DNA of 64,000 nt from the IMG/VR virus record IMGVR_UViG_3300046736_000061, positions 1-64,000 of that record. One strand, 5' to 3'. The position numbers and the translations under genes were made by a program. Source of the DNA: a virus. Below the pieces are notes generated by a model. The model was not told the origin of the DNA. It saw nothing but the letters and a program-made list of their open reading frames with translations, and made no database searches. Positions 1 to 64,000 of the stretch are shown here, in pieces. Numbering within the stretch: position 1 is the stretch's first letter; the number at the start of each line of letters is the position of its first letter.

Positions 1-90
1 TATGATTTTGCTACTGCGATTAATTTTCTTAGGTGTATCATACCGGCCTATCGGTGTATTTATTAATGTTTCTAATTTTTCGATTGCCAT
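1..90 (-). CDS. 5' end of a leftward gene, cut by window edge
   Basis: Thirty codons are visible, beginning MAIEKLETLINTPIGRYDTP, with no stop before the window edge. The ATG at 90 is preceded by GGAGAAAATAAA, the same leader type as the early genes at 1582 and 1952. An R1 palindrome lies just upstream. Function unknown. If the genome is circular this gene would continue at the other end of the window. Confidence 0.7.
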   Translation of the reverse strand, partial: MAIEKLETLINTPIGRYDTPKKINRSSKII

Positions 91-111
91 TTTATTTTCT
101 CCAAAAATATT

Positions 112-134
112 TAAGTGGACATTATGTCCGTTTA
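112..134. repeat. R1 palindrome, centre 123
   Basis: R1 is half-site TAASTRGACAT, one central A/T, then the inverted half-site. This copy carries the TAA stop of the leftward gene ending at 122. Confidence 0.9.
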
Positions 135-487
135 TTTTTCTTTCTAAATTTTCCTTTCAATAATTGTTGATATTTATTCCATTGTTCTTTTGTTGGCTCA
201 TTGTCTTTTTTCAAGTCTTTATCGGATATACTCCATGATAGATAATCGCCGATAAGTAATGGGTTTATCTTATGATAGATAATAATGCCTTGACATTCGG
301 GCCGGCTAATGGACGGTTGAACGATCATCCCCACGGCCACAACGCCGCCATTAAAGCCGGTAAATTTGCAACGTTCGCCAAATTGCCAACGCGGAAACGT
401 TTTCTTGTAGCAATCTTTACAGAGCATTAGATGCTCCAAAGGTTTGCGCTTGCCGTTTTGCTTTTTGCATTTATCACATTTAGCCAT
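122..487 (-). CDS. small zinc-finger-like protein
   Basis: A 121-residue protein with CDKC near residues 4-7 and CKDC at 23-26, spacing typical of a zinc ribbon, and a lysine-rich C-terminus. It is last of three tightly packed leftward genes; its start is 1 base from the stop of the next gene. The stop codon lies in the middle of an R1 palindrome. No family recognised; metal binding is inferred from the cysteine pairs. Confidence 0.7.
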   Translation of the reverse strand: MAKCDKCKKQNGKRKPLEHLMLCKDCYKKTFPRWQFGERCKFTGFNGGVVAVGMIVQPSISRPECQGIIIYHKINPLLIGDYLSWSISDKDLKKDNEPTKEQWNKYQQLLKGKFRKKNKRT

Positions 488-488
488 A

Positions 489-731
489 TTAGCCGCCGTA
501 TTCTGCTATCATTTGCGCGTTAATTTTGCGCCAACGAAAGACTTCGTTTTTAATATTGATCCCCCGCACCGTAGTTTGGATTAATCGTTTTGCCTTTACC
601 TCGTTTGAAAGACGTAGCAAAATGCTTTTATCGACTTGCTCCAGATCGAAAGTTTTTCCATTGAACGTGAAAAAATCACGTCCTTTAATGTAGTGAAAAC
701 CGCCTTTAGGGTTTATGTAAACTGTTATCAT
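489..731 (-). CDS. hypothetical small protein
   Basis: An 80-residue protein rich in lysine and aromatic residues (begins MITVYINPKGGFHYIKGRDF). A GGAG motif 14 bases before the ATG lies inside the 3' end of the upstream gene, so translation is probably coupled. No recognised domain. It belongs to the leftward operon from the promoter at 1184-1212. Confidence 0.7.
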   Translation of the reverse strand: MITVYINPKGGFHYIKGRDFFTFNGKTFDLEQVDKSILLRLSNEVKAKRLIQTTVRGINIKNEVFRWRKINAQMIAEYGG

Positions 732-732
732 T

Positions 733-1098
733 TTACAAATCTATCTCCTTTTCCATTTTCAACCATTCATCAAAAGTTAATACAGGGTCTTCGTCTATAT
801 CTCTTTTAGCTCCCTGCCAATCTTTATAATCCTGTTGCAACTGTTCGTTTGTTCTATCTTCCGTCCAATGTTTCATTTTTTCTCCTTTTTTAACTGCATT
901 ACGCTCCCAATGTAATTGACTGTCACAATTTTCCATATCAAGTATAAAATCAATTGCGTTTTCCCTACTACTTATAGACGTTTCGGCACGATTAGGACAT
1001 AAGCCATTTACTGTATTGAAATCGTTTTGAATTTCTAGCAATTGATTATCAGTCATTTGCTTTAACTCCGCCTGTCTCTGCTCTGCTGTGATTATCAT
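733..1098 (-). CDS. hypothetical protein, first gene of leftward operon
   Basis: A 121-residue charged, helix-rich protein (Glu, Gln, Asp-rich). The ATG is preceded by GGGAGAATAAA, a good Shine-Dalgarno. It is promoter-proximal: a TTGACT-17-TATACT promoter lies about 90 bases upstream, with an R1 copy between promoter and gene. Function unknown. Confidence 0.75.
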   Translation of the reverse strand: MIITAEQRQAELKQMTDNQLLEIQNDFNTVNGLCPNRAETSISSRENAIDFILDMENCDSQLHWERNAVKKGEKMKHWTEDRTNEQLQQDYKDWQGAKRDIDEDPVLTFDEWLKMEKEIDL

Positions 1099-1113
1099 TT
1101 TTATTCTCCCTTT

Positions 1114-1136
1114 TAAGTAGACATAATGTCTGGCTA
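1114..1136. repeat. R1 palindrome, centre 1125
   Basis: Lies between the leftward promoter and the Shine-Dalgarno of the gene starting at 1098. Arms are AAGTAG and CTGGCT. Confidence 0.88.
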
Positions 1137-1183
1137 TTCTGTAATTAAACTTGCAAATTGTCAGATTTTTTTCAGCTAATCTA

Positions 1184-1212
1184 AGTATAACAAAATAAAG
1201 GGTTTAAGTCAA
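1184..1212 (-). promoter_or_regulatory. leftward sigma70-type promoter
   Basis: On the minus strand, TTGACT (1212-1207), a 17-base spacer, then TATACT (1189-1184). It points at the leftward operon 1098 to 1 and has textbook spacing. The -35 lies in the loop and right arm of an AAAGGGTT inverted repeat. Confidence 0.75.
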
Positions 1213-1226
1213 CCCTTTCAAAAAGT

Positions 1227-1241
1227 GTCAAAAAGTTTGAC
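1227..1241. promoter_or_regulatory. candidate operator palindrome
   Basis: GTCAAA-AAG-TTTGAC, a perfect inverted repeat between the two divergent promoters. It is in position to control both. No matching regulator can be assigned. Confidence 0.5.
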
Positions 1242-1256
1242 TTTGTGGCATTAAAT

Positions 1257-1285
1257 TTGCGTTATACAACGAAAAATGCTATAAT
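1257..1285 (+). promoter_or_regulatory. rightward promoter
   Basis: TTGCGT, 17-base spacer, perfect TATAAT at 1280-1285. The -35 is imperfect. The sequence GAAAAATGCTATAAT resembles that of the rightward promoter at 57998-58026, suggesting related control. Confidence 0.6.
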
Positions 1286-1538
1286 ATTCATATATTCGGA
1301 TTTAATTATATAGCATTTTGGATTGTCCGAAAAGCCGATTTTAATGATTTGTACTAACTCCAATAAATACAACGTTTACAATGGCACGGTAATTGCCTTA
1401 TACGCGATCTTTTTTGTGGTACGCAAGTTGCATACATTAACAGTGACCGCAGGATTTTTGACAATTGACGCCCGACCTTGACGCGCTCGACATACGCGCA
1501 GGAACGGCAGGACTTACGAGGCAATAACGCCAGTAAGA

Positions 1539-1561
1539 CAACTAGACATTATGTCCACTTA
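1539..1561. repeat. R1 palindrome, centre 1550
   Basis: Immediately upstream of the Shine-Dalgarno of the gene at 1582. Confidence 0.92.
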
Positions 1562-1581
1562 GAAAATTGGAGAAAAATAAA

Positions 1582-1869
1582 ATGACAACCAAAGCAACAC
1601 ACGAACGCAAGCATACAAGCGAAGCAAAACATGCAGACTGTACCCATTGCGTAAATGAAACTAACGAGAGAATGACAGCAAAAGAATACATTCATACGTA
1701 TTGCACAGGACAAGGCGGGAATTTAACCGCAATGATTTTAAGCGGTATGAATGAACTACGAAAAACGCGCACCGAATGGCAGAAGGTTTACGACGAGTTG
1801 CCCGATGGAAATATTAGTATAGATCAATTTCAAACAGCAACCGAGCATCTTATTAATTGGGATGCCTAA
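1582..1869 (+). CDS. hypothetical early protein
   Basis: A 95-residue protein. I chose ATG 1582 over the in-frame TTG at 1567 because GGAGAAAAATAAA precedes it, the leader shared by the early genes. It has CTHC at about residues 20-23 with His residues nearby, a possible metal site, and is otherwise charged. First gene after the rightward promoter at 1257-1285. No family recognised. Confidence 0.72.
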   Translation: MTTKATHERKHTSEAKHADCTHCVNETNERMTAKEYIHTYCTGQGGNLTAMILSGMNELRKTRTEWQKVYDELPDGNISIDQFQTATEHLINWDA

Positions 1870-1872
1870 AAT

Positions 1873-1899
1873 TTGACACGGAACGCATATTCATATAAT
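1873..1899 (+). promoter_or_regulatory. promoter with inverted repeat flanking the -10
   Basis: TTGACA (1873-1878) and TATAAT (1894-1899), spacer only 15. The -10 sits between GAACGCA and TGCGTTC, an inverted repeat that could be an operator. The same layout with a different inverted repeat occurs at 2300-2327. Drives the lipoprotein gene. Confidence 0.55.
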
Positions 1900-1910
1900 G
1901 TGCGTTCAAG

Positions 1911-1926
1911 TCAGTTTTTAGACTGA
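1911..1926 (+). repeat. R2-type hairpin at predicted mRNA 5' end
   Basis: TCAGTT-TTTA-GACTGA, 6-bp stem with one T-G pair. It starts close to the expected transcription start of the preceding promoter, so the mRNA would begin with a hairpin. An identical copy is at 2339-2354. Confidence 0.65.
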
Positions 1927-1951
1927 AATTCAAAACTTAGGAGAAAACAAA

Positions 1952-2296
1952 ATGACAAACACAATCAAACTTTTAACAATTATCATCTTTGCTTTAACGC
2001 TTATAGGATGCGAAGAACCAGCTCCAGCCACTAATGATTATTACACCGCTTGCGTAAAATTCGGCACACAATCAAGTTGTCAAGAATACTTGAATCGTAC
2101 AGTGTATGAGGATGACGCATTAAATCAAATGCCAAGCGATCAGATTCTAGCGACAACAAGCGCACGAAAAGCAGTTATGAGCAAATTAGTAGGTATCACT
2201 AAAACCCAACAAGAAGCAATTAAACAATATGCTTCTACCTTGCCCGAAAATCAAAACAGCAACACAAACACGAAAACCGAAATTGTTAAACGCTAA
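1952..2296 (+). CDS. small lipoprotein
   Basis: A 114-residue protein with a lipoprotein signal peptide: MTNTIK, hydrophobic core, lipobox LIGC with Cys20 as the lipidated residue, followed by EEP, so outer-membrane or inner-membrane anchoring is expected. The mature part has two further cysteines (about 34 and 43) and a polar Asn/Thr-rich C-terminus. Strong leader TTAGGAGAAAACAAA. It has its own promoter with a 5' hairpin. Small phage lipoproteins made early often block superinfection; that role is only an inference here. Confidence 0.8.
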   Translation: MTNTIKLLTIIIFALTLIGCEEPAPATNDYYTACVKFGTQSSCQEYLNRTVYEDDALNQMPSDQILATTSARKAVMSKLVGITKTQQEAIKQYASTLPENQNSNTNTKTEIVKR

Positions 2297-2299
2297 AAT

Positions 2300-2327
2300 T
2301 TGACAAGCGGGAATAATCTGTTATGGT
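2300..2327 (+). promoter_or_regulatory. promoter with inverted repeat flanking the -10
   Basis: TTGACA (2300-2305), 16-base spacer, TATGGT (2322-2327). GGGAATAA and TTATTCCC flank the -10. Paralogous to the promoter at 1873-1899: identical AATTTGACA before and AAGTCAGTTTTTAGACTGAA after, but with a different inverted repeat. Confidence 0.5.
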
Positions 2328-2338
2328 TATTCCCGAAG

Positions 2339-2354
2339 TCAGTTTTTAGACTGA
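2339..2354 (+). repeat. R2-type hairpin at predicted mRNA 5' end
   Basis: Identical 16-base hairpin to 1911-1926, in the same position relative to its promoter. Confidence 0.65.
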
Positions 2355-2401
2355 AACGCCCCAAGGGGTTATACCAAAACACAAAAGGAAGATTAAATAA
2401 A

Positions 2402-3937
2402 ATGACTACAGCAAACACAGCAACAGCACCCGAATTAACACCCGAACAGGTTCAAGCAAACATCGAAAAGATGTTTCCTGAATACGAATTGCCGAAAGCG
2501 ATCAAACAAACCGCCGACAATCTTAATGCGCTTGTAACCGAAGCAATTGAGAAAAGCGGAGGAAGTGTCATTAAGGCATTGAAACAGGTTAAGGAGTATG
2601 TTTCAACCTTGAACGGCGACACGGAGAAAAAGAAGCGTATTAACCACATGGCCGCTTTGCTCCGAGTTGATCCCGAACGCCTTAAAGAAGGTAAAAGCAC
2701 AGTGGCAAGAATTGAACTTGCAATGACAGCTTTGCTTGAAGGACGCGACCCCCGCGAAGAAGTGCAGTTACACGCCGCTATTTCAGTAGAGAAGGAAGCG
2801 AAGGTCAAGGAAGCGGGAGAGTTAGTAACGTACCTCAAGGGCGCAGAAATGACCGCCCCGGAAGTATCAGGAACAATGTCGAATCTAACAGGCGAAGACA
2901 TTAAAACCTTTACGTCTTCTGTGTTCGCCGCTTACAATGCAGGCATAGCTTGGTTCACTAAGAAACACAAAATGCCGTCAGCCGCAGAGAAAGCTTTGCA
3001 ATGGTTACTTGGAGCCGCATCCGGTAAAACCGAATTTAGCGCGACGAATGAATTTATCGCCGCCGCCGCCAACGTTTCAACCAAACAGGTTTCGCGCAAC
3101 GTTCAGGCACTTGCAGAGTTTATGAAGGAGAGCGGTTTTGGACTTGTTAGTATTAAACAGGTCGTGAAGAAGCCGACCGAATACAAATTGCACTTGCTCG
3201 ACGTTATGCAAGCCTTGATTCAAAATGTCATCGTTAGCGGAGACGCAAGCGCCAAGACAGTTTTGGCAATTGCAGGAGCAAGCGGACAACTTTTAACCGA
3301 AGGAGCAACCGCCGCCAGTCTGCAAATGGATGAAGAATCGTTCAAGACCGCTAAGAATTTAGCCGAGGAAATGGAAAGCACTTTAAACGACTTTCCTCAA
3401 CCAAGCGTTAAACTTGCAGAAGGTGGAGAAGGCAACAGGAAAACTGCTATTATGTCGCAAATAACTAAAATGCGTACAGTAGCGGGAGCGTTAGGCGAAC
3501 AGGCAAACGAGGCGGGATTGTCCGAAGAAGATCAAAACGCTATCGGACAAATTGCCGTTCAACTCCGAAGCGCCGAAACACAAACCGAGGCCGGAAAACC
3601 CGTAGACCTCGCTCCGATTCAAACTGTAATTGACCAATTTACCGCAAAGGTAAAGGAAGCATTGCAGACGGAAACCGCCGCCGCCAGTGAAGAACTCGAA
3701 ACGGCAAAGGCAGAAGGAAAGGCAACTCCGCAGTTGTATCAGGATGTTGCAGAAAAGCAAGTGGCAGAATATCCCGAAAGCGATCTTGAGGCGAACGCCG
3801 CCGCCGCCTTCGAGAACATTCAAACCGAGCTTTACGAGCTTGCCGCAATCTGTAACCGCATAGGCGGAGACGCCGGAACGAAACGAGTTGTAGAACTACA
3901 TGGAGTAATCAAATCCGCTTTCAACACCGCAGTTTAG
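2402..3937 (+). CDS. large alanine/glutamate-rich early protein with possible winged helix
   Basis: A 511-residue, mostly helical protein. I chose ATG 2402 (AAAGGAAGATTAAATAAA before it) rather than the upstream in-frame start at 2300, which lies in the promoter. Around residues 205-260 the segment NEFIAAAANVSTKQVSRNVQ, followed by a strand-rich stretch, resembles a winged helix-turn-helix. Codons are more GC-rich than in neighbours (GCC runs). It has a dedicated promoter, so it may be made in quantity. Function unknown; DNA binding is an inference. Confidence 0.75.
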   Translation: MTTANTATAPELTPEQVQANIEKMFPEYELPKAIKQTADNLNALVTEAIEKSGGSVIKALKQVKEYVSTLNGDTEKKKRINHMAALLRVDPERLKEGKSTVARIELAMTALLEGRDPREEVQLHAAISVEKEAKVKEAGELVTYLKGAEMTAPEVSGTMSNLTGEDIKTFTSSVFAAYNAGIAWFTKKHKMPSAAEKALQWLLGAASGKTEFSATNEFIAAAANVSTKQVSRNVQALAEFMKESGFGLVSIKQVVKKPTEYKLHLLDVMQALIQNVIVSGDASAKTVLAIAGASGQLLTEGATAASLQMDEESFKTAKNLAEEMESTLNDFPQPSVKLAEGGEGNRKTAIMSQITKMRTVAGALGEQANEAGLSEEDQNAIGQIAVQLRSAETQTEAGKPVDLAPIQTVIDQFTAKVKEALQTETAAASEELETAKAEGKATPQLYQDVAEKQVAEYPESDLEANAAAAFENIQTELYELAAICNRIGGDAGTKRVVELHGVIKSAFNTAV

Positions 3938-3949
3938 ACCCGCCCCGAA

Positions 3950-3972
3950 TGACTGGACATTATGTCTAGTTA
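3950..3972. repeat. R1 palindrome, centre 3961
   Basis: Follows the stop at 3937 and precedes a hairpin (GGGAAGTCA/TGACTTCCC). Confidence 0.9.
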
Positions 3973-3983
3973 TCCAACCAAAA

Positions 3984-4009
3984 GGGAAGTCAGAGCAATT
4001 TGACTTCCC
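3984..4009 (+). terminator. hairpin after the 511-residue gene
   Basis: GGGAAGTCA (3984-3992), 8-base loop, TGACTTCCC (4001-4009): a perfect 9-bp stem. There is no clear T-tract, so it may be a processing or attenuation hairpin rather than a full terminator. Confidence 0.5.
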
Positions 4010-4041
4010 ATCTATATATTACGACATTAGGAGAAAACAAA

Positions 4042-4635
4042 ATGACACCCAACGACAAAATACATTTAGCAAACGACATTGTGAGTAAATGCGGATTAAC
4101 AAATCAGCACAGCACAGCAGACCCGCGCTTAGTTACTTGCCCCGATTGCCGTACAGATGAAATTTACGAACGCCCACAGGAAGCGCGAATCTATTGCACT
4201 TGTGATTCAACAGACGTAAATAGAAACTTAAAGGACGTTTGCCCGACTCACCGAATCACTTTACAGCAAGCAATTGAAGGCGACGAAATACCCTTTCCAC
4301 AAAACGACCGAAGGAGCCACGCTATACCGAGCGAACATATAGACGAACCGAATCCCGAAAGAGAATACAAAGAACGCCGCCAGATCATACGCCGCACGTA
4401 TGACAGAGAACACGCGCATAGCGCGGAAATTATACCGAAGTATCAAGACCCGCTAGAAGTTTTGTGGTTATGTGTAACTATTAGCAATACAGACGGAAGG
4501 TTAGTAAACGCGTCATTAGTAGAGGCAAAGACAGAGGTAGAAGCTAGAGAGTTATGCAACGTTGGTGTGGTCGGTTATTATCAGAGGGTATCAAATATCA
4601 ATTTCAGCAATTGCGCGGGAGTGTTTAAACTATGA
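4042..4635 (+). CDS. cysteine-containing hypothetical protein
   Basis: A 197-residue protein. ATG 4042 is preferred because TTAGGAGAAAACAAA precedes it. The N-terminal third has CPDC (about 44-47), CTC (about 64-66) and CPTH, consistent with a zinc-binding module. The middle is charged and the C-terminus has mixed strands. Its TGA overlaps the ATG of the next gene (ATGA), so the two are translationally coupled. No family recognised. Confidence 0.72.
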   Translation: MTPNDKIHLANDIVSKCGLTNQHSTADPRLVTCPDCRTDEIYERPQEARIYCTCDSTDVNRNLKDVCPTHRITLQQAIEGDEIPFPQNDRRSHAIPSEHIDEPNPEREYKERRQIIRRTYDREHAHSAEIIPKYQDPLEVLWLCVTISNTDGRLVNASLVEAKTEVEARELCNVGVVGYYQRVSNINFSNCAGVFKL

Positions 4636-4751
4636 ATATAGACCGTTCATTCAAAGGCTGGATTGAATCAATTACACTTTCAGACCTTCTAGGAATACTC
4701 GCATTTGTGTTTATTATACTTGCGATTGTATTGGGAAGTTATGCATTGTAA
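4632..4751 (+). CDS. 39-residue single-pass membrane protein
   Basis: Begins MNIDRSFKGWIESITLSDLL, then one hydrophobic helix (GILAFVFIILAIVLGSYAL) that runs to the C-terminus. It starts at an ATGA overlap with the preceding gene. Short phage membrane proteins of this shape can be holin-like or host-inhibitory; nothing here tells which. Confidence 0.65.
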   Translation: MNIDRSFKGWIESITLSDLLGILAFVFIILAIVLGSYAL

Positions 4752-4764
4752 CGTGAAATGCATT

Positions 4765-4787
4765 TAACTAGACATTATGTCTAGCTA
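4765..4787. repeat. R1 palindrome, centre 4776
   Basis: Between the 39-residue gene and the minimal ORF. Confidence 0.92.
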
Positions 4788-4800
4788 TTTAATAAAAAGT

Positions 4801-4826
4801 AAGGAGGTAAAACACATATGAAGTAA
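4801..4826 (+). other. minimal ORF ATG-AAG-TAA with perfect Shine-Dalgarno
   Basis: AAGGAGG at 4801-4807, then ATG AAG TAA at 4818-4826. Two-codon minigenes with strong ribosome sites are known from phage lambda (bar), where they cause peptidyl-tRNA drop-off. This one lies on a short segment ending in a terminator. It could also be chance. Confidence 0.4.
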
Positions 4827-4830
4827 ATAA

Positions 4831-4845
4831 TCAGTCTTTAGACTG
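4831..4845. repeat. R2 hairpin
   Basis: CAGTC-TTTA-GACTG on the plus strand. On the minus strand it reads AGAACACAG then TCTAAAGACTG, matching the insert at 26234-26253 apart from a compensated stem change. Confidence 0.7.
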
Positions 4846-4876
4846 TGTTCTATACGTTGGCTTGTAAGGGTAGAAG

Positions 4877-4912
4877 CCGCTTAGTATAGCAATATATTAG
4901 GCGGTTTTTTTT
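4877..4912 (+). terminator. Rho-independent terminator
   Basis: CCGCTTA/TAGGCGG stem (one U-G pair) with a 14-base loop, followed by eight T. Ends transcription of the 1.6-4.9 kb early unit. Confidence 0.85.
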
Positions 4913-5110
4913 GTGTTTGGTGAAAGTGAAAAGGCAAGGGAAAGAAAAGACAGCAAAAGACAGGGAGAAAAGGAAAGAGTTACTTAAAATGAGGTGGAGG
5001 TAGTTACATTTTTAACCACACCTTGTCAAGTTTCCCCCTTCCTTTCCCGTTCTCGCGCCCCGGTCAGCGCATTTTCCTGCAAATTATTTTACATTTTGTG
5101 AAAATAGTTG

Positions 5111-5139
5111 TTGACATTCCCTTCGTTAAATGAGACAAT
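5111..5139 (+). promoter_or_regulatory. promoter for the gene at 5162
   Basis: TTGACA, 17-base spacer, GACAAT (4 of 6 match to TATAAT). The Shine-Dalgarno of the next gene follows about 10 bases later. Confidence 0.6.
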
Positions 5140-5161
5140 TCTTGTGTAGGAGAAAAACAAA

Positions 5162-5377
5162 ATGACAAACACGAAACACAAAACAGATTGCAAAATGGTA
5201 TTCGGACGTAAAGATTCAACTTGCCCGCGTTGTATCGAGTTGTTAAATGGGGCCAAACCTATTCAATGGAATACTTCGCGTGACGCAGAACGTACTAACG
5301 AAACACGGAATCACTTCCAAAGCGAGAAGCATTTATCAGGTGGATGTGGGCCTGTTTGTACTTTTGGCGATTGGTAA
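5162..5377 (+). CDS. small zinc-ribbon phage protein
   Basis: A 71-residue protein with the layout DCKMVFGRKDSTCPRC near the N-terminus and HLSGGCGPVCTFGDW at the C-terminus. This pattern recurs in small phage proteins of unknown function; the CPRC and His/Cys residues suggest a zinc site. Leader TAGGAGAAAAACAAA. It has its own promoter (5111-5139) and terminator (5422-5447), so it is a single-gene unit. Confidence 0.82.
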   Translation: MTNTKHKTDCKMVFGRKDSTCPRCIELLNGAKPIQWNTSRDAERTNETRNHFQSEKHLSGGCGPVCTFGDW

Positions 5378-5421
5378 ACAGATCGAAACTTCACTATTTC
5401 TTTATCTACCCACCTTCTTCT

Positions 5422-5447
5422 GGCCGCGAAAAGCGGCCTTTTCCTTT
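5422..5447 (+). terminator. Rho-independent terminator
   Basis: GGCCGC-GAAAA-GCGGCC followed by TTTTCCTTT. Preceded by CTACCCACC (5406-5414), which also precedes the terminator at 6508. Confidence 0.85.
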
Positions 5448-5450
5448 GTC

Positions 5451-5473
5451 TAAGTGGACAAAATGTCTAGCTA
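5451..5473. repeat. R1 palindrome, centre 5462
   Basis: GACAAAATGTC core variant. Follows the terminator. Confidence 0.85.
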
Positions 5474-5617
5474 AATTACTGACAATAATTGTCATTCGTT
5501 AGAATTTCGCGCGCCCTACGGGGTAATAAGGACAGGGCAATTGAAAGTTTGTTGTGTAATGATGCGATGGAAGGTGGAAAAAATATGGTACGAGAGAATC
5601 ACGTGAAATGTGTCCTC

Positions 5618-5770
5618 CCACAGTCTTGAGAAAAATTTTCAACTATTCCCTCATACTCTTAACCAGTTTTTCAAAAAATAAAAATCCCATATTTCCACAG
5701 TCTTCGCAAAAATTTCAAGGTTTCCCTGACTCTTACCAATCCTCTTTTCCTTTCAAAAAATATTTTTTTC
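5618..5770. repeat. tandem 77-base AT-rich direct repeats
   Basis: Two imperfect copies begin with CCACAGTCTT at 5618 and 5695, sharing AAAAATTT, TTCCCT and ACTCTTA blocks in the same order. A partial third copy follows near 5813-5840. Iteron-like repeats in AT-rich DNA are typical of replication origins. Confidence 0.6.
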
Positions 5771-5885
5771 TATGTCATTTTTCGTGTCAAAACGCTTTTC
5801 AAAAATAAAAAATTTCTAAAAATTTCAAAATTTCCTTCTTCTTAACACGCGCTTTGCGCGAAACTTTCCCGAAGAAAGTTTTTCT

Positions 5886-5908
5886 TAGCTGGACATTTTG
5901 TCTAGTTG
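5886..5908. repeat. R1 palindrome, centre 5897
   Basis: Core variant (reads GACAAAATGTC on the minus strand). Between the AT-rich repeats and the alternating GC-rich stretch. Confidence 0.85.
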
Positions 5909-5930
5909 ACGAATGAAAATAGCGCTGCCT

Positions 5931-6180
5931 CGTGTACGTGCGTGTGTACGCTACACGCGTGGGCACACATGCGCCCGTTAATCTAGTCTTCTTCTCTTTA
6001 TAGTTATAAGAGAAGAGAGTATATATTATATATACAGCGCGCGCGTAGGGCGCAGGCATGATGCGCCTGTACCTGCGCGAATGAAATTTGCTCGTATGCG
6101 TGTGGGTAATACGCTACGCCTATGCGTTAGGTAGGTGCGCGAGACGCATACGTGTATATATGTGCGGAGGTCGGCGCGGT
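5931..6180. other. alternating purine/pyrimidine stretch
   Basis: Runs of CG, TG/CA and TA steps (for example 5931-5957, 6020-6045, 6147-6162), of a kind that can adopt Z-DNA, broken by a hairpin of TTCTTCTCTT and AAGAGAAGA near 5987-6017. Composition is quite unlike neighbouring DNA. Confidence 0.55.
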
Positions 6181-6192
6181 GTGTGATTCTTA

Positions 6193-6215
6193 TAACTAGA
6201 CATAATGTCTACTTA
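6193..6215. repeat. R1 palindrome, centre 6204
   Basis: 17 bases upstream of the ATG at 6232. Confidence 0.92.
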
Positions 6216-6231
6216 TTGCTAATATGTATTT

Positions 6232-6468
6232 ATGAAAAACTTAATTTTTAAAATATTGGATTTACATGAGTGCGATCACTGTGGAATAGTTTTCACTGGT
6301 AAAATTTGGGAAGCGGATACATATAATCCATCGAGCCACGACCGGGTAGAATTATGTCAACGATGTGGTGACCCGTGGTTTGCAGAAGCGGTAATTGAAA
6401 ATAAACCATTGAAGCGTAAGCGGCCACCCGAGCCGCCTTACATTGCTACTACGGAAGTGCGGAAATAA
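6232..6468 (+). CDS. small zinc-ribbon protein
   Basis: A 78-residue protein with two cysteine pairs, CDHC (14-17) and CQRC (42-45), the spacing of a zinc ribbon, then a basic proline-rich tail. No Shine-Dalgarno. R1 lies directly upstream and a terminator downstream, so it is a single-gene unit. Function unknown; small zinc ribbons in phages are often nucleic-acid or RNA-polymerase binding. Confidence 0.75.
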   Translation: MKNLIFKILDLHECDHCGIVFTGKIWEADTYNPSSHDRVELCQRCGDPWFAEAVIENKPLKRKRPPEPPYIATTEVRK

Positions 6469-6507
6469 AAGACAAGCCGACCACCTCTTTACCTACCCAC
6501 CCTCTTA

Positions 6508-6532
6508 GGCGCGAAAAGCGCCGTTCTTCTTT
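6508..6532 (+). terminator. Rho-independent terminator
   Basis: GGCGC-GAAAA-GCGCC then GTTCTTCTTT. Similar to the terminator at 5422, including the upstream CTACCCACC (6493-6501). Confidence 0.75.
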
Positions 6533-6553
6533 ACTGGACATAATGTCTACTTA
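6531..6553. repeat. R1 palindrome, centre 6542
   Basis: Between terminator and structured element. Confidence 0.92.
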
Positions 6554-6570
6554 GTGTTATATTGAAGACA

Positions 6571-6638
6571 TAGGCAGGTGGGTAGCTTCCAAGCGTTTGC
6601 TTCCCCGCATTGAAGTTATCACCGGAATCACCTGCCTA
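6571..6638 (+). ncRNA. candidate structured RNA between two R1 copies
   Basis: TAGGCAGGTG (6571-6580) pairs perfectly with CACCTGCCTA (6629-6638), closing a 68-base element with an inner AAGC-GTTT-GCTT hairpin. I tested it as a tRNA and it does not fit. GGTGGGTAG (6577-6585) is complementary to the CTACCCACC before the terminators at 5422 and 6508. The strand is a guess. Confidence 0.45.
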
Positions 6639-6642
6639 AACT

Positions 6643-6665
6643 TAACTGGACATAATGTCTACTTA
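6643..6665. repeat. R1 palindrome, centre 6654
   Basis: Upstream of the sigma factor gene; a weak ACGC-TTTA-GCGT hairpin (6666-6677) adjoins it. Confidence 0.92.
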
Positions 6666-6694
6666 ACGCTTTAGCGTACGTTGCTAGACAAAAT

Positions 6695-7372
6695 ATGAAT
6701 AACGATCTCATACTCGCCCACGAACTCGCCTCTGGAAATGAAGAAGCCTTCTCTAAGTTTTATAAAGAGACTCAAGGTAAAGTGTTCGGTATTTGTTATA
6801 ATATTCTGCACAGCCAGGCAGATGCCGAAGATATGGTTCAAGAAGTTTTTATGGCGATTGCGAAAGGTGTTAGCAAGTATAAAGGTGATGCGAAACTTTC
6901 TACTTGGGTACATCGAGTTGCAGTTAATCAGTGTTTGATGAAACTACGATTAGCTAAACATAAATTCTGGTCAGATAAAATTGACAACGAAGAAGACCAC
7001 GAAGCGATTTTCAGTAAATTATGCGCAACGCCTTCTCATGATCTTAATATAGACATAAGGTCTGCAATTAAACTTCTGCCTCCTGGCTATAAAAATGTTT
7101 TACTATTGCATGACGTTGAAGGATTAGAGCATCCAGAAATAGTAAAGGTGTTAGGAATATCAGAAGGTACTTCAAAATCTCAATTACACAAAGCGCGAAC
7201 GAAAATGAAGAAGGTTCTTAATCGAAAAAAAAATCCGAAGGTCGCCTCTTATTTTCCTGCGCGAGCTATTTCTAAACTGATAACTGCCAGAGAATGTTCC
7301 GCTTGTAAAATACCGCGTCAATTTGGACAACTTGTTTCTTGTGGTTATTGTGGAGCAGGAGCCAATGCATAA
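6695..7372 (+). CDS. ECF-type RNA polymerase sigma factor with C-terminal zinc ribbon
   Basis: A 225-residue protein with sigma-70 region 2 at about 15-85 (FYKETQGKVFGICYNI, then DAEDMVQEVFM, then STWVHRVAVN) and region 4 at about 120-170 (LPPGYKNVLLLHDVEGLEHP, then a helix-turn-helix with GTSKSQLHKARTKMK). The C-terminal 25 residues carry C201, C204, C216 and C219, a zinc-ribbon pattern not usual in ECF factors. It would redirect RNA polymerase, and its place at the head of the structural region suggests late-gene control. No Shine-Dalgarno. Its stop overlaps the next start. Confidence 0.88.
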   Translation: MNNDLILAHELASGNEEAFSKFYKETQGKVFGICYNILHSQADAEDMVQEVFMAIAKGVSKYKGDAKLSTWVHRVAVNQCLMKLRLAKHKFWSDKIDNEEDHEAIFSKLCATPSHDLNIDIRSAIKLLPPGYKNVLLLHDVEGLEHPEIVKVLGISEGTSKSQLHKARTKMKKVLNRKKNPKVASYFPARAISKLITARECSACKIPRQFGQLVSCGYCGAGANA

Positions 7373-7547
7373 ATTTGAAGACCTTACCGGCGAACAGCGA
7401 CAGAATCTTTCTCTTGAAGACTTTCTCGAATACTGTCCTCCTAATGAAATATTGCATTTTCATTTTGGCACAGCCGGGAATCAGGGTAAGTGTCAAATAA
7501 CAGCAGGAGAGTTAAAGTTAATTCTTGACATTGTAAAGGATTCGTAG
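7365..7547 (+). CDS. small protein coupled to the sigma factor
   Basis: A 60-residue acidic protein starting at ATG 7365, with AGGAGCCA before it and an 8-base overlap with the sigma gene's end. A longer upstream in-frame start would lie inside the sigma gene. Tight coupling to a sigma gene suggests an accessory or anti-sigma role, but no domain is recognised and there is no membrane segment. Confidence 0.65.
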   Translation: MHKFEDLTGEQRQNLSLEDFLEYCPPNEILHFHFGTAGNQGKCQITAGELKLILDIVKDS

Positions 7548-7553
7548 TATTCT
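7525..7553 (+). promoter_or_regulatory. sigma70-type promoter
   Basis: TTGACA (7525-7530), 17-base spacer, TATTCT (7548-7553). It overlaps the end of the preceding gene and directly precedes a hairpin and a strong terminator. Confidence 0.7.
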
Positions 7554-7559
7554 AAAAAG

Positions 7560-7636
7560 GCTCGGGTGTCATCGAGCGGTGTGATTGGGGTTGTTGGGCT
7601 TTCCGTTATTCACCAACAACCCCAATTTAATTTTTG
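7560..7636 (+). ncRNA. candidate small RNA or terminated leader
   Basis: Begins near the expected start of the promoter at 7525-7553. It has a hairpin GCTCG/CGAGC (7560-7577), then the 14-bp terminator stem. The product would be about 75 bases and has no ORF. It could equally be an attenuated leader of the structural operon. Confidence 0.5.
7584..7636 (+). terminator. strong Rho-independent terminator
   Basis: A perfect 14-bp stem, ATTGGGGTTGTTGG (7584-7597) with CCAACAACCCCAAT (7613-7626), then TTAATTTTT. Confidence 0.85.
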
Positions 7637-7642
7637 ACAAGT

Positions 7643-7760
7643 TTAGGAACGCAACGGACGAGGTTGTGGCTTCGAGGTAAAATGTAAGATTCAACCCTGT
7701 TAGGGCCAACTCTGTTTTATTAAGTCGATGATGGGTAACGAGCGGTTGACCAGTTCCTAA
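7643..7760 (+). ncRNA. candidate structured RNA element
   Basis: TTAGGAAC (7643-7650) pairs with GTTCCTAA (7753-7760), enclosing small hairpins (CAAC/GTTG near 7652-7666 and CCC/GGG near 7697-7707). No ORF. It may be a leader or regulatory RNA; no known riboswitch was recognised. Confidence 0.35.
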
Positions 7761-7767
7761 TTGAATT

Positions 7768-7790
7768 TAACTAGACATAATGTCTACTTG
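7768..7790. repeat. R1 palindrome, centre 7779
   Basis: Upstream of the gene at 7855. Confidence 0.92.
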
Positions 7791-7854
7791 ACGATTTATC
7801 GTTAGGCTTCAATCGTTTTCGCGGTGGTTCTCGTTAAAACCGCTAGAAATAAAA

Positions 7855-8613
7855 ATGAACAGAACAAGATTTTTTAATTCCCCTAACGTTCTTCTCAAAG
7901 AAGAATGGAAAAAAGATTCAGTCGGCGTTTACTTAGACCGAGTTTATAACGTCTCTGGAAACGCACTTACCTTTAAGCATTACATCCTCAATACAGCAAT
8001 CAATGTAAACGGCTCTACTTCCACTACTGCCGCTTCCGGTTCTACTGCTGAAACATTTCACGCAACAGGTCGGGGTTTGATTTTCAAGTCGAATGGTACG
8101 AAATGGCTGTCGATTGATTCTGCACAGGACATTTTTGATATTGGTGATCTTCCTGCCGGTTCTACTGTTACCGCCAATGATTTGTTTCTTGGATTGCAAA
8201 GAGTCAAGGCCACTGGCACTTGGACGCCTACAGCAAACGCCACAGCAAACCAAACAATAATTATTGGTGGTGTTACATTTGTTGCGAAGGCTTCGGCTTC
8301 TTTGGCGACCGAGTTTACAATCGGCGCAGGGGCAACAGGTAGCGACACAAATTTAGGTATTACGCTATTTAATCTTCTTGCCAAATTAAACGCATCTGTT
8401 GACACCACGGTTGACGATGTAACTTATACCGACAATCACACCTCAACTAATAAAGACGGAACGGCAATTACGTTTACACATGACAAGCCGGGAACCGAAG
8501 GAAATTCTTTCCCGACTGTTGTTGGAACGTGGCCGGGAGTCATGAGTGGAACTACTCTCTCGGGTGGAACTGAAACGCTCGTCTCATTCACTAAAGCACA
8601 AATTACCGCGTAG
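7855..8613 (+). CDS. virion-associated structural protein with a repeat phage tail/decoration domain
   Basis: A 252-residue Thr/Ala/Gly-rich protein. Residues about 120-245 follow a layout common in phage structural proteins: a TIIIGGVTFVAK strand, TEFTIGAGATGSDTNLGITL, a helix with N-terminal polar residues, then GTAITFTHDKPGTEGNSFPT and TTLSGGTET. It is the first gene of the structural block. Probably a head decoration or tail-associated protein. No Shine-Dalgarno; the start is the first ATG. Confidence 0.65.
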   Translation: MNRTRFFNSPNVLLKEEWKKDSVGVYLDRVYNVSGNALTFKHYILNTAINVNGSTSTTAASGSTAETFHATGRGLIFKSNGTKWLSIDSAQDIFDIGDLPAGSTVTANDLFLGLQRVKATGTWTPTANATANQTIIIGGVTFVAKASASLATEFTIGAGATGSDTNLGITLFNLLAKLNASVDTTVDDVTYTDNHTSTNKDGTAITFTHDKPGTEGNSFPTVVGTWPGVMSGTTLSGGTETLVSFTKAQITA

Positions 8614-8623
8614 TTATTTGGGT

Positions 8624-8646
8624 TAGCTAGACAAAATGTCCAGTTA
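8624..8646. repeat. R1 palindrome, centre 8635
   Basis: GACAAAATGTC core variant. Between the genes at 7855 and 8668. Confidence 0.88.
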
Positions 8647-8667
8647 ACCCTTTTCTTATAACGAAGT

Positions 8668-9063
8668 ATGCAAGCAGGGATTAATAAGAATATGAGTGAA
8701 AGACAAGACTCATACTACGCACTCGTCGCAGGATTGTTAGGGTTATGTTTAGGTATTCTAATGAATCAACCTAAACATATTTCGGAAGCAATTAAAGCAT
8801 TATTGGCAGGGGTTTTTGCTTGTTTAGTAATTGCCCCTGCCATAGCAGAACTTGTTACTAATTTTTCTATATCTTTTGTGTATTTTGGATGGTTAAATGC
8901 CGCGCCCGGTACAGCTTTATATGCTTTCATTATCGGCGGCTGTGGTATTTTAGGTTTCCAAATCGTAGTAGGATTAAAAGAAGACGTAATAACCAGTTTA
9001 CGCCGATGGGCGAAGGATAAAGTAAATGGAAACAACGGACGCTCCCGCTCCGATAATAAGTAA
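8668..9063 (+). CDS. multi-pass membrane protein, holin candidate
   Basis: A 131-residue protein with about three hydrophobic helices (YYALVAGLLGLCLGILM, ALLAGVFACLVIAPAI, TALYAFIIGGCGILGFQIVV) and a short charged C-terminus, the size and shape of phage holins. An alternative start is 8692. The last 38 bases overlap the next gene, another membrane protein. The endolysin and spanins are far away (about 60-62 kb), so a holin role is only a possibility. Confidence 0.6.
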   Translation: MQAGINKNMSERQDSYYALVAGLLGLCLGILMNQPKHISEAIKALLAGVFACLVIAPAIAELVTNFSISFVYFGWLNAAPGTALYAFIIGGCGILGFQIVVGLKEDVITSLRRWAKDKVNGNNGRSRSDNK

Positions 9064-9382
9064 CTTGGAAGTCACTCAATCAGAAGTAGGATGGGTGAGA
9101 ACAGTTGTTGTTTGGATTGTTTTTGCAATTGCTGTTTTTGGAATGATGGGCTTTGCGTGGCTGTCTATTCAAGATCGAATGAATGGTATCGACGCTTGGC
9201 GTGAAGTTGAAAAAGATAAACGAAGTGAAGGATTTCGTAAACTCTGTGAAGACAATGCTTTGGTATTTGAAAGATTGAAAGAGCATTTGCGACAACAGAA
9301 AATTAATGCCCCTGCTGAATATTTAGTTACCAAGCCTTGTGTTCAACCCGATAGATTACCAGAACCCCCAAAGGAGAAATAG
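9026..9382 (+). CDS. single-pass membrane protein
   Basis: A 118-residue protein with one transmembrane helix at about 25-48 (VRTVVVWIVFAIAVFGMMGF) followed by a charged helical domain and a Pro-rich end. AAGGATAAAG lies upstream inside the preceding gene, and the 38-base overlap implies coupled translation. It could act with the preceding protein at the membrane. No family recognised. Confidence 0.65.
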   Translation: METTDAPAPIISNLEVTQSEVGWVRTVVVWIVFAIAVFGMMGFAWLSIQDRMNGIDAWREVEKDKRSEGFRKLCEDNALVFERLKEHLRQQKINAPAEYLVTKPCVQPDRLPEPPKEK

Positions 9383-9384
9383 TT

Positions 9385-9648
9385 ATGCCCCATTCGAGAA
9401 TTATCATTACAGGTGTATTTGAAGAGATAATTGGAGACACGGAAGAAGGATCACTCGCAGAATTGCGAACTGCTTTTATTGCGACAGATGATAAGTATGT
9501 AGCAAATTTAATCCCACCTCTGCAACGTCCTGCATATCACGACCTTGCACATAGTTTGCAAGATTGGCTTACAGAAGGAACAACTCAAGAGGAAGGCGTG
9601 GCCGATAAAGCTACTTCGTTTAAAGATCAGTTTAATGCTTATCTATAA
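9385..9648 (+). CDS. hypothetical protein
   Basis: An 87-residue acidic protein with AAAGGAGAAATAGTT before the ATG, a stronger ribosome site than its neighbours. It is 2 bases after the previous stop and in the same membrane-protein cluster. No recognised domain. Confidence 0.65.
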   Translation: MPHSRIIITGVFEEIIGDTEEGSLAELRTAFIATDDKYVANLIPPLQRPAYHDLAHSLQDWLTEGTTQEEGVADKATSFKDQFNAYL

Positions 9649-9651
9649 TAT

Positions 9652-10221
9652 ATGGAAATTTCAAACGCGCAAATCGTAATCGCGCTTATTGGATTGCTTG
9701 GCGTACTTGTTACAACGGTCGCCGCGGCTTTTGGTATCCCCGCATATACTGGACTTCGCCGTGATATGCGCGAACAACGAGCCGAATCACAAAAAGATAA
9801 AGAAAATTGTGATTCGGTTTTAACTCGACTGAAATCGGAAATTATTGCTCTACAAGGAAAAATTCGCAAAGATACACTCCCGCAATGGCATAAAAACCAA
9901 GCGGGAGTAATTCTTTGGGTGAATACGGTTTATGTGCAGAGGTTTTTAGCCCCATTCGATCAAGACGCTTCTGGTGTTCTTGGCAAGAGCGATGCTGAAG
10001 TTCTCTTCTTTGCGCCAGAATTGAAAGAGACTCTTTCCGCAATGGATAAAGAGGTTAGGGACTTTGGAAGCGCCACCCGTCATGGTGTTCGATTTAATTT
10101 AGATTCCAATCGACGATATACAATAATCAAAGAATTATCTGTTGACCCAATCTTAGGGGTAATTACCTTCTCGGGCATTGCTTGTGAAGAAAGATCGAGC
10201 CCCGCGTTACTTGACTCGTAA
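9652..10221 (+). CDS. membrane-anchored protein with coiled coil and PAS-like domain
   Basis: A 189-residue protein with a transmembrane helix at about 7-30 (IVIALIGLLGVLVTTVAAAF), then a coiled coil at about 35-75 and a PAS-like fold at about 78-180. WHKNQAGVILWVN resembles the PAS opening 'the human behind the message' pattern of sensor proteins, followed by NTVYVQRFLAPFDQDASGVLG and two closing strands (YTIIKEL, GVITFSGIACEE). PAS domains are rare in phage proteins. Ligand and role unknown. Confidence 0.6.
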   Translation: MEISNAQIVIALIGLLGVLVTTVAAAFGIPAYTGLRRDMREQRAESQKDKENCDSVLTRLKSEIIALQGKIRKDTLPQWHKNQAGVILWVNTVYVQRFLAPFDQDASGVLGKSDAEVLFFAPELKETLSAMDKEVRDFGSATRHGVRFNLDSNRRYTIIKELSVDPILGVITFSGIACEERSSPALLDS

Positions 10222-10242
10222 CACCAAAATATGTATAGTAGA

Positions 10243-10265
10243 TAACTAGACATAATGTCTACTTA
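10243..10265. repeat. R1 palindrome, centre 10254
   Basis: Between the genes at 9652 and 10270. Confidence 0.92.
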
Positions 10266-10269
10266 ACTT

Positions 10270-10794
10270 ATGAAGCGAGAGGGACAACCCGAATCAAATG
10301 CTACGTTATCTAATGGCTATGGTCATATCTACGATGATCTGGAATACTTGCAAAGTGAAATGCATAATTTTCGAGACTTCGATACGGCCGCCGCAATGAT
10401 AGACCCCGAATGGACACGTCATAATTTGCATAAGTGGATACACGAAGGCAAAGTTTGTATGTCAGATATTTTAGTTCTTACCGATGAAGCGATTTATGGA
10501 AAAATTTATACCGGCAAGAAAATGTTTATTCATATTAACGAGGTACAGAGGTTAAAGGCCGAATATGAAAAAATGTCCAGACCTAATTACAGATATTGTG
10601 AATGGTGCGGAAGAAAACTCTTCGTCTGCGTCAAGAAAGAATGTCCTGACAGATATAACTCAAACCCTGACAACACTCTCCGCGACGCCGAAATTTCGCA
10701 ACTTGTCGCAGGAGCTGTCCAAAGGCTTGATAAAAGAAGACGGAGCGGTATCTTATTCAGAAAGTCAACTCGTAAACAAACCAGTACAGGATAG
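10270..10794 (+). CDS. protein with C-terminal zinc finger
   Basis: A 174-residue protein. The N-terminal part is a helical domain with a possible DNA-binding layout (DFDTAAAMIDPEWTRHNLHK, WIHEGKVCMSDILV). A zinc ribbon CEWC (112-115) with CVKKEC follows at about 121-126. The basic tail overlaps the next gene by 230 bases in another frame, so its last 75 codons may be double-coding. No family assigned. Confidence 0.6.
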   Translation: MKREGQPESNATLSNGYGHIYDDLEYLQSEMHNFRDFDTAAAMIDPEWTRHNLHKWIHEGKVCMSDILVLTDEAIYGKIYTGKKMFIHINEVQRLKAEYEKMSRPNYRYCEWCGRKLFVCVKKECPDRYNSNPDNTLRDAEISQLVAGAVQRLDKRRRSGILFRKSTRKQTSTG

Positions 10795-11320
10795 AGACGT
10801 TATGTTAAACCAGTTGATGATTAACGATATTCAAGGAGTCGCCGCTTTTAGTGTTGATGAAGTAAATACTATCGGCATGGCGCTAATTGAATCTTATGGT
10901 AGTGTTAATAAGGCGGCTAGAATCGCTAAAATTAGTCCGGCGCGTCTTAGGTGGCTAGTTAGAAACCATCCCGAAATTGGTCGCTTTCACGAAATTGGAC
11001 AAGAATGTGTTAAAGGATTATTAGACGAGCAAATCATTGACAAGTTAGCAGATGGTGACGAGAATATGGTAATGCTTATTACTCGTTTAATGTATCGCGG
11101 TCGTCGCAATGGTGGTTTTAACGCTTCTGAAATTGGTGTTGTGAGTTATGATGATCCGCTTGCTAAAAAATTATCTAGTGCAACGGAAGACGACACCCAA
11201 AGAGCGCCGGTAATTAATTTTAATTTCTTGCAAGCGGATATGCCTTCCAATCGAAAGATTGAAAAAGTTATTAACGCGACGATTGATATTGAAGCAAGAG
11301 ACGTAGATGACGAGGTTTAA
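10565..11320 (+). CDS. terminase small subunit-like / HTH protein
   Basis: Up to 251 residues. A helix-turn-helix segment (SYGSVNKAARIAKISPARLR) and a following charged helical region suit a small terminase or DNA-binding packaging protein, and it lies just upstream of the terminase genes. Two starts are plausible: ATG 10565, which overlaps the previous gene by 230 bases, and ATG 10802 (172 residues), 8 bases after the previous stop. I cannot decide between them. Confidence 0.6.
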   Translation: MKKCPDLITDIVNGAEENSSSASRKNVLTDITQTLTTLSATPKFRNLSQELSKGLIKEDGAVSYSESQLVNKPVQDRDVMLNQLMINDIQGVAAFSVDEVNTIGMALIESYGSVNKAARIAKISPARLRWLVRNHPEIGRFHEIGQECVKGLLDEQIIDKLADGDENMVMLITRLMYRGRRNGGFNASEIGVVSYDDPLAKKLSSATEDDTQRAPVINFNFLQADMPSNRKIEKVINATIDIEARDVDDEV

Positions 11321-11494
11321 ATGATTAAAGAGAACAAAGTTCGTTGTTTAAAGTGTAATGATGTGATTGAGAGCAAGTCTAGTTATGATCGCGTAACCTG
11401 TTCCTGTGGAGCGGTTAGTGTAGATGGTGGAAAACTTTATCTCAAACGTACCGGCAAGAAAGAGGATTACGAAGAGCTGTCTGTGAGAGAATAA
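11321..11494 (+). CDS. small zinc-ribbon protein
   Basis: A 57-residue protein with VRCLKCNDVIESKS then CSCGAVSVDGGKLYLKRTG: two cysteine pairs (CLKC, CSC) and a conserved VDGG. This arrangement recurs in short phage proteins next to structural or packaging genes. Its TAA lies in the left arm of an R1 palindrome. It starts directly after the previous stop. Function unknown. Confidence 0.75.
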   Translation: MIKENKVRCLKCNDVIESKSSYDRVTCSCGAVSVDGGKLYLKRTGKKEDYEELSVRE

Positions 11495-11514
11495 GTAGAC
11501 ATAACGTCCAGTTA
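11492..11514. repeat. R1 palindrome, centre 11503
   Basis: Left arm TAA is the stop of 11321-11494. Core ends ACGTC instead of ATGTC. Confidence 0.88.
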
Positions 11515-11532
11515 AAATAAAAAGGAGATAAA

Positions 11533-12216
11533 ATGAATACGTTTACCGTTGAATTAAAGACGCCACATATAGGACAGCAAACTGTATTGGAGCAAAGAAG
11601 ACGTTTTAACATAATTTGTACAGGTAGAAGATGGGGTAAGGAAGAATTAATCAATCAGTTAATTAGCGACTCTATACAAAAAGGGCACAAACGAATATTA
11701 ATAATTGCTCCGTTAAGGTTGTCTCATATCGGGTTTCAAAGAGTTAGCGATATGTTTAAGACTGCCGTAACAAGATTAAACCGCATTAATCAAGAAATAG
11801 ATATCGTCAGCGGATTGCGTGTTCAATTTGCAAAGACGGAAGACTATTTAAATGTATTGCATGGTTTTCAAGGTGATAGAATTATTATAAATGAACCTGA
11901 TTATAATAAAGATATAATTGATGAAGTTATTAAACTAAGCTGTATATGTCTTACGAATTTTATGGGTGATTTTTATATTATTGGAACACAAAAACCCGAA
12001 GGTGTTGTGAAAGGCAATAGGTTGCTAAGTGTTTTTCCCAAGCTGGCCCAAGCTACAAAAGACAATTCGGAATGGATAACTTTTCAATGCCCAACCTCTA
12101 ATAATCCATATTTTCCTCAAGAAGAACTACCTAGACAACGCGAGGATTTACTTAGCCGGTTTGGTAAATTAGGTGAGGATGTTTATAAATCAGAATGGGA
12201 AGGGAAACTTGTATAA
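11533..12216 (+). CDS. degenerate terminase ATPase-domain paralogue
   Basis: A 227-residue protein resembling the N-terminal ATPase half of the large terminase encoded at 12893: H-x-GQ opening, RFNIICTGRRWGKEE at 25-39 (Walker A position) and RIIINE at 116-121 (Walker B position), ending EWEGKL like TerL before its nuclease domain. Walker A ends GKE rather than GKS/T, and the Walker B aspartate is Asn. It therefore appears catalytically impaired and lacks the nuclease. It has its own AAGGAGATAAA site. Likely a gene duplication turned regulatory or structural. Confidence 0.7.
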   Translation: MNTFTVELKTPHIGQQTVLEQRRRFNIICTGRRWGKEELINQLISDSIQKGHKRILIIAPLRLSHIGFQRVSDMFKTAVTRLNRINQEIDIVSGLRVQFAKTEDYLNVLHGFQGDRIIINEPDYNKDIIDEVIKLSCICLTNFMGDFYIIGTQKPEGVVKGNRLLSVFPKLAQATKDNSEWITFQCPTSNNPYFPQEELPRQREDLLSRFGKLGEDVYKSEWEGKLV

Positions 12217-12236
12217 GTAGACATAATGTCCAGTTA
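12214..12236. repeat. R1 palindrome, centre 12225
   Basis: Left arm TAA is the stop of 11533-12216. Confidence 0.92.
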
Positions 12237-12245
12237 GGGGATAAT

Positions 12246-12542
12246 ATGAAACCAGTAAGCCCTGTTATTCCAACTGCCGATTTACCCGAAACGGTAATTG
12301 CAGAAAATCAACCAGAGTATGAAAACTTGCCGGCAATTCAATGCGGTAAAGGAATTATCCTTACTCGGTGGAAATTAACAGATGAAGAGATTGAAATCGT
12401 AAAAGAAACGGGCGATATTTATTTGTTTATGTGGACGTTCGGTAAACCTGTTATGCCGATCGCATTGCAAGTTGAAAAGCCGGAAATCGGTGAGCCTATA
12501 ACCGATGAAACTTTAGAGAGCGCGATTATTACGGAAGGATAA
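12246..12542 (+). CDS. hypothetical phage protein
   Basis: A 98-residue acidic protein. ATG 12246 (after GGGGATAAT) is preferred over the upstream in-frame start at 12195, which lies in the previous gene and R1. The core NLPAIQCGKGIILTRWKLTD with a later LFMWTFGKPVMPI resembles small proteins found among phage packaging genes; function unknown. Confidence 0.7.
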   Translation: MKPVSPVIPTADLPETVIAENQPEYENLPAIQCGKGIILTRWKLTDEEIEIVKETGDIYLFMWTFGKPVMPIALQVEKPEIGEPITDETLESAIITEG

Positions 12543-12549
12543 TAATTAT

Positions 12550-12891
12550 ATGAAATGTCAATACCACGGTGAGATTCCAACAGAGCCGAGCGCAAAATTT
12601 GATTATAAAGTAGAAGGTTCTACTTATTCAATGAACTACCAAGACTTGAAAAGTCATTTTGAGATGTATAAAGGTTTTAATGATGGTCAGTTTATTGACC
12701 AAGCTATTAAAATATTCCATTTTGCCTCATTCGTCTGCTATTTCAAAAACATTCCCACACAGGCCATTCTTTGTGATAAAGGAATTCTACATCAACTCGC
12801 CCACTTGATAGACGAAGACACTAAAGAAGATGCGGTTCGTGAAATTTCTGAAATTCGAGAACGATTTAATATTGTTTGTGCATTAGCGTAA
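12550..12891 (+). CDS. hypothetical protein
   Basis: A 113-residue, mainly helical protein with several Cys and His (CQYHGEIP at the N-terminus). It lies between the terminase paralogue and TerL, 1 base before the TerL ATG. No domain recognised. Confidence 0.65.
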   Translation: MKCQYHGEIPTEPSAKFDYKVEGSTYSMNYQDLKSHFEMYKGFNDGQFIDQAIKIFHFASFVCYFKNIPTQAILCDKGILHQLAHLIDEDTKEDAVREISEIRERFNIVCALA

Positions 12892-12892
12892 T

Positions 12893-14224
12893 ATGAGTAA
12901 AGATTTAAATATTAATCTGCATGCCTTACATCCGGGGCAGTTGGAAGTCTACGAAAATCGAGCTAGATTTAACGTATGCTCATGGGGTCGCCGGGGAGGT
13001 AAGAGCGATTTGAGTTATCCGCTTTTTGCAGAGATATGTAACCATAACCTTAAAAACAATTTATCGGAAGATATGGCTTATATGGCTCCGACATATAAAA
13101 ATTTAAAACCTATTTGGAGAAGGTTTTTAAAAGTTTTTGAGCCTATAATCAGCAGTACAAATACTACAGACTACACGGCGACGATTTTAGATCAGTTCGT
13201 TATTGAATTTTGGAGTCTTGATAAACCAGAAAACATTCGTGGACGTGAATATAGACGTGTTATTATTGATGAGGCGGCCTTAATTTTAAATTTACAGGCT
13301 GTTTTTAAACTTATCATCCTTCCTACGCTTGGAACTTTACAAGGAGATGCGTGGTTTTTTTCTACCCCTCGCGGATTTAATGATTTTCACTACTTTTACG
13401 AACTTGGACAGAATCCGATTTTCACAGATTGGGTAAGCTGGATTCGTCCAACTGCAATGAATCCGTTTTTCCCGCCAGAAGAACTTGAAGAACAGCGAAA
13501 ATTACTCACCCCCGAAGAATTTGCTCAAGAATGGGAAGGAAAATTCGTTGCTTTGGGTAATTCGCCATTTAATACCGATGATTTTCATAAACATCAGACT
13601 TATGAAGGTTGTTTAGCAACAATTAAAGACCAAATTCCCCTTTATCATATTTGTTATTGGGATATTGCTGATAGTGAAGATGGGGATTATACTGCTTCTG
13701 TTCGTTTAACCATCACTGACACTCCAAATTTCATCTTATCGCGTCCTTTTGCTCGAAAAGGCAAATGGGGAGCGAATTACGAGTCGGTAGTTGCTCATAT
13801 TTTAGCAAATCCAGATGCTATTCACGTCTTTGAAACGGAAGGAGTTGGCGGAATTGCTTGGTATATGATTAGTACAGACCCAAGATTGAAGGGTATGAAC
13901 ATGATGCCAGCCGGTCGTGCTTTTACACGTCAAAATAAGGAAGAAAGAGCAAATATTTGGGCTATTGAACTTAGAAATAAGCGTATGCACCTTATTCAAG
14001 ATGCTGGCTATCAAGATTTGCTTAGACAAGTTGCCGGTTATCCACATTTTGACAATGATGATTATATAGATAGCGTTTCTGGCGGCTTTTTAACCTTTGT
14101 TTATATTTACGGTGGCTATGAGAAGTTATTAGAGTCTAAAATTTTAGCACCGCAGACTGCTAAAGAAGATAAATACGATTATCGTACAGAGCAGTTAGTG
14201 AATCAATTAAGAGATTTGTATTAA
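12893..14224 (+). CDS. terminase large subunit
   Basis: A 443-residue packaging motor protein. Walker A GRRGGKS at 32-38, Walker B VIIDE at 123-127, ATPase coupling motif STPRG at about 157-161. The C-terminal RNase H-like nuclease has the acidic residues of YWDIADSEDGDY (about 255-266), VFETEG and DNDDYIDS near 395. Full length for the family. It packages DNA at the portal. No Shine-Dalgarno. Confidence 0.93.
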   Translation: MSKDLNINLHALHPGQLEVYENRARFNVCSWGRRGGKSDLSYPLFAEICNHNLKNNLSEDMAYMAPTYKNLKPIWRRFLKVFEPIISSTNTTDYTATILDQFVIEFWSLDKPENIRGREYRRVIIDEAALILNLQAVFKLIILPTLGTLQGDAWFFSTPRGFNDFHYFYELGQNPIFTDWVSWIRPTAMNPFFPPEELEEQRKLLTPEEFAQEWEGKFVALGNSPFNTDDFHKHQTYEGCLATIKDQIPLYHICYWDIADSEDGDYTASVRLTITDTPNFILSRPFARKGKWGANYESVVAHILANPDAIHVFETEGVGGIAWYMISTDPRLKGMNMMPAGRAFTRQNKEERANIWAIELRNKRMHLIQDAGYQDLLRQVAGYPHFDNDDYIDSVSGGFLTFVYIYGGYEKLLESKILAPQTAKEDKYDYRTEQLVNQLRDLY

Positions 14225-14231
14225 GGAGAGA

Positions 14232-14254
14232 TAGCTAGACATAATGTCTAGTTA
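14232..14254. repeat. R1 palindrome, centre 14243
   Basis: Directly after the TerL gene, preceded by AAGGAG. Near-perfect symmetry (TAGCTAG/CTAGTTA arms). Confidence 0.93.
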
Positions 14255-14260
14255 AAAACA

Positions 14261-14596
14261 ATGTTAGAATATTGCTTATGGTTAGCCGCTTGTGTTATAT
14301 TGATAATGTTTTCGTTATTTACTATCGCTTTTGGTATTTTTGGTATTGTTTTTTGTATCAAACAATCCTCTCTTTGGTTAAGCATAATTCTTGATAACAT
14401 CACTTCTTGGGTAAAACTTTTTAGGCATCCTATATTCGCTATTGCGTTAGATGCGAAAGACTTAGATTCGTTAAACAGCAAGTACACCGACATAAACTTA
14501 TATGAACTTCTTACAACCATATACCGCAATAGACGAGAACGAATATCTAAGCGACGAAAAGACGCAGAACGTCAAAGCCTTACAATTAAACCCTAA
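14261..14596 (+). CDS. small membrane protein overlapping the portal gene
   Basis: A 111-residue protein with two hydrophobic helices at about 1-32 (LWLAACVILIMFSLFTIAFG, IFGIVFCI) and a basic C-terminus. The last 95 bases overlap the portal gene in another frame. The ATG follows R1 by a few bases. A real gene is plausible because the membrane part lies outside the overlap. Confidence 0.5.
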   Translation: MLEYCLWLAACVILIMFSLFTIAFGIFGIVFCIKQSSLWLSIILDNITSWVKLFRHPIFAIALDAKDLDSLNSKYTDINLYELLTTIYRNRRERISKRRKDAERQSLTIKP

Positions 14597-15977
14597 ACAA
14601 TTTATCGGCACACGTAATCCTCTCGGAAATACCATTGATAAAATGACTTTGCTTCGGCAGTCAAACGTCGATTTTATTCCTCTCGGCACAAATCGCACTA
14701 TTCGTACCTCTCCACTTGTTGAAGATTCCACAATCAACTACAAAGAAGCATATGCAGAAGCGGCGGCTATCTATTTGCTTAACCCACTTGCTTTTTCTGC
14801 TACAAGTTTAATTGCTGATTCAATTGCAGACGCTAGGGTGATTGTTGAAGAAAAGAATGGCACTATTTGGGAAGAACATACAGAAAATCCACTTGACTAT
14901 TGGATAAATGAAACAGAGCCGAATCAGTCAATGGATATTTATGAACTACTTCGTGCTTATATGACGCATTTTCATACGTTTGGAAAAGTTCATATAGTAA
15001 TGTTCCAGAAAAACGAAGTCTTACCTAATGGAAAATTAAGCACTCGTAATAATTGTTTTGACATTATCTATCCCGGTCGAATGGCCGAAGATACTATAAA
15101 TAATCCTTATGGCTCTAATTGGTATTTTAATCCTGTGGGCACAGAAGATATTTATCCAATAAATGCTACAGGACATTTTATGGATGTTTGGTATAATCCT
15201 ATTGCACATTCCACAGGCGTATCGCTTCCAATGAATCCTTTGCGTGATACATTCATTCTGTATAAGTTATATATTAATCAGATAAAAGGGTTTTTCTATA
15301 ATGATGCCACTCCCTCTCATGTTTTAACTCGCGTAGTAGACCAGAATAAAGAAGCAATGGCTAACTCTATTAACGATGTTGATATAGATAGAGCCGTTCA
15401 AAGAATACAAGCACAAGTTGGCCGACGAGGTAAAAATCCAAACGGTATTTTAGGACTTCGTGGCGATTGGCGGCTAACGCAAATGGGTAGTAAGTTGCCC
15501 GAACTTGTTATGGCTGAATTATTTCAGTTAATGCAAGCTGATGTATCGGGTGTTTATAAAATTCCTGCTTCTTTATTTTGGGCGGGTATGGTTGCGGGTG
15601 GTCAACGTGCTTCTAGGGCACAAGATTCTATTGATTTTTATTCACAGAAAATAGAGCCACTTCAAACTAGGGTTATTAAAAGACTTGGTAAATTTCTTGT
15701 GCCTTTATTCATTAAAAATACAAAATCAAAGTTTCGTCTTAATTTTGATCGTAGTGAAATGGCGCTTGCTCAATATGCTCGTAATAAAGATGCGGCAATG
15801 TACGAGCGATGGTGGAAGGAAACTATTATTCCAAGACGCACAATTTTGAATTATTTGAATGAATCTACGCAAGGATTTACCGAAGAAGAATTAAATTCTT
15901 TATATACCGCAGGAAATAATCAAGACTTAAATGGTGCGAGTCCGAGACAATTAGAGACGATGAACGGTAACGTATAA
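14502..15977 (+). CDS. portal protein
   Basis: A 491-residue protein in the standard place between TerL and protease. The central part has FHTFGKVHIVMFQ, the ...PSHVLTRVV segment and the ADVSGVYKIPASLFWAG motif typical of HK97-like portals, with the C-terminal RTILNYLN helix. It forms the dodecameric ring at the capsid vertex. ATG 14502 is assumed; 14643 is a later possibility that would remove the overlap. Confidence 0.85.
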   Translation: MNFLQPYTAIDENEYLSDEKTQNVKALQLNPKQFIGTRNPLGNTIDKMTLLRQSNVDFIPLGTNRTIRTSPLVEDSTINYKEAYAEAAAIYLLNPLAFSATSLIADSIADARVIVEEKNGTIWEEHTENPLDYWINETEPNQSMDIYELLRAYMTHFHTFGKVHIVMFQKNEVLPNGKLSTRNNCFDIIYPGRMAEDTINNPYGSNWYFNPVGTEDIYPINATGHFMDVWYNPIAHSTGVSLPMNPLRDTFILYKLYINQIKGFFYNDATPSHVLTRVVDQNKEAMANSINDVDIDRAVQRIQAQVGRRGKNPNGILGLRGDWRLTQMGSKLPELVMAELFQLMQADVSGVYKIPASLFWAGMVAGGQRASRAQDSIDFYSQKIEPLQTRVIKRLGKFLVPLFIKNTKSKFRLNFDRSEMALAQYARNKDAAMYERWWKETIIPRRTILNYLNESTQGFTEEELNSLYTAGNNQDLNGASPRQLETMNGNV

Positions 15978-15992
15978 AATAAATTTAAAAAC

Positions 15993-16021
15993 TTGACTTT
16001 TATTTTTTTATAGTGTATTTT
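15993..16021 (+). promoter_or_regulatory. candidate promoter before the capsid genes
   Basis: TTGACT (15993-15998), 17-base spacer, TATTTT (16016-16021) in a T-rich gap. Would give extra transcription of protease and capsid genes. Confidence 0.45.
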
Positions 16022-16052
16022 ATAGATTGTCCTGTATTTTATTCCTTCATTC

Positions 16053-16075
16053 CAAATAGACATAATGTCTAGTTA
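16053..16075. repeat. R1 palindrome, centre 16064
   Basis: Left arm degenerate (CCAAATAGACAT). Upstream of the protease gene. Confidence 0.88.
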
Positions 16076-16083
16076 AAACGCTT

Positions 16084-16848
16084 ATGTTATATAAAATAGT
16101 TGAAAGCGATGCCGGTGCAGTTAAGTCTGTGAAGACTCGCATGATTGAAGCAACAGGCATCCTCTTTGGCTCACCTGACCAGAAAGATTCTGATGGAGAT
16201 TTTTTTCACACCGACACTGAAACAGGAATGGTTAACGGAGCGCAACGCCCGTTTATGATTCAACATGGATGGTCTTCTGTTTACGGTAAGAATAAATTAG
16301 CCGATGCAATTTTTGAGCAAAACGGTGACGGTTGGATTTATTCCGCTACCTTTCTTGACACTCCGCTTGGCAATCAGGCATTTGCAGAGGTAACCTCCAG
16401 ACCTTACAGGTCATCTTCGGGTGCGGCAGGACATACAGTAACAACCACTCGCGTTAAAAATGCCAACCAGATAGAAACTTGGATGGTTGCTGAAATCTCT
16501 GGTACGCAAACTCCAGCAGACCCGAACAATCCTTATATTCAACAAAAAACCAAAAGTGATTATATGGCTCAAGCCATTTATGAAATGTTCGATGGTAATA
16601 AAATTTTCCTTACCGACCTTGTTAATCAATCTAAAGAATTTCAAAAATCCCTTATTGAACAAATCAACTCTGTGCTGAGAGGTGAGAACGCCAGTCGCGA
16701 AGCACTTGCTCAAAAATTACTTGACCTTAAAAACGGTTTTACTTCGGGCGAGAAGTTTCAAATAACCGACGAATGGAAATCTTCATTCGACGCGGACTTT
16801 GAAGATGTCGTCAAACCTATAGAACTAATCAAATTGCAGTTAAACTAG
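16084..16848 (+). CDS. prohead maturation protease
   Basis: A 254-residue protein placed between portal and major capsid. The N-terminal half shows the prohead protease layout: DSDGDFFHTDT, an isolated MIQHGW (catalytic His region), then SRPYRSSSGAAGH with a Ser-rich motif, and WMVAEISGTQTPADP. It would cleave the capsid delta domain during maturation. The tail (about 170-254) is helical. Its TAG is in a partial R1. Confidence 0.75.
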   Translation: MLYKIVESDAGAVKSVKTRMIEATGILFGSPDQKDSDGDFFHTDTETGMVNGAQRPFMIQHGWSSVYGKNKLADAIFEQNGDGWIYSATFLDTPLGNQAFAEVTSRPYRSSSGAAGHTVTTTRVKNANQIETWMVAEISGTQTPADPNNPYIQQKTKSDYMAQAIYEMFDGNKIFLTDLVNQSKEFQKSLIEQINSVLRGENASREALAQKLLDLKNGFTSGEKFQITDEWKSSFDADFEDVVKPIELIKLQLN

Positions 16849-16856
16849 ACATAAAA

Positions 16857-16879
16857 TGACTAGACATTATGTCTAGCTA
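16857..16879. repeat. R1 palindrome, centre 16868, with a partial copy
   Basis: A near-perfect copy preceded by a partial one (TAAACTAGACAT at 16840-16851) in tandem. The partial copy carries the TAG of the protease gene. Confidence 0.92.
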
Positions 16880-16895
16880 ACGAGAGGAAAACAAT

Positions 16896-18536
16896 ATGAA
16901 AATTGGCGAAATGCTTAAAGCATTAAAAGAAAAAAGAAACGCTCTGGCAACAGAGTTGAACACAGAAGGTTTGGCGATTCAAGAAAAACGTGCCAGTCTA
17001 GAAGCCGAATATAAAGGTAAAGAAACTGAACAGGTTTTTATTGATGGAATGGTTGAATTGAACGCACGTAAGGAAGTTCAAAAAACTAAACGGGCAGAAG
17101 TTCTTGCGTTAGACGAAGAAATTGAAGCATGTATTCCTATCAAAATGCTAGAGTCCGCGGGGGTTAGCGAAGAAGACCTTGCTAAAGCGGCGGCACTAGC
17201 AGTTACTTCGGGCAATGGTCAAGTGCCTTATAGACAAAATAACCGCACCGCACCTACAGGTGGCAATGCTTTGGGTTATCGATTTGGTGAGCAGTTCCAG
17301 AAATTTCTTGCACATACCGATTTAATTGGCGCAGAGAAAGTGAGAAACCTCGGTGGCCCGGTTTTCAAAAGTAAAAATGGTGGCAATTTTCATAGTGCGG
17401 CATCTTTTCATGGTATTTTAGGAAATGGAGTTTCTGAAATTGACGAAGTTGGTGATGACCTCGGACTTGAATTAGGAAAACATTCAGAGGTTCAAAAAAC
17501 TCTAAAAGATCGCAGGGCGGCAAGTGTAGTTAACGCTACAAAGTCGATGTTTACACAGCATCCTATAGCCGGTGGTGACGGTTCGTTGTTTTCTCCAGAA
17601 AGTGTTTTTCCTGGCAACACTGGTGGCTTGTGTGAATTTATTATTGATAACGACATGCCCTTATGGCCATATCCGCCTTCATGCTTTATGGACTGTTTGC
17701 CTGTCCGTAGGATAGCAAAGTCGTATGTATTGTTTGCGCGTCAAACTCTGCGTATTAATAATGCTTCGGCAGTTGGCGAATCGTTGCAATTAGCGGCGGG
17801 AACTGAACCAGAAAGCAGAACGACGGATGATGCGATTGATTTTCGCGTTTTGAAACCGGAATCGCAATTTGGTTTCAGTCAAGCGAAAGCGTGGACTGTT
17901 ACCTATGCTGATACGCTTCCCGTGTCGGAAGAGTTTCTTGAAGACTGTCCGACCGTTGCAGACGCGGTTGAAACTCAACTGATGGAAAATGTTCGTCAAG
18001 AATTTTACCGTCAAGTTTTGCTTGGCGATGGTTCAGAAGGTGCTTATCCGGAAATTACTGGCCTACTTGCACAGGTTGGCTTGTCTACTCGTATTCACAG
18101 AGGCGCGGCTTCGTATATGGGTAACACCACTCCTACAGGTGACGTTGCTGACAATATGCGTGAAACGATCGTTCGTGCAATTTTTGACGCAGAAGCATAT
18201 GGTTATGAAGTTGATTGTATCATTATGAATCACGATGATTATACAACGATGGAATTTCTGAAAGACGAAATGGGTAAACCTCTCTATACGGAAGCAGAGA
18301 AAAATACTATTAAAGGCGCGAAGGTTTGCAAAGATGTTCGTATGCCAGCAGGTACAGCATTAGTTGGAGCGTTCCGTCAAGTTGTGCAGGTACTTATTCG
18401 TCGTGCTATTCGTCTTGATATTGGATGGATTGATAAGCAATTTGCACAGGATATGCTTACCCTTCGCGCTTCGATGCGTGGCGGCTTGCTTGTAAAAGTT
18501 CCTCACGCGCTTGTTCGCATTACTCAACTTGCTTAA
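16896..18536 (+). CDS. major capsid protein, HK97 fold with delta domain
   Basis: A 546-residue protein. Residues 1-110 are a charged coiled coil (delta/scaffolding domain); the HK97-type shell domain follows, ending TLRASMRGGLLVKVPHALVR. A typical strand and E-loop region is at about 290-330. GAGAGGAAAACAAT gives a good ribosome site, unlike most structural genes, consistent with high expression. A weak terminator follows. Confidence 0.88.
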   Translation: MKIGEMLKALKEKRNALATELNTEGLAIQEKRASLEAEYKGKETEQVFIDGMVELNARKEVQKTKRAEVLALDEEIEACIPIKMLESAGVSEEDLAKAAALAVTSGNGQVPYRQNNRTAPTGGNALGYRFGEQFQKFLAHTDLIGAEKVRNLGGPVFKSKNGGNFHSAASFHGILGNGVSEIDEVGDDLGLELGKHSEVQKTLKDRRAASVVNATKSMFTQHPIAGGDGSLFSPESVFPGNTGGLCEFIIDNDMPLWPYPPSCFMDCLPVRRIAKSYVLFARQTLRINNASAVGESLQLAAGTEPESRTTDDAIDFRVLKPESQFGFSQAKAWTVTYADTLPVSEEFLEDCPTVADAVETQLMENVRQEFYRQVLLGDGSEGAYPEITGLLAQVGLSTRIHRGAASYMGNTTPTGDVADNMRETIVRAIFDAEAYGYEVDCIIMNHDDYTTMEFLKDEMGKPLYTEAEKNTIKGAKVCKDVRMPAGTALVGAFRQVVQVLIRRAIRLDIGWIDKQFAQDMLTLRASMRGGLLVKVPHALVRITQLA

Positions 18537-18551
18537 TTAAATCAAAACAAA

Positions 18552-18579
18552 GGGGCGGTGAAATTCCGCTCCGTTAAAT
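18552..18579 (+). terminator. attenuating hairpin after the capsid gene
   Basis: GGGGCGG (18552-18558) with CCGCTCC (18566-18572), one G-T pair, then GTTAAAT. Weak T-tract, probably partial termination. Confidence 0.5.
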
Positions 18580-18601
18580 AACTGGACATAATGTCTAGCT
18601 A
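18579..18601. repeat. R1 palindrome, centre 18590
   Basis: After the capsid terminator; an R2 hairpin follows at once. Confidence 0.92.
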
Positions 18602-18606
18602 AAACA

Positions 18607-18620
18607 GACTCTAAAGAGTC
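18607..18620. repeat. R2 hairpin
   Basis: GACTC-TAAA-GAGTC preceded by AACA. Same as the copy at 32035-32048. Confidence 0.7.
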
Positions 18621-18639
18621 AAAAGGAGATAATTTCAAA

Positions 18640-19044
18640 ATGGCTAGGAAGAGTGGTAAATTAATTGAGAATAGCGAATCCGCTATTATATCAGAAGCAC
18701 ACGCGGCGAACAATCCGAATATGACTCGTATTATAGAGGCGATGTCACATAACTTTAAAGCGGGTTCGGGCAGTAACAGTTTGGAACGTACAGCGGTGAT
18801 TCCTAATCCGCGTGACGTGTACGAAGTGAAAGATGGTAGAGTGGTTTTGATAGCTATGGCAGGTTGGGCTGTTTCGATTGAAGAAAAAGCAGAAATTGAT
18901 CGCATATTAGCAGACCCAATTCAGAAGGAAAACAACGAGAAGATTTGGGCTAGTCAAGACGAACTTGGAATTAAATCACGCAAGGCAACCGTAGGTTATA
19001 AGGAAGTTAAAGTTTTAAATCAGCCTAACGAAGACGACGATTAA
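18640..19044 (+). CDS. hypothetical structural-region protein
   Basis: A 134-residue protein with a strong AAAAGGAGATAATTTC site. N-terminal basic segment, a central strand region (DGRVVLIAMAGWAV), acidic C-terminus (NEDDD). It lies between capsid and head-tail adaptor, so a head-completion or decoration role is possible. No family recognised. Confidence 0.65.
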   Translation: MARKSGKLIENSESAIISEAHAANNPNMTRIIEAMSHNFKAGSGSNSLERTAVIPNPRDVYEVKDGRVVLIAMAGWAVSIEEKAEIDRILADPIQKENNEKIWASQDELGIKSRKATVGYKEVKVLNQPNEDDD

Positions 19045-19049
19045 CAACT

Positions 19050-19658
19050 ATGATTTCTTATGCTAAGACAACAGATTGTATTGATGTTATTCCAAGTTTT
19101 GCAGAAGTCGTTGAAGGCTCTCCCGAACTGGAAGCAACCTTAGCACAAAAACTACTTGACGCATCACGGTTATTTGAAACAGAAGTTTTGGTTGGTGTTG
19201 ATTACTTTGCAAAAGCAAGCGACGAATTTACTACAAAACGTTTTTACGGTGACGGTACGCAGTATTTAAGATTCCTCCCGTTCACAGAAATTGAAGAAAT
19301 TTTAGATGCAGAAGGTGAGGTAATCGACAATTCAGAAGATGATGTGTACCGAGTTGATTTTGATACATACACTTTAAAATGGCTTGCCACTTCTAGTTTT
19401 TGCCGAAGTATGCTATCCTTAGATTATGTAGACGTATCTGCCAAATGGGGTTTTGCTTGTATTCCAGAAGATGTGAAATTGGCCGTTAAATATATGGGGT
19501 GTATGTTGTTTTTGGCAACCCCACAAGCGAGAAGCGGTTTACAGTTTACAGGTGATGCGGAAACACAGATTAGCAGTTTACGAACTAATTTTAATCGCAT
19601 AGCCGATCAGTGGAGAGCAAGGAATCATCATTTGCAATTGGGAATAGGAGCAGGATAG
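19050..19658 (+). CDS. head-tail connector (gp6-like adaptor)
   Basis: A 202-residue protein with an N-terminal helix pair, strands around RFYGDGTQYLRFLPF and the helical CIPEDVKLAVKYMGCMLFL segment characteristic of gp6/gp15-type adaptors that dock under the portal. Position after the capsid fits. No Shine-Dalgarno. Confidence 0.7.
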   Translation: MISYAKTTDCIDVIPSFAEVVEGSPELEATLAQKLLDASRLFETEVLVGVDYFAKASDEFTTKRFYGDGTQYLRFLPFTEIEEILDAEGEVIDNSEDDVYRVDFDTYTLKWLATSSFCRSMLSLDYVDVSAKWGFACIPEDVKLAVKYMGCMLFLATPQARSGLQFTGDAETQISSLRTNFNRIADQWRARNHHLQLGIGAG

Positions 19659-19660
19659 AT

Positions 19661-19879
19661 ATGGAAGCGGAACAAGTACAATTAATCGCAAGTGACCCAA
19701 TTTTGACATATTTTGAATATGAACATTTACCACCAAAATTGCAAAAAATCAGTAAAGAATTTCACTCTATGGCTTGGGATGTGATTATTGCGAATATTCC
19801 AAGAAGCCCCGAGCGTACCGTAGCTTTACGTAAATTATTAGAATCAAAAGACGCGGCAGTTAGAGCCTCATTAGAATAA
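19661..19879 (+). CDS. two-helix hairpin protein, Acb2/Tad1-like in layout
   Basis: A 72-residue protein starting at ATG 19661 (an earlier in-frame ATG at 19610 lies in the previous gene). It has the pattern YFEYEHLPPKLQKIS, a helix, IPRSPERTVALRKLLE and SKDAAVRA, shared by a widespread family of very small phage proteins. The helix - P-x-ER-x-AL - helix layout also resembles Acb2/Tad1 hairpin proteins that sequester cyclic nucleotides made by CBASS or Thoeris defence. That homology is tentative. Confidence 0.6.
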   Translation: MEAEQVQLIASDPILTYFEYEHLPPKLQKISKEFHSMAWDVIIANIPRSPERTVALRKLLESKDAAVRASLE

Positions 19880-20365
19880 ATGAATTTCATAATGTCCTCA
19901 CCTACGTTTGACGATTATCAGGATAAAATCCGAAGTCAACAAACGCAATTGTTAAGCACTAAGTTAGCAATGGAGACGTTATTAACAGCAGAGCGAGAAG
20001 ATGTTGATAAACAGTTTGATGAAAAGCAAGGAAGCTGGAAACAGTTAGCGCCTTATACTGTTGCGAAAAAAGAAGAGGCTAATGCTGATCCTCGCACTCT
20101 GCACGAAACGAGAGCAGGTTCTGGTTTACGATTAAGGGATGCATATAAACAAACAGGCCACGTTGAAGAAGACGGAACTTTAGTATTTGATTATCCAGTT
20201 GAAAAGCCTTATGCTCAAGACCATCAAGAAGGCGTTGTAGGCGAACCTTCTAAAACTGAAAAACGTTTTGATAAACCTAAGAAGTTAAAGAAAAGACGTA
20301 AGAGTATAGTTGAACAACGTAACGATAAATTAGATAGAGAATACGAAGATAGGTTTTTTAGGTAG
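19880..20365 (+). CDS. tail completion / virion morphogenesis protein
   Basis: A 161-residue protein with WKQLAPYTVAKKEEA, a Thr-His/Leu-rich stretch LHETRAGSGLRL and DYPVEKPYAQDHQEG, matching tail-completion (gpG/gpS-like) proteins in which a conserved HQ.G motif follows a strand. It has a basic C-terminus. It begins directly after the preceding stop. The TAG is inside R1. Confidence 0.65.
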   Translation: MNFIMSSPTFDDYQDKIRSQQTQLLSTKLAMETLLTAEREDVDKQFDEKQGSWKQLAPYTVAKKEEANADPRTLHETRAGSGLRLRDAYKQTGHVEEDGTLVFDYPVEKPYAQDHQEGVVGEPSKTEKRFDKPKKLKKRRKSIVEQRNDKLDREYEDRFFR

Positions 20366-20381
20366 ACATTATGTCCAGTCA
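20359..20381. repeat. R1 palindrome, centre 20370
   Basis: Left arm gives the TAG of one gene and the right half gives the ATG (20371) of the next. Confidence 0.93.
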
Positions 20382-20562
20382 ATTACAAGCACAATTAGAA
20401 CGACTATATAAACTTGAGGTAAACGTAACACTATCTTCCGATTGGGATAATCAATGGACGGTTTCGCTTGGTAATAAGTTAAATCCCGCCACAGAAACAA
20501 GCGGCCTAACCCTTGACGAAGTAGTAGAATGGCTATCGACAAAACATTTGAATAATGCCTAA
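20371..20562 (+). CDS. small protein starting in R1
   Basis: A 63-residue protein beginning MSSQLQAQLE; its first codons are the right half of R1. It has a predicted strand-helix layout (WDNQWTVSLGN, LDEVVEWL). The stop overlaps the next start by 8 bases. Function unknown. Confidence 0.65.
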   Translation: MSSQLQAQLERLYKLEVNVTLSSDWDNQWTVSLGNKLNPATETSGLTLDEVVEWLSTKHLNNA

Positions 20563-20743
20563 TTTACCAAAAAGACCATTAGATTTCGCAAGGGTAGCCA
20601 AGTCCGAGAAAGGTGGACAGATTATATCGAGCGTTCAATTGACGCAATGGAGTAGAATTTTTGGATGGACGTATCAGCCCCCGACATCTGTGGCCTCTCT
20701 GTTATCGAAGGATGCGGCGAACAAATCGAAATCGAAGAAATAA
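20555..20743 (+). CDS. small basic protein
   Basis: A 62-residue lysine-rich protein overlapping its neighbours at both ends (8 and 79 bases). Lies among head-tail genes. No recognised domain. Confidence 0.55.
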   Translation: MPNLPKRPLDFARVAKSEKGGQIISSVQLTQWSRIFGWTYQPPTSVASLLSKDAANKSKSKK

Positions 20744-21114
20744 AAATTCTTCTTTTTCAACAGAAGTTAATACTTCAATTTGAAGAGATTCTAGGGAAAA
20801 TTAAAGAGCCGAAAATTATTACAGGATTTTTAGAAACTCCAACGGTATCGAATTTGACAGTGACGTTTCGGCCAGATACGATTGATGACATTCATTTTGA
20901 TATGAGCAAGAAACGAATTTCATTAAATCTTATTTTACAAACTGCCGAGACGATGATTAAACCGGCTTTTGAACAAGTGAATGGATTGGCTAAAGTTTGT
21001 ATAAATATCGTTAGAGTATTGCAATTACGATACGGATTTATTTATAAAGTACGCTATACTTTAACTAATAACAACCAGATTATTTTAAATCTGAATATAG
21101 AAACAAGCGTTTAA
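20665..21114 (+). CDS. tail terminator-like or hypothetical tail protein
   Basis: A 149-residue protein overlapping the previous gene by 79 bases. It contains DICGLSVIE, a motif also seen in the tail protein at 21602 (DICGLAVVE). The second half has strand-rich segments (RYGFIYKVRYTLTNNN, IILNLNIETSV). Position before the tail tube region suits a tail terminator; the fold is not recognised. Confidence 0.55.
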   Translation: MDVSAPDICGLSVIEGCGEQIEIEEIKILLFQQKLILQFEEILGKIKEPKIITGFLETPTVSNLTVTFRPDTIDDIHFDMSKKRISLNLILQTAETMIKPAFEQVNGLAKVCINIVRVLQLRYGFIYKVRYTLTNNNQIILNLNIETSV

Positions 21115-21115
21115 A

Positions 21116-21565
21116 ATGAATTTTATAGAATTAACTGCCGCAGAATTACAAAAAGTCCAAGATTTGAAAGACTCCTTTCTTATAGTAGAGTCTCAAGTTT
21201 ATGGGCAAGTTTCTGATTTTAGATACCATATCGCATTTGGTGAAAATCTCGTAGAAGAATTTGAGAAGCGCGAGATTGGACGTGTCATTAAAGATAGTGG
21301 TCGTACCATTGGCTACTGGCAAAACCTCGCCGGTAAAGGTGTTTATAAACCCAATCTTGTAAGTCTTCAAAACTATCCTGATAATGTATCGAAGATTTTA
21401 AAGACTCGTGAAGAGGCTAGATTAACAGTTACGAGCAAGACGTGGGTAGAGATTATAGGTCTTTGTCCTTTTGATACTGAATTTAAAACAATGTTAGGTC
21501 TGAACGAAAAGACCGTTAAGGTAAGTCCGAAGCGTAAAACCGCTAAAAGCAAAACAGCAAAATAA
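21116..21565 (+). CDS. hypothetical tail-region protein
   Basis: A 149-residue protein with a basic C-terminus. ATG 1 base after the previous stop. Strand-helix mixture, no recognised domain. R1 follows directly. Confidence 0.6.
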   Translation: MNFIELTAAELQKVQDLKDSFLIVESQVYGQVSDFRYHIAFGENLVEEFEKREIGRVIKDSGRTIGYWQNLAGKGVYKPNLVSLQNYPDNVSKILKTREEARLTVTSKTWVEIIGLCPFDTEFKTMLGLNEKTVKVSPKRKTAKSKTAK

Positions 21566-21585
21566 CTGGACATAATGTCTACTTA
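21563..21585. repeat. R1 palindrome, centre 21574
   Basis: Left arm TAA is the stop of 21116-21565. Confidence 0.92.
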
Positions 21586-21601
21586 GAGAGGAAAATAAAT
21601 T

Positions 21602-30100: not shown

Positions 30101-32030
30101 TAGCGATATTCGTACTCAATTAACTACCATTAAAGGTATTCACGCAGAGATTCGCAAGCTAACGGAAGAACAGGCAAAGCTTCTTTTAGAACAGTCAATG
30201 GTTGGTGTTACTCCTGATACTAATGAAGCTAGAAAAATTCAAGCCGATCACGATAAGTTAGTTCGTGACAATAAGACTACGTTAGATAAACAATTTAAAT
30301 CGGATGAAGAAAATTTCTTTGACACTTTAATCAAACGTGGTAAGCGTAATGAAGAAGGTATTAAAAAGGCAGTAGAAGAATATCAAAAAGGCTCTATGAG
30401 TCTGTTAGACCAATACATTGAATTAGCTAAAATAGGCGTCAATGTCGATGCGGCCTTTAATGAAGTTGCGGCTAAAATTGCTAAATCTCAAATAACGCAA
30501 AATCTTACTTTAAGAGATTCCATTACTAGATTAAATGATAATTTAGTGGCGTCTCCAAGTATGGGGTTAAGTGCGGGTACGATTTCACAAATGGACGTAC
30601 TAATGAAGTCTACTCGCAAATCTTTAGAGATTGTGCAGAGTAGTAATTTTAGTGACACAGGAAAACTTGGTAACTTCATAGATCAAGCGGTTCAGCTCTT
30701 AGGTTTTCTAGGTGGTATTAATGATAGTGCTTTTCCCGATAGGTTAAGCAAGGCTGAATTTGACGTAATGGTTGCGGATATTGTTAAAGCGCTAGAAAAC
30801 GCTAAAAAACTTCAATCCGATCAACTAAAAACGGACGTTGAATTAAAAACAAAACTCTATGAATATAATAAAGCTATCTATGATAAACAGCAAGAGACTT
30901 TAGAATCTAAGTCAAATGAACTGGAATTAGAAAAAGAACTGCTTGATTTGAAAAAATCACGCGGGAATATTCTACCTGATATAAAAAGTGTTAAGGATTT
31001 TGGTAAGGCTATAATCGCGGCCATTACTGGTGGCTCAAGTGCAACTTATGAATTAGAAAAACGTATCCTTGAAAATCAAAAACTTCGTGCAGAGAATGAA
31101 TATAGACTTGCGTTATTCAGATTGGAATATGAAAAGGATATTATGATTCTGCAAGCACAAGGTAACGAGGCTAGAATTAAACAGATTAATGAGCAGTATC
31201 AAATTATTGAAGGTAATTTACGCAGAGAGTCCGACTTACAAAAACAAATTCTTGATGAAAAGATTAGCGGACTTAGCAAGTACGGCACAACTATCACTGA
31301 AATTTTTACAAACGTTTTAGGTGAGGCGGTTGGCAGTATATTTGGCAAGAAAAAGAAACAAGAACAACCTGATTTTAATATCGACGCAGGAGGCATTGAC
31401 GCCGAAGGCAATGTAAATGAAGGGGTTATTAGTGATGAGTCCGCAGATAAAACAGGTAAAAATGTTCAATCTACATTAGGTTGGCTAGATAAATTAAAAG
31501 GTGGTTTAGGTAAAACAAAAGATGTTATTTTTGCTTTAGGTGGCGCACTTGAAAACTTAAATGACCTATCTCTCAAGGGAATTGCTAGAGCATTAAAAGA
31601 AGAATTAAAAGCATTAGGTAAAAAGGCCACTATCAAAGCGTTAGAATATGCGGCAGTTGCTTTATCAGCATTAGTATTTGGAGACTTTTCTACGGCAGGA
31701 AAAGCCGGTTTAGCGGCGGCGGCGTGGGGTGGGGTTGCGGTAGCGGCCTATGCAGGTGCAGGTGTACTTGGAACGCTTGATGGTGATAGCGCAAAAAATT
31801 CCGCCTCTGCTCAATCAACTGCGGCAGGTTTTGATAAAGATGCCTATGATGCGAGTAGGGATAATCAAATCCTCAAGCAAAAATTATTATCTGTATTGAT
31901 TCAGCTAGATATTCGTACAGACAATGGGCAAATTATCAAAATCAATCAAACCGAAATCAATCGCAATACTGCTTTAACTACATTAGTAGCAAATAGTGCA
32001 GGGGATTGGTTAACACAACCGGGAGTATAG
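27198..32030 (+). CDS. tail tape measure protein
   Basis: A 1610-residue protein, mostly coiled coil with hydrophobic segments around 170-190, 415-470, 490-540 and 1490-1530, the normal layout of tape measures that set tail length and reach the membrane. FYRIVVGGFALQQLGMLMTN and NTLDGD-type glycine regions fit. An R1-like sequence inside (centre 28701) is translated as ITRLIVQLPRL in a hydrophobic stretch. No Shine-Dalgarno. Confidence 0.9.
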   Translation: MAAQDQVIWTGRFELDEALAQFNIFAEKVQAKMGNLSKSLSSGSSNAKTNDRVTQLLHEYEIAAEKAEEKLEQFKATVKSALDKGLIDPTRANSIIQSLDNKLAGLADRVHKVNVKTEENVNWTKSDVLALRAIVTALDNFDTKLHQADRTLALTNLRIKEQDKAFKEMFYRIVVGGFALQQLGMLMTNTVTRPMIEMGKVVLNTGLEFEQFEKRLEIVAGKSKAQIASIYDTVRKVAKEPNITLTETMQLFNNLLTIGKDRNLTDAQLETFGKGYTRALEAVTSTEKKSILDFITDVFSTGEFGQNVEKSLQLAPRLNKAMRDVLGGQVNQESLKASGLDAFEVLMKTMEKLSKEPAADSIQNKIDNITDAFAVMGKRFFDVYKNQFLVILNWVETKVLPLLDRFMKWMEQATPATKTFVAVIIALTAAAGPLIYIFGTLGVVGGGLAFILKAIASGFALLTGNAIAASVATSGLGSLLAAEGAATGGMLATAIIWITRLIVQLPRLLVLITPFGLIISGVLLLITAAIAKSENLRTSLARAFSNSASILIKALQTIGALLETIYTLVNGIGDGLAYIGVTDIVTGFLRGLLEIGSILNSAISVPLAGVRDLLYFITDLINQGWAGAWANLQVRILETYKSLLGMSDIVHGIVNIFSTLISGKGIDANLDEGIDKAKKKNKELGDTVGETAKAALESAGAFKDYGKQVKETSKQAEDAKKFLDQLYEALKKEEDQVRKNILAQSGLNAERAGKTAGRIADSAMSDRSDAISDADLSNPQQREEARIALAANEVTAKIEARRKANLRIAKALKDLAISEAEVYRADQAKGVYGEQVMVDLEKYAKEGGDILKWLDSTIDDVALDAANKPTGSQPQQVAILTLRRIQATKQLLIDKFEVEKKVTDEIDEAIERNRQARKDFLKKVKEAKEEELKIEGQSKIQTDIDSLSAGIVSQTELADIILKGADTVSDIRTQLTTIKGIHAEIRKLTEEQAKLLLEQSMVGVTPDTNEARKIQADHDKLVRDNKTTLDKQFKSDEENFFDTLIKRGKRNEEGIKKAVEEYQKGSMSLLDQYIELAKIGVNVDAAFNEVAAKIAKSQITQNLTLRDSITRLNDNLVASPSMGLSAGTISQMDVLMKSTRKSLEIVQSSNFSDTGKLGNFIDQAVQLLGFLGGINDSAFPDRLSKAEFDVMVADIVKALENAKKLQSDQLKTDVELKTKLYEYNKAIYDKQQETLESKSNELELEKELLDLKKSRGNILPDIKSVKDFGKAIIAAITGGSSATYELEKRILENQKLRAENEYRLALFRLEYEKDIMILQAQGNEARIKQINEQYQIIEGNLRRESDLQKQILDEKISGLSKYGTTITEIFTNVLGEAVGSIFGKKKKQEQPDFNIDAGGIDAEGNVNEGVISDESADKTGKNVQSTLGWLDKLKGGLGKTKDVIFALGGALENLNDLSLKGIARALKEELKALGKKATIKALEYAAVALSALVFGDFSTAGKAGLAAAAWGGVAVAAYAGAGVLGTLDGDSAKNSASAQSTAAGFDKDAYDASRDNQILKQKLLSVLIQLDIRTDNGQIIKINQTEINRNTALTTLVANSAGDWLTQPGV
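28690..28712. repeat. R1-like palindrome inside the tape measure gene
   Basis: Centre 28701, core GACTTATTGTC. Translated in frame. Confidence 0.7.
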
Positions 32031-32034
32031 AACA

Positions 32035-32048
32035 GACTCTAAAGAGTC
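32035..32048. repeat. R2 hairpin
   Basis: GACTC-TAAA-GAGTC preceded by AGAACA, just after the tape measure stop and directly before R1. Confidence 0.7.
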
Positions 32049-32070
32049 AACTAGACATAATGTCCACTTA
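32048..32070. repeat. R1 palindrome, centre 32059
   Basis: First of two R1 copies between the tape measure and the next gene. Confidence 0.92.
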
Positions 32071-32102
32071 AAGAAACATTTGTTTTATTAATACAACAAT
32101 CG

Positions 32103-32125
32103 TAGCTAGACATAATGTCCAGTTA
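32103..32125. repeat. R1 palindrome, centre 32114
   Basis: Second copy, 55 bases after the first. Confidence 0.92.
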
Positions 32126-32135
32126 AATAATTAAA

Positions 32136-33827
32136 ATGCCAAACGAAATTTTAGCCAGTCCAGAAATTCTTCGATTAGCCACAGGTGTTGAAGGTTCACT
32201 TGAGGTTGGTGGTCAGGTAACTATTCTTGGCCTACCCACCGCTTTCATTCCTGGTGAATATGAGGTAAGCGATAATATAGTGATGGACAATAATCCATCC
32301 TATACTCGTATTCTCAAAACTTCCGGCTCTAGTCTAAATGACTCCTTTGTGCGAGGCATTGCACGGTATAGAAAAGAACAGCCGTTCTGGTTGAATGGTA
32401 ATATAGTTGAACCTATCGCGACTCGTCAAGCGGTAATAATTGGTGTGATTGATAATAGAGGAATATGGTCCACCATCTACGCCTACTCGAATAATGGAAG
32501 CGACCATTGGCATTATGATTTAACGATGTTTGGCAATGTCATTTTTACCGCCCGAGAAATTCATGACGGCGATAATATGGCGTTCTACAATGACGGTAAT
32601 GGTAATTTGATTTGCCAAAGAGAAAATAATCACATTTGGAGAAATGAATCTAGTTATCCAATTCCTGCTGATGTTACTGATTTTAAATTTTACTACAATC
32701 TGGAACTCGCAGGAAATTGGTTGCGGCATACTTTAAGAAGAATAGACACAGCAACAATTCCCCTCGGAACAGGAAACCTTACCTACACCTTAATTCCGTC
32801 AGAGACAGTGGCGGCAGTAAGGGCAATAGACGGAACGCATTTTGGAGTTACTGCTGATTTTTTGGGTAATTTCAATATCGCTCTATCGCATCCTGACGTT
32901 GAAGTTGATAAAGTCGTTCCGGTTGAAGTTGCCGCATTATATATTAAACCTATCAATGGTAATTGCGGTGGGACGGTGATACAAGGTGAAGCTATTCAAT
33001 TTGAAAGCAATGGTGGCAATGGCGGTTTGTTTGAAGCGACGAACGGAACGATTTTATCAGATCTAAAATGGCAAGCACCATTTACCGAGGGCGTGACTAC
33101 TTTTACTTATACGATTGGCAATGTTCATGCAAATTGCACGTTAACCGTAGTTCCTAAATTAACCGTAGATGGAGTAAATGAAGATGGTCATTATCCAGAC
33201 TTAGCGCAAGGTGAGGATGTTTATTTTCATTCCACTTGTTTACGTGCTGTTTATACATCGCTTAATTATCCTTCACTTATTACATTACAGGGCCATTTAA
33301 TTGCGCCTACAGATGCTCAAAATGAAGTTTTTGGACAGAAAGATGTTAAGGTTCGAGTTACAGGATGCGGCCAGGTTTATGATTTTACCGTAAGAATTGA
33401 AGCGATGTACCCAACTCCTAAATTTTGTGGTGCGAATCCTGAAAAATGGAAACAAAACAGACCAGATTTTAAAGCTAATACGGTGGAAATGACTGGTGGC
33501 ACACAGCAAGTTAAGAATCAAAATCGTGTAGGGATTTCAGTTTGGGATGTTACCTATCAACCTCTCGCGCAGGGAAATACTCCTTGTCAATGCGTGATTG
33601 GCTCGGATTCTAGTCGATGTGAGTCTGCTTTACAAAGCGCAAAGCGTTTAGATTCTTTTTATACGCAAGTTAAATACACAGAATATTTCACAGTAGTTGA
33701 CAGACATACTGCAATAGTGTATAAATATGTTAGGCTAGTTAGTTATACTAACGATCATGGTCTTTATGCAACGGAACAAGCAAGGAGTTTGTCTATGCGT
33801 TGGGCAGATAATCCACTTGAATCATAA
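32136..33827 (+). CDS. tail protein with Ig-like domain
   Basis: A 563-residue protein located between tape measure and spike, so probably part of the distal tail. Residues about 265-350 form an Ig-like strand domain (GGTVIQGEAIQFESNGGNGG, then TTFTYTIGNVHANCTLTV). A later domain has CGQVYDFTVRIEA and several cysteines. The last 90 residues are mixed. No exact family assigned. Confidence 0.65.
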   Translation: MPNEILASPEILRLATGVEGSLEVGGQVTILGLPTAFIPGEYEVSDNIVMDNNPSYTRILKTSGSSLNDSFVRGIARYRKEQPFWLNGNIVEPIATRQAVIIGVIDNRGIWSTIYAYSNNGSDHWHYDLTMFGNVIFTAREIHDGDNMAFYNDGNGNLICQRENNHIWRNESSYPIPADVTDFKFYYNLELAGNWLRHTLRRIDTATIPLGTGNLTYTLIPSETVAAVRAIDGTHFGVTADFLGNFNIALSHPDVEVDKVVPVEVAALYIKPINGNCGGTVIQGEAIQFESNGGNGGLFEATNGTILSDLKWQAPFTEGVTTFTYTIGNVHANCTLTVVPKLTVDGVNEDGHYPDLAQGEDVYFHSTCLRAVYTSLNYPSLITLQGHLIAPTDAQNEVFGQKDVKVRVTGCGQVYDFTVRIEAMYPTPKFCGANPEKWKQNRPDFKANTVEMTGGTQQVKNQNRVGISVWDVTYQPLAQGNTPCQCVIGSDSSRCESALQSAKRLDSFYTQVKYTEYFTVVDRHTAIVYKYVRLVSYTNDHGLYATEQARSLSMRWADNPLES

Positions 33828-33866
33828 AAGGCGTTAGAACGGATAAGGTGCTGTTCTACCGCCTTT
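33827..33866 (+). terminator. terminator after 32136-33827
   Basis: AAAGGCG (33827-33833) and TAGAAC (33835-33840) pair with GTTCTA (33853-33858) and CGCCTTT (33860-33866), with one mismatch. It overlaps the last base of the stop codon. TTT end is short, so termination may be partial. Confidence 0.7.
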
Positions 33867-33878
33867 CCGTTTATAGGA

Positions 33879-33901
33879 TAGCTAGACATTATGTCTACTT
33901 A
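33879..33901. repeat. R1 palindrome, centre 33890
   Basis: Between the terminator and the spike gene. Confidence 0.92.
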
Positions 33902-33908
33902 AAATAAT

Positions 33909-36365
33909 ATGTTAGTTAATTATCAAAAAAATTGGGAAGGTTCTTCCTTAACTACCCCGGCTAACGGCGTTATAGTTTTCTACCCTTTAAAAGACGGCGT
34001 AGTGAAACAGGTGTGGCTTCGTGTTCAAGAACCTGTTACGCATGACTTAAGATGGGCTGTTTATTATAGCGATGGTGGTTATGTTACGGATTTTTTGATT
34101 ACTACAGGTCAAGTATTAGGTGGTTCTACTTTGCCTGATGGTTTTTCTGTGTCAATGTTAAGCCATTTGCGAGTGGATTTAATTGAAACCAACGGTGCGA
34201 CAGCTCACATTCCTATTGTATTTGAAGTTGCAATCGAAGAAACAATAGAACTTAGCTATAGTGAATTACAAGATATACCGACCACATTTCCTCCTGCGGC
34301 TCACGATCACGATAGCCGATATTATACTAAAACGGAAATTGAAGCACAGGCCGGTAATTATGAATTATCAGCGAACAAAAATATAAGTGATGGATATGCA
34401 GGGTTAGACGCTGACGCCAGAGTGCTACCCGAAAATTTACCTCCTTATGTTTTTGATTTAACAACCTACGGCGCTGTAGCTGATGGGATTACCGATTGTA
34501 CAGACGCTCTTTCAGATGCACTTGATGCAGTAATCGCTAAAGGTGGCGGTGTGATTATTTTTCCAGAAGGAACTACATTAATTTCTGCCGGTGGAGTATC
34601 TAAGAACTTTACAGGTAGTGAAGGTTTAATAGTTTTTCGTGGTACGGGTAATTCCAAAATACAAATTGCTAATGACGCAACTGATAAAGTATTGCTTTCA
34701 AACGCAAAATTAGTAGTATATGAAAACTTAACAATTATCGGCCATCCAACAGCCGGTACAGCTTGCTTTAATAATTATGTGTTTGGGTTTAATTTTGTCG
34801 ATCGAGTCTTAGTCCGAAATTGCGTCTTAGGTGGAGTTAGGTGCGTTGCTGACGTAAGTGCTTCTGGTTTATTTTATGCAGATAGTTGTAATATACGAGT
34901 AGAAAATTGTGTTTTTGGTGGATGCGGAACGGCTAATACCGCTAATATATCAGCAATGAACTGGAAATCTGTTGAGATACATAATACACAATTTGTTGAT
35001 TACGTTGATATTGATAGTATATATTACGAAGGGGGTTCTACCGCTAACTCTTGGATAGCCACTGATACCCCTGCCGCAAATGAAACTCAATCAGTTATCA
35101 TTAGGAACTCTTTCTTCGACGAAGGAGTTGGTGCTTCTGCTATTAGTATAGCCAATGGCGGCAGACTTGATATCGACCATGCCTTTATCAATAAGGGGGG
35201 TTCGTTTGGAATACACGTATTTTCAGCGGTGGGTACAGATTACGGAACTATATCTATTAAGAATACATTTATTGGCAAAACCGGTGGCTCTACTGCGGAT
35301 GGGTGCGGGATACGCATACAAAGATATGCTACTGAAACGGTAATCCTAGAAGACGTTAAATTTGGAAATGATATTAACTACGTTCAATTAGATACAAATA
35401 TTAGTAGGCTTATAGCTCGTCGTTGTGATTTTCATGTTGGCGTAACATATCCGACAGGGGTTAATAATAATGCAGGGGCACTCCTTGATATGGACTCATT
35501 AATGCCTACAACTCCAAGCGCAACAGCGCTCGTGCCGCTGGCTTTGACTACGCACGTTACGGGCACTACGAGTATCACGTCAATCGTTGCCACAAATTTT
35601 AAGGCAGGGGATGTGTTGCGATTAATTTTTGATGGAATTCTTACATTAACGGCAGGAAATAATATTAAGATTGAAACGAATTTTATTACAAAAGCTGGCA
35701 GTCAAATCGTTTTAACTTTTGATGGTACGAATTTTTATGAAAGCACAGTAGGAACAAGGGTTTTAGCGGCATTGTTGACAGGATATTCAGTTGGTTCTAA
35801 TGCAATTTTGGCCGCTACGGATACTATACTCGGGGCGTTCCAGAAAATACAAGGTCAGTTAAATGCTGTTCTGTCAAGATTACTAACAGGCATATCGTTC
35901 GCTGATTCTACTGATGTCACGGCTACGGACTCAATACTTGTTGCCATTGGAAAACTGCAAGCACAAGCAACTAGCTACGATGAGGTTCCGTGGATTGTAG
36001 TACATCGATCAAATAGTGTAGCGTTAAATCTAACTTCCTATAGGGTGATAAATGACAATGCTACCGCCATTTCTGCAATTACTTTAACGATTCCCGATGG
36101 GGCATCTGTAGCTTTAACTCCCGGTGTTTTTGAGTTTGCTATAGCACACTCCGGTATAGGTAGTGATTTATCGTTTGAATTACCCGATCACACAAAAGTA
36201 TTCTTTGGGGATGGATTTACGTCGCCCAATGCTATCCCTCGCTTTAGTGTGGTAACATTTAACGATCAAACAGTAGGTCAATACGTTCATTTTAAATATC
36301 TTGGACAATATAGTGGTGATTATATATGGATTTTAGAAACCGTAATAGGAAAATTAAATTATTAA
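33909..36365 (+). CDS. tail spike/fibre with pectate-lyase-like beta-helix
   Basis: An 818-residue protein. Residues about 1-170 form an N-terminal attachment region with the AAHDHDSRYYTKTEIEA fibre repeat. From about 181 the sequence FDLTTYGAVADGITDCTDAL and GGGVIIFPEGT match the Pectate_lyase_3 entry of a parallel beta-helix, continuing to about 510. The rest is a trimerisation/tip region. Such spikes bind or degrade host surface polysaccharide. Confidence 0.85.
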   Translation: MLVNYQKNWEGSSLTTPANGVIVFYPLKDGVVKQVWLRVQEPVTHDLRWAVYYSDGGYVTDFLITTGQVLGGSTLPDGFSVSMLSHLRVDLIETNGATAHIPIVFEVAIEETIELSYSELQDIPTTFPPAAHDHDSRYYTKTEIEAQAGNYELSANKNISDGYAGLDADARVLPENLPPYVFDLTTYGAVADGITDCTDALSDALDAVIAKGGGVIIFPEGTTLISAGGVSKNFTGSEGLIVFRGTGNSKIQIANDATDKVLLSNAKLVVYENLTIIGHPTAGTACFNNYVFGFNFVDRVLVRNCVLGGVRCVADVSASGLFYADSCNIRVENCVFGGCGTANTANISAMNWKSVEIHNTQFVDYVDIDSIYYEGGSTANSWIATDTPAANETQSVIIRNSFFDEGVGASAISIANGGRLDIDHAFINKGGSFGIHVFSAVGTDYGTISIKNTFIGKTGGSTADGCGIRIQRYATETVILEDVKFGNDINYVQLDTNISRLIARRCDFHVGVTYPTGVNNNAGALLDMDSLMPTTPSATALVPLALTTHVTGTTSITSIVATNFKAGDVLRLIFDGILTLTAGNNIKIETNFITKAGSQIVLTFDGTNFYESTVGTRVLAALLTGYSVGSNAILAATDTILGAFQKIQGQLNAVLSRLLTGISFADSTDVTATDSILVAIGKLQAQATSYDEVPWIVVHRSNSVALNLTSYRVINDNATAISAITLTIPDGASVALTPGVFEFAIAHSGIGSDLSFELPDHTKVFFGDGFTSPNAIPRFSVVTFNDQTVGQYVHFKYLGQYSGDYIWILETVIGKLNY

Positions 36366-36631
36366 TGCAAAGCCTTTATCTATCAATCTGCTTATTAAGC
36401 GGAACAATTCTAGGTTACTTCCGACAAAAAGATGGTCCACCTCCGGCTGTGGTACGTATTTGTGGAGAGGATGGTAACGGTTTAACAGTATTAAAAATTA
36501 ACATAGATAGTACAATGAATACTTTATATAAGCAGGGCTGTTTTTATGAAGATCAACACGTAATACCTTTAGATGAAAATTATAGCTTTGTTTATGGAAC
36601 TAAGGTATTAATTGGAGAAAGCAAACGCTAA
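36365..36631 (+). CDS. small exported or membrane-anchored protein
   Basis: An 88-residue protein from ATG 36365, which overlaps the spike stop (TAATG). A longer start at 36326 would add the basic MDFRNRNRKIKLL before the hydrophobic helix YLSICLLSGTILGYF and make a better signal sequence, at the cost of a 40-base overlap. The remainder has a strand-rich cysteine-containing domain. Function unknown. Confidence 0.55.
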   Translation: MQSLYLSICLLSGTILGYFRQKDGPPPAVVRICGEDGNGLTVLKINIDSTMNTLYKQGCFYEDQHVIPLDENYSFVYGTKVLIGESKR

Positions 36632-36641
36632 AACATCAAAA

Positions 36642-36664
36642 TAACTAGACATTATGTCTACTTA
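36642..36664. repeat. R1 palindrome, centre 36653
   Basis: Upstream of the tip/hub gene at 36669. Confidence 0.92.
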
Positions 36665-36668
36665 AAAT

Positions 36669-39600
36669 ATGTCTACCTTTAGTCAAAGTCAACTAATTCA
36701 ATCCCAATATGAACTTTTCGGGCGCTCGGAAGATTTATTTCCTACGCCCGATATAGTTAATCTTGAGGGCGGTTATGAAAACCTTCCTAAACAAATGATT
36801 CACGAAATCAATCGTGGAGATTTTTATTTAGGTGTGGAATTTTATTTGCCTGATTTTGATGATATTTTTGGCCGTCCCGATCTGGCTTTATTTCGTCTAT
36901 CTGCCTCTCGTTTCAAATGGCATAATTTAAACTATCGTGATGCTATTAGGTCTATACCCGAAATGAAAAAATTCATTGGTAGGTCTTTTAATAGTATGAC
37001 GTTGGAATTAGTGAATATAGAACGTGGATTTCAGAGCGGTTCTGCTTTTGTTTTTAAACAGTTAATTAAAGGTATGCGTGTTGCGGTTCGCATTATGTTC
37101 CCTGCGCTAGAAGACGTGAATATGACTCGTCTTATTTGGTGGGGAAGAGTTGTAGAGTCGGAAGACCTTGATGCAAATGGCGTTAAAATTAATTGCTCTC
37201 AAGAGATTGGCAATTTTTCCTATGAAGTCGCTACTGATAAATACGGCTCAAGTTGTGGGCTATTTTTTGGTAAAGGTGAATGTTTAGGGAATCAGACTTT
37301 TGAGCAAAAATCTCCATTATATAAAGCGGCTTTTAATGCCTTTGGTCAAGGGGGTTGTAATCGTACTTTTGCTAGATGTCAGCAATTACAAAACGATAGG
37401 TTTTATCAAGGGCAAAATCAAGTCGCTATCACTGGACAGTTTGATCGTGTGACTGTTGTTAATGGCAATATGAGCGGTCTATTTGGATTGCTAGGGCTAT
37501 TTTTCAAAACTAAAAAAATCACTCATACGCCTGTTCCTTATAGCAGTAAAAATCAATCTCCGAATACAGATACTACAATTGCAAAAGTTTATGGGCGTAG
37601 CCGTATTGAATTAAACCCCTTCACTTGGGTAGACATAGGTACGGAATTAAATGGATTATTGGGAGGATGCAAAGGCCCAATTCAAGGATTTTATAATATT
37701 ATTTGCCATAACCCTAAGTTAACTTTAGCAAGCATTACGCAACACTTAGGCGAATTAGGCGGCGAGGGTACGCAACAGCCAGACCCCCGTTTTCCGCAAA
37801 GTGGATATAATAGTAGGTTAGCCTATATAGGCGCAAGTTACACAGGCTCTCCTGCCGCTGACGAACCAGAAGAATTACCTATTACATCTGCTATTGTAAA
37901 AGGCTCTTTACTCACTGTACCAGATGGTTTTGGAGGATTTAAGATAACTTGGAGTCATAATCCGGTTGATATAGTTAGAGACTTAATTACCAACTTTCCA
38001 TATACAGTAGTTAAAAATACTTGGTTTAACGAGCATATTAATGCGCGTACATTTGAAAGATGTTTCACTGTAATTGAAGATGATACCGATGCAGAAATTC
38101 CTGTAATAACCGCGGCTGAATTTACCTCATATCAGAATGGAGAGTTTCAACGTTTTCGTTCTACGGCTAGATATGACGCGAATGTTTTAAGACTTAATCG
38201 TGGCGTTGCGGCTCCTTCTACGGGTTTAGCTAGACATAATGTGGCACAGTTAGAATCCGTGGAAAATATTCCTATATTCGATGATATTTATAGTTATCCT
38301 CCTGATATTAATTGGGGTAGCGCACTTAACTCGCCCGTTGTAGTACAGTCTCGTACATATTTAATGTATCGCTATACAACCAATTTAGTTATACGTGAGA
38401 AGTCTAAGCTATCAGATATTTTGTTTAGTTTAGTGTTACCTACGTTTAGAGGCTTTCTAAATTTTGATCTATTTGGTAAGGTGGGGATTGATTGCAGACG
38501 ACCCGCAGACAACTGTTTCATACGCTCTAATACCACTGTTACAGACGCAGAAGTGGCTGTTACAAACGTCGTAAATTTCTTCTCTACGTATGGGTACTTG
38601 CTAATTGGAAACGGGCTTAAAACGTGCGAAGTAGCTAAGATAAAAGGTATTAGATATGTAAACGGTAATGCCGAAACGGTTGTTTCTTGTACCTCTACAG
38701 GTGTAGGCGTGACTTGTCCTACTGCATTTGTGGAGCGTGAATTTGCCCCCGCAGAAATTACCATTGAATTTGACGGGACTGCTAGTGCGGGAGATTTAAT
38801 TACTTTAACGTTTACAGAACCCAATGGCGATGTTTTGAAATGGGACTATGCCTGTGATGAATTAGATACTACAGAGGTCGTGGCTGAAATGTTTAGAACG
38901 CGGCTTATGGCTTCTCCTGCTTTTCGTGAAACGTGGACAGCAGAAATTTTTTCTTTGAACAAATCTAAAATTTATGTTCGTTGTCAAACTGGCTATATTA
39001 AACTCGATAAGGAATTAGAACACGCTCATAACATAGGTGAAGAAATTTTACGGGTAGTCGAAATTTACGAAGACGGAAAAGACGGATTTCATAGTAACGG
39101 AATCCGAGACAATATGAGAGATTTTGTTTTGAACTCTAAGCGGCAAGAAACTTTTCACGGCGTAAAAGCCACTTATATTTCAGCAGTACGGGATTTTGTG
39201 CAAGTAGAAATTCAACCTCGCGTTGCGTGGGATGCGGCAGAAAACGAAAGGAATATGAACTTTTTGGAACTCGATTTACGTGGAGTTGATAATTACAAGC
39301 AAGCGGCAATTTTGCAAAAAGCGGCGGCTATTCATTACATAGATGGAAATTTGCCGGCAAAATTCACTACTGGTTTACGTGGAATGTTTCACGAACATTC
39401 AGAGGTTATAGCAATTCGTCATCAAACAATGGAGGGCGTTTCTTATACTCCATTTTCTATTGAGGATATAAGTTTTAATCCTAAAGGTGAAGTGACTTTA
39501 GATACACAATTATATTTATCGGCAGAATTTGACGAACGGACTGCTAAAGAAGAAAAATTTTTAGAAACTACTCTTAGCGTTAATGAAAACTATAATACTG

Positions 39601-39755
39601 TTCCCCCGCCCATTTCCACGAACGGAGGATATTCCACTACTCGTACAGGTGATGGTGCGGGAGATAAAGGTAATGATATTAAGTTTGAGGCTCCGGTTTA
39701 TGAGACTCTTCCGGGACAGCAGAAGTATTCGCCTCACGGTCGAGACTTGCTTTAA
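36669..39755 (+). CDS. tail tip/hub protein
   Basis: A 1028-residue protein, last of the rightward structural genes. The N-terminal 250 residues have hub-like features (strand-rich, then CGLFFGKGECLGNQTFEQKS and CNRTFARCQQ, cysteine-rich like minor tail proteins with a metal-site domain). The rest is strand-rich. An R1-like site inside (centre 38238) is translated as LARHNVAQL. Its 3' end is overlapped in antisense by the small gene at 39679. Confidence 0.65.
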   Translation: MSTFSQSQLIQSQYELFGRSEDLFPTPDIVNLEGGYENLPKQMIHEINRGDFYLGVEFYLPDFDDIFGRPDLALFRLSASRFKWHNLNYRDAIRSIPEMKKFIGRSFNSMTLELVNIERGFQSGSAFVFKQLIKGMRVAVRIMFPALEDVNMTRLIWWGRVVESEDLDANGVKINCSQEIGNFSYEVATDKYGSSCGLFFGKGECLGNQTFEQKSPLYKAAFNAFGQGGCNRTFARCQQLQNDRFYQGQNQVAITGQFDRVTVVNGNMSGLFGLLGLFFKTKKITHTPVPYSSKNQSPNTDTTIAKVYGRSRIELNPFTWVDIGTELNGLLGGCKGPIQGFYNIICHNPKLTLASITQHLGELGGEGTQQPDPRFPQSGYNSRLAYIGASYTGSPAADEPEELPITSAIVKGSLLTVPDGFGGFKITWSHNPVDIVRDLITNFPYTVVKNTWFNEHINARTFERCFTVIEDDTDAEIPVITAAEFTSYQNGEFQRFRSTARYDANVLRLNRGVAAPSTGLARHNVAQLESVENIPIFDDIYSYPPDINWGSALNSPVVVQSRTYLMYRYTTNLVIREKSKLSDILFSLVLPTFRGFLNFDLFGKVGIDCRRPADNCFIRSNTTVTDAEVAVTNVVNFFSTYGYLLIGNGLKTCEVAKIKGIRYVNGNAETVVSCTSTGVGVTCPTAFVEREFAPAEITIEFDGTASAGDLITLTFTEPNGDVLKWDYACDELDTTEVVAEMFRTRLMASPAFRETWTAEIFSLNKSKIYVRCQTGYIKLDKELEHAHNIGEEILRVVEIYEDGKDGFHSNGIRDNMRDFVLNSKRQETFHGVKATYISAVRDFVQVEIQPRVAWDAAENERNMNFLELDLRGVDNYKQAAILQKAAAIHYIDGNLPAKFTTGLRGMFHEHSEVIAIRHQTMEGVSYTPFSIEDISFNPKGEVTLDTQLYLSAEFDERTAKEEKFLETTLSVNENYNTVPPPISTNGGYSTTRTGDGAGDKGNDIKFEAPVYETLPGQQKYSPHGRDLL
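38227..38249. repeat. R1-like palindrome inside the hub gene
   Basis: Centre 38238; left half perfect (TAGCTAGACAT), right half degenerate. Translated in frame. Confidence 0.65.
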
Positions 39756-39858
39756 AACGATCTAAACATAAATTACATATAATTGTAGATTCGTATTGAA
39801 ACGGCTTAACTATACTCTGTTGCTCTGTTTGACAATTATCACAAATAAAATAATACAT
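39679..39858 (-). CDS. small zinc-ribbon protein, antisense overlap with hub gene
   Basis: A 59-residue protein, MYYFICDNCQTEQQ, with CDNC (6-9) and CNLC (28-31), the pattern of a zinc ribbon. The ATG at 39858 follows an R1. Its last 25 codons run antisense through the end of the hub gene (39679-39755), so the two convergent genes overlap by 77 bases. Last gene of the leftward block. Confidence 0.7.
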   Translation of the reverse strand: MYYFICDNCQTEQQSIVKPFQYESTIICNLCLDRFKASLDREANTSAVPEESHKPEPQT

Positions 39859-39863
39859 ATATT

Positions 39864-39886
39864 TAACTAGACATTGTGTCCACTTG
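39864..39886. repeat. R1 palindrome, centre 39875
   Basis: Contains the TAG of the 50-residue gene. Core GACATTGTGTC is slightly off. Confidence 0.88.
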
Positions 39887-40019
39887 GCTTTTTAAAGCGT
39901 TTGTTGTATTCTTTTTCAAACGCTTTTTTAAAATGGTCTGTGGCAAATACTTGTGTATTAACTTGCTCTGGAGTCATTCCTTTTGCTAATAAATCTTGTA
40001 TGGCGAAGTAGGTTTTCAT
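39867..40019 (-). CDS. 50-residue hypothetical protein ending in R1
   Basis: A lysine-rich 50-residue protein from ATG 40019. The ATGA overlap with the gene upstream implies coupling. Its last residues SGHNV and the TAG stop are encoded by the R1 palindrome. Function unknown. Confidence 0.65.
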   Translation of the reverse strand: MKTYFAIQDLLAKGMTPEQVNTQVFATDHFKKAFEKEYNKRFKKPSGHNV

Positions 40020-40312
40020 GATTTTTGATGATGTAAATATTGAACAATATTCTTTCTTTTCTGTTTTGCAAAATGCTCAATCTGTGTTCTGTTGACATCT
40101 CTGACACATAGACGATCAATATTTTCCGTTAAATCGCCAAGTTCTTTTTCTAGCAACTCTCGATTACTTTTCGTGTCGTCGTCGGGATGATAAGATTCGT
40201 AACCGTGTCGAAGAATTTTGCAAATAATTTGAATCACTTCTGCACATTCTTCCTGTACGATTACAAGACGCTCTTGTTCTGCCGGTGTTAAATTATTAAA
40301 GTGTTGTTCCAT
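40016..40312 (-). CDS. MazG-like NTP pyrophosphohydrolase
   Basis: A 98-residue all-helical protein with the MazG-type motifs VIVQEECAEVIQIICK (EExxE) and LEKELGDLTENI (ExxxD). These enzymes hydrolyse nucleoside triphosphates or alarmones. It is one of three such domains in this leftward block. Confidence 0.75.
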   Translation of the reverse strand: MEQHFNNLTPAEQERLVIVQEECAEVIQIICKILRHGYESYHPDDDTKSNRELLEKELGDLTENIDRLCVRDVNRTQIEHFAKQKRKNIVQYLHHQKS

Positions 40313-40317
40313 AGTTT

Positions 40318-40340
40318 TAAGTGGACATTATGTCTAGTTA
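40318..40340. repeat. R1 palindrome, centre 40329
   Basis: Carries the TAA of the gene ending at 40338. Confidence 0.92.
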
Positions 40341-40847
40341 TCTTCTCAATTCTTTTATTATAATTTGCTTTGGTAAGAAGCTCCAACAAAAATAAGCCGA
40401 ACTAAACGTAGGACTTCCGTTATTGGTATTTCTATTTTCATAGTGAATACGCTTATCAAACATTAGCAATTGTAGGTCTTTACCTTTAAATAATTGAGCT
40501 GGCCCCGAATCGTTTAGCCAAGTAACGGTCATAAGTAAAGCAAATGGTTTATCAAATGATAATGCCCTTTCAAAAATTTCACGCTTACCAGAAAAAGGCG
40601 GGTTGGATATTAATATATCCCACTTATCAGGTTCGTAATGATAGAAATTTTGCCCTTTGACTGAACAATGCGAATAAATTACTTCGTTATATAGTGAAAT
40701 TTCCTGCACAAATTTACTTTTCTTTGTATCAAATGGACACCATACTATTGCACCTTCTGGTATAAAATCTAACAAGGGCCATATAGCATATCTAGGTGTA
40801 TAACACTCATCGTTTAAACCTTTGGAATATAAATGTTCTGTTCCCAT
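40338..40847 (-). CDS. methyltransferase-like protein with NPPF motif
   Basis: A 169-residue protein. Motifs: an acidic VWCPFD segment near 35-40, then ILISNPPFSGKREIFERAL near 77-95, the catalytic NPPF type of N6-adenine methyltransferases, then KPFALLMTVTWL. It is short and lacks a full specificity domain. Many phages have this family next to DNA metabolism genes; DNA or RNA substrate unknown. Confidence 0.72.
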   Translation of the reverse strand: MGTEHLYSKGLNDECYTPRYAIWPLLDFIPEGAIVWCPFDTKKSKFVQEISLYNEVIYSHCSVKGQNFYHYEPDKWDILISNPPFSGKREIFERALSFDKPFALLMTVTWLNDSGPAQLFKGKDLQLLMFDKRIHYENRNTNNGSPTFSSAYFCWSFLPKQIIIKELRR

Positions 40848-40856
40848 AATTAAAGT

Positions 40857-40879
40857 TAGATAGACATTATGTCTAGCTA
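40857..40879. repeat. R1 palindrome, centre 40868
   Basis: Carries the TAG of the gene ending at 40877. Confidence 0.92.
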
Positions 40880-41101
40880 TATTTTAAAACGTAAATTTCT
40901 ATCAAACAACGGGCCAGATACGTTGGGATTTTTACATCGCTCTCTGTGTCGCTCATCGCATCCTTCGGAATGTCCAAGCACTCCGCTTTCGTGAATTTCA
41001 TAATGATTTTGATGGGCTTGATTACAAGAGCCACAACAATACATCGCTGTAGTTCGGCGGTTACATTCTGGATTATCGCATTTCTTTAATGGCTGATTCA
41101 T
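40877..41101 (-). CDS. cysteine-rich zinc-binding protein
   Basis: A 74-residue protein with CDNPEC (8-13), CCGSC (22-26) and a later cluster (HSEGCDERHRERC). Several His and Cys suggest one or two zinc sites. Overlaps the upstream helicase gene by 4 bases. Function unknown. Confidence 0.72.
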   Translation of the reverse strand: MNQPLKKCDNPECNRRTTAMYCCGSCNQAHQNHYEIHESGVLGHSEGCDERHRERCKNPNVSGPLFDRNLRFKI

Positions 41102-42999
41102 ATAAATAACCTCCTTACATCCTCTATATCATTACTTACCCTTGCATCCGGTAAACTGTTTAAAAAATACTGCCCATACCCCTTCGTCTTTAATCGCGGG
41201 TCAAGTATCATAACTACACCCGTATCTTTCTTACTTCTTATCAACCTTCCGAATCCTTGTTTTAATGCTATAACCGCCTCTGGTAATGAGTATTGATAGA
41301 AGGCATTACCCCCGCTTTGTGCAATGAAATCATTTCGCGCCTCTGTCACGGGATCGTCCGGTACAGAGAAAGGCAACTTGTCGATAATCACGCACGATAA
41401 TTTTTCACCTTGAATATCTATCCCTTCCCAAAATGACGTTGTGGCAAATAAAACAGAATTAGGAACGCGATGAAATTCTTCCAGTATTCCAGTTTTGGAC
41501 ATCTGCCCTTGTAATAAACACGGATGATTGATTCGATTACAAACCCCATTATACAAATCGTTCATTGACTTGTTGCTAGTTGTCAAAATAAACGCCCTGC
41601 CGTCTGTAATATTTAATACCTCAATGCATTTTTCTATCGCTTGCCGTGTAAAATTTGGTGAACTAGGCTCACTCATTTCCGGTGGCAAGTAAAGGATTGC
41701 TTGCTTTTGATAATCAAACACTGACGGCGCTATAAATTTTTTAGGTTTATCAATTCCTAATCTTTCTGAAATAAAGTCTAACTTGCCATTAATTGATAAG
41801 GTAGCCGATGTTAATATACAGGATTTTACCTTATCGAATATCTTACTTCGCAATAATTCCGCTACCTCAATCGGTGCCGATTCTATTTTAATGCTTTTCT
41901 TATTGCGTTGAAAATAAGAAACATATCCGCTTTCCTTTTGCGTTAAAATAAAATCTATGCCGAATCTTTTTTCTGCTAATTGACTTTCTAATAACTTGCT
42001 TTCCTTGTCAGGTTCTTCTATCAGTTTAAATGTTTTTTGAATCTGTGTTAACAACGATGACAGTACGAAATAATTATCTAATAAATGTTCTGGTAGTTTA
42101 CTTTTAAGCGTGTAAATATTATTCGTTCCTGCAAGCGAAGAGATTTCGTGCCATAGAGCCTCTATCTGTTCAATGCTTCGGTCTACTAACTTATCGAAAG
42201 TGGCCGGTAGTTTTTTAATCTTCTTTAACAGCCTTTTCAAATAACTGTCCGATACCTCAAAACCAAAATACTTAGTAGCGATTTCTTCGATTAAATGCGC
42301 TTCATCAAATATTACATAGTCGTAATCTGGTATTGCCTTTGTATGCAATGCTTCCCGTAAAGCTAAATCAGCAAAAAATAAATGATGATTAACTATAATA
42401 ATATCCGAACCATCTGCTCTCGCTCTCATTCGAGTTATAAAACAATCATCAAAATATTCACATTTCCTTCCTACGCAATTTTCAGTAGTGGCGTTTAGAT
42501 GCGACCACATTTGTAAATCTTCTGGTAAGGTTTTTAATTCTGCTTTATCTCCGGTTTGTGTGTTGTTCAACCATTTCTGAATAACATCAAAATATTTAGC
42601 TTCATCTAATCCCTCTAAAATCGGCTCTGTCGTTCCTTTTAATATTCTTGAAATGCAAGCGTAATTGTAACGCCCCTTCATGCAAGTATATGTAAAATTC
42701 GGAATGAGACTTTTAAGAAATGGAATATCTTTATTTACTAATTGCTCTTGTAAGTTTTTAGTGCCTGTTGATATTACAATTCGCTTTCCTTCCGTCAAGG
42801 CCATTTCGATTGCCGGTGCGAGATAGGCCATAGTTTTCCCTGTGCCGGTTCCCGCTTCTGCGATATAATGATGTTCGTTTTTAAATGCATCTAAAATTCC
42901 TCTAGCCATTTCTACTTGGCCGGGTCTATATTCGTAGTTAGGATGATTTTGTGAGATTAATCCATCAGGTGCGAAAAGTTTATGAATTAAGTTTTTCAA
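41098..42999 (-). CDS. DinG/XPD-like DNA helicase
   Basis: A 633-residue superfamily 2 helicase. Walker A EAGTGTGKT at 48-56, DEAH at 232-235, iron-sulfur cysteines at about 106, 115, 175, 180 and 186, and the C-terminal helicase half with ATTSFWEGIDIQG and GFGRLIRSKKDTG. It starts at TTG 42999, since no ATG suits the conserved N-terminus. Likely role in DNA unwinding during replication or recombination. Confidence 0.88.
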   Translation of the reverse strand: MKNLIHKLFAPDGLISQNHPNYEYRPGQVEMARGILDAFKNEHHYIAEAGTGTGKTMAYLAPAIEMALTEGKRIVISTGTKNLQEQLVNKDIPFLKSLIPNFTYTCMKGRYNYACISRILKGTTEPILEGLDEAKYFDVIQKWLNNTQTGDKAELKTLPEDLQMWSHLNATTENCVGRKCEYFDDCFITRMRARADGSDIIIVNHHLFFADLALREALHTKAIPDYDYVIFDEAHLIEEIATKYFGFEVSDSYLKRLLKKIKKLPATFDKLVDRSIEQIEALWHEISSLAGTNNIYTLKSKLPEHLLDNYFVLSSLLTQIQKTFKLIEEPDKESKLLESQLAEKRFGIDFILTQKESGYVSYFQRNKKSIKIESAPIEVAELLRSKIFDKVKSCILTSATLSINGKLDFISERLGIDKPKKFIAPSVFDYQKQAILYLPPEMSEPSSPNFTRQAIEKCIEVLNITDGRAFILTTSNKSMNDLYNGVCNRINHPCLLQGQMSKTGILEEFHRVPNSVLFATTSFWEGIDIQGEKLSCVIIDKLPFSVPDDPVTEARNDFIAQSGGNAFYQYSLPEAVIALKQGFGRLIRSKKDTGVVMILDPRLKTKGYGQYFLNSLPDARVSNDIEDVRRLFI

Positions 43000-43147
43000 G
43001 TTCTTTTTGTTTTTCTTTTATCTTTACTTTAGTTTTTACATCTGTACCGTTATTTTGAAAATTAGAATAGTCTGCGTACCAAGCAAGAATGTTTTCTAAG
43101 TCTTCTTTTGTTAATCGAACAATAATTGAATTTACTTTTACTGCCAT
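42980..43147 (-). CDS. 55-residue hypothetical protein
   Basis: ATG at 43147, begins MAVKVNSIIVRLTKEDLENI, lysine-rich C-terminus. Its end overlaps the helicase start by 20 bases, so the helicase TTG may rely on coupling. R1 lies just upstream. No domain recognised. Confidence 0.65.
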   Translation of the reverse strand: MAVKVNSIIVRLTKEDLENILAWYADYSNFQNNGTDVKTKVKIKEKQKELEKLNS

Positions 43148-43152
43148 AATTT

Positions 43153-43175
43153 TAAGTGGACAAAATGTCTAGTTA
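43153..43175. repeat. R1 palindrome, centre 43164
   Basis: GACAAAATGTC core variant; carries the TAG of the gene ending at 43169. Confidence 0.88.
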
Positions 43176-43330
43176 TTTTGTGCGTATTTATCGTGAATAT
43201 TTTGTACTTTCATTACCCAACGCCAGTGAAATTTATCAACTTTAAGAACCACAAAGTCGCGCACTAATTTAATTATGGAATAGATTCTAATAACAACCCG
43301 CTCCCTAAATGTAACGTTAATTTTACGCAT
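43169..43330 (-). CDS. 53-residue basic hypothetical protein
   Basis: ATG at 43330, begins MRKINVTFRERVVIRIYSII. Basic and hydrophobic, possibly membrane-associated. Its TAG is supplied by R1, and its start overlaps the end of the upstream gene. No family recognised. Confidence 0.6.
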   Translation of the reverse strand: MRKINVTFRERVVIRIYSIIKLVRDFVVLKVDKFHWRWVMKVQNIHDKYAQNN

Positions 43331-43529
43331 CACTTCCCTCCACCCATCTTAAAATATCAATCTGTGCCCGAGCCTCTATGATTTCTTTCTCTAAGTCCGC
43401 AATGGCTATATCGTTATCTTCGCAAACTTTTTCTCGTTCTTTTTTAAGTTCGTCTCTCGCTTCCACATAACGATCAACTAACTTTTTCTTTCGTTGTGTA
43501 ATAGCAGTTCTACTGCGCCAAATGCTCAT
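43323..43529 (-). CDS. coiled-coil hypothetical protein
   Basis: A 68-residue charged protein, almost all coiled coil (KKKLVDRYVEARDELKKERE). Overlaps the upstream gene by 4 bases. Function unknown. Confidence 0.65.
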   Translation of the reverse strand: MSIWRSRTAITQRKKKLVDRYVEARDELKKEREKVCEDNDIAIADLEKEIIEARAQIDILRWVEGSDA

Positions 43530-44029
43530 TTCTTTTTCTTTAAAGACTTTCGAGTCGTTTCTCTAGCTTTCATAAAACGATTCATCATTGTATTTGTCAT
43601 TTCAATACAGGTAGATTCTGAATATTGTGGTAATAACGCTAAATATGGTGTATCTCGATAATGACATATTTCACTATACATATGCACATAGAAAGCATGA
43701 GATTCACCGAATAGAAATATCTCTACTACAGGTGTGTGAGTATGATGAATACATTCTTTTTCATAAAAATCCCACCCACGATAAATCGTCTTACCTATCC
43801 TGTCATAAAACCATTGCAAAGATTTTTGGTCTTCTGGTTTTATTTCCGCTGTATGATATTCAATTTTTGTATTTGCTTCTTTCCATCTATCAATAGCACA
43901 TTGCTTGATATGTAGTTTGTCGGATAAGTCTTTAATCGTACTTTGCGCTTCTTGTAGTTGAATAGCAATGCTCCTGCAATCCCTATTAAGAATACGAAAC
44001 CTATCTTCCCATTTAGATTCTGTGGTCAT
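43526..44029 (-). CDS. hypothetical protein
   Basis: A 167-residue protein with an N-terminal coiled coil (about 15-55), a central strand-rich part with several His residues and a lysine-rich C-terminus. It overlaps both neighbours by a few bases, fitting coupled translation. No family recognised. Confidence 0.65.
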   Translation of the reverse strand: MTTESKWEDRFRILNRDCRSIAIQLQEAQSTIKDLSDKLHIKQCAIDRWKEANTKIEYHTAEIKPEDQKSLQWFYDRIGKTIYRGWDFYEKECIHHTHTPVVEIFLFGESHAFYVHMYSEICHYRDTPYLALLPQYSESTCIEMTNTMMNRFMKARETTRKSLKKKK

Positions 44030-44385
44030 TAATGCTCCTTGTTAACTAAGTCTGCAATATAATCTTCTTCTCGCTTTTGTTCTATACGTTCAATTATCAT
44101 CCCCTTCGCTAAGATTAAATAGTTAATTGAATCCTCAATAGCATCGTCTACAGACTCTCCTTTAACTAATAGCGTTCCTACTTGAACAAAAGTACGAATA
44201 CGCATAAACTTATCCATTATACGCATTAAAATTCCAATGATAGGGTCAATTCCTAGAAAAGACGAGCCATTGAAGTTCGCAAAGGGGCTACTTCCTGCCG
44301 TGTAATCGTGATTTTTGCGTTTCATTGTTTCCAATGCTTGACCGCAAGTTGATTGATGTAATTGAAATAATTGTTCTGGTGTCAT
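44029..44385 (-). CDS. nucleotide-modification-associated domain 1-like protein (DUF1599)
   Basis: A 118-residue protein matching the pattern KNHDYTAGSSPFANF, RIMDKFMRIRTFV, VKGESVDDAIEDSINYLIL: a helical family found near nucleotide-metabolism or base-modification genes in phages. Activity unknown. Confidence 0.7.
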   Translation of the reverse strand: MTPEQLFQLHQSTCGQALETMKRKNHDYTAGSSPFANFNGSSFLGIDPIIGILMRIMDKFMRIRTFVQVGTLLVKGESVDDAIEDSINYLILAKGMIIERIEQKREEDYIADLVNKEH

Positions 44386-44768
44386 AATTGTTCTAGTTCC
44401 TTTAATTTTTCATTAAGATATACAAGAAGTCTTGGGCATTTTTCTTGCATTTTAGAATAACCCGTGCCGAGCCCGTCTTCCGGCACTACGATAAATTCAA
44501 ATTGACGAGACAAGTACTCAATTCTCTTAAAGAGAGCATTGTAATATAGGGAAATCGTGTTCCAATCCCTGTTATCATCGAAGTAATCTACGTCTCTATT
44601 TAGTGGATAGATTTTAGTGGCAATACCAATTGCATTAACTTCCCCGCGCATTGCCTGTGCTTGTCCGGCTAACCCAAATCCTGCCAGATTATCGCCAAAT
44701 ACAAACAAAGCGTTGCGATGTTGTTGTACATATCCGCGAGTAATAAATTTTATTTTTATAACTTTCAT
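44382..44768 (-). CDS. macro-like domain phage protein
   Basis: A 128-residue protein with FVFGDNLAGFGLAGQAQAMRG and NAIGIATK near the N-terminus and VVPEDGLGTGYSKM near the C-terminus. This family is common in phage genomes and its glycine-rich loops suggest nucleotide or ADP-ribose binding. Overlaps the next gene by 4 bases. Confidence 0.65.
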   Translation of the reverse strand: MKVIKIKFITRGYVQQHRNALFVFGDNLAGFGLAGQAQAMRGEVNAIGIATKIYPLNRDVDYFDDNRDWNTISLYYNALFKRIEYLSRQFEFIVVPEDGLGTGYSKMQEKCPRLLVYLNEKLKELEQL

Positions 44769-44773
44769 ATATT

Positions 44774-44796
44774 TAACTAAACATTATGTCTATTTA
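44774..44796. repeat. R1 palindrome, centre 44785
   Basis: Left half degenerate (TAACTAAACAT). Carries the TAA of the gene ending at 44794. Confidence 0.85.
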
Positions 44797-45045
44797 TAAA
44801 TCTCCCATTCCGTATTGACCCCGGCTACCCATGTCTGTGCTTGCAATATACTGTTTTGTTTTTTCTTTGAGTTCGGGATTACAAAATTCTTTAATCTCAC
44901 CGCCGTTAAGTTCTTGATATGCTTTGGCCACTCCGGTGCAAGTAGTAACAAATATCTTTCCGTCGCCATCTTGCATCCATCCTGTTTCAAAACGTATTCC
45001 GTAATGTTTTTCTTTACACATTTGGCATCTCCACTTTAATTTCAA
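44794..45045 (-). CDS. small cysteine-containing protein
   Basis: An 83-residue protein with CQMC (7-10) near the N-terminus. Another reading frame covers part of this region, but this one starts inside the end of the upstream gene as in other coupled pairs and ends in R1. Function unknown. Confidence 0.55.
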   Translation of the reverse strand: MKLKWRCQMCKEKHYGIRFETGWMQDGDGKIFVTTCTGVAKAYQELNGGEIKEFCNPELKEKTKQYIASTDMGSRGQYGMGDL

Positions 45046-45322
45046 AACCGCCTTCCACTACCTCGATCCTGGTTTCAATATCTATCCATTTATATTTCCA
45101 AATATTTAGACCGAGAGTTAGAAACGTTTTTCTTTTAATTGAAATTTCTATTCTCTCTTTAGCAACAAAACTACTACGCTCTAAAATCTTTTTGGTAATT
45201 GCTTCTACAGTTTCTTCAAGCGTATCTAGGGATTCAGTCTTTATATCACCGCCTTGATAAAAAGGGGCGCTAATTATTTCAGCGGTAATATTTACGCGAT
45301 AAGGAATTTTAGTTTCTGTCAT
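45014..45322 (-). CDS. hypothetical protein
   Basis: A 102-residue strand-rich protein. Overlaps the downstream gene by 32 bases and the upstream one by 4. No domain recognised. Confidence 0.6.
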   Translation of the reverse strand: MTETKIPYRVNITAEIISAPFYQGGDIKTESLDTLEETVEAITKKILERSSFVAKERIEISIKRKTFLTLGLNIWKYKWIDIETRIEVVEGGFEIKVEMPNV

Positions 45323-45735
45323 TCTATAACTCCAAACATATCTTGCGATAATGGTTTTTCTAAAATCTCACGCTCCTTAACTAAATCCCTATTCTCTGCT
45401 TGTGTCTCTCCAAACTTATCGCCATAACGCGCTTTGAGTTTAGCGATATTAGTTTCCATTATTCCTTCAAAAGAAGCTTCGCCTAGTTCGTGTGCGGCAA
45501 TCGCCACATACCAAAGCAAGTCTCCAAGTTCTTCTTTAAGATTAACAAAGTCTAAAAGCTTGCCATAAAAGATATGCTTCTTTAACATATCTATAAACTC
45601 ACCGGCCTCTGTAACTAAACCTATGCCGGCGTGGAGAAGTCTTTCTGTTTTGATGTTATCTAGTCGCTCTCCGATTTTATCAAAGTCGTTAGACTCTGTT
45701 TTAAGTACGTTTTCAATGTATTCTTTTGTGTTCAT
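45319..45735 (-). CDS. MazG-like NTP pyrophosphohydrolase
   Basis: A 138-residue all-helical protein with LVTEAGEFIDMLKKH and NLKEELGDLLWYVAIAA, the two metal-binding motifs of the MazG family. Probably trims NTPs or alarmones. Second of three MazG-like domains in this block. Confidence 0.82.
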   Translation of the reverse strand: MNTKEYIENVLKTESNDFDKIGERLDNIKTERLLHAGIGLVTEAGEFIDMLKKHIFYGKLLDFVNLKEELGDLLWYVAIAAHELGEASFEGIMETNIAKLKARYGDKFGETQAENRDLVKEREILEKPLSQDMFGVIE

Positions 45736-45743
45736 AATATTTT

Positions 45744-45766
45744 TAACTGGACATTATGTCTAGTTA
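45744..45766. repeat. R1 palindrome, centre 45755
   Basis: Carries the TAA of the gene ending at 45764. Confidence 0.92.
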
Positions 45767-46438
45767 AGTTTCCTCTGTATAGGCTCCTGTTTGTTTCACT
45801 TCCTCAATAAAATTTTGTATATCTTGCGGCAGGCTCGTTCCGTCTATGGAATTCTCTACTACACAATCTGCAACGAAACCGGCTTCCTCTGCTTTTTGCA
45901 CAGCGTCCGTTAATTTTGCTAGAAAAGAATCGCCGTTAAACGCATCCATTTTCTCTTCCCAAACCAAATTAATAATCTCTACGTCTTCATCAGAACACGG
46001 CTTATACCCTTGCAATACATTACTTTTAATTTCATATTGCAAATCACCTTTCCCTGTACCAAATAGCATTGCTTGAGAAAGAATTTTTACGTGCTGTAAA
46101 TCTCTACGAGTCCAGCGAGATTGCATAACCAATTTATTTGTGTGTTTGTTCAAGATAAAACCAGTGACAAACCATCCAAATAAACGATTCTCGGGATTTT
46201 TAGTTACCTCTCTCACCCCTATTCGCAAATGAATATGGTTTATATCTTTTGGATAGATTAACTTCGTTCCTTCTACTTTTGATAGAAAATCATCTGGCAA
46301 TCCTATCCAATGGATATTTTGTAAAGCAATCTCAATGGCCGCATCAATTTGTTTTTGATGGTTTGAATAGGTCATTAAGACCGCTTGTTTTTGCCTTTCT
46401 TTTTCAGAAAGTATCGGTTTAGCTTTTGATTGTTTCAT
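45764..46438 (-). CDS. hypothetical protein
   Basis: A 224-residue protein with N-terminal helical region, a strand-rich middle (HIHLRIGVREVT, FGWFVTGFILNK) and acidic C-terminus. No family recognised. It lies between a MazG-like gene and a nuclease, flanked by R1 on both sides. Confidence 0.65.
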   Translation of the reverse strand: MKQSKAKPILSEKERQKQAVLMTYSNHQKQIDAAIEIALQNIHWIGLPDDFLSKVEGTKLIYPKDINHIHLRIGVREVTKNPENRLFGWFVTGFILNKHTNKLVMQSRWTRRDLQHVKILSQAMLFGTGKGDLQYEIKSNVLQGYKPCSDEDVEIINLVWEEKMDAFNGDSFLAKLTDAVQKAEEAGFVADCVVENSIDGTSLPQDIQNFIEEVKQTGAYTEET

Positions 46439-46449
46439 TTTATTTGTTT

Positions 46450-46472
46450 TAAGTGGACATTATGTCCAGTCT
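46450..46472. repeat. R1 palindrome, centre 46461
   Basis: Between the genes ending at 46481 and starting at 46438. Confidence 0.92.
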
Positions 46473-46480
46473 AAAAGAGG

Positions 46481-47338
46481 TCAAAATTTCTTCGGATTCA
46501 TTAACCGATACAAAGTAACGCAAGCCTCAAAACCTTCCTGATAATCAAGAGTATTTTCTTTACGGGATACTTGAGGCTCTGGTAGACCATAAGGTAGTAC
46601 TGCATAATGACTGAAACGTTGCTCCATTTCCATTATCAGTTCGCCCTCTTTAGTGAATATACCATTCTCGCTTATAGCAATATCGTAACCGGCGTTCTGC
46701 ATAAAATGAGAATCGTATGCTTCTTGTGCTGATTTGAAATCTAGCAATCCATATTTGCCATGTCGATCTTCATAGACAACATCAACAATCCCACCTGTCC
46801 ACAAGCGTTTTGAATAACAATACGCCTCTGATGCGATAAAGCGATTCACGTTTGCCATTGCCCACTCAGAAAATAATACTACTGCAGGATGTGGGTTTTC
46901 AGTGTCAAAGAAAGGCTCTGAATGGTTATCGTCAATGGCGCGCTTAATATACATCTCTAACTCGTAATGCATATTTTTACCTACGTCTGCGCTGTCATCT
47001 AGCTTAACTGCGTGTGCTTTGTATCCCGCATCTAATAAGGCGAGATACTCGTCGTCAAGCATTTCTTTAATTTCTGCAAGTTTTGTTCCTGCGGCTTCAA
47101 TGCGCGGCTCGATTGGTCGTTTACGAGTTTTATACTTTCCATCTTCCCAATATTTTTCATTAACTGGCGTCCAACCTAATTGACCTACCGCCAACCCTGC
47201 GGCCCACCAAACCAAAGGCTTCGCTAAAACACTTAACACCGTTGAAGTTCCCATTAAAGGCTTATCGTTCAAATAATGAACGTGATTTTGCTTACCTTTC
47301 GCATTAATACTGTCATCGAATCTATATTTATCTGCCAT
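46481..47338 (-). CDS. PD-(D/E)XK nuclease, Cas4/RecB-like exonuclease
   Basis: A 285-residue protein. GIVDVVYEDRHGKYGLLDFKSAQ near 193-215 provides the catalytic D and DxK motif and FMQNAGYDIA the following Q-A-Y motif of RecB/Cas4-type exonucleases. An N-terminal H-rich start (MADKYRFDDSINAKGKQNHV). It likely works with the ERF recombinase and SSB in recombination. Confidence 0.78.
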   Translation of the reverse strand: MADKYRFDDSINAKGKQNHVHYLNDKPLMGTSTVLSVLAKPLVWWAAGLAVGQLGWTPVNEKYWEDGKYKTRKRPIEPRIEAAGTKLAEIKEMLDDEYLALLDAGYKAHAVKLDDSADVGKNMHYELEMYIKRAIDDNHSEPFFDTENPHPAVVLFSEWAMANVNRFIASEAYCYSKRLWTGGIVDVVYEDRHGKYGLLDFKSAQEAYDSHFMQNAGYDIAISENGIFTKEGELIMEMEQRFSHYAVLPYGLPEPQVSRKENTLDYQEGFEACVTLYRLMNPKKF

Positions 47339-47360
47339 TCCGTTATTCTCCTTTTTCTGT

Positions 47361-47630
47361 TTAATCTAAAAATTCCTCGAATACATGCCAAACCAACGAA
47401 CCGCCTAACTGTTGCACTGTTCCGATATATCGCAATTTAGATGATGGGATGTGCGAATTGCCAGTTCCGATAAAGTGGATAACGTGCCTTTGTCTTTCGA
47501 TTGCGTTGCTATCGACTAATGCCCATAAGCAAACTACCTCTTGTTGTGTTTGGACAGTCAAGATTCTCGCGCCTTTCGGCAATTCAAGTTCTTGGCTATC
47601 GGTCACTTTTAACTGGTATTTATAAATCAT
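47361..47630 (-). CDS. hypothetical protein
   Basis: An 89-residue strand-rich protein with LELPKGARILTVQTQQEVVC then WHVFEEFLD, a layout shared by small phage proteins of unknown function. Directly abuts the upstream gene. Confidence 0.62.
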   Translation of the reverse strand: MIYKYQLKVTDSQELELPKGARILTVQTQQEVVCLWALVDSNAIERQRHVIHFIGTGNSHIPSSKLRYIGTVQQLGGSLVWHVFEEFLD

Positions 47631-47975
47631 TTAATCTCCTTCTTCTGAATTATTTACTAAAACTACCTGCCCACCACCCCTGCAAACTTCGCAAGGTTTA
47701 AATGAATTTTCTAAATCCCTACCGCTTCCCCCACATAAAGAACAAATCACAATTTGATTTGCCTGTAATGGTCTTTGTAATAAGTTAGCAATCTTTATTT
47801 GAACCGAACCTAATTGCATAATTATTATATTATCTCGGTTCCCTTTAAAAACTTCAAACTCTCCGTCTTCTGTACGAACAGTTAAAATTGCTGTCTTAAC
47901 TTTCGTATGCAATTTCTTTTCGAGTAGCTCTATGGCTTTATCGAAAGTTTCTTGAGTTGTTTTTTGACTGGACAT
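47631..47975 (-). CDS. protein starting in R1 with DnaJ-type zinc finger
   Basis: A 114-residue protein beginning MSSQKTTQ, where the ATG and first codons are the R1 half. The C-terminal part has CSLCGGSG then CEVCRGGG, the CxxCxGxG repeats of DnaJ-like zinc fingers. One zinc site is expected. Function unknown. Confidence 0.72.
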   Translation of the reverse strand: MSSQKTTQETFDKAIELLEKKLHTKVKTAILTVRTEDGEFEVFKGNRDNIIIMQLGSVQIKIANLLQRPLQANQIVICSLCGGSGRDLENSFKPCEVCRGGGQVVLVNNSEEGD

Positions 47976-47987
47976 AATGTCTACTTA
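47965..47987. repeat. R1 palindrome, centre 47976
   Basis: Gives the ATG (47975) of the downstream gene and the TAA of the gene ending at 47985. Confidence 0.93.
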
Positions 47988-48353
47988 ATCGTGAATCGTT
48001 CCAACTACTTTAACGGACTTAGCGCCACAGTAAGTATGATTAACAGAGTGTGCATAATCTTCTTTGGTGTATAGCAAGTATCCACCTTCAAGCGATTCTT
48101 TACATACAGTTTCTATGGAACTACCTATTGCTGTAGCAATCGTACACCTATCGTCCCGAAAGATTCTCTGTCCTGTGTTATCCGTAACACCAACATACGG
48201 AGCAACCGTTTCTGATATTACTTTATAAGACTTAATCACACCGTCTTTAAATTCTTTAATGACATTTATTGTGCCTTCAAAATCTCCATAATCAGGCAAT
48301 CCATAAACCCATTTTCCGTCTTCTGTTTTTCCTCTAAATAAAATTTCGTTCAT
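47985..48353 (-). CDS. YopX-family protein
   Basis: A 122-residue protein: ILFRGKTEDGKWVYGLPD at the start and VGVTDNTGQRIFRDD in the middle are the hallmarks of YopX family phage proteins, whose function is unknown. Stop TAA lies in R1. Confidence 0.85.
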   Translation of the reverse strand: MNEILFRGKTEDGKWVYGLPDYGDFEGTINVIKEFKDGVIKSYKVISETVAPYVGVTDNTGQRIFRDDRCTIATAIGSSIETVCKESLEGGYLLYTKEDYAHSVNHTYCGAKSVKVVGTIHD

Positions 48354-48355
48354 AT

Positions 48356-48550
48356 TTATACTCTTTCTTTAGGCCGAATAACCACTTCCACTTTGTTATG
48401 TCTGTTGCATTTGCAATATAAATCGCAATGATATTTACAAGTACCGCTAGTACAATGGAGCCACGCAAGTTTTTCGCAATACGTGCTAGTACATCGAGAT
48501 AATAATTTAACAAGTTCGTAGCCAAATATCTTTAAAATCTTATTTATCAT
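48356..48550 (-). CDS. cysteine-rich small protein
   Basis: A 64-residue protein with a Cys-rich core (CTSTYC, HCTSGTCKYHC, CKCNRH), probably metal binding. Its ends fit exactly between neighbours, favouring it over an overlapping hydrophobic ORF in another frame. Confidence 0.6.
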   Translation of the reverse strand: MINKILKIFGYELVKLLSRCTSTYCEKLAWLHCTSGTCKYHCDLYCKCNRHNKVEVVIRPKERV

Positions 48551-48551
48551 A

Positions 48552-49160
48552 TTAAAATTGACAAATCTGCCTCGGCCCTGGAAGCCTCAATAAACAATCG
48601 CGCACAGGATCGTGCAACATATTATCTAAAACCATTCTGTAAACATCTGCTGTCATTCTTACATCTTGACGACAGTATTCATTCAATCTTTCAAATTCGC
48701 CCCTTTGATAAAGTATTGGGGCTAATGCACCACCTTCTTTTTCTGACTTGCTTGCGATATTATTCGCTTTACAGATAGCGTCTAAGTTGTGTCCTTTCGG
48801 ATACTGACCACGCTGTTTTTTAATTTCCTCAAACATATCATAGCTTTGTGGGATAAGAAAACCGTGTGCGTTTAATAGTTTGTTATCAAAATGATGATTA
48901 TTAAAACCAATAGCGCAGAGCGTATCAAGAAATAATTCGTTTAATTTTTTTGCGTGGAATGGGTTTTTAAAATCGAAAGTGTGCATCGTGTCGTTAGAAA
49001 ATTCATATACACAAACTACGCTAATTCCCATTCCAATATAGTCTGTCCATCCTTGACAGTATTCAAAATCGGGATTATTTGGTTTTCCTTTTTGTGGAAT
49101 ACATCGTTTAATTTCGCAATCGTAAATAATCGTATCTTTTAATAATTCGTCTAATGACAT
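48552..49160 (-). CDS. DEDD-family 3'-5' exonuclease-like protein
   Basis: A 202-residue protein with IYDCEI near 12-17 (DxE), GFNNHHFDNKLL near 85-96 (second Asp) and YCRQDVRMT near 170-178 (Y-x3-D), which fits a DEDDy exonuclease. It likely digests DNA or RNA 3' ends during phage replication or recombination. The C-terminus is short. Confidence 0.78.
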   Translation of the reverse strand: MSLDELLKDTIIYDCEIKRCIPQKGKPNNPDFEYCQGWTDYIGMGISVVCVYEFSNDTMHTFDFKNPFHAKKLNELFLDTLCAIGFNNHHFDNKLLNAHGFLIPQSYDMFEEIKKQRGQYPKGHNLDAICKANNIASKSEKEGGALAPILYQRGEFERLNEYCRQDVRMTADVYRMVLDNMLHDPVRDCLLRLPGPRQICQF

Positions 49161-49161
49161 T

Positions 49162-49374
49162 TTAATAACCTCTCTCTATAAATATAGCTTCATAATAGGC
49201 TCTAACAGCCCTTGTAGAATCTGGTACTTTAGGTTTTTCCATAAAATTTACGATAGGCATAATACCTTGACCACACAATTCTTCAAAGCAGTCGTTACAG
49301 ATATAATAACCTTCACCCGACCTATCGCACATAACATTCTCGCATCCTTTTCTATCGCAAGCCAAAACTCCCAT
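49162..49374 (-). CDS. small zinc-binding protein
   Basis: A 70-residue protein with CDRKGCENVMC and CNDCFEELC, a treble-clef-like set of cysteines. This type recurs in phages. Function unknown. Confidence 0.75.
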   Translation of the reverse strand: MGVLACDRKGCENVMCDRSGEGYYICNDCFEELCGQGIMPIVNFMEKPKVPDSTRAVRAYYEAIFIERGY

Positions 49375-49384
49375 TTCGCTCCTT

Positions 49385-49407
49385 CAGCTAGACATTATGT
49401 CTACTTA
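49385..49407. repeat. R1 palindrome, centre 49396
   Basis: Carries the TAG of the 24-residue gene. Confidence 0.92.
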
Positions 49408-49475
49408 AACAATAAATAATAACCCGCTACACAAACAGCAACTAGAATAATGAAATAAATAGCCTCTCTATCCAT
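49401..49475 (-). CDS. 24-residue membrane peptide
   Basis: Starts at ATG 49475, MDREAIYFIILVAVCVAGYY, and consists of a single transmembrane helix plus a short end. One base from the upstream stop and ending in R1. The function is unknown; very short, so moderate confidence. Confidence 0.5.
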   Translation of the reverse strand: MDREAIYFIILVAVCVAGYYLLFK

Positions 49476-49476
49476 A

Positions 49477-49677
49477 TTACGTTTCATCTTCGATTATTTC
49501 TTCGTCAATAGTTATACCATCTGCTAGCATTAAAGGCTGTGGTTTCGGCACTTCAATCGCAATAAAACCCTTACCTTCATCGGTACGAATTAATTGCTCA
49601 ATTATAAACGCGTGTTCTTCACACAAATAAATTCGATTCGCCAATACATCGCACCCACATTTTAATCGTCGCCTCAT
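49477..49677 (-). CDS. hypothetical protein with CGC motif
   Basis: A 66-residue protein from ATG 49677, preceded by AAAGGGAGTAAA, so preferred over a longer start at 49752. It begins MRRRLKCGCDVLANR with a Cys pair (CGC, later CEEH) and has a Glu/Asp-rich tail. Function unknown. Confidence 0.62.
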   Translation of the reverse strand: MRRRLKCGCDVLANRIYLCEEHAFIIEQLIRTDEGKGFIAIEVPKPQPLMLADGITIDEEIIEDET

Positions 49678-49759
49678 TTTACTCCCTTTAGCAATCTTTA
49701 TACCCCTCCCACAAGCGCAGAACAGGCCCCCACAGGCCGCGTAACAGCGCATAGGTAGG

Positions 49760-50350
49760 TTAGGTCGAACTCGAAATCAAACGGGCTGTAATCGCAATTT
49801 GATTTTCAATGTAGGCAATACGGGCATTCGCAAACGCCCTAATCCAGCCTATTAATTCTGTTGGTTTTTCACTATGCCATTGACAAAAATCAATATATGC
49901 TTCACGCTTACCGTCTGCATTTTCTAAGTGGACATAATGTCTACCTATTTTTGCAATACGGCACAAATTATCATCAACACGTTCTAGAATTTCAAACGGC
50001 ACACAAAGAAAATGTTCTGCTTGAAATGTAATGCGAAATAAAGTATCACCATCCCACGGAAAATATTTAACGTTAACTAGCATTTCAACAACTCTATCGC
50101 AAGAATCTCTAATGCTAAATATATTAGCCCTTGCTTGCTCTAAAAGAAATGCCATTGCATCATCGCTTTTCTCAAACCATTTTGAATTACTGGTTTCTCG
50201 TTTTTGATGATAACTGTCGCGTCCATCAACTTCAATCACATAACACTTCTCTGTTTCACGCTTAACATCAAAAGAAGTGATTTGATAAGTTCGTGCTATA
50301 TGTGATTTGGTGTTTACCGAATATCCTGATGCTCGAAATAATATCATCAT
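49760..50350 (-). CDS. hypothetical protein containing an R1 in frame
   Basis: A 196-residue protein. Residues about 134-142 (GRHYVHLEN) are encoded by an R1 copy (centre 49936), between two strand-rich parts. Its ATG overlaps the upstream gene's end. No family recognised. Confidence 0.6.
   Translation of the reverse strand: MMILFRASGYSVNTKSHIARTYQITSFDVKRETEKCYVIEVDGRDSYHQKRETSNSKWFEKSDDAMAFLLEQARANIFSIRDSCDRVVEMLVNVKYFPWDGDTLFRITFQAEHFLCVPFEILERVDDNLCRIAKIGRHYVHLENADGKREAYIDFCQWHSEKPTELIGWIRAFANARIAYIENQIAITARLISSST
49925..49947. repeat. R1 palindrome inside a gene, centre 49936
   Basis: Core perfect; translated in frame as GRHYVHLE. Confidence 0.88.
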
Positions 50351-50604
50351 AAGTTTTGTTTGATTGTCTCCAAGTGCTTTATTAAAACTTCGGCAGTTGT
50401 CTTACTTTTAATCTCCAATACAATTAAGTTAAAGTATTGCAATGTCGCTAAGTCTGATTGACTTACAATTTCACCTTTGGTTTCTACTATAAGCAATAGA
50501 TTTTTGTCTTCAAAAACTAAAGACGTGATACTTAAATCATATTGATCTACAGCTTTAACGGTGCGAGTGCCGCGCTTTTTACCACTAAGAAATTGAATCG
50601 GCAT
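50347..50604 (-). CDS. hypothetical protein
   Basis: An 85-residue strand-rich protein (SITSLVFEDKNLLLIVE). Directly abuts the upstream membrane protein gene and overlaps the next start by 4 bases. No domain recognised. Confidence 0.62.
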   Translation of the reverse strand: MPIQFLSGKKRGTRTVKAVDQYDLSITSLVFEDKNLLLIVETKGEIVSQSDLATLQYFNLIVLEIKSKTTAEVLIKHLETIKQNL

Positions 50605-50829
50605 TTATTGCCGCCTTTTCCACAGACCTAAAAATAAACATCCTACGAGATACATGCCACCAAATACTATGAAAAATGACAGCGGTAGTGCTATGGATAG
50701 CCATACAGGACTTAACACCCACCACCAAGACCAATCAATATAGTTAGTTAATCTCAATGTTATAAAGACTATGGTTAGCAACCCTATAAACCCTATTCCG
50801 CCGCTACTTGCGTTTGAATTATCACTCAT
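50605..50829 (-). CDS. small two-pass membrane protein
   Basis: A 74-residue protein with two hydrophobic helices (GIGFIGLLTIVFITLRL and WLSIALPLSFFIVFGGMYLV) and an ending of KRRQ. It fits small phage membrane proteins; holin or superinfection roles cannot be told apart. Shine-Dalgarno AAAAAGGAGATAGA precedes the ATG. Confidence 0.6.
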   Translation of the reverse strand: MSDNSNASSGGIGFIGLLTIVFITLRLTNYIDWSWWWVLSPVWLSIALPLSFFIVFGGMYLVGCLFLGLWKRRQ

Positions 50830-50841
50830 TCTATCTCCTTT

Positions 50842-51195
50842 TTAACTAGACATTAGTTTAAACGGACTTTTAATTTTCGGTTCTTCTGTTTTCACTTCTA
50901 TTTTAATTTGAGATTCATCCCATGCTTTTTGATCTGTGTCAAACCAATATAAACTTTCGGGTATGGTGCCGATATTTATATAAGATGCCCAATCCATTCT
51001 GAAAAAATCTGTTCGCAAAAACTTTAAAAACTTCGCCCTATCCAACCCTTCAATAGAAACTTCTCTATGTGTAATGCTTCCATCATCTAACATGAAGGGT
51101 ATAGAAGTAGTGATAACGATAGACTTTCCGTTGTCGGTTATCAACTCGATTTTGTTCTGCGGTAGCCACAAGTCTTTCCGTAATTGCACTAACAT
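50842..51195 (-). CDS. hypothetical protein
   Basis: A 117-residue strand-rich protein from ATG 51195. It overlaps the upstream gene by 113 bases; a later ATG at 51093 would cut the overlap to 11 bases. Its last residues MSS and TAA are encoded by a half R1. Confidence 0.6.
   Translation of the reverse strand: MLVQLRKDLWLPQNKIELITDNGKSIVITTSIPFMLDDGSITHREVSIEGLDRAKFLKFLRTDFFRMDWASYINIGTIPESLYWFDTDQKAWDESQIKIEVKTEEPKIKSPFKLMSS
50843..50853. repeat. R1 half-site
   Basis: TAACTAGACAT present, the right half is lost. It carries the TAA of the gene ending at 50842. Confidence 0.75.
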
Positions 51196-51739
51196 CTTCT
51201 TTTGTGTTTCTCCTTTTCCTTTTAGAAGGCGGCGGTAACGTAACTAAAGAGTTGTTTGGCCTAACAAATAACCAATTGTCTTTAGCAGACCCTAAACCCC
51301 ATTGTTGATAACGAGTAAATAAATACTCCAACTCGCTAGGCAGTATATTTACTTCGTCTAAGACTTTGTATTTATCTCGAATCCATAAACTATCTTCTTG
51401 ATAAACCCGTAAACTTTCGGTATAAACAACTGCCGAATAAATATATAATGCACTACTAGCAATTTCAATCCCTTGCTTTAGGTTTTTCGTTTCTAATGCC
51501 TGTTTAAACGCTTTTTGTACATCTTTAAGTGCTTCTATTGTTGTAACTGTCCATAATTCCCAATCATAAAAACCATTGCACCACGAATATCTGCTTATTT
51601 CATATGCAATTAAAAAATTTAATTCGTCAATCTCAAACTTAAACGGGTTAGAAAAATGTTTTATACTAATCGGTTCTGGAGGATATATTCTTTTCCCTTC
51701 TACTAAAACAAAATCTTTTCGATTTAACTTGGCAGACAT
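51083..51739 (-). CDS. hypothetical protein
   Basis: A 218-residue protein, aromatic-rich and helical in the middle, with KRKRRNTK near 175. The final 30 residues overlap the next gene in another frame and look unlike a normal domain end. No family recognised. Confidence 0.6.
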   Translation of the reverse strand: MSAKLNRKDFVLVEGKRIYPPEPISIKHFSNPFKFEIDELNFLIAYEISRYSWCNGFYDWELWTVTTIEALKDVQKAFKQALETKNLKQGIEIASSALYIYSAVVYTESLRVYQEDSLWIRDKYKVLDEVNILPSELEYLFTRYQQWGLGSAKDNWLFVRPNNSLVTLPPPSKRKRRNTKEDVSAITERLVATAEQNRVDNRQRKVYRYHYFYTLHVR

Positions 51740-52083
51740 AAGTTTTTGTCGTCGTTAGTGTCGATAAACACACCGTCTTTAGCGTCTTTTAGAACCTCAA
51801 ATAAATTAAAGTATATATCTCCAATCTTATATTTTTCGTGTACTGTCATTTTGTACAGACAAATTTTCCACGCTTTATCTTTATATTTATTCGGAACACG
51901 CCGAAACATTCTCTCTAAAATACTATTAACTTCCCCTAACCGCTGTCCTCTTTCATCTTTTTCGTAAGTCTCTGGCATAACACGCTGTCTTGGACTTACT
52001 AAACTCTGTGCTTGGGTTATTAATTCTTGCTTACTATCCCACTTAAGAATTTTATCTACCTTCGCTTGTCTTCTACTGTTCAT
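51724..52083 (-). CDS. hypothetical protein
   Basis: A 119-residue basic protein with an N-terminal helical part (SRRQAKVDKILKWDSKQEL). It overlaps both neighbours by 16 and 11 bases. No domain recognised. Confidence 0.6.
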   Translation of the reverse strand: MNSRRQAKVDKILKWDSKQELITQAQSLVSPRQRVMPETYEKDERGQRLGEVNSILERMFRRVPNKYKDKAWKICLYKMTVHEKYKIGDIYFNLFEVLKDAKDGVFIDTNDDKNLCLPS

Positions 52084-52546
52084 ACTTTGACTCTACAAAA
52101 ATACTTTCTTCTAGTGATTCGCCTATTTCTTCTAACCGTTTCCAATCTTCGTCTTCTTCGTTAGCTTCTAACTGGACATTATGTCCACTTGAAGCGGCAT
52201 CCCAACTAGAAACTTTTGTCTTATTAAAAGGACTTTCTATAGTGATTTTATCAAATAAAGGCAATTCTGGCTCTGGCGGTTCAACAAAAAACTTCGCTAA
52301 TTTAGTTCGATTATCCTCTTGATCTATTAACCATTCCTTTAAAGCAAATTCATAACATTCACCATGCTCGTTAGATGTCAATTCCAATAAATCGGTATTA
52401 TTATTATCTAACGATACAAACCCTTCCATCATACTGAACGGAGCATTAAATGGACGCCTACCCCAAATCTTAAAACAAGCAGATTTTTCTGTAAACTTCA
52501 CAAAAAATTCAGATGGTATTTGTAATGTTATATATTTATCCGGCAT
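52073..52546 (-). CDS. hypothetical protein with in-frame R1
   Basis: A 157-residue protein with strands at the N-terminus and an acidic helical C-terminus. SGHNVQLE (about 119-126) is encoded by an R1 copy (centre 52180) in the linker before the acidic tail. Function unknown. Confidence 0.6.
   Translation of the reverse strand: MPDKYITLQIPSEFFVKFTEKSACFKIWGRRPFNAPFSMMEGFVSLDNNNTDLLELTSNEHGECYEFALKEWLIDQEDNRTKLAKFFVEPPEPELPLFDKITIESPFNKTKVSSWDAASSGHNVQLEANEEDEDWKRLEEIGESLEESIFVESKYEQ
52169..52191. repeat. R1 palindrome inside a gene, centre 52180
   Basis: Near-perfect copy, translated as SGHNVQLE. Confidence 0.9.
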
Positions 52547-52790
52547 TTTTAACCCCTATCCCATAATAAAACTGCTTACTCTCCAATTGTATTACTCTTT
52601 CTGCGCCTAAATCAATAAAACTCCTATCTGTAAAAGTGATTACTATGTGCAATAAGCCTACTCGATCTGTTGTTTCTTCTGTGTAAGCATAAGTTTCATT
52701 TACTTGTAATCCTTCAATCTCTTCTAGTTCCGATAATGGAGTCAGACCTGTAGTAACCATCCTATGTTGCGTTTCGGTTATTATTAACAT
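52536..52790 (-). CDS. hypothetical protein
   Basis: An 84-residue strand-rich protein, overlapping the next gene by 11 bases. R1 lies just upstream. No domain recognised. Confidence 0.6.
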   Translation of the reverse strand: MLIITETQHRMVTTGLTPLSELEEIEGLQVNETYAYTEETTDRVGLLHIVITFTDRSFIDLGAERVIQLESKQFYYGIGVKNAG

Positions 52791-52794
52791 ATTT

Positions 52795-52817
52795 TAACTG
52801 GACGTTATGTCTACTTA
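52795..52817. repeat. R1 palindrome, centre 52806
   Basis: Core GACGTTATGTC. Carries the TAA of thyX. Confidence 0.88.
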
Positions 52818-53765
52818 TGGCTCTCTGTCTGTGTATTTAGACTTAATTGTTTCATCGACGCCGATTTTACTTGTTAGCAACGGATGATTAGGAACAAAAT
52901 TACCGCGATTTTCATTTTCAAACTGTTTACGAAACTGTTTCCAACCTCGAAAATTACCAGAAAAACTTTCTGTTGGATGCCTTTGCTCGTCAGAGCCTCT
53001 GTATATAGGTGTCGCCACGTGTTCAAAGGGCGACCAGTGTTGACCTTGTGTTAACTTCTCATATAAGTTGAGGTCTTTTGCGCTCTCTCTCGTACCATCG
53101 TGGTTCAGATAAGACACCCGCGCGCAACGCGCAACTGAAATTTTCTTTAACACTTCCGATTTAGTAGGTTCATCGTCTCCTAACCTACTATCCCATTCAT
53201 TAATATCCATTTCATTAATAAAAGGTGTGTGCCATTGTCCATAAGGAATTTCTTCTGGTTTATTCGTATAATACTCTAACTGCATTGCATCAGCCGCCGC
53301 TTTCATTTCTGGTTGTGCGTCTGGATGACATCTTTGCCAAAAGAAGTTATCCCATTCGGTTGCTGTGACAATAACAGTATGCCACATAAACGGTTCAAGA
53401 AGGCGGTTAACAAGGGATTTGTGTAAACCTCGTTCGTGTAATACTTCTGCCAAATCCTCGGCATTATGCTTCGCTTTCTCCCAAAAATCAAAACAAATAC
53501 TCTCATCTTGTGAGGACATTAGTTCACCTCCCTGCATACCAGCTTTTTCTTTAGGCCAAATAACAGGATATGCCCCATTTGTAACAACTCTCGACTTAAT
53601 TTTGTGAAATGGAATCGCCCTACTGCTTGCGGACGATCGTGAAAATACACGATGCGTATTAAATTCGGCCAATACAAACCGATGCATTACAACTTCCATT
53701 GTGGTTAGTCTAGCCCCGTCTGGTGAAATCGAATCTGCGATAATTTTTGCTGATGGTTGTGTCAT
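52815..53765 (-). CDS. thyX: FAD-dependent thymidylate synthase
   Basis: A 316-residue protein. THRVFSRSSASSRAIP near 37-52 is the ThyX signature (HRxxS...SxR), with RWxxR-type helices, WDNFFWQRCHPDAQPE and KISVARCARVSY further along. It makes dTMP from dUMP using folate and FAD, for phage DNA synthesis. Stop in R1, and R1 follows upstream at 53808. Confidence 0.9.
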   Translation of the reverse strand: MTQPSAKIIADSISPDGARLTTMEVVMHRFVLAEFNTHRVFSRSSASSRAIPFHKIKSRVVTNGAYPVIWPKEKAGMQGGELMSSQDESICFDFWEKAKHNAEDLAEVLHERGLHKSLVNRLLEPFMWHTVIVTATEWDNFFWQRCHPDAQPEMKAAADAMQLEYYTNKPEEIPYGQWHTPFINEMDINEWDSRLGDDEPTKSEVLKKISVARCARVSYLNHDGTRESAKDLNLYEKLTQGQHWSPFEHVATPIYRGSDEQRHPTESFSGNFRGWKQFRKQFENENRGNFVPNHPLLTSKIGVDETIKSKYTDREP

Positions 53766-53796
53766 ATATTTATAATAGCGGGGTATTTCTACCCCT

Positions 53797-53819
53797 TAAC
53801 TAGACATTATGTCTGCTTA
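53797..53819. repeat. R1 palindrome, centre 53808
   Basis: Carries the TAA of the SSB gene. Confidence 0.9.
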
Positions 53820-54275
53820 CATCAACTCCGTTCCGTCTGCGGCATACAACGTACCGCCTATGTAATACGTTCCGTCAGGATTAACTTCTCGTCCGTCGTT
53901 ATCCGGTTCTGCTTGTCGTTGTGGTCTGTGTTCACCCGAAGAATTTTGACCGCCACCGATAAACTGCATTTCAGTAGCATTAACCTCAAGTGAAAATCGC
54001 TTATTTCCATCACGGTCTTCCCATTCTTCGGTTCGTAGGCGCCCTTCAATATAAACCGGAGAACCTTTCGCAAGATATTTTGCCGCCGCTTCTGCTGTTT
54101 TGCGCCAAACTGTAACTTTAAACCATAATGTTACATCCTGCAATACTCCTTGTTTATCTTTACGTTTCTCGCTTGTTGCTACGGAGAAGGTACCTACAGC
54201 GTCCCCTTGTGGTGTATAACGTAATTCTACGTCCTTACCTAAATTCCCCACTAAAATTATTTTATTGAAACTCAT
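53817..54275 (-). CDS. ssb: single-stranded DNA-binding protein
   Basis: A 152-residue protein with the OB-fold N-terminus MSFNKIILVGNLGKDVELRY, GDAVGTFSVATS, LWFKVTVWRKTAE and YIEGRLRTEEWEDRDG. The tail is acidic but ends GTELM rather than the usual DDDIPF interaction motif. It coats ssDNA for replication and for the ERF recombinase. Confidence 0.9.
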   Translation of the reverse strand: MSFNKIILVGNLGKDVELRYTPQGDAVGTFSVATSEKRKDKQGVLQDVTLWFKVTVWRKTAEAAAKYLAKGSPVYIEGRLRTEEWEDRDGNKRFSLEVNATEMQFIGGGQNSSGEHRPQRQAEPDNDGREVNPDGTYYIGGTLYAADGTELM

Positions 54276-54305
54276 ATTTTCTTCCTTTTTGTTTAAATGT
54301 TAATT

Positions 54306-54328
54306 TAAATGGACATAATGTCCAGTTA
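54306..54328. repeat. R1 palindrome, centre 54317
   Basis: Carries the TAA of the ERF gene. Left arm TAAATGG. Confidence 0.88.
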
Positions 54329-55234
54329 TTTTGCCGGTGCTTTTGGTTTCGGTATTTGATATCCGTCCGGTACAACAAACTCCAAAACCGATTCCGCTCC
54401 GCAATAAACAGCAACTTGTAAAAGCGTTCTACCCATCGCTCTTGTTAGTTTCGACAAGTCTTTTACCGGCGTTAATCCATTGGCTTTCAACGTAGCGCGT
54501 ACCCAATCTTCAAAATCTAACGACTTCTCATCTGCCCAATTATCAGGAAACTGCGCTTTGATATAACTCCACGTAGTTTCATCTATCGGGTCTGCGTCAT
54601 TATGTGCCGCAACTGCCGGTTTAGCCGCTTCTGGTTTTTTAAACGGACTAACTTTTCCCGGTTCTCCCGGATTAACGGTTGGCGGGTCGGGGTCTTCTTC
54701 TAACTCACCTGTAATTAATTTTTCCGTAATGGATTTTTCCTCTACTGGCTTAGGAGCCTCTGCCGGTTTACTTCTTTGAGCAGATGGTATATTAGCCAAC
54801 CGCGCAGAAGTTTGTTGCGTTTTTTCTCCCGGTTTTGGCATTGCCGCATTAGCATCATCGTCTTCATCCGTCACTAATCCAAGTATCGCTCCAAGTGCAT
54901 AGCGTCTGCCATAAGTAATAAGTGAACCGAGACTTTGCGGGTCTTGTTTTAACTTATTCATTCCTAGTAAACTACTCAACCACTCACCCGATGAGTGAAG
55001 CAAAAGCGTTTCAATCCACAAAATTCCACTATTTGTTTCATCTGGTGCAAACGTTTGAACTACTGAAAGTTCATTCTTAGCCAAAGATTCCCGGCAAGAT
55101 TCCCATAGAGAAGTAAGGTCTGCATACTTACTTTTAAAATATGGATTCTCACTATCTTTTGCGGCAGGTTTTAACGAGCCTTGAAAAGCGGCTAATGCTT
55201 TGGCTAGCTTCCCTAATGTTTCCGAACTCTTCAT
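54326..55234 (-). CDS. erf: ERF-family ssDNA annealing recombinase
   Basis: A 302-residue protein. ENPYFKSKYADLTSLWE and GRRYALGAILGLVTDEDDD are the ERF signatures (ssDNA annealing core at about 20-130). The C-terminal half is a Pro/Glu-rich linker and a small end domain. It acts with SSB and the PD-(D/E)XK nuclease in phage recombination. The Shine-Dalgarno AAAAGGAGATAAA is strong. Confidence 0.88.
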   Translation of the reverse strand: MKSSETLGKLAKALAAFQGSLKPAAKDSENPYFKSKYADLTSLWESCRESLAKNELSVVQTFAPDETNSGILWIETLLLHSSGEWLSSLLGMNKLKQDPQSLGSLITYGRRYALGAILGLVTDEDDDANAAMPKPGEKTQQTSARLANIPSAQRSKPAEAPKPVEEKSITEKLITGELEEDPDPPTVNPGEPGKVSPFKKPEAAKPAVAAHNDADPIDETTWSYIKAQFPDNWADEKSLDFEDWVRATLKANGLTPVKDLSKLTRAMGRTLLQVAVYCGAESVLEFVVPDGYQIPKPKAPAK

Positions 55235-55266
55235 TTTATCTCCTTTTATTTTGGAATTAAACTTGC

Positions 55267-55289
55267 TAACTAGACATAATGTCTACTTA
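55267..55289. repeat. R1 palindrome, centre 55278
   Basis: Just downstream of the MazG-like fusion gene stop. Confidence 0.92.
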
Positions 55290-55290
55290 A

Positions 55291-56685
55291 CTAATCTGTG
55301 GCTTCAATAGCAAACGGCATATTTTCACGTAACGAAACGTCATTGAAAGTTGTGGTTAATATTTCCGTTGGATTGAATCCAAACTTTTGAATTGCAATAA
55401 GCGCATAGATAATTGTATCGGCAAGTTCTACAGTTATGTCTTTAAGCATTTCTTGACCTTCTGGTGTTTTACAAAATCTTTCATACATACCTACAGTTGC
55501 AAAATCTTCTACCGCCTTACTGAATTTCTTTGCTTTATTAGCCGCTTCTCCCGCCTCTCCACAGACCGCATTTGTCCAACTATCGGGCATCCAATTTTTA
55601 TGCCCACCGAACCCTTGAGGCTTAGGTGCATCGCATCGGTCAAGATTGATTTTAGCAAATTCTTCAATATTTAACTTGCCAAATTCAAGTTGCGCTTGTT
55701 TCTCATAATCTTTAAGCGTTTGGATAACAAACTCGCTTACTAAGTCGCCGCAGCTACCTAGAGACGTTTGTGCAACATAGTCGGCTATTTTCTTAAATTC
55801 TGCGGCTTGCCCCAATATTCCGGGAGAAGTAGACTGATCGTGTATAAATTCAGCCAACAAAACTTTTAATTTTGTCCAACTATTAGGGAATCTCTTGTTA
55901 TCTATTGAATCTAAAAATGATTGTGCGGCATTATAATATTCAAGAGGTACGTCTACTTGTGCGGTAAAAACACCAACTTTTTGTGGCCCCGAATATTCAT
56001 AAAAAGGTTGATATAAACGTTTCGCATCGTTACGAAATTCTGTGCTAAAAACCTCATTGTCAGCAATCGCTATCAAAAAATCCGCCATTGCCTTTCCTAT
56101 TTTATATAAGTCTAGTGCTTCCTGCTTATTATTTTGACTAGACATATTGTCTACTTTAAAATCAAATGGCGGTTGATCTTCTGATATTCTAGCCGGTAAC
56201 ATTTCCGGTTCAACTGTGCTACTTCTATCTTTTTGATGGATTTCACGCACTTCACTAGAAGCAAACACAGTGGCTTGTAAACCACAATTCACGCAAGCAT
56301 CTGTATCTTGAGTGTGATGTTGTCCCTGTTGACAGAGTTCATCAAGATTCGGAGCGGCCTTACAAATCTCTTCCTTTAAACCAGATACATCAATAGCAAC
56401 CCAATTATGTTTTGCAATAACGGCGATAAAAGGTTGTGAGTGTCTTTCAATAAGCGCTTCTGGTCTTAACGTGAAGGTAAAAGGCTTAACTAGACTATTC
56501 GGTAAAATAATTCTTGTTAATTCTATTGTTCCGTCTAGCTTGCCTTCTATCGAAGATAAGATTTTTACTGCCCATTCAAAAGCATCTGGTAAGTATGCAT
56601 CTACTCCCATCGTACAATAATTAATAGGAATAGGATTTACCTTCGTTCCTAAATCGTGTATTTTAAAATTCGCAATGTCCGTCAT
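55291..56685 (-). CDS. two-part protein with C-terminal MazG-like domain
   Basis: A 464-residue protein from ATG 56685 (GGAGAAAGGAA before it; the longer start at 56733 is less likely). Residues 1-180 are an uncharacterised domain with a CVNC pair. An R1 copy at 56146 encodes the linker DNMSSQNN. The C-terminal 110 residues have CGEAGEAANKAKKF and VELADTIIYALIAIQ, the MazG motifs. This looks like two genes once joined through an R1; the R1 ATG could also be an internal start. Confidence 0.72.
   Translation of the reverse strand: MTDIANFKIHDLGTKVNPIPINYCTMGVDAYLPDAFEWAVKILSSIEGKLDGTIELTRIILPNSLVKPFTFTLRPEALIERHSQPFIAVIAKHNWVAIDVSGLKEEICKAAPNLDELCQQGQHHTQDTDACVNCGLQATVFASSEVREIHQKDRSSTVEPEMLPARISEDQPPFDFKVDNMSSQNNKQEALDLYKIGKAMADFLIAIADNEVFSTEFRNDAKRLYQPFYEYSGPQKVGVFTAQVDVPLEYYNAAQSFLDSIDNKRFPNSWTKLKVLLAEFIHDQSTSPGILGQAAEFKKIADYVAQTSLGSCGDLVSEFVIQTLKDYEKQAQLEFGKLNIEEFAKINLDRCDAPKPQGFGGHKNWMPDSWTNAVCGEAGEAANKAKKFSKAVEDFATVGMYERFCKTPEGQEMLKDITVELADTIIYALIAIQKFGFNPTEILTTTFNDVSLRENMPFAIEATD
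56135..56157. repeat. R1-like palindrome inside a gene, centre 56146
   Basis: Core GACATATTGTC. Provides an in-frame ATG (MSSQ) at the junction of two domains. Confidence 0.8.
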
Positions 56686-56772
56686 TTCCTTTCTCCTTTT
56701 TATTTTATTGAAAGCGGTGAAGCCTCTCCCCAAACTTCACCGCTTATGTTGCACCCACCCTCGATCGTTCTT

Positions 56773-56795
56773 TAACTAGACATTTTGTCCAGTTA
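56773..56795. repeat. R1 palindrome, centre 56784
   Basis: GACAAAATGTC core variant (minus strand). Encodes TGQNV and the TAG of the gene ending at 56776. Confidence 0.9.
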
Positions 56796-57057
56796 AAATC
56801 TTCCCTTGACCAATAAATTCCGATAATTGCTTTCCGTGTAAATGCTCATTAATAAACATTCGTTCACTTTGAATATGATTAATATCATAAGGAATGTTTC
56901 GCCTTGTCTGACAAATCATACACATCATAAATCGACCTGTAACAAAATCAAACAATGGAATATGATTAGGTTTGATGGTTTTCTCGTCTTCGGCTTTCTC
57001 TGCGTCCATAACCGCATCTATGAAATCTGATTCTTCTAATGTATCTGTATAGCTCAT
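56776..57057 (-). CDS. hypothetical acidic protein
   Basis: A 93-residue protein, first larger gene after the long leader. CMIC (about 48-51) may bind metal. Its last residues TGQNV and the TAG stop are encoded by R1. Function unknown. Confidence 0.65.
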   Translation of the reverse strand: MSYTDTLEESDFIDAVMDAEKAEDEKTIKPNHIPLFDFVTGRFMMCMICQTRRNIPYDINHIQSERMFINEHLHGKQLSEFIGQGKILTGQNV

Positions 57058-57075
57058 TTATTATCCCTATATAAA

Positions 57076-57114
57076 ACGAAGGAAAGGAAAGCAGTTCACA
57101 AACCTTCCCTTCGT
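57076..57114 (-). terminator. attenuator-like hairpin in the leftward leader
   Basis: ACGAAGGAAAGG (57076-57087) pairs with CCTTCCCTTCGT (57103-57114) with one mismatch. In the leftward direction it is followed by TTTTATATAG, so it may partly terminate just before the gene at 57057. Confidence 0.5.
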
Positions 57115-57251
57115 AGTTTATTCGCCATGCACACAGCGAATCTTAAATTAGCGGACGTTTTTACGGCTCCCGTAGGGATATTCTATTAGTACGTTTATAG
57201 AGCCTATAGCGAATACATCCAAAATACCCATCAGATGTAAGCCGTCCGGTC

Positions 57252-57410
57252 TTAATTTGTATACCAACTAACAATTTCTTCTAATGCTTCTGTGCCATTA
57301 TGTTCGGCCATTGCTCTATCAAATTCGGTTTTCTTTTGTTCCCAACTTCCCGGCAAGTCTAAAATTTCATTTAATAATTCTGCAAGTTTCGCCCAATCCT
57401 CTTCATTCAT
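57252..57410 (-). CDS. 52-residue acidic protein in the leader
   Basis: ATG at 57410, MNEEDWAKLAELLNEILDLP, stop TAA at 57252. Acidic and helical, no clear Shine-Dalgarno (GGAG is about 16 bases away). First ORF after the leftward promoter, in an otherwise untranslated 900-base leader. Function unknown. Confidence 0.55.
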   Translation of the reverse strand: MNEEDWAKLAELLNEILDLPGSWEQKKTEFDRAMAEHNGTEALEEIVSWYTN

Positions 57411-57503
57411 AATTTTATTAGGGTCACTCCAGAAAGCCGATTAACTAAGTTTCCGTTGGCGCGGTTTAATTTAATTAACTGCCCCGACTTCCTAGAGTGT
57501 TAA

Positions 57504-57549
57504 GAAAAGATACACGGCAACAACTTGGCGCTAAAAGCTATATCTTTTC
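57504..57549 (-). ncRNA. candidate structured leader element 1
   Basis: GAAAAGATA (57504-57512) pairs with TATCTTTTC (57541-57549), a 9-bp stem. The enclosed minus-strand sequence contains GTTGTTG. Confidence 0.35.
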
Positions 57550-57582
57550 ATTTTGCGGTCAACTTACTCCGCTCAGCCTAAC

Positions 57583-57652
57583 GACTTCTATTACCTTATT
57601 ACCGTAAAGTATTTTCGGATAGAAACAACAAAGAAAACTACCAGTAGAAGTC
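57583..57652 (-). ncRNA. candidate structured leader element 2
   Basis: GACTTCTA (57583-57590) pairs with TAGAAGTC (57645-57652). It was tested as a tRNA and rejected. The minus strand contains TTGTTG, as in elements 1 and 3. Confidence 0.35.
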
Positions 57653-57662
57653 ATTCACTCGT

Positions 57663-57685
57663 TTACTAGACATTATGTCCAGTTA
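57663..57685. repeat. R1 palindrome, centre 57674
   Basis: In the leader of the leftward operon, not at a gene end. Confidence 0.92.
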
Positions 57686-57736
57686 AATTCCTCTCCAACG
57701 TGGCTTAGCCATCCATATTACCTCACTATTAAATTC

Positions 57737-57750
57737 GACGCTTTAGCGTC
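57737..57750. repeat. R2 hairpin
   Basis: GACGC-TTTA-GCGTC (minus strand GACGC-TAAA-GCGTC preceded by AGAACA). Its stem pairs differ from the other copies, with compensated changes. Confidence 0.7.
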
Positions 57751-57792
57751 TGTTCTAAGGTTCCAACCCAACCTCTAGGCTTTAATTACAAG

Positions 57793-57880
57793 GCGAGGAA
57801 GGCGGTTTGTTTCTGATGAATCAGTGTCTATTATTTCCACCGCTTAACAACAAGATAGACAGGTATTATTTCTTCCTCGC
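57793..57880 (-). ncRNA. candidate structured leader element 3 with possible pseudoknot
   Basis: GCGAGGAAG (57793-57801) pairs with CTTCCTCGC (57872-57880). Inside are GCGG/CCGC, CTGAT/ATCAG and TGTCTAT/ATAGACA pairings that would cross. Likely a folded RNA in the leftward leader. Confidence 0.4.
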
Positions 57881-57888
57881 TCTTGCTT

Positions 57889-57911
57889 TAACTAGACTTA
57901 ATGTCCAGTTA
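57889..57911. repeat. R1 palindrome, centre 57900
   Basis: Core GACTTAATGTC. About 45 bases downstream of the leftward promoter -10. Confidence 0.88.
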
Positions 57912-57952
57912 AACTTATTAAATTGTCAAACTCTTTCTCAACTACTAATACA

Positions 57953-57981
57953 ATTATACCACATCTAAATTCTAATGTCAA
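57953..57981 (-). promoter_or_regulatory. consensus leftward promoter
   Basis: On the minus strand TTGACA (57981-57976), 17-base spacer, TATAAT (57958-57953): a perfect match to the sigma70 consensus. It would drive the 57 to 39.7 kb early block, the likely first genes expressed. Confidence 0.88.
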
Positions 57982-57997
57982 GTTTTTGGCTAAAAAA

Positions 57998-58026
57998 GTG
58001 ACATTATGTGAAAAATATGCTATAAT
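57998..58026 (+). promoter_or_regulatory. rightward promoter
   Basis: GTGACA, 17-base spacer, TATAAT. Back to back with the leftward promoter; their -35 elements are only 16 bases apart. Shine-Dalgarno AAGGAG follows at 58040. Confidence 0.75.
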
Positions 58027-58047
58027 TATATTAATAAGTAAGGAGAA

Positions 58048-58070
58048 TAACTAGACATAATGTCCATTCA
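58048..58070. repeat. R1 palindrome, centre 58059
   Basis: Its right half supplies the ATG (58060) of the next gene. Confidence 0.93.
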
Positions 58071-58263
58071 AATGAAATTTTACCATTGCGAACTTTGTAC
58101 GGCGTCTTGTACGTTTGAGGCTATGCAATACTGTGCTAGTCGGGACGATAAAGAAACGCCTTGTCCTACATTACAATTACTTGAAGAAGGAAAGATAACG
58201 GATATGCGTCCCACTGATTTTGACCCAACTTTTCCATCTGAATTTACTTATACATCATTATAA
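58060..58263 (+). CDS. small cysteine-containing protein starting in R1
   Basis: A 67-residue protein, MSIQMKFYHCELCTASC, with CELC, C and CPT, likely metal-binding. The first codons are the R1 half; ATG 58072 is a possible alternative. AAGGAG lies 14 bases before the first ATG, rather far. Directly abuts the next gene. Confidence 0.7.
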   Translation: MSIQMKFYHCELCTASCTFEAMQYCASRDDKETPCPTLQLLEEGKITDMRPTDFDPTFPSEFTYTSL

Positions 58264-59049
58264 ATGCCAAAACTCTTCACATTTGACGGATATAAAAATA
58301 TACCTTCCAAACCAGACCCGATATTTCGATTGAAGGAACTTAGTCTTAACTGGACAATACGTCTACTTGACTATCGCACGTATGCACCTGATTCAATTAA
58401 CTCCTTTAAAGGCTTTGACCCAATACTACCGCTGATAAATTCATTAGATAAGTCATATAAAAATTTAATGAACTTGATTTCGTTAGATGATTTTATTTGG
58501 GAAAAGTTAATGAAGTCCTGTAAAGATAAACAAGGCGATTATTACTGTGTTCAATTCAATCCTTTTATATTATCGGATATAAATAAATCACATTTAACAT
58601 CAATCCCTTTGTCTTATAAGGAAAGAACCTATCACGTATCGCCACCTTTGTATTACGATCAATATAAAATTAAAACTTTAATTTCTAAGCCGTTTTGGGC
58701 TAAAATAGAAAAAGATATATTTGGTCATTCTACTATAATTGTAAATGAAGATGATACAGATAGTTACTTCGGATATTTGAAACCAAAGAACGAAGAACCT
58801 CAAACAATGTATCCTGTATTTGCTCAACCGTTTTTAGGGTTTCAAAAAGAATATAAAGTGCCGCCTCTTTTACATAGATGGGCGATTGATGTAAGGGAAG
58901 AAGAATTAATACGCAAATACGGATTCTCTGATAAGTATTTCGAGTCTTTATCTATCGAAGACTTCTTTGCTTTGTATGAAACGAATTTTACTACTCAATG
59001 GAATACATTGAAGGGATTATTACATTATTGGGGGAAGATGGATATTTAA
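58264..59049 (+). CDS. hypothetical protein
   Basis: A 261-residue protein, aromatic-rich, with an internal R1-like sequence translated as NWTIRLLD (about 28-35). No Shine-Dalgarno and no family recognised. Follows the small gene directly and lies upstream of the methyltransferase. Confidence 0.6.
   Translation: MPKLFTFDGYKNIPSKPDPIFRLKELSLNWTIRLLDYRTYAPDSINSFKGFDPILPLINSLDKSYKNLMNLISLDDFIWEKLMKSCKDKQGDYYCVQFNPFILSDINKSHLTSIPLSYKERTYHVSPPLYYDQYKIKTLISKPFWAKIEKDIFGHSTIIVNEDDTDSYFGYLKPKNEEPQTMYPVFAQPFLGFQKEYKVPPLLHRWAIDVREEELIRKYGFSDKYFESLSIEDFFALYETNFTTQWNTLKGLLHYWGKMDI
58347..58369. repeat. R1-like palindrome inside a gene, centre 58358
   Basis: Degenerate core GACAATACGTC with good arms. 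Translated in frame. Confidence 0.7.
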
Positions 59050-59063
59050 TTAATTTACCCTTT

Positions 59064-59086
59064 TAACTAGACATTATGTCCACTCA
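59064..59086. repeat. R1 palindrome, centre 59075
   Basis: Between the genes at 58264 and 59090. Confidence 0.92.
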
Positions 59087-59089
59087 CAT

Positions 59090-59806
59090 ATGAAGTACAT
59101 GGGAAGCAAGGCAAGATTTGCAAAAGAAATACTTGCTATTACATTAAAAGATAGGACAGAAGGCCAATACTATGTTGAGCCTTTTGTTGGTGGTTGTAAT
59201 ATTATCGACAAGGTAGATGGTTTAAGAATAGGCGCTGATGTAAATAAATACTTAATCGCTATGTGGCAAAAGCTACAGTCTGGTTGGATTCCAGAATTAG
59301 AAATTAGCCAAGAAGATTATAACGAAGTTTTTCAAGACTATAAAAACAAGACCGATATTTTCCCTGATTATTATAAAGGCTATATTGGATTTAGCGGAAG
59401 TTATAATGGAAGATTTTTTGCAGGATATAGTGGGGAAGTTTTAACTAAGACTGGCATAATACGAAACTATACAGCAGAGTCTTGCCGTAGTATTATACAG
59501 CAAGTCCCTTTGATTCAAGGCATAGATTTTCAGTGTTGTGATTTTCGGTCTTTAGTAATACCGCGTAACTCAATTATTTACTGCGACATCCCTTATCAAG
59601 ATAGCACTAAATACGAAAAAGATTTCCCACATAAATATTTTTGGAAGTGGTGTATTAAACAAAAAAGATTGGGGCATCAAATATTCGTTTCCGAATACTC
59701 TGCCCCTTCAGATTTTACTTGTGTATGGGAAACAAAAACGGTAAGTCAAATAACTCGAACGGTGAAAATGAACTATAATACAGAGAGATTGTTTACGTTA
59801 ATTTAA
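59090..59806 (+). CDS. D12-class N6-adenine DNA methyltransferase
   Basis: A 238-residue Dam-like protein. The AdoMet motif YVEPFVGGCNI is at about 28-38 and the catalytic motif IYCDIPYQDS near 163-172 (DIPY in place of the usual DPPY). KYMGSKARF at the start is typical. It methylates adenine in DNA, probably protecting phage DNA or marking it. Its TAA is supplied by R1. Confidence 0.82.
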   Translation: MKYMGSKARFAKEILAITLKDRTEGQYYVEPFVGGCNIIDKVDGLRIGADVNKYLIAMWQKLQSGWIPELEISQEDYNEVFQDYKNKTDIFPDYYKGYIGFSGSYNGRFFAGYSGEVLTKTGIIRNYTAESCRSIIQQVPLIQGIDFQCCDFRSLVIPRNSIIYCDIPYQDSTKYEKDFPHKYFWKWCIKQKRLGHQIFVSEYSAPSDFTCVWETKTVSQITRTVKMNYNTERLFTLI

Positions 59807-59826
59807 GTAGACATTATGTCTAGCTA
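59804..59826. repeat. R1 palindrome, centre 59815, stop codons of two convergent genes
   Basis: Left arm TAA ends the rightward methyltransferase and right arm TAG ends the leftward gene at 59824. Confidence 0.93.
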
Positions 59827-60444
59827 TAATCCGATCGCCGCCGCAATTCCTACTCCTATCAATACATCACCAATCTTAGATAGAATACCTTTCTTTTTCG
59901 CTTTCTTAAGTTCTACAATTTCCTTATCCTTCAAAGCAATAATATTCTCGTAGGTTTTAAAAATCTCTTGATCTTTTTCGGTTACTGCTTTTAGCAAATT
60001 AACGGAGTTTTGATTCTCTGCATTAATATCCTTATGGACTTGAATGACCGATTTAAAATCTTCGGCTTGCGCTCGTAAGGCTTTAATCACATCATCTTGA
60101 GCCTTGATAAGTAATCTACTAGCCTCTACTTCCCTTGCCGCCTTAGCACACAAATCGTCTGTAACGTCTCGGGATAGTGGAAAGGTACTAGGGGTAGAGT
60201 AATAATTTACGGCGTCTGTAACAGGCGTTTCTGCGTCTGTAACAGGCACTCTAGGGGCTATGGCTACTCTGTTTTTAGCGGCATTGGGCCGGTGGGACGT
60301 TGTAGAGTTCGCAGAGTTTGTTTCGGAGTTCGTCTTTTGACATTGGACTGGTATCGCCCATAATGCGATTATAAGCGTCAGTAGCGGTAGATAAAGATTT
60401 GTCGGTTGCGAGAACCTTTTCACTTGAAATTGTAAGTAACGCAT
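59824..60444 (-). CDS. outer spanin-like / membrane protein overlapping Rz-like gene
   Basis: A 206-residue protein with an N-terminal hydrophobic segment (LYLPLLTLIIALWAIPVQC) whose final Cys resembles a weak lipobox, a Thr/Pro-rich stretch, a long coiled coil (about 90-185) and a hydrophobic end (DVLIGVGIAAAIGL). It starts inside the i-spanin gene (170-base overlap in another frame), the classic Rz/Rz1 arrangement. The lipobox is poor, so the o-spanin call is tentative. Confidence 0.55.
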   Translation of the reverse strand: MRYLQFQVKRFSQPTNLYLPLLTLIIALWAIPVQCQKTNSETNSANSTTSHRPNAAKNRVAIAPRVPVTDAETPVTDAVNYYSTPSTFPLSRDVTDDLCAKAAREVEASRLLIKAQDDVIKALRAQAEDFKSVIQVHKDINAENQNSVNLLKAVTEKDQEIFKTYENIIALKDKEIVELKKAKKKGILSKIGDVLIGVGIAAAIGL

Positions 60445-60706
60445 TTTTTTGATCTAACTCCCTATTTAATTGTTCAACTTTTCCTTGAGATTGATTAACG
60501 GCATCGACGAGTTTTTGTCTCTGAACTAAAGACTCTTCTTTTTCTTTTTGCTCGTTTGCAATTTGCCGTTCCAGATTCCAAATTTTAGCGGCACTCCAAG
60601 TATTACTAAATAAGCCGTAAAGATTGATTCCTATGATAAGAGTGATTACTCCTGCCCAAATTGGATACTTTTTAATCCATACTACGATATCTGCAAGTAT
60701 GTTCAT
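60275..60706 (-). CDS. inner spanin (Rz-like)
   Basis: A 143-residue protein with an N-terminal transmembrane helix (IWAGVITLIIGINLYGLF, about 15-33), a long coiled coil (about 45-100) and a Cys-containing end. The strong AAAGGAGGAACAA ribosome site and position after endolysin fit an i-spanin for outer-membrane disruption. Confidence 0.75.
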   Translation of the reverse strand: MNILADIVVWIKKYPIWAGVITLIIGINLYGLFSNTWSAAKIWNLERQIANEQKEKEESLVQRQKLVDAVNQSQGKVEQLNRELDQKNALLTISSEKVLATDKSLSTATDAYNRIMGDTSPMSKDELRNKLCELYNVPPAQCR

Positions 60707-60719
60707 TTGTTCCTCCTTT

Positions 60720-60742
60720 TAAGTGGACATAATGTCTAGTTA
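60720..60742. repeat. R1 palindrome, centre 60731
   Basis: Carries the TAA of the endolysin gene and precedes the i-spanin. Confidence 0.92.
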
Positions 60743-61849
60743 AGCTCTCCGAACTACACTAAATCCCGCGGCTTCCCATTGAGCAATTTTCTCGGGAGTA
60801 AACTCTTCCACAGAAATACTATTAGTAGGTGTGGCATTTGCCACTACCATTGTATTGGTTCTAATGCGCCCAAGTATCCACTTTACCCACGGTACAACTT
60901 TAATTGCTACAAAGTGATAGACAACCCATGTAGCAATACCGCCTAAGACAATCCAAAAAAGAATACTCCAAGTTTTATTGGATATTCCTAATGTTTGTGC
61001 TTGCTGTGCTTTTTCAATAACCACTTCTGTACCACCAACGGCTGTAAAAGCGGCAACTACTTTTTGCCACAAAGGAGCAAAAAACCCCTTAGGCTTTTCT
61101 TCTGTTAAAGGCGCTTCCTTCTCGATGATAACCTTATCAACTGTAGGTGTTACAGCCGGTGGCGGAATTAACGAATTCTCAACATCGTCCAACGGAATGT
61201 CAACAGGTTGCCCCGATACAAAATTCGCTATTGCGTCTTCGTGAAACGCCTCTGCTTCTGCTAAAATTTTCTTGCAATCCACAGCGGCAAAGTCTTTTTT
61301 ACCATTAAAGATTTTTGTATCGTATGAATTAGATTTGTAATCAGCACCATTATAGCCTTTAGCAAAAGCGGCGCAATCTTTCAAAGTTCCGCGTTTCAAT
61401 TCGTCGTCTAAGCCACGATGTTTCACAAGACGGCAGAAAGCTATCAGTTGATTATTCTCTCCCTCTTTAAGAAAGTTTACAAAATCGTGAACGTTATCAA
61501 AACCCGCCTCTTCGTGAGTGAAGCCCATCGGTTGAAACTTACCCCAAGAAGTTGCTAAGAGCGCCGCTGTAGGGTCTACACGAAAGGCAATACTAAATTC
61601 GGGATAGCCGTGTTTTTTGCTTCTTTGAATTGAATAAGGGTAAGAAATTTGAGGATGGCTAGTATCGTATTTACCACCGGTAAACGATCGAAATTTATGG
61701 CCTTCAAACCGTATTTTAATCCGTCCGTCTGATAAAAATCCGTCCCCTGCACTTTCAGTACGAGCGACCGATTTCATAATAGGAACGCCGCAACCCAATT
61801 CATTCGCCGCCCAACAATAACCTGCATCGGTCAATTTTTTATTCGTCAT
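60740..61849 (-). CDS. endolysin, N-acetylmuramidase with C-terminal membrane helix
   Basis: A 369-residue protein. Residues 1-205 match the N-acetylmuramidase family (DUF3380): KSVARTESAGDGFLSDGRIKIRFEGHKF with the catalytic Glu, then SWGKFQPMGF, then AFAKGYNGADYKS. A linker and a transmembrane helix (WSILFWIVLGGIATWVVYHF) follow near 295-320, which may hold it at the inner membrane until triggered. Confidence 0.88.
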   Translation of the reverse strand: MTNKKLTDAGYCWAANELGCGVPIMKSVARTESAGDGFLSDGRIKIRFEGHKFRSFTGGKYDTSHPQISYPYSIQRSKKHGYPEFSIAFRVDPTAALLATSWGKFQPMGFTHEEAGFDNVHDFVNFLKEGENNQLIAFCRLVKHRGLDDELKRGTLKDCAAFAKGYNGADYKSNSYDTKIFNGKKDFAAVDCKKILAEAEAFHEDAIANFVSGQPVDIPLDDVENSLIPPPAVTPTVDKVIIEKEAPLTEEKPKGFFAPLWQKVVAAFTAVGGTEVVIEKAQQAQTLGISNKTWSILFWIVLGGIATWVVYHFVAIKVVPWVKWILGRIRTNTMVVANATPTNSISVEEFTPEKIAQWEAAGFSVVRRA

Positions 61850-61877
61850 ATATTAATTCTCTCTTAATTTTAAGTTT

Positions 61878-61900
61878 TAAGTAGACATTATGTCTAGCTA
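61878..61900. repeat. R1 palindrome, centre 61889
   Basis: Carries the TAG of the endonuclease gene (61898). Confidence 0.92.
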
Positions 61901-62272
61901 TCCGTCTCGTAGATTTTTCACGATTTGATTAAAATTCTGATGCGTACAAGGATTGACTATAAAGTAATCCTCAATCTTTGTCAAGAATTTAGGCGTTTTG
62001 GCATTTACTTGACTAGGGGTAAATCTTAATAATCGCCAACCTTCAATAGCTAAACGATTGTATTTTTCCATATCACGGATAAATCTATTAGATTTTTGAT
62101 GTCCGAATCCTTCAATTTCGATTGCTAACTTACAGCAGATGACCGCTATGTCAAATTCCCATCTACGTTGTCCACATAAAAACATATGATCGGGAATAAA
62201 TAAAATTCCTTGACGTGCGAATCGTTTATTTATTATTTCGAGAACTTCGGGGTATTGTGTTTGAGTGGGCAT
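61898..62272 (-). CDS. Vsr/DUF559-like endonuclease, starts in R1
   Basis: A 124-residue protein beginning MPTQTQYPE, its ATG in R1. RRWEFDIAVICCKLAIEIEG (about 36-55) has the D...ExE/K core of PD-(D/E)XK nucleases, followed by HQKSNRFIRDMEKYNRLAIE and GWRLLRFTPSQV typical of DUF559/Vsr proteins. It could be a nicking or Holliday junction enzyme. Confidence 0.75.
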   Translation of the reverse strand: MPTQTQYPEVLEIINKRFARQGILFIPDHMFLCGQRRWEFDIAVICCKLAIEIEGFGHQKSNRFIRDMEKYNRLAIEGWRLLRFTPSQVNAKTPKFLTKIEDYFIVNPCTHQNFNQIVKNLRDG

Positions 62273-62284
62273 AATGTCTAGCTA
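62262..62284. repeat. R1 palindrome, centre 62273
   Basis: Supplies the ATG (62272) of the endonuclease and the TAG of the gene ending at 62278. Confidence 0.93.
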
Positions 62285-62592
62285 TTCTCTACTTCTTTCC
62301 AAAAACTACCTAAATACTTTCTCAACTTCTCATCATTGGTAGTGGTGGCAAGATAAGGAAAATCAGCTCTAGGCTCTCGAATAATATAATTCCCTGTTTC
62401 CAATACTTGCCATTGGCCTTGTGATAATTGCAGTTCTATTTCTTTCCTTTCCTTGTTAGCATAAACGTTTCGTCGAGCATTGGAATAACAGAAATCTAAA
62501 ATTTCTTGAATGTTATCTCCGTCAAATTGAATGATCTTTACCTGTTGGGGCTTCTCTTCAAAAGTTGTAATTTTATTGTATTTGATTTCCAT
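62278..62592 (-). CDS. hypothetical phage protein
   Basis: A 104-residue protein with PQQVKIIQFDGDNIQEIL, then GNYIIREPRADFPYLATTTN and LRKYLG near the end, a pattern shared by many small phage proteins (pKpv-like family, unknown function). R1 on both sides. Confidence 0.65.
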   Translation of the reverse strand: MEIKYNKITTFEEKPQQVKIIQFDGDNIQEILDFCYSNARRNVYANKERKEIELQLSQGQWQVLETGNYIIREPRADFPYLATTTNDEKLRKYLGSFWKEVENS

Positions 62593-62597
62593 AATTT

Positions 62598-62620
62598 TAA
62601 GTGGACATAATGTCTAGTTA
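62598..62620. repeat. R1 palindrome, centre 62609
   Basis: Carries the TAG of the gene ending at 62614. Confidence 0.92.
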
Positions 62621-62814
62621 TTTTCAATTGTTAAAATAGAATATACGTTATCACGCATTTCTTGTACCACTTCTCGACGAACCATATCTAATAACTCATC
62701 GTCAGTAGTGCTTGGCTCAATGTCATCAAATACAATGGATAAGCACTTATGTACCCATTCCGGGCCCACACCTTTCCTTATAGAGACTTCTACTTCAAAC
62801 GTAAACATTGCCAT
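62614..62814 (-). CDS. hypothetical protein
   Basis: A 66-residue protein, strand then helices (DELLDMVRREVVQEMRDNVYS). Function unknown. It lies after a leftward terminator, so it needs its own promoter; I see no clear one. Confidence 0.6.
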   Translation of the reverse strand: MAMFTFEVEVSIRKGVGPEWVHKCLSIVFDDIEPSTTDDELLDMVRREVVQEMRDNVYSILTIENN

Positions 62815-62819
62815 ATTAT

Positions 62820-62860
62820 TAGAAAGAAAAATCCCGAAGAAAGATTGTACTCTCTTCGGG
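62820..62860 (-). terminator. leftward Rho-independent terminator
   Basis: Minus strand CCCGAAGA (62860-62853), 12-base loop, TCTTCGGG (62840-62833), then ATTTTTCTTTCT. Ends the HTH protein transcript. Confidence 0.82.
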
Positions 62861-62894
62861 TGGAGAAGGGGAAATGACGCCCCTGCATGAAAAT

Positions 62895-63143
62895 TTAACT
62901 TAATAACATTATATTCTTATTTCGCTTTTTACGCAATTCATTGATGTAGATAAGGCCGTTAGCTAAATCGAAGTTCAAAACTTTCTCGTAAAACTGTCTG
63001 ATTTTAGGCGTAACTTCGTCGCTTGTTTCGTAGCGGTGAATAGTTGTCGGGCTAATGTTGCCGATCTTGGCTAAATCTTCTTGAGTGTTATAGCCGTAAA
63101 CCATTCGCAAAATTGCTAGATGTTCTCCCTTAATCTCTTCCAT
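62895..63143 (-). CDS. XRE-type helix-turn-helix regulator
   Basis: An 82-residue protein. LRMVYGYNTQEDLAKIGNIS and TTIHRYETSDEVTP form a helix-turn-helix of the XRE/Cro kind. It lies next to a terminator in the leftward block. It is the best local candidate for a DNA-binding protein acting on a repeated site such as R1, but nothing links them. Confidence 0.78.
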   Translation of the reverse strand: MEEIKGEHLAILRMVYGYNTQEDLAKIGNISPTTIHRYETSDEVTPKIRQFYEKVLNFDLANGLIYINELRKKRNKNIMLLS

Positions 63144-63150
63144 AAAAATA

Positions 63151-63480
63151 TTAAATGTTATATCCCGCCCTTAAATTAATCCGCTCGTTAATTGCTTTCT
63201 TAATCATTGTTTTATTATCTGTACGAATAGCCAGCATCAAATTGTGCAAGGTATATGTACTTTTATAGTATATATGATGGGTATGCTTAATGTCAAATTT
63301 TTTAGCGTTTGAAATGATTTTATCCCCTTTGGCAGAGTTTTTGCGGTTAAGGAATGAAATGATCCGTTTAATTTTGAACGCTTTTATCTCCGGTAAAGAC
63401 TTCTTTTTCACAATAGGATTTCTTTTCAGAAAGAAATTAAACGCCTTCCAGTTAGTTGTGCGAATTATTTGAGTGGACAT
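63151..63480 (-). CDS. basic hypothetical protein starting in R1
   Basis: A 109-residue lysine-rich protein, MSTQIIRTTNWK, with ATG in R1. Very basic, suggesting nucleic-acid binding. 7 bases separate its stop from the HTH gene start. No family recognised. Confidence 0.6.
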   Translation of the reverse strand: MSTQIIRTTNWKAFNFFLKRNPIVKKKSLPEIKAFKIKRIISFLNRKNSAKGDKIISNAKKFDIKHTHHIYYKSTYTLHNLMLAIRTDNKTMIKKAINERINLRAGYNI

Positions 63481-63492
63481 AATGTCTAGTTA
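63470..63492. repeat. R1 palindrome, centre 63481
   Basis: Supplies the ATG (63480) of the downstream gene and the TAG of the SLOG gene. Confidence 0.93.
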
Positions 63493-63944
63493 AATTGCTC
63501 GGTCTTTCCATCAGGAAATACTATATGAATTTTCTTGTTTTGCTTTTTAGCGTAACGAACTGTTGACCATGTGCCGCTTCTTATTTTTTCTTCAAAACCA
63601 TCAGGGCAAGCAATTAAAACATTTGATAAAAGCACGATGTTTTTATTTCTTTCAAGTGGAGGCTTTATGGGCATTAAATGTTCTATGTCAGATATATCCA
63701 TCGTATATTTTATTATATCAGATGGATGCCCAACTCGAATAATAGACACATTTCCTATATAAGACTTACAAAGTTTATCAAACTGTTCGTCTGCACCTAT
63801 ACAACAACCGTGATGTATCGTTGAAGGATGCAGTTTGATAATTAACAATGCAACTGAAACCCTTTGTTCATTAGTCATTCCTTTACGAGTGCCGGTAAAG
63901 CCTACGGTTTCTACTTGAGCGCGTTTTAATTCTTCAATGGACAT
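63486..63944 (-). CDS. SLOG/Rossmann-fold nucleotide-binding protein
   Basis: A 152-residue protein with VGFTGTRKGMTNEQRVSV near 13-30 and HHGCCIGADEQFDKL near 44-58, matching small SLOG/DprA-like (YspA-type) proteins that bind nucleotides. Begins MSIEELKRAQ in R1. Some SLOG proteins sense nucleotide signals; the role here is unknown. Confidence 0.72.
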   Translation of the reverse strand: MSIEELKRAQVETVGFTGTRKGMTNEQRVSVALLIIKLHPSTIHHGCCIGADEQFDKLCKSYIGNVSIIRVGHPSDIIKYTMDISDIEHLMPIKPPLERNKNIVLLSNVLIACPDGFEEKIRSGTWSTVRYAKKQNKKIHIVFPDGKTEQFN

Positions 63945-63956
63945 AATATCTAGCTA
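63934..63956. repeat. R1 palindrome, centre 63945
   Basis: Degenerate right half on the minus strand; supplies the ATG (63944) of the SLOG gene and, probably, the TAG of the upstream gene. Confidence 0.85.
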
Positions 63957-64000
63957 TCCTCTTTCGATAAAATCTCCCACGGCAGTTTCCATGCCAATAT
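63954..64000 (-). CDS. 3' end of a leftward gene, cut by window edge
   Basis: The likely reading ends IGMETAVGDFIERG then TAG in R1. A second frame ending at 63950 is also open. Too short to identify. Confidence 0.4.
   Translation of the reverse strand, partial: IGMETAVGDFIERG

Follow-up and report, generated by a model that had tools for sequence, protein, structure and literature searches.

An ECF sigma factor of Acidobacteriota type, with an added four-cysteine tail, as a candidate late-transcription switch in a phage

The gene at 6695-7372 (+) of this phage encodes an ECF-type sigma factor of 225 aa. On balance we favour a role for it in redirecting the host RNA polymerase to the late (morphogenesis) genes, as gp36 does in phage phiEco32. 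Judging by its sequence, the protein is a member of a clade of Acidobacteriota ECF factors, and its gene would have been taken over by the phage lineage. What is unusual in it is the cysteine tail; a switch of this sort is already known in a few other phages. The window, that is, the whole stretch of 64,000 nucleotides that was analysed, makes up most of a virus record of 70,494 bases (IMGVR_UViG_3300046736_000061); the ends of the record repeat over ~127 bases, and the virus genome is therefore probably complete.

The sigma factor and its kin

Sigma region 2, which serves core binding and −10 recognition, occupies residues 23-86 (6761-6952, +; Pfam PF04542, Sigma70_r2, 1.9e-15), and region 4, which serves −35 recognition, residues 121-171 (7055-7207, +; PF08281, Sigma70_r4_2, 2.1e-15); both matches exceed the cut-off. 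The protein also matches PHROG 1740 ‘RNA polymerase sigma factor’ (4.2e-26) and NCBIfam sigma70-ECF (2.2e-27, above the cut-off), and its sequence matches in the PDB are SigW, SigE and RpoE. The architecture is that of ECF (group IV) factors: regions 2 and 4 alone, a short linker and neither region 1.1 nor region 3. The acidic core-binding motif of region 2.2 (DAED) is present in ADAEDMVQEVFM, residues 42-53. No second region-2 match was found in the whole virus record (n = 1). The preliminary description had proposed an ECF-type factor with clear regions 2 and 4 and had asked for a structure prediction; the family and PDB matches strongly support the proposal, and so does the prediction, in which AlphaFold models regions 2 and 4 at pLDDT >90, with ECF sigma factors as the top Foldseek matches, whereas most of the tail after residue 186 falls below 50. 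The product would thus be a functional group IV sigma factor, predicted to bind core RNA polymerase and to direct it to promoters.

Phage ECF factors had been called uncommon, and so they are, though hardly rare: matches to the window sigma at E<=1e-3 occur in 63 of 50,697 phage records, the best at ~30% identity and many of them crAss-like. A scan of species genomes found ECF factors of Acidobacteriota and Myxococcota, at ~33-42% identity, which have in common with the window sigma the motif HDVEGLEHxE..GTSKSQ(L/V)HKAR. At E<=1e-28 the matching genomes were 85 of 297 Acidobacteriota, 3 of 112 Myxococcota and 1 of 148 Bacteroidota, counts that support the Acidobacteriota kinship. In the tree the window sigma falls inside a supported clade of Acidobacteriota ECF factors and apart from the crAss-like ones; its exact place in the clade is unsure, given the long branch and the use of the motif to choose the sequences sampled. 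The sigma gene, taken alone, hints at an Acidobacteriota host. The closest cellular sigmas (L052, L053) are solitary genes, each facing a divergent gene whose product, 240-292 aa long, is a putative membrane protein.

When the sigma or the portal served as a single query protein, viral contigs yielded no relatives; a scan with an alignment instead returned the contig called L089 here (IMGVR_UViG_3300043480_000021; 69,421 bases, GC 0.57). Its sigma gene (L089:7998-8576) encodes the sister of the window sigma, with tree support of 99/99; over residues 3-189 the two are 44% identical, and their regions 4 hardly differ. Upstream of it lie a terminase (PHROG 38, 1.1e-59) and then a 914-aa gene that has no family match and is a putative portal; downstream lie a 480-aa gene and then the major head protein (PHROG 14242, 4.3e-4). 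The two phages have almost no other genes in common: this type of sigma is kept next to morphogenesis genes in two otherwise different phages. Elsewhere, two A+T-rich viral contigs (L093:7389-8414 and L094:2316-3341) carry an ECF sigma as the rear portion of a fusion, the long N-terminal portion of which has apparent hydrophobic segments, and the ECF sigma of Dulem virus 42 (L016:1450-2079, annotated polymerase/primase) has a single CGNCNIC motif at its end.

A proposed role in late transcription: gene order, promoter-like sites and terminator

Family matches place a series of rightward morphogenesis genes downstream of the sigma gene: terminase at 12893, portal at 14502, protease, major head protein and tape measure. 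The sigma gene had been said to head this structural block. It does precede the block, but it is not the head of its operon, since an intrinsic terminator at 7583-7637 (+; a stem of 15 bp, 7583-7627, ahead of a T-rich run; z −3.9) ends the unit formed by the sigma gene and the 60-codon ORF behind it (ORF60).

The favoured model builds on what the computation shows, namely protein family, kinship, gene context, the terminator after the sigma unit and the distribution of sigma-70-type sites. The main holoenzyme of the host would probably transcribe the sigma gene first; sigma region 2 would then bind the host core RNA polymerase; and transcription would shift, at a late time, to a few promoters in the phage, the likeliest being those of the morphogenesis genes that run rightward next to the sigma unit. 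An upstream site that could play the first part is TGGACA-17-TATATT at 6535-6563 (+), promoter-like by its consensus matches only.

Sigma-70-type sites were scanned with an E. coli matrix, which may not fit the actual host, so that the outcome is suggestive. With this matrix strong sites accompany the leftward units (57981, 61984, 63296, 66158 and 1212); others stand at 57998 (+), at rightward genes of the left end (1257, 1873 and 2300), before the sigma gene (6535) and at 10211 (+). The same matrix finds no non-coding sense site within 10.3-39.8 kb, where non-coding matches are antisense only, and two sense matches inside coding sequence, at 20854 and 33697. The latter two could be host-read promoters, and some of the late genes could be transcribed from the site at 10211 (+). 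A 94-bp inverted repeat at 57943-58036, with palindrome copies on both sides (see below), contains two divergent sigma-70-type promoters, TTGACA-17-TATAAT and GTGACA-17-TATAAT; they are probably the main early promoter pair. At 1908 and 2336, in two neighbouring intergenic spaces, stands an identical 21-mer, AAGTCAGTTTTTAGACTGAAA, with a small hairpin.

A late role is plausible because of the position of the gene, the L089 counterpart with packaging genes on one side and capsid genes on the other, the absence of sense sites of sigma-70 type noted for 10.3-39.8 kb and the precedent of phiEco32 gp36 (PMC4281155). To that extent the suggestion of the preliminary description, that the sigma could direct late transcription, is partly supported; the two routes it named fare worse. 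One, the site TTGACA-17-TATTCT at 7525-7553 (+), inside ORF60, is a fair sigma-70-type match by consensus and matrix scan, but it would make a poor late promoter, because the strong terminator would stop its RNA after ~80 nt unless read through. The other, an element called R1, is taken up in the next section.

Several points speak against the late model: no target promoter was found; the matrix was that of E. coli; there are sites at 10211 (+), 20854 and 33697; and the branch of the sigma is long, which leaves its place in the clade unsure. Canonical ECF promoter pairs are no more frequent in the genome than by chance, and a pairwise motif search upstream of structural genes brought up nothing above chance besides the palindrome. 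Missed targets are weak evidence, because few copies are to be expected: for phiEco32 gp36, three middle promoters and three late ones are reported (PMC4281155).

Another way to read the gene is that the targets of the sigma are early or middle genes of the phage, or that it redirects the host's own ECF regulon, the host holoenzyme reaching the late genes by long read-through. This would suit the close kin of the protein, which are host-type regulators, as well as the empty ECF-pair and motif searches and the sigma-70-type site at 10211. We consider it unlikely, given that the gene adjoins morphogenesis genes in two unrelated phages and that 29 kb of structural genes lack a non-coding sense sigma-70-type site.

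A palindrome before early-like and late-like genes

R1 was taken to be a near-perfect 23-bp palindrome, TAASTRGACATWATGTCYASTTA, which occurs 58 times in the record (e.g. at 6193, 7768, 14232, 36642 and 55267). The copies are nearly all intergenic and occur in both gene blocks; many hold the stop codon of the upstream gene, the next start following 5-30 nt further on. Leftward and rightward, early-like and late-like genes are preceded alike, with a slight bias of orientation with transcription and an A-rich downstream flank. Near the sigma gene there are copies at 6531-6553, whose left half supplies the 6535-6563 site with its −35-like hexamer; at 6643-6665, 29 nt upstream of the sigma start codon; and at 7768-7790, before the first gene of the next block (7855). 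The second and third of these each have an inverted repeat immediately behind them: ACGCTTTAGCGT at 6666-6677 (+) and its counterpart ACGATTTATCGT at 7791-7802 (+), with a base change between the two that preserves the inverted repeat. The general form, ACG(C/A)TTTA(G/T)CGT or ACGNTTTANCGT, has four occurrences in the genome, where shuffles give 0.2, one further copy being at 57738-57749; it is a possible lead to the targets of the sigma.

The palindrome is scarce outside this phage: a scan of viral contigs found four records with one site each, the L089 phage lacks it, and it is nearly absent from 147 Acidobacteriota genomes of the class that carries this sigma type. A search of Rfam gave no match. 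Two identities were considered and rejected: a Leptospira LexA box, from which the published motifs differ, and an RNA hairpin, for which the palindrome is unsuited, A-C mismatches between the sense-strand arms being at least as frequent as G-U. The likeliest prediction is a site for a dimeric DNA-binding protein of the phage. The palindrome is more likely an operator than the promoter of the window sigma, because its 58 copies stand before early-like and late-like genes and the L089 phage has none.

Suppose, nonetheless, that the sigma acts through TAASTRGACATWATGTCYASTTA, the 58 copies being its promoters or operators that overlap them; it would then switch on almost every gene of the phage instead of a late set. 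The palindrome is the sole strongly repeated element before structural genes, it stands 5-30 nt ahead of many start codons and leans slightly with transcription, and its sense half, TAATGTCTA, is one base off the promoter core of phiEco32 gp36, TAATGTATA (PMC4281155), a resemblance for which we keep this alternative in play. The exact core TAATGTATA does not occur in the window genome. The element is essentially symmetric, a dyad rather than a −35/−10 pair, with nothing conserved at −35 distance; it is as frequent before leftward replication-type genes; and it is missing from the L089 phage in spite of the nearly identical sigma region 4, and almost so from the 147 genomes just mentioned. Action of the sigma through R1, and with it late transcription by that route, thus seems improbable to us, and an operator for another protein remains the preferred reading.

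The cysteine tail

The window sigma ends in a CxxC-x11-CxxC tail (C201, C204, C216 and C219; 7295-7351, +). It is present in the window sequence only: alignments of the relatives found, L089 and the cellular clade included, lack it. Where the L089 sigma ends in ...LNRKANPRVFHPSYLAA, with no cysteines, the window sigma continues to ...LNRKKNPKVASYFPARAISKLITARECSACKIPRQFGQLVSCGYCGAGANA, and the tail is therefore, as the aligned sequences indicate, an addition of the window phage lineage. The preliminary description had seen a zinc ribbon here; a domain of that kind has two CxxC knuckles on a small beta fold. The cysteine pattern is real, but AlphaFold does not support the ribbon: it predicts no fold for the tail, either with the body or alone (the tail-alone run being uninformative), and Pfam has no domain in this region. 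Nor does the tail have the HxxxCxxC motif of zf-HC2 / ZAS-type anti-sigma factors, its CxxC pairs lacking histidine.

The tail might accordingly be a functionless run-on extension and not a folded metal domain, a reading that deserves some weight even if we lean the other way. It is known from one sequence only and has low confidence in both AlphaFold models; its last codons double as the ribosome site of ORF60; and its GC3 is 0.15, against 0.32 in the sigma body. However, two CxxC motifs this close arise in only 0.14% of shuffles of the sigma protein (P 0.0014), four other small proteins of the window phage have CxxC pairs, and single-sequence models often miss knuckles that are held by metal. 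Our guess is that the tail binds metal or senses redox and so may tune sigma activity, by analogy with CorE-type ECF factors, in which a C-terminal cysteine tail can gate the factor by metal (PMC8999054). If the tail does bind metal, this would be a new way of gating a phage sigma. The other small proteins with paired CxxC are encoded at 122-487, 6232-6468 and 47631-47975 and by the record gene at 68806-69417.

The overlapping ORF

ORF60 (7365-7547, +) starts within the last sigma codons (ATGCATAA), behind AGGAG, just as had been described, and overlaps the sigma stop by 8 nt. Its description as a coupled partner went further than the overlap allows: about 12 start/stop overlaps of this kind occur in the window genome, where they are common, so that by itself it does not point to a partnership. 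No relative of ORF60 turned up in Pfam, PHROGs, NCBIfam, phage records or viral contigs.

ORF60 might nonetheless be a genuine partner, its synthesis coupled to that of the sigma and its product an anti-sigma factor or a co-factor of RNA polymerase, but we regard this as doubtful. Besides the overlap and the ribosome site, one may point to charge (ORF60 is acidic, net −5, the sigma basic, +9), to the frequency with which anti-sigma genes directly follow those of ECF factors, and to the L089 phage, where a small ORF likewise overlaps the sigma gene at this point. On the other side, ORF60 belongs to no family; it has two isolated cysteines and no HxxxCxxC motif of the zf-HC2 / ZAS type; by eye it has no evident likeness to the L089 ORF; and the closest cellular sigmas have no zinc anti-sigma gene downstream.

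The most elaborate scheme would join all these elements: an ECF sigma, gated through metal or redox state by its four-cysteine tail and assisted by ORF60 as co-factor, would run one global programme from dozens of palindromic intergenic promoter-operators. It would be notable if true, and we hold it to be very improbable.

Comparison with known systems

The CorE-type ECF sigmas of Myxococcus (ECF238, former ECF44; PMC8999054) resemble the window sigma in their cysteine-bearing C-terminal extension, here C201, C204, C216 and C219, and in having no classical anti-sigma factor. They differ in being cellular, and the metal response was shown for CorE types only (PMC8999054). The window sigma is not classed as CorE, because the linker CxC is absent; its linker has one cysteine, C110.

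The ECF sigmas of crAss-like phages (cr4_1, cr56_1, cr118_1 and others) are likewise phage-encoded, but they are <32% identical to the window sigma, stand separate in the tree and lack the cysteine tail. The Acidobacteriota clade with HDVEG(L/F)EHEE..GTSKSQLHKAR (L024-L039, L052-L081) is ~40% identical over residues 3-185, and its closest members also have the KK(A)NP(R/K) stretch after region 4; these factors differ in being cellular and without a cysteine tail, and a zinc anti-sigma-like gene lies downstream of many of them, though not of the closest ones.

To our knowledge, few phage ECF sigmas, those of the phiEco32 group, have a demonstrated late role. The phiEco32 gp36 protein, a Kuravirus-like ECF-type sigma (PMC4281155, PMC7881722, PMC4331800), is phage-encoded like that of the window, but is not close to it in sequence as far as seen, and no cysteine tail is reported for it in these papers. 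In phages of the phiEco32 type the sigma gene is read from host promoters and its product reads middle and late promoters (PMC4331800, PMC4281155), which are few; host-type promoters also read the early genes, and the sigma-70 scan with the E. coli matrix suggests a similar layout in the window.

The nearest counterpart is the L089 sigma, a sister that also adjoins morphogenesis genes and is followed by a small overlapping ORF, in that case with a putative membrane segment; it differs in lacking the tail and the palindromes. The pair make up another lineage of phage ECF factors, of Acidobacteriota type, which adjoins morphogenesis genes in two different phages and its hosts may belong to a phylum for which little is known about phages.
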